A stretch of 20,695 bases of DNA from positions 1 to 20,695 of the forward strand of contig MU633878.1 of the NCBI GenBank assembly GCA_026770595.1. Reading direction: 5' to 3'. The DNA comes from Ochromonadaceae sp. CCMP2298. Its lineage: Eukaryota > Sar > Synurophyceae > Ochromonadales > Ochromonadaceae. Made by a program: the position numbers and the translations under genes. The notes beneath the pieces are model-generated. The model was not told the DNA's origin, did no database searches, and worked only from the letters and a program-made list of their open reading frames with translations. Shown here one piece after another: positions 1-20,695 of this stretch; the first letter of the stretch is position 1; each line of letters begins with the position of its first letter.

Positions 1-270
1 GGAGGCAGCTGCCTGTGTGTAGGGCGTAGGGCCTGGGTGCGGAGGCGTCACGGGAATGGAGTAGCGACTGTCTAGAACATAGCACGCGCAACCGACTAGC
101 ATATACAACATGTACACACTGTCTCTGTCTGATGTCTGCAGGCCATAATTTAAATATTACAAGTAAAGCGAACAGGCACTGGCAGAAAGCCGGTGTTGGA
201 GTTAACATTGGCAGGGCACGCTAAGCTACGCTACTTGTCGTTATTCACCTCCACCACTCGGGTTTCTGTT
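1..270. other. left-end spacer, no gene seen
   Basis: This stretch lies downstream of the minus-strand membrane protein gene. Forward frame 1 is open from the window edge to a TAG at 73-75, but 24 codons are too few to call the 3' end of an upstream gene. The alternating layout of the window predicts that the neighbour to the left ends here on the plus strand, but the sequence does not prove it. No RNA gene or clear repeat was seen. Confidence 0.4.
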
Positions 271-912
271 TTATTTTTGGTCTTTGAAGATCTTCTTCGC
301 CACCATTTGCAGGTGGAGGAGCATGCAGGCGATGTACACCGCACCCAGCAGAGAGGCCGCAGCAGCCACCGCCGCCACGTAGATGTTCAGCGCGTTATCG
401 GACACGGCGTTGGCCAGCAGGAAGAAGACGATGTAGAGGAGGAACACGGGCAGACTGGACATGATGCCGCGAACCGCCACGGAGCGGGCCACCTTGACGG
501 TGTCTCGGAAGCGCAGGAGTTTGTGTGGCGCCTTGGCCAGCAGCTGCTTCTCGTAGAAGTTCGTGGCCGCCAGCACGGCTGTACCGGTGAGGTTCAGGAT
601 GGCTACGGCCACTGCCGACAGGACGGCCAGAGCTTTGAAGACGCCGGAGCCAGAGTCGCCCAGGGCGGTGATGGAAGAGACCGCCGCGCCCGCCAGCAGC
701 GTGGACACCACCATGATCGTCTCAGAGCTGGACGCCAGGTCGCCCATATGCTCCATCCTGACTCCGCCCTCCAGCGAGTTGGACGGCCGCCAGTCCTCCA
801 CTTCGCTGCTGGGGCCGCTGACCACACTCCCTCTGGCGCCCTCCAGATCCGCCTTCTCTGCGATCCCAGGGATCGCCGAGATACATAACGGGTTCACCCC
901 CGTCTGCGACAT
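271..912 (-). CDS. four-helix membrane protein, family unknown
   Basis: This 213-residue protein is not one I recognise. Residues 1-60 are polar and probably extramembrane. Four hydrophobic segments follow at about 66-83, 92-116, 149-170 and 176-200. A short basic and aromatic connector (around NFYEKQLLAKAPHKLLRF) separates the second and third, and a lysine-rich tail (KKIFKDQK) closes the protein. The tail does not fit the KKxx ER-retrieval pattern. There is no obvious cleaved signal peptide, so the protein is probably an integral membrane protein with both ends on the same side. It shares a 310-bp divergent promoter region with the ISOC2-like gene. The overlapping plus-strand open frames are rich in R, H, Q and S with no domain, so the minus strand is preferred. 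The reading frame is well supported; the function is unknown. Confidence 0.75.
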   Translation of the reverse strand: MSQTGVNPLCISAIPGIAEKADLEGARGSVVSGPSSEVEDWRPSNSLEGGVRMEHMGDLASSSETIMVVSTLLAGAAVSSITALGDSGSGVFKALAVLSAVAVAILNLTGTAVLAATNFYEKQLLAKAPHKLLRFRDTVKVARSVAVRGIMSSLPVFLLYIVFFLLANAVSDNALNIYVAAVAAAASLLGAVYIACMLLHLQMVAKKIFKDQK

Positions 913-1222
913 TCTCCGCCGATGTCCCTAAGCACGTCAGGCGTTTGAAGGACTCTCCCGCGGGACTGTGCCTACAGGCTGGAGAGCAAGAGCCAACTCG
1001 TCAGCCATTCTTCACCGGAAGATCTTCCAAAGATTCACTTTCTATCTTGTCCCATCAAAAAAGACGCCTTTTGCCACCAATTTCTCCATTTAGTATGAAC
1101 ATTTCTCTGCACAACATCTTGCTACCCCAGCACCTTCTCACCATCTGCCACCATTTGCTGCTGACCCTTCAGCGCACTCCTTATCTAACTCGCCTCAACT
1201 CGCACTCTCAGTACGGATCGGG
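913..1222. promoter_or_regulatory. divergent promoter region 1
   Basis: This 310-bp spacer lies between two head-to-head start codons. It is more AT-rich than the flanking genes. It holds a perfect 12-bp palindrome, GGAAGATCTTCC, at 1017-1028 and one copy of TTTTGCC at 1069-1075, nearly midway between the two start codons. The same 7-mer occurs in the three other non-antenna divergent spacers. No convincing TATA box was seen. Confidence 0.5.
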
Positions 1223-2064
1223 ATGTCGGGCTTCCTCACGACGGGTCTGCGGCGACTGGTGCAGTCCAACACCATCCTCTTCATCTGCGACGTGCAGGAG
1301 CGCTTCCGCCCCCTCATCTACAACTCCGAGACGGTGATCAGCAAGTGCGCCTTCCTCAGCACCTCCATGCACACTCTGGACATCCCCTGCATCGTGACGG
1401 AGCAGTACCCCAAGGCCTTCGGGAAGACAGTGCCGGAGATCCTGCTGCACCCGACCACGCAGGTCTTCGAGAAGAAGCAGTTCTCCATGCTCACGGAGGA
1501 GGTGAGAGCGGCGCTGAGCAGCTCTGGCAGGAGGCAGGTGGTGCTGTGCGGCATCGAGGGGCACGTGTGCGTGCTGCAGAGCGCCATGGAGCTGTTGGAC
1601 AGTGGCTACGAGGTGCACGTGGTGGCGGACGCCGTCTCCTCGCAGAGGTGCGCACTGCCTTCGTCTCCGTCCCTGTATCTGTACCTGTACCTATACCTGT
1701 ACCTCTATCTGTACATGTTCATGTACCTGTACCTGTACCTGTCACCCTTCGTCCTTCGCCACACGTCTCCGCCCACTCACACTCACTCACCTCCCCCTCC
1801 TCCCATCCTCCACCCTCCACCCTTCTCCCTCCACCCTTCACCCCACCTCGCAGGCCTTACGACCGAGCAGTGGCTCTGCAGCGCATGCGCGACAGCGCCC
1901 AGCATGTACAGAAAGAGGGTCTGGTCATCACCACGGCGGAGTCTCTGCTGTTCGAGATCATGCGTGGCGCCGACCACCCCAAATTTAGGCAGATCAGCGC
2001 CCTTTGCAAGGAACACAACGAGGACCCTAAGGGCCGCGGCTTCGACCTCCTGGACCATCTGTAG
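1223..2064 (+). CDS. ISOC2-like isochorismatase-family hydrolase (two exons)
   Basis: The coding sequence joins 1223-1647 to 1854-2064 and gives 211 residues, close to the size of animal ISOC2 proteins (about 205). Isochorismatase-family cysteine hydrolases use an Asp-Lys-Cys triad. Here Asp23 lies in CDVQERF, Lys84 or Lys85 in FEKKQFSM, and Cys116 in LCGIEGHVCV. The motif TEQYPKAFG and the post-intron stretch YDRAVALQRMRDS also match the ISOC1/ISOC2 group. The physiological substrate of that group is not settled, so only a general hydrolase role can be given. Without splicing, the reading frame runs into low-complexity sequence and loses the family C-terminus, which is in another frame after the intron. 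No targeting peptide is evident, so it is probably cytosolic. It is head-to-head with the four-helix membrane protein gene. Confidence 0.9.
1648..1853 (+). other. spliceosomal intron with CTGTAC microsatellite
   Basis: This 206-nt intron has donor AG|GTGCGC and acceptor CTCGCAG|GC and splits an Arg codon after its second base. Splicing restores the conserved family sequence. Positions about 1674-1743 are an imperfect hexanucleotide array of CTGTAC and CTGTAT units. A pyrimidine-rich tract fills about 1780-1850 before the acceptor. The array keeps one frame open by chance and makes the unspliced frame look longer. Confidence 0.9.
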
Positions 2065-2773
2065 ACCTGTAGCTCTGTAGATCTGCAGTGGGGCTGCCTC
2101 TAGAGTGCTGCCGTATGCTCCTGTATGCTCTTGATTGCGCAGCAGACACTTTCCACGCAGCAGAACCTGGTGCAGGTGTGGTGCAGAGGAGCAGGGGAAC
2201 AATAGAGCAGAGGAGCAGAGCAGCAGAGGAGCAGAGGAGCGGTCATGACTGTATATACGAGTGAGTGTGCAAGTGTGTGTGAATAAGCAGCAGCCGCGAG
2301 ATAGAAGCAAAACGACCGCTTAGGCCTATTCCCCCTCTCCCTTCTCCCTTCTCCCTTCCACTCCCCCCTCTCCCACCTACCCTCCCCCCTTTCCCCGGGT
2401 GAAAGAAAAGTCCTTGTAACTTTGTGACTGCCAGTGCAGCCCAGTGCTCCCAGTTTCTCTTTAGAATAAGAAAAAAGCTACTGTACTGTAACTATTGCAC
2501 ACTATCGCACCAATGCACTCTACCGGTAGGGTCCCACCCAGTGTCGGGGTCAGTGTCGGTGTGTCGGTGTGTCGGTGTGCGGGGTGGGGGAATCCAATTC
2601 CCATCCGGTCCCCTCCTATAACCTCCTATAAACTCCCCCTAGGTGCCCCTCTGCGCCCCCCAGCCGACCTCCCACTTGTGGTGTGTGGCTCTGGCTATCC
2701 TGTCTATTCTAGATACAAAAATCAAAGTCCGATCCTATCTGTCTCCTATCTCCCCCCCAGAGCGGGGTGCGAC
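2065..2773. other. convergent spacer of simple repeats
   Basis: This spacer separates the 3' ends of two convergent genes. It holds purine-rich GAGCAGAG-type repeats (about 2185-2241), a long C/T-rich tract (about 2329-2397) and an 8-bp tandem repeat GTGTCGGT (about 2553-2579). The open frames across it are short or low in complexity, and I see no gene. Both transcripts probably end here. Confidence 0.6.
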
Positions 2774-6919
<4,146 letters not shown>

Positions 6920-7309
6920 TGCTGGAGTCTGATCGTGCGGACTTCGTCCCTGAGTCTGGGCGCGTACTGACAGGACGCCGGTGGTTCGAATGGAAGCAGG
7001 GACTCCTTCAACAGTGAACCGGGTTCTCGGGTCTCAGTTCTGGAGCTCTCGTTCGATGTGTGGCATGTGGCAGTTGATTGATTGATTGTGAGTGTGTCGC
7101 ATCGCTGCTTTTTGGATGCAGGGCGAGCGATCGCTAAAAATCGCCCAAAACCCCGGCCACTTTTTTTGCCCAACGGCTAGAAGGGGACCTTCCCATACTG
7201 GGAATGGGTCCCCTTCCTAAGAATGCCGACACTGCACGGTAGATTCGACCTCGACTGCTGTGTGTCGAACCACGCGGATGCGCCCTTCGCCTCATTCACC
7301 ATCGGAGTG
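6920..7309. promoter_or_regulatory. divergent promoter region 2 with hairpin
   Basis: This spacer lies between the acidic TPR-like protein and the TMEM185-like protein. It contains a GATT tetranucleotide run at about 7073-7087, a TTTTGCC motif at 7164-7170 within a T-run, and an imperfect hairpin at 7180-7216. The hairpin arms are GAAGGGGACC and GGTCCCCTTC, with an inner TTCCC/GGGAA stem. The upstream ATG at 7223 falls just after it, in frame with the preferred start at 7310. Confidence 0.5.
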
Positions 7310-9109
7310 ATGAGCGAATCAGAGCGGTCGCGGCTGCTGCCGGGCGGCTCTTCTGCCGAAGAGCTGCCTTTCCTGGCGCGACTGTTCTCCCGCCTGGTCT
7401 CTCCCGACACCGAGGACGACTCGGTCAGCTTGGGGGTGAAGAAGGTGGGTCTTGCGCTGACCGTGGTGGTATCGCTGTGGCTGCTCTCCTTCTTGCTGGT
7501 GATGGTGCAGATCATAGAGCACGAGACCATCGGGCCCCGGGACTTCGCTCTGTTCGCGCCCATGTGGGTGGGCTCGCTGCTGGGCCTGGTAACGGTCGTG
7601 ATGGTCTCCGTCAACGTGTGCAAGAGCAGCACCCTGGTCAGTCGAGAGAGGCGCCTCTTCATGCGGGCGCAGGGCACAGAGCGGCAGAGCGAGTTCATCG
7701 ACTACGAGAGCCTGCCCCTGATGCGCCGACTGCTCTGCTGGAACCTGGCCCTCGCCCTCTCCTTCCTGCTCATACTCATCACGCAGGTGCTCTTCAGCCT
7801 GTGGTTCATCAGCGCAGCTATCGGCGTGTGGCACGCATTGGTGCCGGTGCTGCTGCTGGCTAGCCTGTGCCTGCTGTACCTGTGCCTGATGGACGTGCTC
7901 TCAGCCATGTCCTGCGGAGTAGTGGTCCTCGTGCTGCTGCAGCTGGTGAGTAGGGAGAGGGGGAACAGTGGGGGGGAGGAGCATGTTGTAGATATTGCCA
8001 AGGCTTGTGGAGGAAGGGCTGCCTGCTGCCCGTTGCTTGTCCCACGATGCTGTTTCATGTTTACTCCCTGCTGTCCTCCATCGACTACTATCTACTCTAC
8101 CTACTGACCGCTGTCGACTGCTCTGCCATATACTATATGCTACCCGCCTTGTCCCCTGCTACCTGTCGACTATAAGTTTCACATGCCATAAACACACCCC
8201 ATGCCTGCGACCCACTAATCATAACGTATCGAACTTCCTCTGATCCCCTCATTCCTTTTCCCTCATTCCTTATCCCCTGTGCCCCCCTTCCAGTTCCTGT
8301 TCACGCTGAAGTGCAGCCGCCACATGCTGCTCACCTCCTGGACCCTAGCCACCTTGCCGCTCGACGTGGTGCTCCTCTACGCCTACGTGCATCTGGCCGC
8401 TGTGGTGCTGGCCGCGCTGCGGGGGCGCTACGACCTGAAGCCTGCGCAGAAGTGGTGCCTGGCTGCACACGCTGCCGCGCTGCTGCTGGCCACCCTCGCA
8501 GAGGCACTGACCGTCATGCAAGAGCACGCCGGCCTGTCAATATCCTCCACCCCAGCGGTGCTGTGGACGGTCGTGGTGACGCTGCTGGTGCTGTGCCTGC
8601 TGGTGGTGGTGAATGCAGAGGTGCGGGTGCTGGCGGTTAACAGGGGGTTCCTGGACCCGCTCCCGCTGTCCCGCACCAAGGACGGCTGGGCGCCCACCCC
8701 GGGGGGCGGGAAGGTCTACTTCCTGCTGCTGGGCGGCGTGGCACTGTGTCTGCCCAGTCCCGCTACCGCGAGTCACTCTGCTACGAATGCGGACCTCGTG
8801 CCCCCCTCCAGCCACTCCCGAGGCGGCAAAGGGGTCACATTCAGTGATCGAGCAAGGGCTGGGTCGGGGGCACTCGCGCCAATAGGGGCTGTAGGGGCCG
8901 TAGGGGCCGTGACCACTGCTGGGAGCAGAGCAGACGTCCCTCCAATCGACTTCCAGCAGGCGGGCGGGTCTAGCATCAGCAGCGCACCTGGCTCCTCAGC
9001 AGGCAAGGCCAACACATCCTCTGCCCCCGCCACTGCCGCAGACTCCATGTACGGCTCCCTGTCCACCCACGAGTCAGGCATCGAGATGCTGGGGCCCAGC
9101 GCCGTGTAA
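7310..9109 (+). CDS. polytopic membrane protein, TMEM185-like (two exons)
   Basis: The coding sequence joins 7310-7945 to 8294-9109 and gives 483 residues. Around eight hydrophobic segments follow a short polar N-terminus, then a Ser/Ala/Gly-rich tail of roughly 170 residues. The stretch ALFAPMWVGSLLGLV and the paired-helix layout recall the TMEM185 (transmembrane Fragile-X-F) family, but this is a weak match made by eye. The start at 7310 is preferred: it opens MSESERSRLLPGG, where ERSRLL fits an acidic dileucine sorting signal, whereas the 29 extra residues from 7223 look like translated leader. A vacuolar or endosomal location is therefore possible. The tail ends immediately before the antenna-gene inverted repeat. 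Confidence 0.8.
7946..8293 (+). other. spliceosomal intron, phase 0
   Basis: This 348-nt intron has a strong donor (CTG|GTGAGTAGG) and acceptor (CCCCTTCCAG|TTC) and lies between codons. Splicing joins two hydrophobic segments (VVLVLLQL and FLFTLKC) in frame. The unspliced frame stops at 8107 after non-hydrophobic sequence. The second half is AT-richer and pyrimidine-rich. Confidence 0.9.
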
Positions 9110-9570
9110 ACGTGCGTGATATGTGTGCAGAGCGTGTGGGGAGCGTGTGGGGAGTGTATGGAGAGTGTGTTTGCGGGTCGTGCGGACACACAGCAAGTAG
9201 GGGTACAGCAAGTAGGGGTATTGCGCACAAGTACATTCTCTTACTTTCCCCAAGTTTGGTATCGGCATTGGCAACCCTTTTGTTTGTATATGATGTATAT
9301 ATAACCAAACACAGTCAAATTCTGCATTGCATTGCTGTGCCAGTTTGCAAACCCGAAGGCAATAATGCTTTGAAAGAAAATAGTAGAGTGATCGCTGTGC
9401 TGGTTTAAATCATTACAAGCGGGTCAAAGTGGATGGGTTGTAGGGGTTGTATGACCAGTAATAGATCTTAGATGCGGATACGTAGCAGAAATCCTTGTTA
9501 GGTGGTATCGCCGGTTGCCCAGCTTACGTGATGGTTGTGTGGTGATGGAAGAGTGCTGGAGACCAACACT
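9110..9570. other. convergent spacer within left inverted-repeat arm
   Basis: Almost all of this spacer, from about 9123, belongs to the left arm of the antenna-gene inverted repeat. Its reverse complement matches the sequence downstream of FCP-2. It includes a 15-bp tandem duplication of ACAGCAAGTAGGGGT at 9190-9219 that is single-copy in the right arm. No gene was seen. It must hold the 3' ends of both the TMEM185-like gene and FCP-1. Confidence 0.7.
9190..9219 (+). repeat. 15-bp tandem duplication
   Basis: Two adjacent perfect copies of ACAGCAAGTAGGGGT. The matching place in the right arm of the inverted repeat has one copy, so the duplication arose after the arms separated, or one copy was lost from the right arm. 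Confidence 0.9.
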
Positions 9571-10146
9571 TTAGTTGAAGGCAACGGGGGCACCGAGCAG
9601 GGAGTTGATGATGTAGGGGTTGTTGTCCAGCTTCTCGTGGATCATCAGGGCCAGGATGCCCATCTGGGCGGCGCGGCCGTTGTTCAGCTCGACGGCCTTG
9701 CGGCGGTCCACGGTGTAGTCGGGGTACTCGGCCTCGCACTTGGCCTCGATGTCCTCCTTGACCTGGGCGAAGCCAAGCTCGATGGCACCGATGGTCAGGA
9801 AGGTGACGGCAAGGCCGGCGGTGGGGAGGGAGTCGAAGACGGCAAGGCCGGTCTTGACCTCGTTGGGGCCGAGGGGCACGCGAGCACCGGCGGTGGTCAC
9901 GATGTGGCCGAGGATGGCAAGCATGGAGATGCGGCCGTGCTTGTTCTCGACGGTGCGGAGGCGGTCGAAGCGCTCCTGGTCAGCGTCGGCGAGGAGACCC
10001 AGAGGATCCCAGAAGCCGAGGGGGGCCTGGGCGCCGATGGCGGTCTCGAAGCCCATGCGCAGGGCAGAGGTGGTGGCGACCTTGCCCGCGGGGGCGAAGG
10101 CGGAGGCGCCGATGAAGGAAGCGAGGATGGCGATAGTGCGGAACAT
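9571..10146 (-). CDS. fucoxanthin-chlorophyll a/c binding protein, FCP-1 (type A)
   Basis: This 191-residue light-harvesting antenna protein is predicted to sit in the thylakoid membrane and bind chlorophyll a/c and fucoxanthin. Residues 1-17 form a signal peptide ending in ASAFAP, where cleavage before Phe exposes a plastid transit peptide. The first helix carries ENKHGRISM (Glu67, His70, Arg72) and the third ELNNGRAAQMG (Glu143, Asn146, Arg148); these are the chlorophyll-binding and ion-pair residues of the LHC fold. GAQAPLGFWDPLGLL is typical of Lhcf-type antenna proteins. The A-type signatures are MFRT, GASAF and YPDYTVDRRKAVELNN. The loop after helix 1 is about six residues shorter than in its paralogues (VPLGPNEVK). 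It has no intron. It is head-to-head with FCP-2 on opposite arms of an inverted repeat. Confidence 0.96.
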   Translation of the reverse strand: MFRTIAILASFIGASAFAPAGKVATTSALRMGFETAIGAQAPLGFWDPLGLLADADQERFDRLRTVENKHGRISMLAILGHIVTTAGARVPLGPNEVKTGLAVFDSLPTAGLAVTFLTIGAIELGFAQVKEDIEAKCEAEYPDYTVDRRKAVELNNGRAAQMGILALMIHEKLDNNPYIINSLLGAPVAFN

Positions 10147-10286
10147 GATGTTATAAGCTTGTGTTGACGAAGATTATGCGGGAGAGCTGGAATTCCGCTG
10201 TTGGATGCAGCCCTCTATGGTGCACTTTTTGAGGGAAGGATCTCCTCAATTCATATTCCGCTCACAGAGAATGACGCAGTTTACTG

Positions 10287-10293
10287 TTTTATA
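10287..10293 (-). promoter_or_regulatory. candidate TATA box of FCP-1
   Basis: TATAAAA on the minus strand lies about 140 bp upstream of the FCP-1 start codon. It lies at the place in the inverted repeat that aligns with the TATA-like box of FCP-2, which is the main reason to believe it. Confidence 0.5.
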
Positions 10294-10415
10294 CAGATAA
10301 ACGCGCATATATCTGTGACAATCCTCCCCTATTGAGTTTCAATCTTCCTTAAGTTGAACTTTGGATCGCAACACTTGGCTATGTTCGCATGTATTTGCGT
10401 TTTTATCTGCATGAA

Positions 10416-10423
10416 TATATAAA
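10416..10423 (+). promoter_or_regulatory. candidate TATA box of FCP-2
   Basis: TATATAAA lies about 175 bp upstream of the FCP-2 start codon, followed by AACAGT-like sequence that also follows the box on the FCP-1 side. Its place in both arms supports a real core promoter element, but the long distance to the ATG means the leader must be about 140 nt. Confidence 0.5.
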
Positions 10424-10598
10424 CAGTGTCAATCTATGTGGGCAAACACTGATTGAGGGAGGATCCTCCCCCTTGTTCCCCAAAATCCAGGAGGCAACAG
10501 CATCCAAACAGCAATCCAACAGCAACAAGAGGGTCGCAATCCAACAGCGGAAATCCAGGTCTCACACATAATCTTCGTCAACACAAGCTTATAACATC

Positions 10599-11198
10599 AT
10601 GTTCCGCTCCATCGTTCTCATTGCCTCCTTCATCGGCGCCGCCGCCTTCGCCCCCGCGGGCAAGGTCGCCACCTCCTCCGTGCTGCGCATGGGCTTCGAG
10701 AGCGCCATCGGCGCCCAGGCCCCCCTCGGCTTCTGGGATCCTCTGGGTCTCCTCGTCGACGCCGACCAGGAGCGCTTCGACCGCCTCCGCACCGTCGAGA
10801 CCAAGCACGGCCGCATCTCCATGCTCGCCATCCTCGGCCACCTGGTGACCACAGCGGGTGTGCGCCTGCCCGGTGACATCGCCTATGGCGTGCCGTTCGC
10901 CTCCGTCAAGAACGGCCTGGCCGCCCTCGACACTATCCCCGCCGCCGGCATTGCCCAGGTCATCGGCTTCATCGGCCTGATCGAGCTTGGCTTCTCCGCC
11001 CGCAAGGACGACATCGAGGCTGCGCAGCTCAAGGCCTCCGGCTGGGACCAGGCCACCATCGACAAGAAGACCGCCATCGAGCTCAACAACGGCCGCGCCG
11101 CCCAGATGGGCATCCTGGCCCTCATGATCCACGAGAAGCTTGATGGCAACCCCTACATCATCAACTCCCTGCTCGGCGCCCCCGTGGCCTTCAACTAA
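10599..11198 (+). CDS. fucoxanthin-chlorophyll a/c binding protein, FCP-2 (type B)
   Basis: This 199-residue plastid antenna protein has the same architecture as FCP-1: signal peptide with a GAAAFAP cleavage region, helix 1 with ETKHGRISM (Glu67, His70, Arg72), and helix 3 with ELNNGRAAQMG (Glu151, Asn154, Arg156). The B-type signatures are MFRS, GAAAF and AQLKASGWDQATIDKKTAIELNN (the last shared closely with FCP-4). It keeps the full loop (PGDIAYGVPF) that FCP-1 lacks. It ends in PVAFN like FCP-1, whereas FCP-3 and FCP-4 end in VAFNQ, so its ends and flanks match FCP-1 while its middle matches FCP-4. It has no intron, and GC-rich codon use is extreme. Confidence 0.97.
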   Translation: MFRSIVLIASFIGAAAFAPAGKVATSSVLRMGFESAIGAQAPLGFWDPLGLLVDADQERFDRLRTVETKHGRISMLAILGHLVTTAGVRLPGDIAYGVPFASVKNGLAALDTIPAAGIAQVIGFIGLIELGFSARKDDIEAAQLKASGWDQATIDKKTAIELNNGRAAQMGILALMIHEKLDGNPYIINSLLGAPVAFN

Positions 11199-11739
11199 AG
11201 TGTTGGTCTCCAGCACTCTTCCCGTCACCACAAAACAATCACTATAAGCTGGGCAACCGGCACCCCTCACCTAACAAGGATTTCTGCTATGTATCCGCAT
11301 CTAAGATCTAATTACTGATCACCCCACCCCAACCCCCTATTCACTTTGACCCGCTTGTAATGATTTGAACCAGCACAGCGATCACTCTACTGTTTTCTTT
11401 TCAACGTAGTATTGCACAGCAATGCAGTGCGGAATTGACTGTGTTTGGTTATATACATCATCTACAAAAGAATGTACTTGTGCGCAATACCCCTACTTGC
11501 TGTGTGTCCGCACGACCCGCACGTCTCCACACATTCTCCATACACTCCCCACGCCATCCCCCACACTCTGCACACGCAATACAGAAGAAACGTCGAAGAG
11601 GCTTTTCAAAAAATTCTTCGTTTAACAAAGTTAGAGGAATGAAGAAGCAGCAAGATCTTATTCGGTTATGTGGGGAGGACTCTGGAGGCCCAGGTTATGT
11701 ATAGCATTTACGGAAGTGCCCGGAGGTGCGCCCTGCCGC
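11199..11739. other. convergent spacer, right arm end plus unique part
   Basis: Positions 11199-11575 belong to the right inverted-repeat arm and mirror the FCP-1 3' flank. Positions 11576-11739 are unique, A-rich at first (about 11580-11650), and show no gene. FCP-2 and FCP-3 both end toward this spacer. Confidence 0.65.
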
Positions 11740-12336
11740 TTACTGGTTGAAAGCGACGGGGTAGCCGAGCAGGGAGTTGATGATGTAGGGGTTTCCATCG
11801 AGCTTCTCGTGGATCATCAGGGCGAGAATGCCCATCTGGGCGGCGCGGCCGTTGTTGAGCTCGACAGCCTTGCGGCGGTCCACGGTGAGGTCGGGGTAGT
11901 CCGACTCGCACTTCTCCTCGATGTCCTCCTGCACGGAGCCGAAGCCCAGCTCCAGCACGCCAATGAAGGCGAAGATCTGCGCCAGGCCAGCAGCGGGGAT
12001 GGTGTCGAAGGCGGCAAGGCCGGCCTTCACGGAGGAGAAGGGCACTCCGAAGGCGATCTCGCCGGGCATGCGGAAGCCAGCGGTGTTCAGCATGTGGCCC
12101 AGGATGGCGAGCATGGAGATGCGGCCGTGTTTGATCTCGACGTAGCGCAGGCGGTCGAAGCGCTCCTGGTCGGCCTCCTTGAGGAGACCCAGAGGATCCC
12201 AGAAGCCGAGGGGGGCCTGGGCGCCGATGGCCTCCTCAAAGCCCATGCGCAGGGCAGAGGTGGTGGCGACCTTGCCCGCCGGGGCGAAGGCGGAGGCGCC
12301 GATGAAGGAAGCGAGGAGAACGATGGTGCGGAACAT
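11740..12336 (-). CDS. fucoxanthin-chlorophyll a/c binding protein, FCP-3 (type A)
   Basis: This 198-residue antenna protein has the signal and transit region MFRTIVLLASFIGASAFAP, helix 1 with EIKHGRISM and helix 3 with ELNNGRAAQMG (Glu149). The A-type block CESDYPDLTVDRRKAVELNN matches FCP-1. The frame continues upstream to 12429, but the start at 12336 is chosen because it aligns exactly with the other three proteins and opens the signal peptide; the extra 31 residues are polar leader. RLRYVEIKHGR is closer to the common Lhcf form than the TVENKHGR of the other copies, so this may be the least altered member. It is head-to-head with FCP-4 across 273 bp. It lies outside the inverted repeat and its flanks are unlike those of FCP-1. 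Confidence 0.97.
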   Translation of the reverse strand: MFRTIVLLASFIGASAFAPAGKVATTSALRMGFEEAIGAQAPLGFWDPLGLLKEADQERFDRLRYVEIKHGRISMLAILGHMLNTAGFRMPGEIAFGVPFSSVKAGLAAFDTIPAAGLAQIFAFIGVLELGFGSVQEDIEEKCESDYPDLTVDRRKAVELNNGRAAQMGILALMIHEKLDGNPYIINSLLGYPVAFNQ

Positions 12337-12609
12337 GGTCGGTTGAATTGGGTTGTGAGAAGGCACCGCAGATGGGGCAGAAGCGCGGAGTTCATGCCCC
12401 CAAAAGTTGATGCGGATCTTTTGTCCCAAAATCCAGCGTAACGCACGCCCGTTACGCCGGGACTTGAACTGTCCTGAACAAGATCCTGCCGGATCCTCGC
12501 TGCTCCTTCAACCCCTTGCTCATCGGCCCTCTGCCTGCAGGTTCGGAAGTTCGATGCAAGCCGTTGTTCTGCGATCGTCTTCCAAGCACAATCCCTAGTC
12601 CCTGCAAAG
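12337..12609. promoter_or_regulatory. divergent promoter of FCP-3 and FCP-4
   Basis: This 273-bp spacer is unrelated by eye to the FCP-1/FCP-2 promoter. It contains a perfect inverted repeat, GCGTAACG-cacgcc-CGTTACGC, at 12436-12457. No TATA box was seen. The compact size suggests shared control of the two genes. Confidence 0.55.
12436..12457. promoter_or_regulatory. 8-bp inverted repeat GCGTAACG/CGTTACGC
   Basis: Two perfect 8-bp arms are separated by 6 bp, between the FCP-3 and FCP-4 starts. A dyad of this size suits a dimeric transcription factor. The same 8-mer recurs at 19108-19115 in another divergent spacer, as part of the palindrome TTACGCGTAA. Confidence 0.45.
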
Positions 12610-13212
12610 ATGTTCCGCTCCATCGTTCTCCTCGCTTCATTCATCGGCGCCGCCGCCTTCGCCCCCGCGGGCAAGGTCGCCACCACCTCTGCCCTGCGCA
12701 TGGGCTTCGAGAACGCCATCGGCGCGCAGGCCCCCCTCGGCTTCTGGGATCCCCTCGGCATCCTCGCCGACGCCGACCAGGCCAAGTTCGACCGCCTGCG
12801 TACCGTGGAGAACAAGCACGGCCGCATCTCCATGCTCGCCATCCTCGGCCACATCGTGACCGCCGCCGGCGTCCGCTGCGGTGGCGACATCGCCCCCGGC
12901 CTCCCCTTCTCCCAGATGAAGGCTGGCCTCGCCGCCCTCGACACCATCCCCTCTGCTGGTCTGGCGCAGCTGATTGGCTTCATCGGCCTGATCGAGCTGG
13001 GCTTCGACTCCCGCAAGGAGGAGATCGAGGTGGCGCAGCTCAAGGCCTCCAAGTGGGACCAGAAGACCATCGACAAGAAGACCGCCATCGAGCTCAACAA
13101 CGGCCGCGCCGCGCAGATGGGCATCCTCGCCCTCATGGTTCACGAGAAGCTGGACAACAACCCTTACATCCTCAACGCTATGCTGGGCGCACCCGTGGCC
13201 TTCAACCAGTAA
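12610..13212 (+). CDS. fucoxanthin-chlorophyll a/c binding protein, FCP-4 (type B)
   Basis: This 200-residue antenna protein opens MFRSIVLLASFIGAAAFAP, with helix 1 ENKHGRISM (Glu67, His70, Arg72) and helix 3 ELNNGRAAQMG (Glu151, Asn154, Arg156). The block AQLKASKWDQKTIDKK matches FCP-2 and defines type B. Small differences from FCP-2 include CGGDIAPGLPF in the loop and PYILNAMLG near the C-terminus. The stop codon context AACCAGTAAGC is repeated just downstream. The start aligns with all paralogues. It has no intron. It is head-to-head with FCP-3. Confidence 0.97.
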   Translation: MFRSIVLLASFIGAAAFAPAGKVATTSALRMGFENAIGAQAPLGFWDPLGILADADQAKFDRLRTVENKHGRISMLAILGHIVTAAGVRCGGDIAPGLPFSQMKAGLAALDTIPSAGLAQLIGFIGLIELGFDSRKEEIEVAQLKASKWDQKTIDKKTAIELNNGRAAQMGILALMVHEKLDNNPYILNAMLGAPVAFNQ

Positions 13213-13245
13213 GCTCACAACCAGTAAGCAGTAAGCAGTAAGCTC
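13203..13245 (+). repeat. short tandem repeats over the FCP-4 stop
   Basis: CAACCAGTAAGC, which contains the stop codon, is repeated after a few bases and followed by two more CAGTAAGC-like units. This gives about four AGTAAGC copies, consistent with local slippage. Confidence 0.8.
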
Positions 13246-13534
13246 AATGCCCCTGAGCCCTGAGACATTGAGTCTGTGTTCTGCTCGCCGAAGCAGTTAA
13301 GCTGGGTCCCCTAGCGCCTAATCTTGGATTTTTGCTGTAGATCCTACCAATTTTAAGACCAGCCACTGGTCAACCCATTTGTAACATAAGTAGCCCGAGT
13401 GGCAAAAAGCAAGTGCAGATTTTTTGTACAAAGTTTAAGCACCGTGTATACGAAACACTCTAGGGGTGTAAATACGTAATCCTAGCATTCGATTCTACTG
13501 TACCATGCTACTGTGGTATGCTACTGTGCTGCTG
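13213..13534. other. convergent spacer
   Basis: This spacer lies between the 3' ends of FCP-4 and the CinA-like fusion. Apart from the AGTAAGC repeats at its left edge and GCTACTGTG-like repeats near 13500-13530, it is unremarkable AT-richer sequence. No gene or RNA was recognised. Confidence 0.6.
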
Positions 13535-15175
13535 CTACTTCTGCGCTCTCTCACGCAGCTGCGTGGAGGACAGGTCTAGTCGGAACTGCCCCTCGCTCAG
13601 GCCCGTGAACAGGTCCAGCACCTCCTGGGGCAGCGTGTCGCACGTAGGGGTGACGGTCGTATTGCCCGCCTGCGAGAGCGGCGCGGTCTGCAGGATGGAC
13701 TGGCAGGTCTCGAAGGTGGTCTGCCCAGCAGCAGTCACCACTCTTCCGCCCACAGTGAAGGAGCATTTGTTGGCCGCGATGCCCATCAGCGCAGCCACCA
13801 TGTTCAGCGCACGTCGGTCCGAGCCAGCGGCAATCACCTGGCTGGAGTTTTTGTCTGCGTAGTACTTGGTGTCCAGCAGGCGCACCATGGTGTCAGCGCC
13901 CATGAGGAAGGTGCAGCCGGCGAAGATGCGCGCCTTCTTGGCGAACAAAGGCGCAGAGGTCACGCTCACCGCAAAGTTCCTCACGTGCATCTGGTCGAAC
14001 AAAGGGTTCTCCGAGGCGTCGAACTGCCTCAGGCGGCGCTCCACCTCCTCCCGGGCGATGGGCGGCTTGTCTGCGTTGAGGGCTGACATCTCGAACACCA
14101 CCAGGGGGGGTCGGAAGGGCTCGCTGCCGCAGTGCGCCGCCTCCAGGCGCTGCACCTCTGCACGCACTAGCGCCAGGTGTCCCTCGTGCAGGGGGTTAAA
14201 CGAACCGGGGTAGACCAGGCTGCCGGGGGGCACCACCACGTCCTCGAAGTGCGCGAACTCCTCTGCCAGACCCCCTGTACCCCCTGTGCCCCCTGCAACC
14301 CCTGTGCCCCCTGTGCCACTCTTCTTTACGAACAGCACGTGCGCCGCCCTCGCCGCATACACGTTGTCCAGCACGTCGCCGCTAAGACGCTGCTGCACGT
14401 ACACCGTTTCTGCCTCCTTAGACGCCGCAGAGGCGGAGGCAGAGGCGGGGGGGAGGGACCCTGTGGTGGCGTTCTTCGCGAGCATGGCGGCTGCGGGCAG
14501 GGGCAGGCCCACGTGCGTAGCGAGAGCCTCCAAGAGCAGCTGCGAGCATGCAGCGTCCTCGCCTACGCGGTCCCGCTTTCCCTTCTCCAGCTGGACCGAG
14601 TAGGTGCTGCAGCCGTCACCGGAGCACACCCCGACGTGGGCGCGGTGGGGGCCCCTCTTCGGCTGAGCGGACACCAGCGCCGCCGTGCAGGACAGACCCA
14701 GCACTGGGCCCCTCGCTGCGATGGCTGCTATGTTGTGCTTGTTCTCCTGGAGCAGCAGCGCGCAGCTGGATCTGTAGGAGGCGAAGGCGATGGCCATGGC
14801 AGTCTCCTCGCTGCAGGAGGTGCCGTCCGCGCCCCCGCCGTGCTGCAGCATGAACGACGCCAGAGCGGAACGTGCATAGGGAACCTGAGCGTCCAACACG
14901 CACGCAGAGGCCCCAGGCACTGTGAGCAGCCACTGCAGCACTCCTACGCCGCCGCCCGTCACGTGCACGGAGAAGGCAGGCGCGGGCTGCAGAGCGTAGA
15001 TGTCCGTGATGAGCTGCTGCAGGTCCAAGGGTGACCCGCTGCTGCGGGGCGGAGTAGCAGTAGTGCTGAAGGCAGACATTGGCAGCGATTGGAGCGCGGT
15101 AAGTGGCCGTGTGTAGTATGACTTGCTCGGGTTCAAGGACAGGAAGCACGCTACTGGCTTGATCACTCGCATCAC
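13535..15175 (-). CDS. CinA-like domain fused to a nicotinate-nucleotide-adenylyltransferase-like domain
   Basis: This 546-residue, two-domain protein resembles a conserved plant and algal family (the Arabidopsis At2g01220 type). Residues about 52-230 resemble the CinA C-terminal (NMN amidase) fold, with HVTGGGVGVLQWLLTVPGAS at 71-90. Residues about 320-546 are a nucleotidylyltransferase with PGSFNPLHEGH (HxGH at 330-333) and SSTQLR at 536-541, the two nucleotide-binding motifs of NMN/NaMN adenylyltransferases. ELSAL-like and ADKPPI motifs (SALNADKPPI) support the family. In the CinA part the catalytic Ser of AESCTGG is replaced and the Lys after the Tyr is absent (PYARSAL), so amidase activity is doubtful. 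Residues 1-32 are basic and hydrophobic and may target a mitochondrion; Met33 is an alternative start. A Gly/Thr linker lies at about 296-312. A role in NAD metabolism is inference. Confidence 0.9.
   Translation of the reverse strand: MMRVIKPVACFLSLNPSKSYYTRPLTALQSLPMSAFSTTATPPRSSGSPLDLQQLITDIYALQPAPAFSVHVTGGGVGVLQWLLTVPGASACVLDAQVPYARSALASFMLQHGGGADGTSCSEETAMAIAFASYRSSCALLLQENKHNIAAIAARGPVLGLSCTAALVSAQPKRGPHRAHVGVCSGDGCSTYSVQLEKGKRDRVGEDAACSQLLLEALATHVGLPLPAAAMLAKNATTGSLPPASASASAASKEAETVYVQQRLSGDVLDNVYAARAAHVLFVKKSGTGGTGVAGGTGGTGGLAEEFAHFEDVVVPPGSLVYPGSFNPLHEGHLALVRAEVQRLEAAHCGSEPFRPPLVVFEMSALNADKPPIAREEVERRLRQFDASENPLFDQMHVRNFAVSVTSAPLFAKKARIFAGCTFLMGADTMVRLLDTKYYADKNSSQVIAAGSDRRALNMVAALMGIAANKCSFTVGGRVVTAAGQTTFETCQSILQTAPLSQAGNTTVTPTCDTLPQEVLDLFTGLSEGQFRLDLSSTQLRERAQK
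14270..14325. repeat. in-gene minisatellite encoding a Gly/Thr linker
   Basis: Tandem units close to CCCCCTGTG on the plus strand encode Gly-Gly-Thr repeats on the coding strand, at the junction between the CinA-like and adenylyltransferase domains. The position suits a flexible linker of variable length. Confidence 0.7.
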
Positions 15176-15714
15176 GTCCTAGGCCTATCTTCGCATCGTC
15201 CTCTCTCCACGCTGCTTCTGGTAAGGTTGAGAGCGACGGCTACAGCAGATCACAATGGTGGAGGGAGCTGCAACGCGGCGCTCCTGTGCCCACGACTCGC
15301 TGCAGAGAACAGGAAGCCGCTCTCCAAGACAAACGCACAGATCGAAGTGCGATTGCCACAATTCCCAGGGGACCACGATTGTCCCCTGGGAATTGTGGCC
15401 TCTTTTGCCCCCCAAAAAAACGTTTCATTTTGGGAAGAGGCATCGTTGGGCAGAAACTCTTGGACAAGTCCGAGATCAGATCCACCTTGCTCCTGCCCGA
15501 CAGCCGCCACAATCCAGCTCTCCCGCCGGACCAGCGGGCAGCGGCTTTCGACGCACTGACGGCTCTGCGAGCAGGCGTGTCGAGCGCGCAAGAGGGACTC
15601 TGCCCGGTACAGCAGTGAGTGCGGAGAGCAGTCGCTGCGTCTGACCGGAGGTGGCTCCACTCGCCGCGAGAAACCGACTGCAGGGCAGACTATAGGAAAG
15701 CAAAGTCTGCAGAG
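15176..15714. promoter_or_regulatory. divergent promoter region with a perfect 19-bp hairpin
   Basis: This spacer lies between the CinA-like fusion and CFAP221. It holds a perfect inverted repeat at 15355-15399, directly followed by a TTTTGCC motif at 15403-15409 and an A-run. Positions 15619-15714 are open in the CFAP221 frame but contain no ATG, so they are taken as leader. The spacer is too short to hold the roughly 240-residue N-terminal region found in animal CFAP221. Confidence 0.55.
15355..15399. repeat. perfect 19-bp inverted repeat, 7-nt loop
   Basis: The arms are GCCACAATTCCCAGGGGAC (15355-15373) and its exact reverse complement (15381-15399), with loop CACGATT. It could be a cruciform or RNA hairpin, a dyad binding site, or the remains of a small palindromic insertion. 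No target-site duplication was seen. Confidence 0.9.
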
Positions 15715-18126
15715 ATGACCTATTTCGGCACCACTGCGATGCTGCGCCTGGACGGGGACCGGGTGATGGAGGGTCTTCGCGTGCCGCCCAATCTGGAGAA
15801 CGTGTCTTCCATCAACTTCGTGCTCACGCAGGAGCCGGGCAAGCTCAAGCCCAAGGACCTCAAGGTGGCCATAGAGCGCAACCGGGCAGAAAGGGAGCTG
15901 CGTGCGGCGGAGCAGGACAAGCTGCGGGAGGAGGGGGGCGGTGCGGGCATGCTGGACCTCAGGGGCATTCTGGCAGAGGAGCGACTCAACTCCTCTGAGG
16001 GCGACCCCTTCAAGAGGCAACTACGAGAGATGGCCTTCCTAGCAGACGTGGACGACGTGGACAAGTTGGAGATAGAGAAGGGCTTTAGGGTGTCTGAGGA
16101 CTACGTGGGCAGTGCGCTGCTCTCCAGCAAGGACGTGAGTGTGGTCTTCCGGCAAAGACGGCTGGCGCTGCTGCACAAGAAGCGGTCTGAGTGGCGCCAC
16201 TTGCAGGGCAGGGACCAAACAGCGCTCTTCTCGCCCACACATCCGCTCGTGAAGGCTGGCGCTGCTGCGGAGACTGCGCGGGTGCTTTTGTCCACTGCGC
16301 AGCCGCACTTCGACGCGAACCGCAACGACGTGTGGGCCAAGAGACTCAACACGCTACGGCGCTTCGTGGCCCTCGTCAGCCAGTGGCTCATCCGCAGACG
16401 CGTGCAGGAGCGCATGGGCAAGGTGCTGAAGCTGTTCCACGAGAACGGCTGCTTCACGCGGGAGCAGGTGCGCGCCTTTGTGGAGCTGGCTCCCTCCAAG
16501 CAGATGGAGAAGAAAGCCGCACCCACCGCGGGGCAGACACACGCACAGGAGTCCAAGTCCGCGCTTGACGACTTCGACGACACCCCGGCCCCTCCTGCGG
16601 ACCCGCAAAGGCCCGCCTCAGTGTCGTCGATGGTGTTCGCTCTGCCCAACCAGGCGCTGCAGGCACGAGAGAGGAACGCAGCCATCATCGCAGCAGCCGC
16701 AGATAAGGTGCAGCGGGGGGAGAGCGAAATAACACCCGAGATGGCGCGTAGAGTGTTATTCCCGCGCTGCAACCCCACGCACGGGGGGGGGGGCGATCGG
16801 GAGCTGCTGCCTATCTCTGACACGTCCAAGCTGGTGCAGTTCGACGACAGGACCTTCTTCCAGCTCAAGAGCAAACCTGAGTACATCACGCTGGGATACG
16901 GGCCAGAGCCACTGCCCCCCGCGCCTGTGTATCTGCCCCCCTGTCGCGGGAGGGCGCTGAGGCTGGGGGCACCGGAGGAGAAGGCATTGCGGCCGCCTGC
17001 AGATGCGGGGGCGAAGGAGGGTGCTCCGGAGACTGCTGCCTGGCTGCCCGCAGAGGAGACAGCCCCTGAGCCCGCGCTGCTACGGCGGCTGATAGAGGGC
17101 GAGAAAGAGGTGGTTAGCGCAGTAGAGATGGAGGTGGCGGAGCAGAGCGCGGAGGAGTTGGCGGCTGCTGCGACCATGGCCATTGTGGGTGCGATGCCTT
17201 CCTGGCTGGCGCAGGGGGAGGACACCTGGCCGCAGTCAGAACTGGACTTCCTGCGACCCAGCCCGGAGCTGCGCACTTACGGGCCTGACGGTCCCAGACG
17301 CAGCGAACTGGACGCAGACTGGCCTCTGCGGCCTGACTCCGAGCAGCTGCTGTACCAAGCAGACCCCAGCCTGCGCAGTGAGTGGGGCAGCAGCGCAGGC
17401 TTCCTCTCAGCCAACATCTACCTGCTGGGCAACCAGGAGAGCCGCAACAGAGACGCGCCCCCTGCACCAGGCCCCACTCTGTCCGACTACTACCTACCGG
17501 ACGGAGACAGACACCGCTCTGGCCTGGGCTGCTTCGCGCGCGACCACCTGCGTGGGGACCTAGAGTGGGACGCGGACGTGGCTCCTCTGCAGAGCAAGCA
17601 GGACAAGCGGGACTACCTCACTGACAGCGAGTCGGACTCCGAGGAGGGGTACGCCAACCTCAAGCCGTCACTGCACAGAGCGCGTAAGCTGCTGCAGCCC
17701 CCGCCCCCCAAGGAGGAGCCAGTGGTGCCTGCGGGCAAGAGCAAGAAGGGCGAGCCCGCACCCGTGCCCGTGACGATAGCCGTGGAGGAGGACGACTCGT
17801 TCGTGCTGGGGGAGGAGCAACGGAAGGAGGAGCAGGTGGAGCTGCTGAGGGACCGGAAGACGCTCGACCTGGAGAGCACCATTCTGCGCGCACGCAAGGC
17901 CAAGTTGGACCTGTTCGCACAGAAGATGTGCGAGGTGTCCGCGCACAGCCGGTGCCTTTTGCAGGCGCTGCCTCTGCAGATGCCCTTCCACTCGTACGAG
18001 GAGGAGGTGCAGCTGCTGCAGGATGCGCGCATGCCCCCGCTCAGCGCACAGCATGTAGAGAGTGGATTGGGCAGTTCTATGGACTCGATGAACCTGTCGC
18101 CCACCATGTCTCCCATGAAGGGATAG
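15715..18126 (+). CDS. CFAP221: CFAP221 (PCDP1), ciliary central-pair protein
   Basis: This 803-residue protein matches the family known from the C1d projection of the ciliary central pair, where it works with CFAP46, CFAP54 and CFAP74 in controlling beat. Diagnostic stretches are LTQEPGKLKPKDL (about 36-48), the REMAFLADVDDVDKLE region, NDVWAKRLNTLRRF followed by basic helices (about 203-240), and the C-terminal ARRVLFPRCNP and EYITLGYGPEPLPPAP segments (about 340-415). The last 380 or so residues are acidic and low in complexity. The first ATG in frame is 15715; upstream open codons lack ATG. Animal CFAP221 has an N-terminal MSP-like region of about 240 residues before the QEPGKLK motif; here only about 38 residues precede it. 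A run of 11 G at 16783-16793 lies in the coding sequence. I see no intron. Confidence 0.88.
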   Translation: MTYFGTTAMLRLDGDRVMEGLRVPPNLENVSSINFVLTQEPGKLKPKDLKVAIERNRAERELRAAEQDKLREEGGGAGMLDLRGILAEERLNSSEGDPFKRQLREMAFLADVDDVDKLEIEKGFRVSEDYVGSALLSSKDVSVVFRQRRLALLHKKRSEWRHLQGRDQTALFSPTHPLVKAGAAAETARVLLSTAQPHFDANRNDVWAKRLNTLRRFVALVSQWLIRRRVQERMGKVLKLFHENGCFTREQVRAFVELAPSKQMEKKAAPTAGQTHAQESKSALDDFDDTPAPPADPQRPASVSSMVFALPNQALQARERNAAIIAAAADKVQRGESEITPEMARRVLFPRCNPTHGGGGDRELLPISDTSKLVQFDDRTFFQLKSKPEYITLGYGPEPLPPAPVYLPPCRGRALRLGAPEEKALRPPADAGAKEGAPETAAWLPAEETAPEPALLRRLIEGEKEVVSAVEMEVAEQSAEELAAAATMAIVGAMPSWLAQGEDTWPQSELDFLRPSPELRTYGPDGPRRSELDADWPLRPDSEQLLYQADPSLRSEWGSSAGFLSANIYLLGNQESRNRDAPPAPGPTLSDYYLPDGDRHRSGLGCFARDHLRGDLEWDADVAPLQSKQDKRDYLTDSESDSEEGYANLKPSLHRARKLLQPPPPKEEPVVPAGKSKKGEPAPVPVTIAVEEDDSFVLGEEQRKEEQVELLRDRKTLDLESTILRARKAKLDLFAQKMCEVSAHSRCLLQALPLQMPFHSYEEEVQLLQDARMPPLSAQHVESGLGSSMDSMNLSPTMSPMKG
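16783..16793 (+). repeat. G11 homopolymer inside CFAP221
   Basis: Eleven consecutive G residues encode the Gly run in THGGGGDRE. Such runs slip in replication and in sequencing. Here the frame is intact on both sides, since conserved CFAP221 motifs flank it in the same frame. Confidence 0.9.
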
Positions 18127-18496
18127 GGCGCCTACTCGCAGTGACAGAGTAACGCCTGTGTCTAAGCCATATACATATGTATTTGTACCCCAGCTCTGCA
18201 GAGCTCATGCGCCCGCCGGCTCTCTCACGGAGCTGGGCGGGATTTGTAACGAACAAAGAACAGTAACGAAGAGTAATGAACAGTAACAGATCCCCTTAAC
18301 CCCTGCACCCCTAGAGCTTGAAGCAAGGCCAGCGCCTGCACGGACGTCGCACTCGTATCTTATATCTTACCGCTTTTTACAAACTATCGCGCTCTACAGG
18401 GGTCTGCTATTCTACTGCACGCCCCCAGGACTCTCCCTACACGGGGCGCCGGGCTCCTTCTAATGCTCCTACCGGTAGTCCCTTCTGTACCTTCCT
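18127..18496. other. convergent spacer with degenerate GTAACGAAC repeats
   Basis: This spacer lies between the 3' ends of CFAP221 and uL23m. Positions 18246-18288 hold about four degenerate copies of a GAACAGTAAC-like unit. The rest is unremarkable, and no gene or RNA was recognised. Confidence 0.6.
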
Positions 18497-18778
18497 TTAT
18501 GCGCTGTCTTTGGGCTTGTCGTAGTACACCAGCGCCGTCTTGTAGTTCCGCCGCTTGTAGGAGATGATCCTGCGCTTGCCGTAGAAGCGCTTCCACTTGC
18601 CCAGGAAGTTGGCCGTCATGACCTTGTTGACGGGCACGTTGTAGATCTTGGTCAGGTACTGCGTTATCTCGAACTTCGTCATGCTGGGGGGCACGTGCAG
18701 CAGGGCTTGCGCGGGGGTCTTGGTCGGCTTCCACGAGACCATCCGCATGAACATCGAGGGGAAGAATACGCGCACCAT
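18497..18778 (-). CDS. MRPL23: mitochondrial ribosomal protein uL23m
   Basis: This 93-residue protein matches the uL23 family in its mitochondrial form. In ribosomes uL23 binds domain III of the large-subunit rRNA near the exit tunnel. The segments PPSMTKFEITQYLTKIYNVP, VNKVMTANFLGKWKRFYGKR and YKRRNYKTALVYY correspond to the family helix, basic loop and final strand. The start at 18778 (MVRVFFPSMFMRMV) places the family core at once, as in other short uL23m proteins. The frame stays open upstream to an ATG at 19054, giving 185 residues, so a longer form with a mitochondrial presequence is possible. It is head-to-head with the MOB1-like gene. Confidence 0.87.
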   Translation of the reverse strand: MVRVFFPSMFMRMVSWKPTKTPAQALLHVPPSMTKFEITQYLTKIYNVPVNKVMTANFLGKWKRFYGKRRIISYKRRNYKTALVYYDKPKDSA

Positions 18779-19368
18779 TCTAACTATTCGCTGTCTTGCT
18801 CTTTTCGGACTGCAGCTCGGCTGATGGGGTGTAGTCTCTTGAGGGAGCTGCGCTGTCCAACGTGAAGACGGCTGACTTCCGACGGCGGATTCAGCGATGC
18901 AAAGGAGAGCAGCAGTGCGATCGGGCCGACGATTGTGGTGCGATCTTGCTGCCAGAAACAGAGAGACGGCTGGCGACCGAGAGATGGAGAGAGAGAATGT
19001 GATGGGATGGAAGGCACAAATGATGGGCAAAAACTTTACTGACTCAAAACCCACTTTTTAATCGATAAATAGTCGTATTCGACCTTGGGAAGAATCAACC
19101 AACTTACGCGTAACGTCCCGATTCCCAGCCGAAGGGGGAAGATCCGCCACGATCACCACCTCTCTAATAAATCTATCGAAGTTGTAGATCCACGCAGATA
19201 TTGCCCCGCTCGCAGCGTCGCCTTCAGTCTTGAAGAGCCTGCTGAGCTGATCTTGACGCAGAACCACCGGCTTTTGAGCCCGCTCTTTGGCTCTCCGGGT
19301 TGGCGCAGTGACCTGAGGCGCAGACTTCGAGGCAGTAATATCTAATCTCTCATCTCCCAGCTCATACC
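18779..19368. promoter_or_regulatory. divergent promoter of uL23m and the MOB1-like gene
   Basis: This 590-bp spacer is the longest divergent spacer in the window. The uL23m frame is open up to 19054. It contains GGCAAAA at 19026-19032 (TTTTGCC on the other strand), an AT-rich patch at about 19052-19075, and the perfect 10-bp palindrome TTACGCGTAA at 19104-19113, which overlaps GCGTAACG. Small open frames at 19085-19345 (plus) and 19058-19267 (minus) show no family and are not called. Confidence 0.5.
19104..19115. promoter_or_regulatory. palindrome TTACGCGTAA overlapping GCGTAACG
   Basis: This perfect 10-bp palindrome shares the 8-mer GCGTAACG (19108-19115) with the dyad in the FCP-3/FCP-4 promoter. 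A transcription-factor site is plausible but unproven. Confidence 0.35.
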
Positions 19369-20100
19369 ATGTTCCGGCTGCTCTTCGGGGGTAAGAAAGA
19401 GACGTTCAGGCCTGTGAAAAACCATGCTCCCGGGTCGAAACGCGAGCAGTACAGCAACTTTACGTTAAAAACGCTTGGAAGCGGCGACATACGAACTGCA
19501 GTTAAGCTTCCAAGCGGAGAGGACCTGACCGAGTGGGTGGCGGCCAACACAGTAGATTTCTACAACGAGCTGAGCTTGATCTGGGGCATTGTGGTGGAGA
19601 TAGCGGCAGAGGGAGGGGCTCCCCCCGTGGCGGCTAGAGAGGGGTTCCCCCCGGGCTTCGAGTACCGGTGGTCTGGCGGGAGCAACTCCGCAGCAGTCTG
19701 CTCCGGCCCCCAGTACGTGGGGCACGTGATGGGCTGGATCGACCAGGAGATCAACAAGCCCTCGCTCTTCCCCACGGACGCCGCCACTCCCTTCCCGAAG
19801 ACCTTTCTGACGCAGGTGAAGGTGATCTTCACGCGCCTGTTCCGCGTCTTCGCCATCGTCTACTGCCACCACTTCCTGCAGCTGGAGGAGCTGGGCGCCG
19901 TGTCTCACCTGAACACCTCCTTCAAGCACTTCCTGTTCTTCTGCTGGGAGTTCGACCTGGTGAGTGCAGTTGAACAGGAGGCACTGCAGGACATAGTCAG
20001 CGAGATACAGACGCGCAACGAGTGCGTGGCAGTGGAGGGAAGGCCAGGCATGCACTACCGAGGTAGTGTCAAGCTCAACGACCTTGACTTCAAGTCATAG
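19369..20100 (+). CDS. MOB1-like kinase adaptor lacking the zinc ligands
   Basis: MOB proteins bind and activate NDR/LATS kinases in the Hippo and mitotic exit pathways. This 243-residue protein aligns with MOB1 (216 residues) over nearly its full length: TFRPVKNHAPGS, TLGSGDIRTAVKLPSGEDLT, EWVAANTVDFYNE, GWIDQEIN, PFPKTF, RLFRVFA and SHLNTSFKHFLFF. MOB1 holds a zinc ion with two Cys (79, 84) and two His (161, 166). Here the matching residues are Ala79, Ala84, Ile163 and His168, so three of the four ligands are absent, with no frame break at either place. A six-residue insertion (REGFPP) follows the first site and a longer tail follows the last helix. A GTGAGT within the frame at about 19959 is not a needed splice donor, since the family sequence continues through it. 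Confidence 0.92.
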   Translation: MFRLLFGGKKETFRPVKNHAPGSKREQYSNFTLKTLGSGDIRTAVKLPSGEDLTEWVAANTVDFYNELSLIWGIVVEIAAEGGAPPVAAREGFPPGFEYRWSGGSNSAAVCSGPQYVGHVMGWIDQEINKPSLFPTDAATPFPKTFLTQVKVIFTRLFRVFAIVYCHHFLQLEELGAVSHLNTSFKHFLFFCWEFDLVSAVEQEALQDIVSEIQTRNECVAVEGRPGMHYRGSVKLNDLDFKS

Positions 20101-20695
20101 GGAGGACGAGGGGGGGCGAGGGGGAAGACGGGGGCGCAGGGAGAGGGGAGACGGGAGAGAGGGGGGGGGGGGTATCCCCTCCGACACAACAGCGGTAAAA
20201 TCGTCACATACTGTACTTTTTATTGTAGACAATAAAACACCCGGACCGGTACTGCCTGTGGGTGTCCCCCGTGCAGTGGAGCCCGGCTGCTCCACTCACT
20301 CTACAGGCGCAAGGAAGTATCGCATTATGAATAATAATTTGAATATGAGTAATAGCGATGACAGTTCATCGCGAAGAATAATAAGGGAACACGTATGCCG
20401 TATAAAAGAGAATTTGATTTGATTTTTTGCAAAACAAGCAGGGCATTAAATATGCAAGCATGGGAGCAGGTGTGAGATGTTCACAGTGCTGCATGTATAG
20501 GAACTACTCCGACACATGTGTATCTGGTAGCTTGAGCGGCTATCTCCAGTGCTGTGTGGGGCTGCCAGCGGTGTGCTGTGGGCTAGTCCGGCCGAGCTGC
20601 GCCTGTTCGCCACCTTGTTAGGGGCACGTCCGAGTAACTGCAACCAGGGGGTGCGAGTAGGCGGATATGAGCCATGGGACACAGCAGTGGCGGGG
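20101..20695. other. right-end spacer with G-rich tract and AT-rich segment
   Basis: The MOB1-like gene ends at the left edge. A purine-rich tract (about 20101-20172) ends in a run of 12 G at 20161-20172. AATAAA at 20231-20236 is a possible polyadenylation signal for the MOB1-like transcript. Positions about 20320-20455 are AT-rich. The weak open frames at 20427-20682 show no domain. By the pattern of the window a minus-strand gene would be expected further right, but none is supported here. Confidence 0.5.

Follow-up and report, generated by a model that had tools for sequence, protein, structure and literature searches.

The antenna (light-harvesting) genes FCP-1 and FCP-2 of a golden-brown alga are head-to-head paralogues within an inverted repeat in the 20,695-nucleotide stretch of DNA analysed here (the window). 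The middles of their coding sequences belong to different types, that of FCP-1 being old, yet their non-coding 3' flanks are 90% identical. We consider it probable that the two are different genes whose starts, leaders and 3' flanks have been converted between the arms, while the promoters and middles are still different.

Layout of the inverted repeat and its surroundings

Four FCP genes were present in the window, each as a single open reading frame, and they were arranged as two divergent pairs (Table 1). All four matched PF00504 (chlorophyll a/b-a/c binding proteins), with 97.6-103.3 bits against a curated cut-off of 22.3. The closest solved relative of FCP-2 by sequence was FCP17 of entry 9ygv (E 1.2e-57).

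Table 1. Coordinates in the window of the FCP-1/FCP-2 repeat, its parts and the neighbouring FCP genes
Feature	Position	Strand	Remarks
Left arm	9123..10372	-	strongly alike part 9123-10216
FCP-1 3' flank	9123..9570	-	448 bp, similar to the FCP-2 3' flank
FCP-1	9571..10146	-	191 aa, fucoxanthin-chlorophyll-type antenna protein, PF00504 9.6e-28; old-type middle, loop 6 residues shorter
Exact 41-base block across the FCP-1 start codon	10138..10178	-	-32 to +9
FCP-1 core promoter region	10233..10318	-	TATA-like TATAAAAC at 10286-10293, read by eye
Unique centre	10319..10384	.	66 bp, outside the local promoter alignment
Right arm	10373..11575	+	strongly alike part 10528-11575
FCP-2 core promoter region	10385..10471	+	TATA-like TATATAAA at 10416-10423, read by eye
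Exact 41-base block across the FCP-2 start codon	10567..10607	+	-32 to +9
FCP-2	10599..11198	+	199 aa, antenna protein, PF00504 2.5e-29; middle unlike that of FCP-1
FCP-2 3' flank	11199..11575	+	377 bp, similar to the FCP-1 3' flank
FCP-3	11740..12336	-	neighbour, comparison gene, PF00504
FCP-4	12610..13212	+	neighbour, comparison gene, PF00504; 3' UTR faintly similar to those of FCP-1 and FCP-2

The strongly alike blocks of the two arms aligned in BLAST with an E value of 6.5e-273, and the outer ends of the repeat agreed with those given by an earlier, sequence-only reading of this DNA. That reading had described a near-perfect palindrome, which did not hold. Over the whole arms, 934 of 1127 aligned bases were identical (82.9%), which left 193 mismatches, and there were 199 gap columns. 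Identity was lower still in the coding middle and the inner promoter (see below), and the strong blocks lay 311 bp apart. The longest exact run was 53 bases. With this degree of mismatch, gapping and separation, the concern that the palindrome should be unstable is weaker than had been stated. The core promoters aligned weakly but beyond chance, so only about 66 bp at the centre was unique, near the earlier figure of about 80 bp. A 15-base unit, CAGCAAGTAGGGGTA, occurred as two tandem copies in the left arm (9191-9220) and as one copy in the right arm, a difference that represents a small gain or loss after the arms were last alike. Transcription of FCP-1 and FCP-2 runs outward, which gives both mRNAs the shared parts in one sense, so that these messages would not pair with each other. 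Double-stranded RNA would need read-through from the converging neighbours, the open reading frame at 8279-9109 and FCP-3.

Elsewhere in the window, a 1381-codon open frame on the minus strand (2774-6919), very rich in Glu/Ala/Val repeats, is a candidate gene. Adjoining FCP-4, a CinA/nucleotidyltransferase-like (CinA/NMNAT-like) protein is encoded on the minus strand at 13535-15175; it had no Pfam match at 0.001, and its relatives, itself aside, reached at most 46-47% identity. Of 21 stretches of viral contigs that matched a pattern, none encoded a relative. In 1-kb steps, the GC content was 0.54-0.68 over most of the window. This exceeds the value of 53.4% given for the CCMP2298 draft genome in the excerpted genome report, which puts the draft at 61.1 Mb, its 12,764 scaffolds having a half-length of 7.5 kb (PMC9756366).

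Our genome searches covered 11.25 Mb in 724 contigs, a partial draft in which the window is contig C123. They returned 21 FCP matches on 14 contigs, all of these contigs being at least 10,001 bases long. No FCP pair was seen on the other 13 of these contigs of the partial genome, and the matches there looked like one gene or its exon pieces. One such gene, at 1492-2118 on contig C370 (L006), had a front end in common with the FCP genes of the window and a middle 29-41% identical to those of the other five genes compared. Another, at 1390-2133 on contig C477 (L020), also shared the front end; its middle was strongly different, and it appeared to hold one in-frame intron. In other algae, the longest contig was 5405 for both of the FCP proteins P0006 and P0008 and 1597 for both P0013 and P0014, a hint of close FCP pairs there.

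Similar ends and different middles

The arm alignment was divided into segments whose borders were chosen after the alignment had been seen. On these borders, identity was 60% (68/113) in the inner spacer with the core promoter, the least alike segment, 83% (59/71) in the leader from -71 to -1, 92% (239/261 bases) in codons 1-87, 66% (137/207 bases) in the coding middle, 94% (101/108 bases) in the last 36 codons, and 90% (330/367, with 91 gap columns) in the 3' flank. The 3' flank differed in identity from both the coding middle (P 7.0e-12) and the promoter (P 7.9e-12). The shared leaders of the sequence-only reading were borne out by the exact 41-base blocks across the start codons. A 26-base leader core, with up to three mismatches allowed, was found, among the best candidates scored, at only two places in the partial genome, both of them in this pair. 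The shared TATA-like boxes and promoters stood in part: the core promoters scored 63, whereas none of 2000 dinucleotide shuffles exceeded 45, which is a likeness beyond chance but a weak one. The proposal that the symmetry was selected because it gives both genes the same promoter is poorly supported, since the inner promoter was the least alike part, although alike beyond chance.

The 3' flanks bore out the claim of more than 350 bp of shared sequence. Local alignment of the 448-bp and 377-bp flanks gave 334 identical bases out of 366, with a score of 463; the highest score from 500 shuffles was 45, and that from 2000 dinucleotide shuffles was 53. A comparison of the arms with the flanks of FCP-3 and FCP-4 had been named as the refutation test for the repeat. 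When it was run, the five other pairs of 3' flanks scored 19-43. In the partial genome, each flank had its partner as sole match among the best candidates scored. The FCP-3 3' flank (164 bp tested) did not match those of FCP-1 or FCP-2, nor did the FCP-4 3' flank apart from a faint 3' UTR block, and the 5' flanks of FCP-3 and FCP-4 did not match those of FCP-1 or FCP-2. The faint block comprised 62/80 identical bases between FCP-2 and FCP-4 (score 43, attained by none of 2000 shuffles); the corresponding FCP-1/FCP-4 score of 38 was reached by 9 of 2000. Fourteen comparisons with the flanks of the C370 and C477 genes gave no match to any tested, each score being reached by at least 16 of 300 shuffles. 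A dispersed or transposon-like origin of the flank was rejected, as the flank, leader core and spacer matched nothing else in the partial genome among the best candidates scored.

In self-comparison, the likeness of FCP-3 and FCP-4 was confined to their coding parts, so that FCP-1/FCP-2 is indeed the only symmetrical pair in the window, as had been noted. The 273-bp spacer between FCP-3 and FCP-4 (12337-12609) showed no flank symmetry. Since these two genes are also divergent and have no shared flank, inverted order alone is insufficient to produce one. The motif TTGTAA occurred in three 3' UTRs, at 9413-9418 (FCP-1), 11355-11360 (FCP-2) and 13379-13384 (FCP-4), each time inside the stretch that these genes have in common. 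We presume that TTGTAA in FCP 3' UTRs may be a poly(A) signal.

The middle of FCP-1 lacked six loop residues, a gap common to 36 of the 184 collected proteins, of which 33 were left once likely same-species rows were dropped. Seven rows (P0121, P0122, P0123, P0002, P0019, P0150 and P0147) were left out of the orthologue counts and trees. In a tree of the middles of 51 proteins, FCP-1 grouped with 20 F1-type (short-loop) proteins (SH-aLRT 98). Sisterhood of FCP-1 and FCP-2 was rejected (p 4.7e-6), as was a single clade of the six FCP genes of the genome (p 8.8e-34). Identities pointed the same way: middles of the six genes were 29-76% identical as proteins, and that of FCP-1 was 29-58% identical to its five paralogues compared with a median of 77% (60-89) to the 33 F1-type proteins. 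The middles being of different types, one recent duplication is contradicted, and the earlier description of the palindrome as recent fails for the arm as a whole.

We take the FCP front end to hold the plastid-targeting peptide and the first pigment-binding helix. Its protein identity among the six genes was 84-91%, and the FCP-1 N-terminal part was 88-91% identical to its five paralogues compared with a median of 75% (54-91) to the 33 F1-type proteins. The N-terminal tree, built on 81 columns and with most small forks weak, placed the six genes in one set of 14 rows, mixed with close relatives (SH-aLRT 96). Neither a six-gene clade (p 0.35) nor FCP-1 with FCP-2 (p 0.79) was rejected; FCP-1 with the F1-type proteins was borderline and not rejected at 5% (p 0.059). 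Synonymous codons were compared at shared residues, and chance sharing was estimated by permuting the codons of each amino acid inside each segment, so that local codon usage was preserved. Excess sharing was found at P<0.05 in 15 of 15 pairs among the six genes over the first 81 codons, in 2 of 15 in the middle and in none of 15 in the C-end; pooled codon usage gave 15/15, 1/15 and 2/15, respectively. Sharing of the front end is a matter of the family, since two of the six, the C370 and C477 genes, are located outside the window's contig. Sharing of the leader and 3' flank was confined to FCP-1/FCP-2 among the genes tested.

Probable conversion of the ends and its alternatives

Gene conversion, one of three options raised in the sequence-only reading, fitted these observations best, and for parts of each arm; it did not fit the whole arm. 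In this simplest account the conversion would be ectopic: one copy would have served as the repair template for a break in the other, and the same process may act family-wide at the front end. Selection would presumably eliminate copies that run into the middle, since it is the middle that gives each protein its identity; copied sequence may be selected against in the promoter as well. The 3' flank was perhaps copied from FCP-2 to FCP-1, a direction suggested by the faint 3' UTR copy at FCP-4, whose middle is nearest to that of FCP-2 among the six genes. The expected effect is that both messages would end alike without tying the two genes to the same expression. The absence of excess codon sharing in the C-end (0/15) is a point against this explanation, as it gives no sign of the 3' tract extending into the coding part. 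A GENECONV-like run test on four genes gave weak signals, the smallest permutation P being 0.0096, uncorrected for six pairs. Constraint on the 3' UTR or leader could also keep parts alike without conversion.

Transcript mosaics were considered as direct proof of conversion and set aside. The middles of the MMETSP proteins P0121, P0122, P0123, P0002 and P0019 were identical to those of genes of the genome, with the ends exchanged, and P0150, a transcript protein of CCMP2298 (Ochromonadaceae sp., taxid 483371), had a middle identical to that of FCP-3, again with exchanged ends. Middles that are identical point to a single species, and chimeras, which these mosaics likely are, can arise when such genes are assembled from short reads. 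The window probably comes from CCMP2298 or a strain close to it.

The outcome might also be attributed to an inverted duplication that copied FCP-2 with its promoter and flanks into the left arm, the middle of that copy being overwritten afterwards from an F1-type gene located elsewhere. This history would account for likeness along the whole arm, promoter included, and for the nearly equal identities of codons 1-87 and the 3' flank, and would require a single overwritten tract where conversion of the ends requires two. However, it does not predict a promoter so much more diverged than the flank, unless promoters change faster, and it too needs a copying event. No F1-type donor besides FCP-1 was identified in the partial genome, where not every match was read through. 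Taken together, we regard it as possible but unlikely. Had a single antenna gene simply been duplicated in inverted orientation in recent times, the 3' flank and the 41 exact bases at the start codon would be explained, but this history founders on the middles, which are of different types and do not group as sisters, and is extremely improbable.

Function alone, through a common message end and translation start, is very unlikely to have kept the flanks and leader alike without copying. The faint 3' UTR version kept by FCP-4, and the TTGTAA motif in all three genes, would be in line with it; about 400 bp at 90% is nevertheless long for a processing signal, and FCP-3 and the C370 and C477 genes do without the shared flank. 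In a draft of 724 contigs, an erroneous joining or doubling of the arms during assembly is a concern, but the mismatches and gap columns between the arms imply that neither is a copy of the other. In addition, the transcript-derived P0121 was 99% identical to FCP-1, and P0002 carried the FCP-2 middle at 100%, which supports both middles and not their adjacency. We consider such an error highly improbable.

The FCP-1/FCP-2 pair offers a compact example of homogenising copying and functional divergence that are apparently both at work on the same two genes, segment by segment. Whole-gene trees of FCP families can mislead, because the front end and the middle tell different histories. A broader and rather doubtful idea is that the antenna family is a cassette system, in which the front module (plastid signal and first helix) is constant and would be repeatedly overwritten across dispersed genes. 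The inverted pair would in addition retain the same leader and 3' end, and changes to the middle alone, with the ends staying constant, would give rise to new antenna proteins. If the pattern is confirmed in relatives, it becomes possible to ask directly whether antenna proteins diversify through changes in the loop and second helix while their ends stay conserved.

Comparison with known systems

Our literature search found no report linking fucoxanthin chlorophyll genes, an inverted repeat and gene conversion, and none of gene conversion in chrysophyte light-harvesting complex genes or in inverted cab genes. Ectopic conversion of palindromic pairs, however, is already known from the Hsp70 and Amy genes of Drosophila. 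The part of a Drosophila review at hand describes mirror-image pairs as prone to conversion: break repair templated by the partner homogenises them, and crossing over gives harmful rearrangements (PMC3924832).

Concerted evolution or gene conversion has been proposed for the LHC/FCP families of two chlorophyll c algae, Ectocarpus (PMC3008699) and Symbiodinium (PMC4351107), which in this respect resemble the FCP pair. The excerpts of both reports deal with clusters or polyprotein units, and not with an inverted pair that has shared flanks and distinct middles. The Drosophila Hsp70Aa/Ab and Hsp70Ba/Bb genes are likewise mirror-image paralogues, and the same part of the review ascribes their homogenisation to ectopic gene conversion favoured by the mirror order (PMC3924832). 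There, paralogues are closer within a species than orthologues are; in FCP-1/FCP-2 this applies to the front end only, and the middle shows the opposite. The palindromic amylase pairs Amy-p/Amy-d and Amy3/Amy4 (D. kikkawai) are also described there as mirror-image genes in concerted evolution (PMC3924832). In Amy3/Amy4, non-coding sequence is alike too, as in FCP-1/FCP-2. In Amy-p/Amy-d, by contrast, the coding sequence is homogenised and the flanks evolve independently, whereas the 3' flank of the FCP pair is among its most alike parts and the middle among its least. In the excerpted account of the hsp70 cluster of Stratiomys singularior, two copies have 3' UTR conversion tracts that are at least 300 bp long, which resembles the FCP pair, but the coding sequence is homogenised and the 3' UTRs are mostly divergent, unlike in FCP-1/FCP-2 (PMC3071340). 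Given this precedent for converted 3' UTRs, the variant here is that similar flanks occur together with a coding middle that differs.
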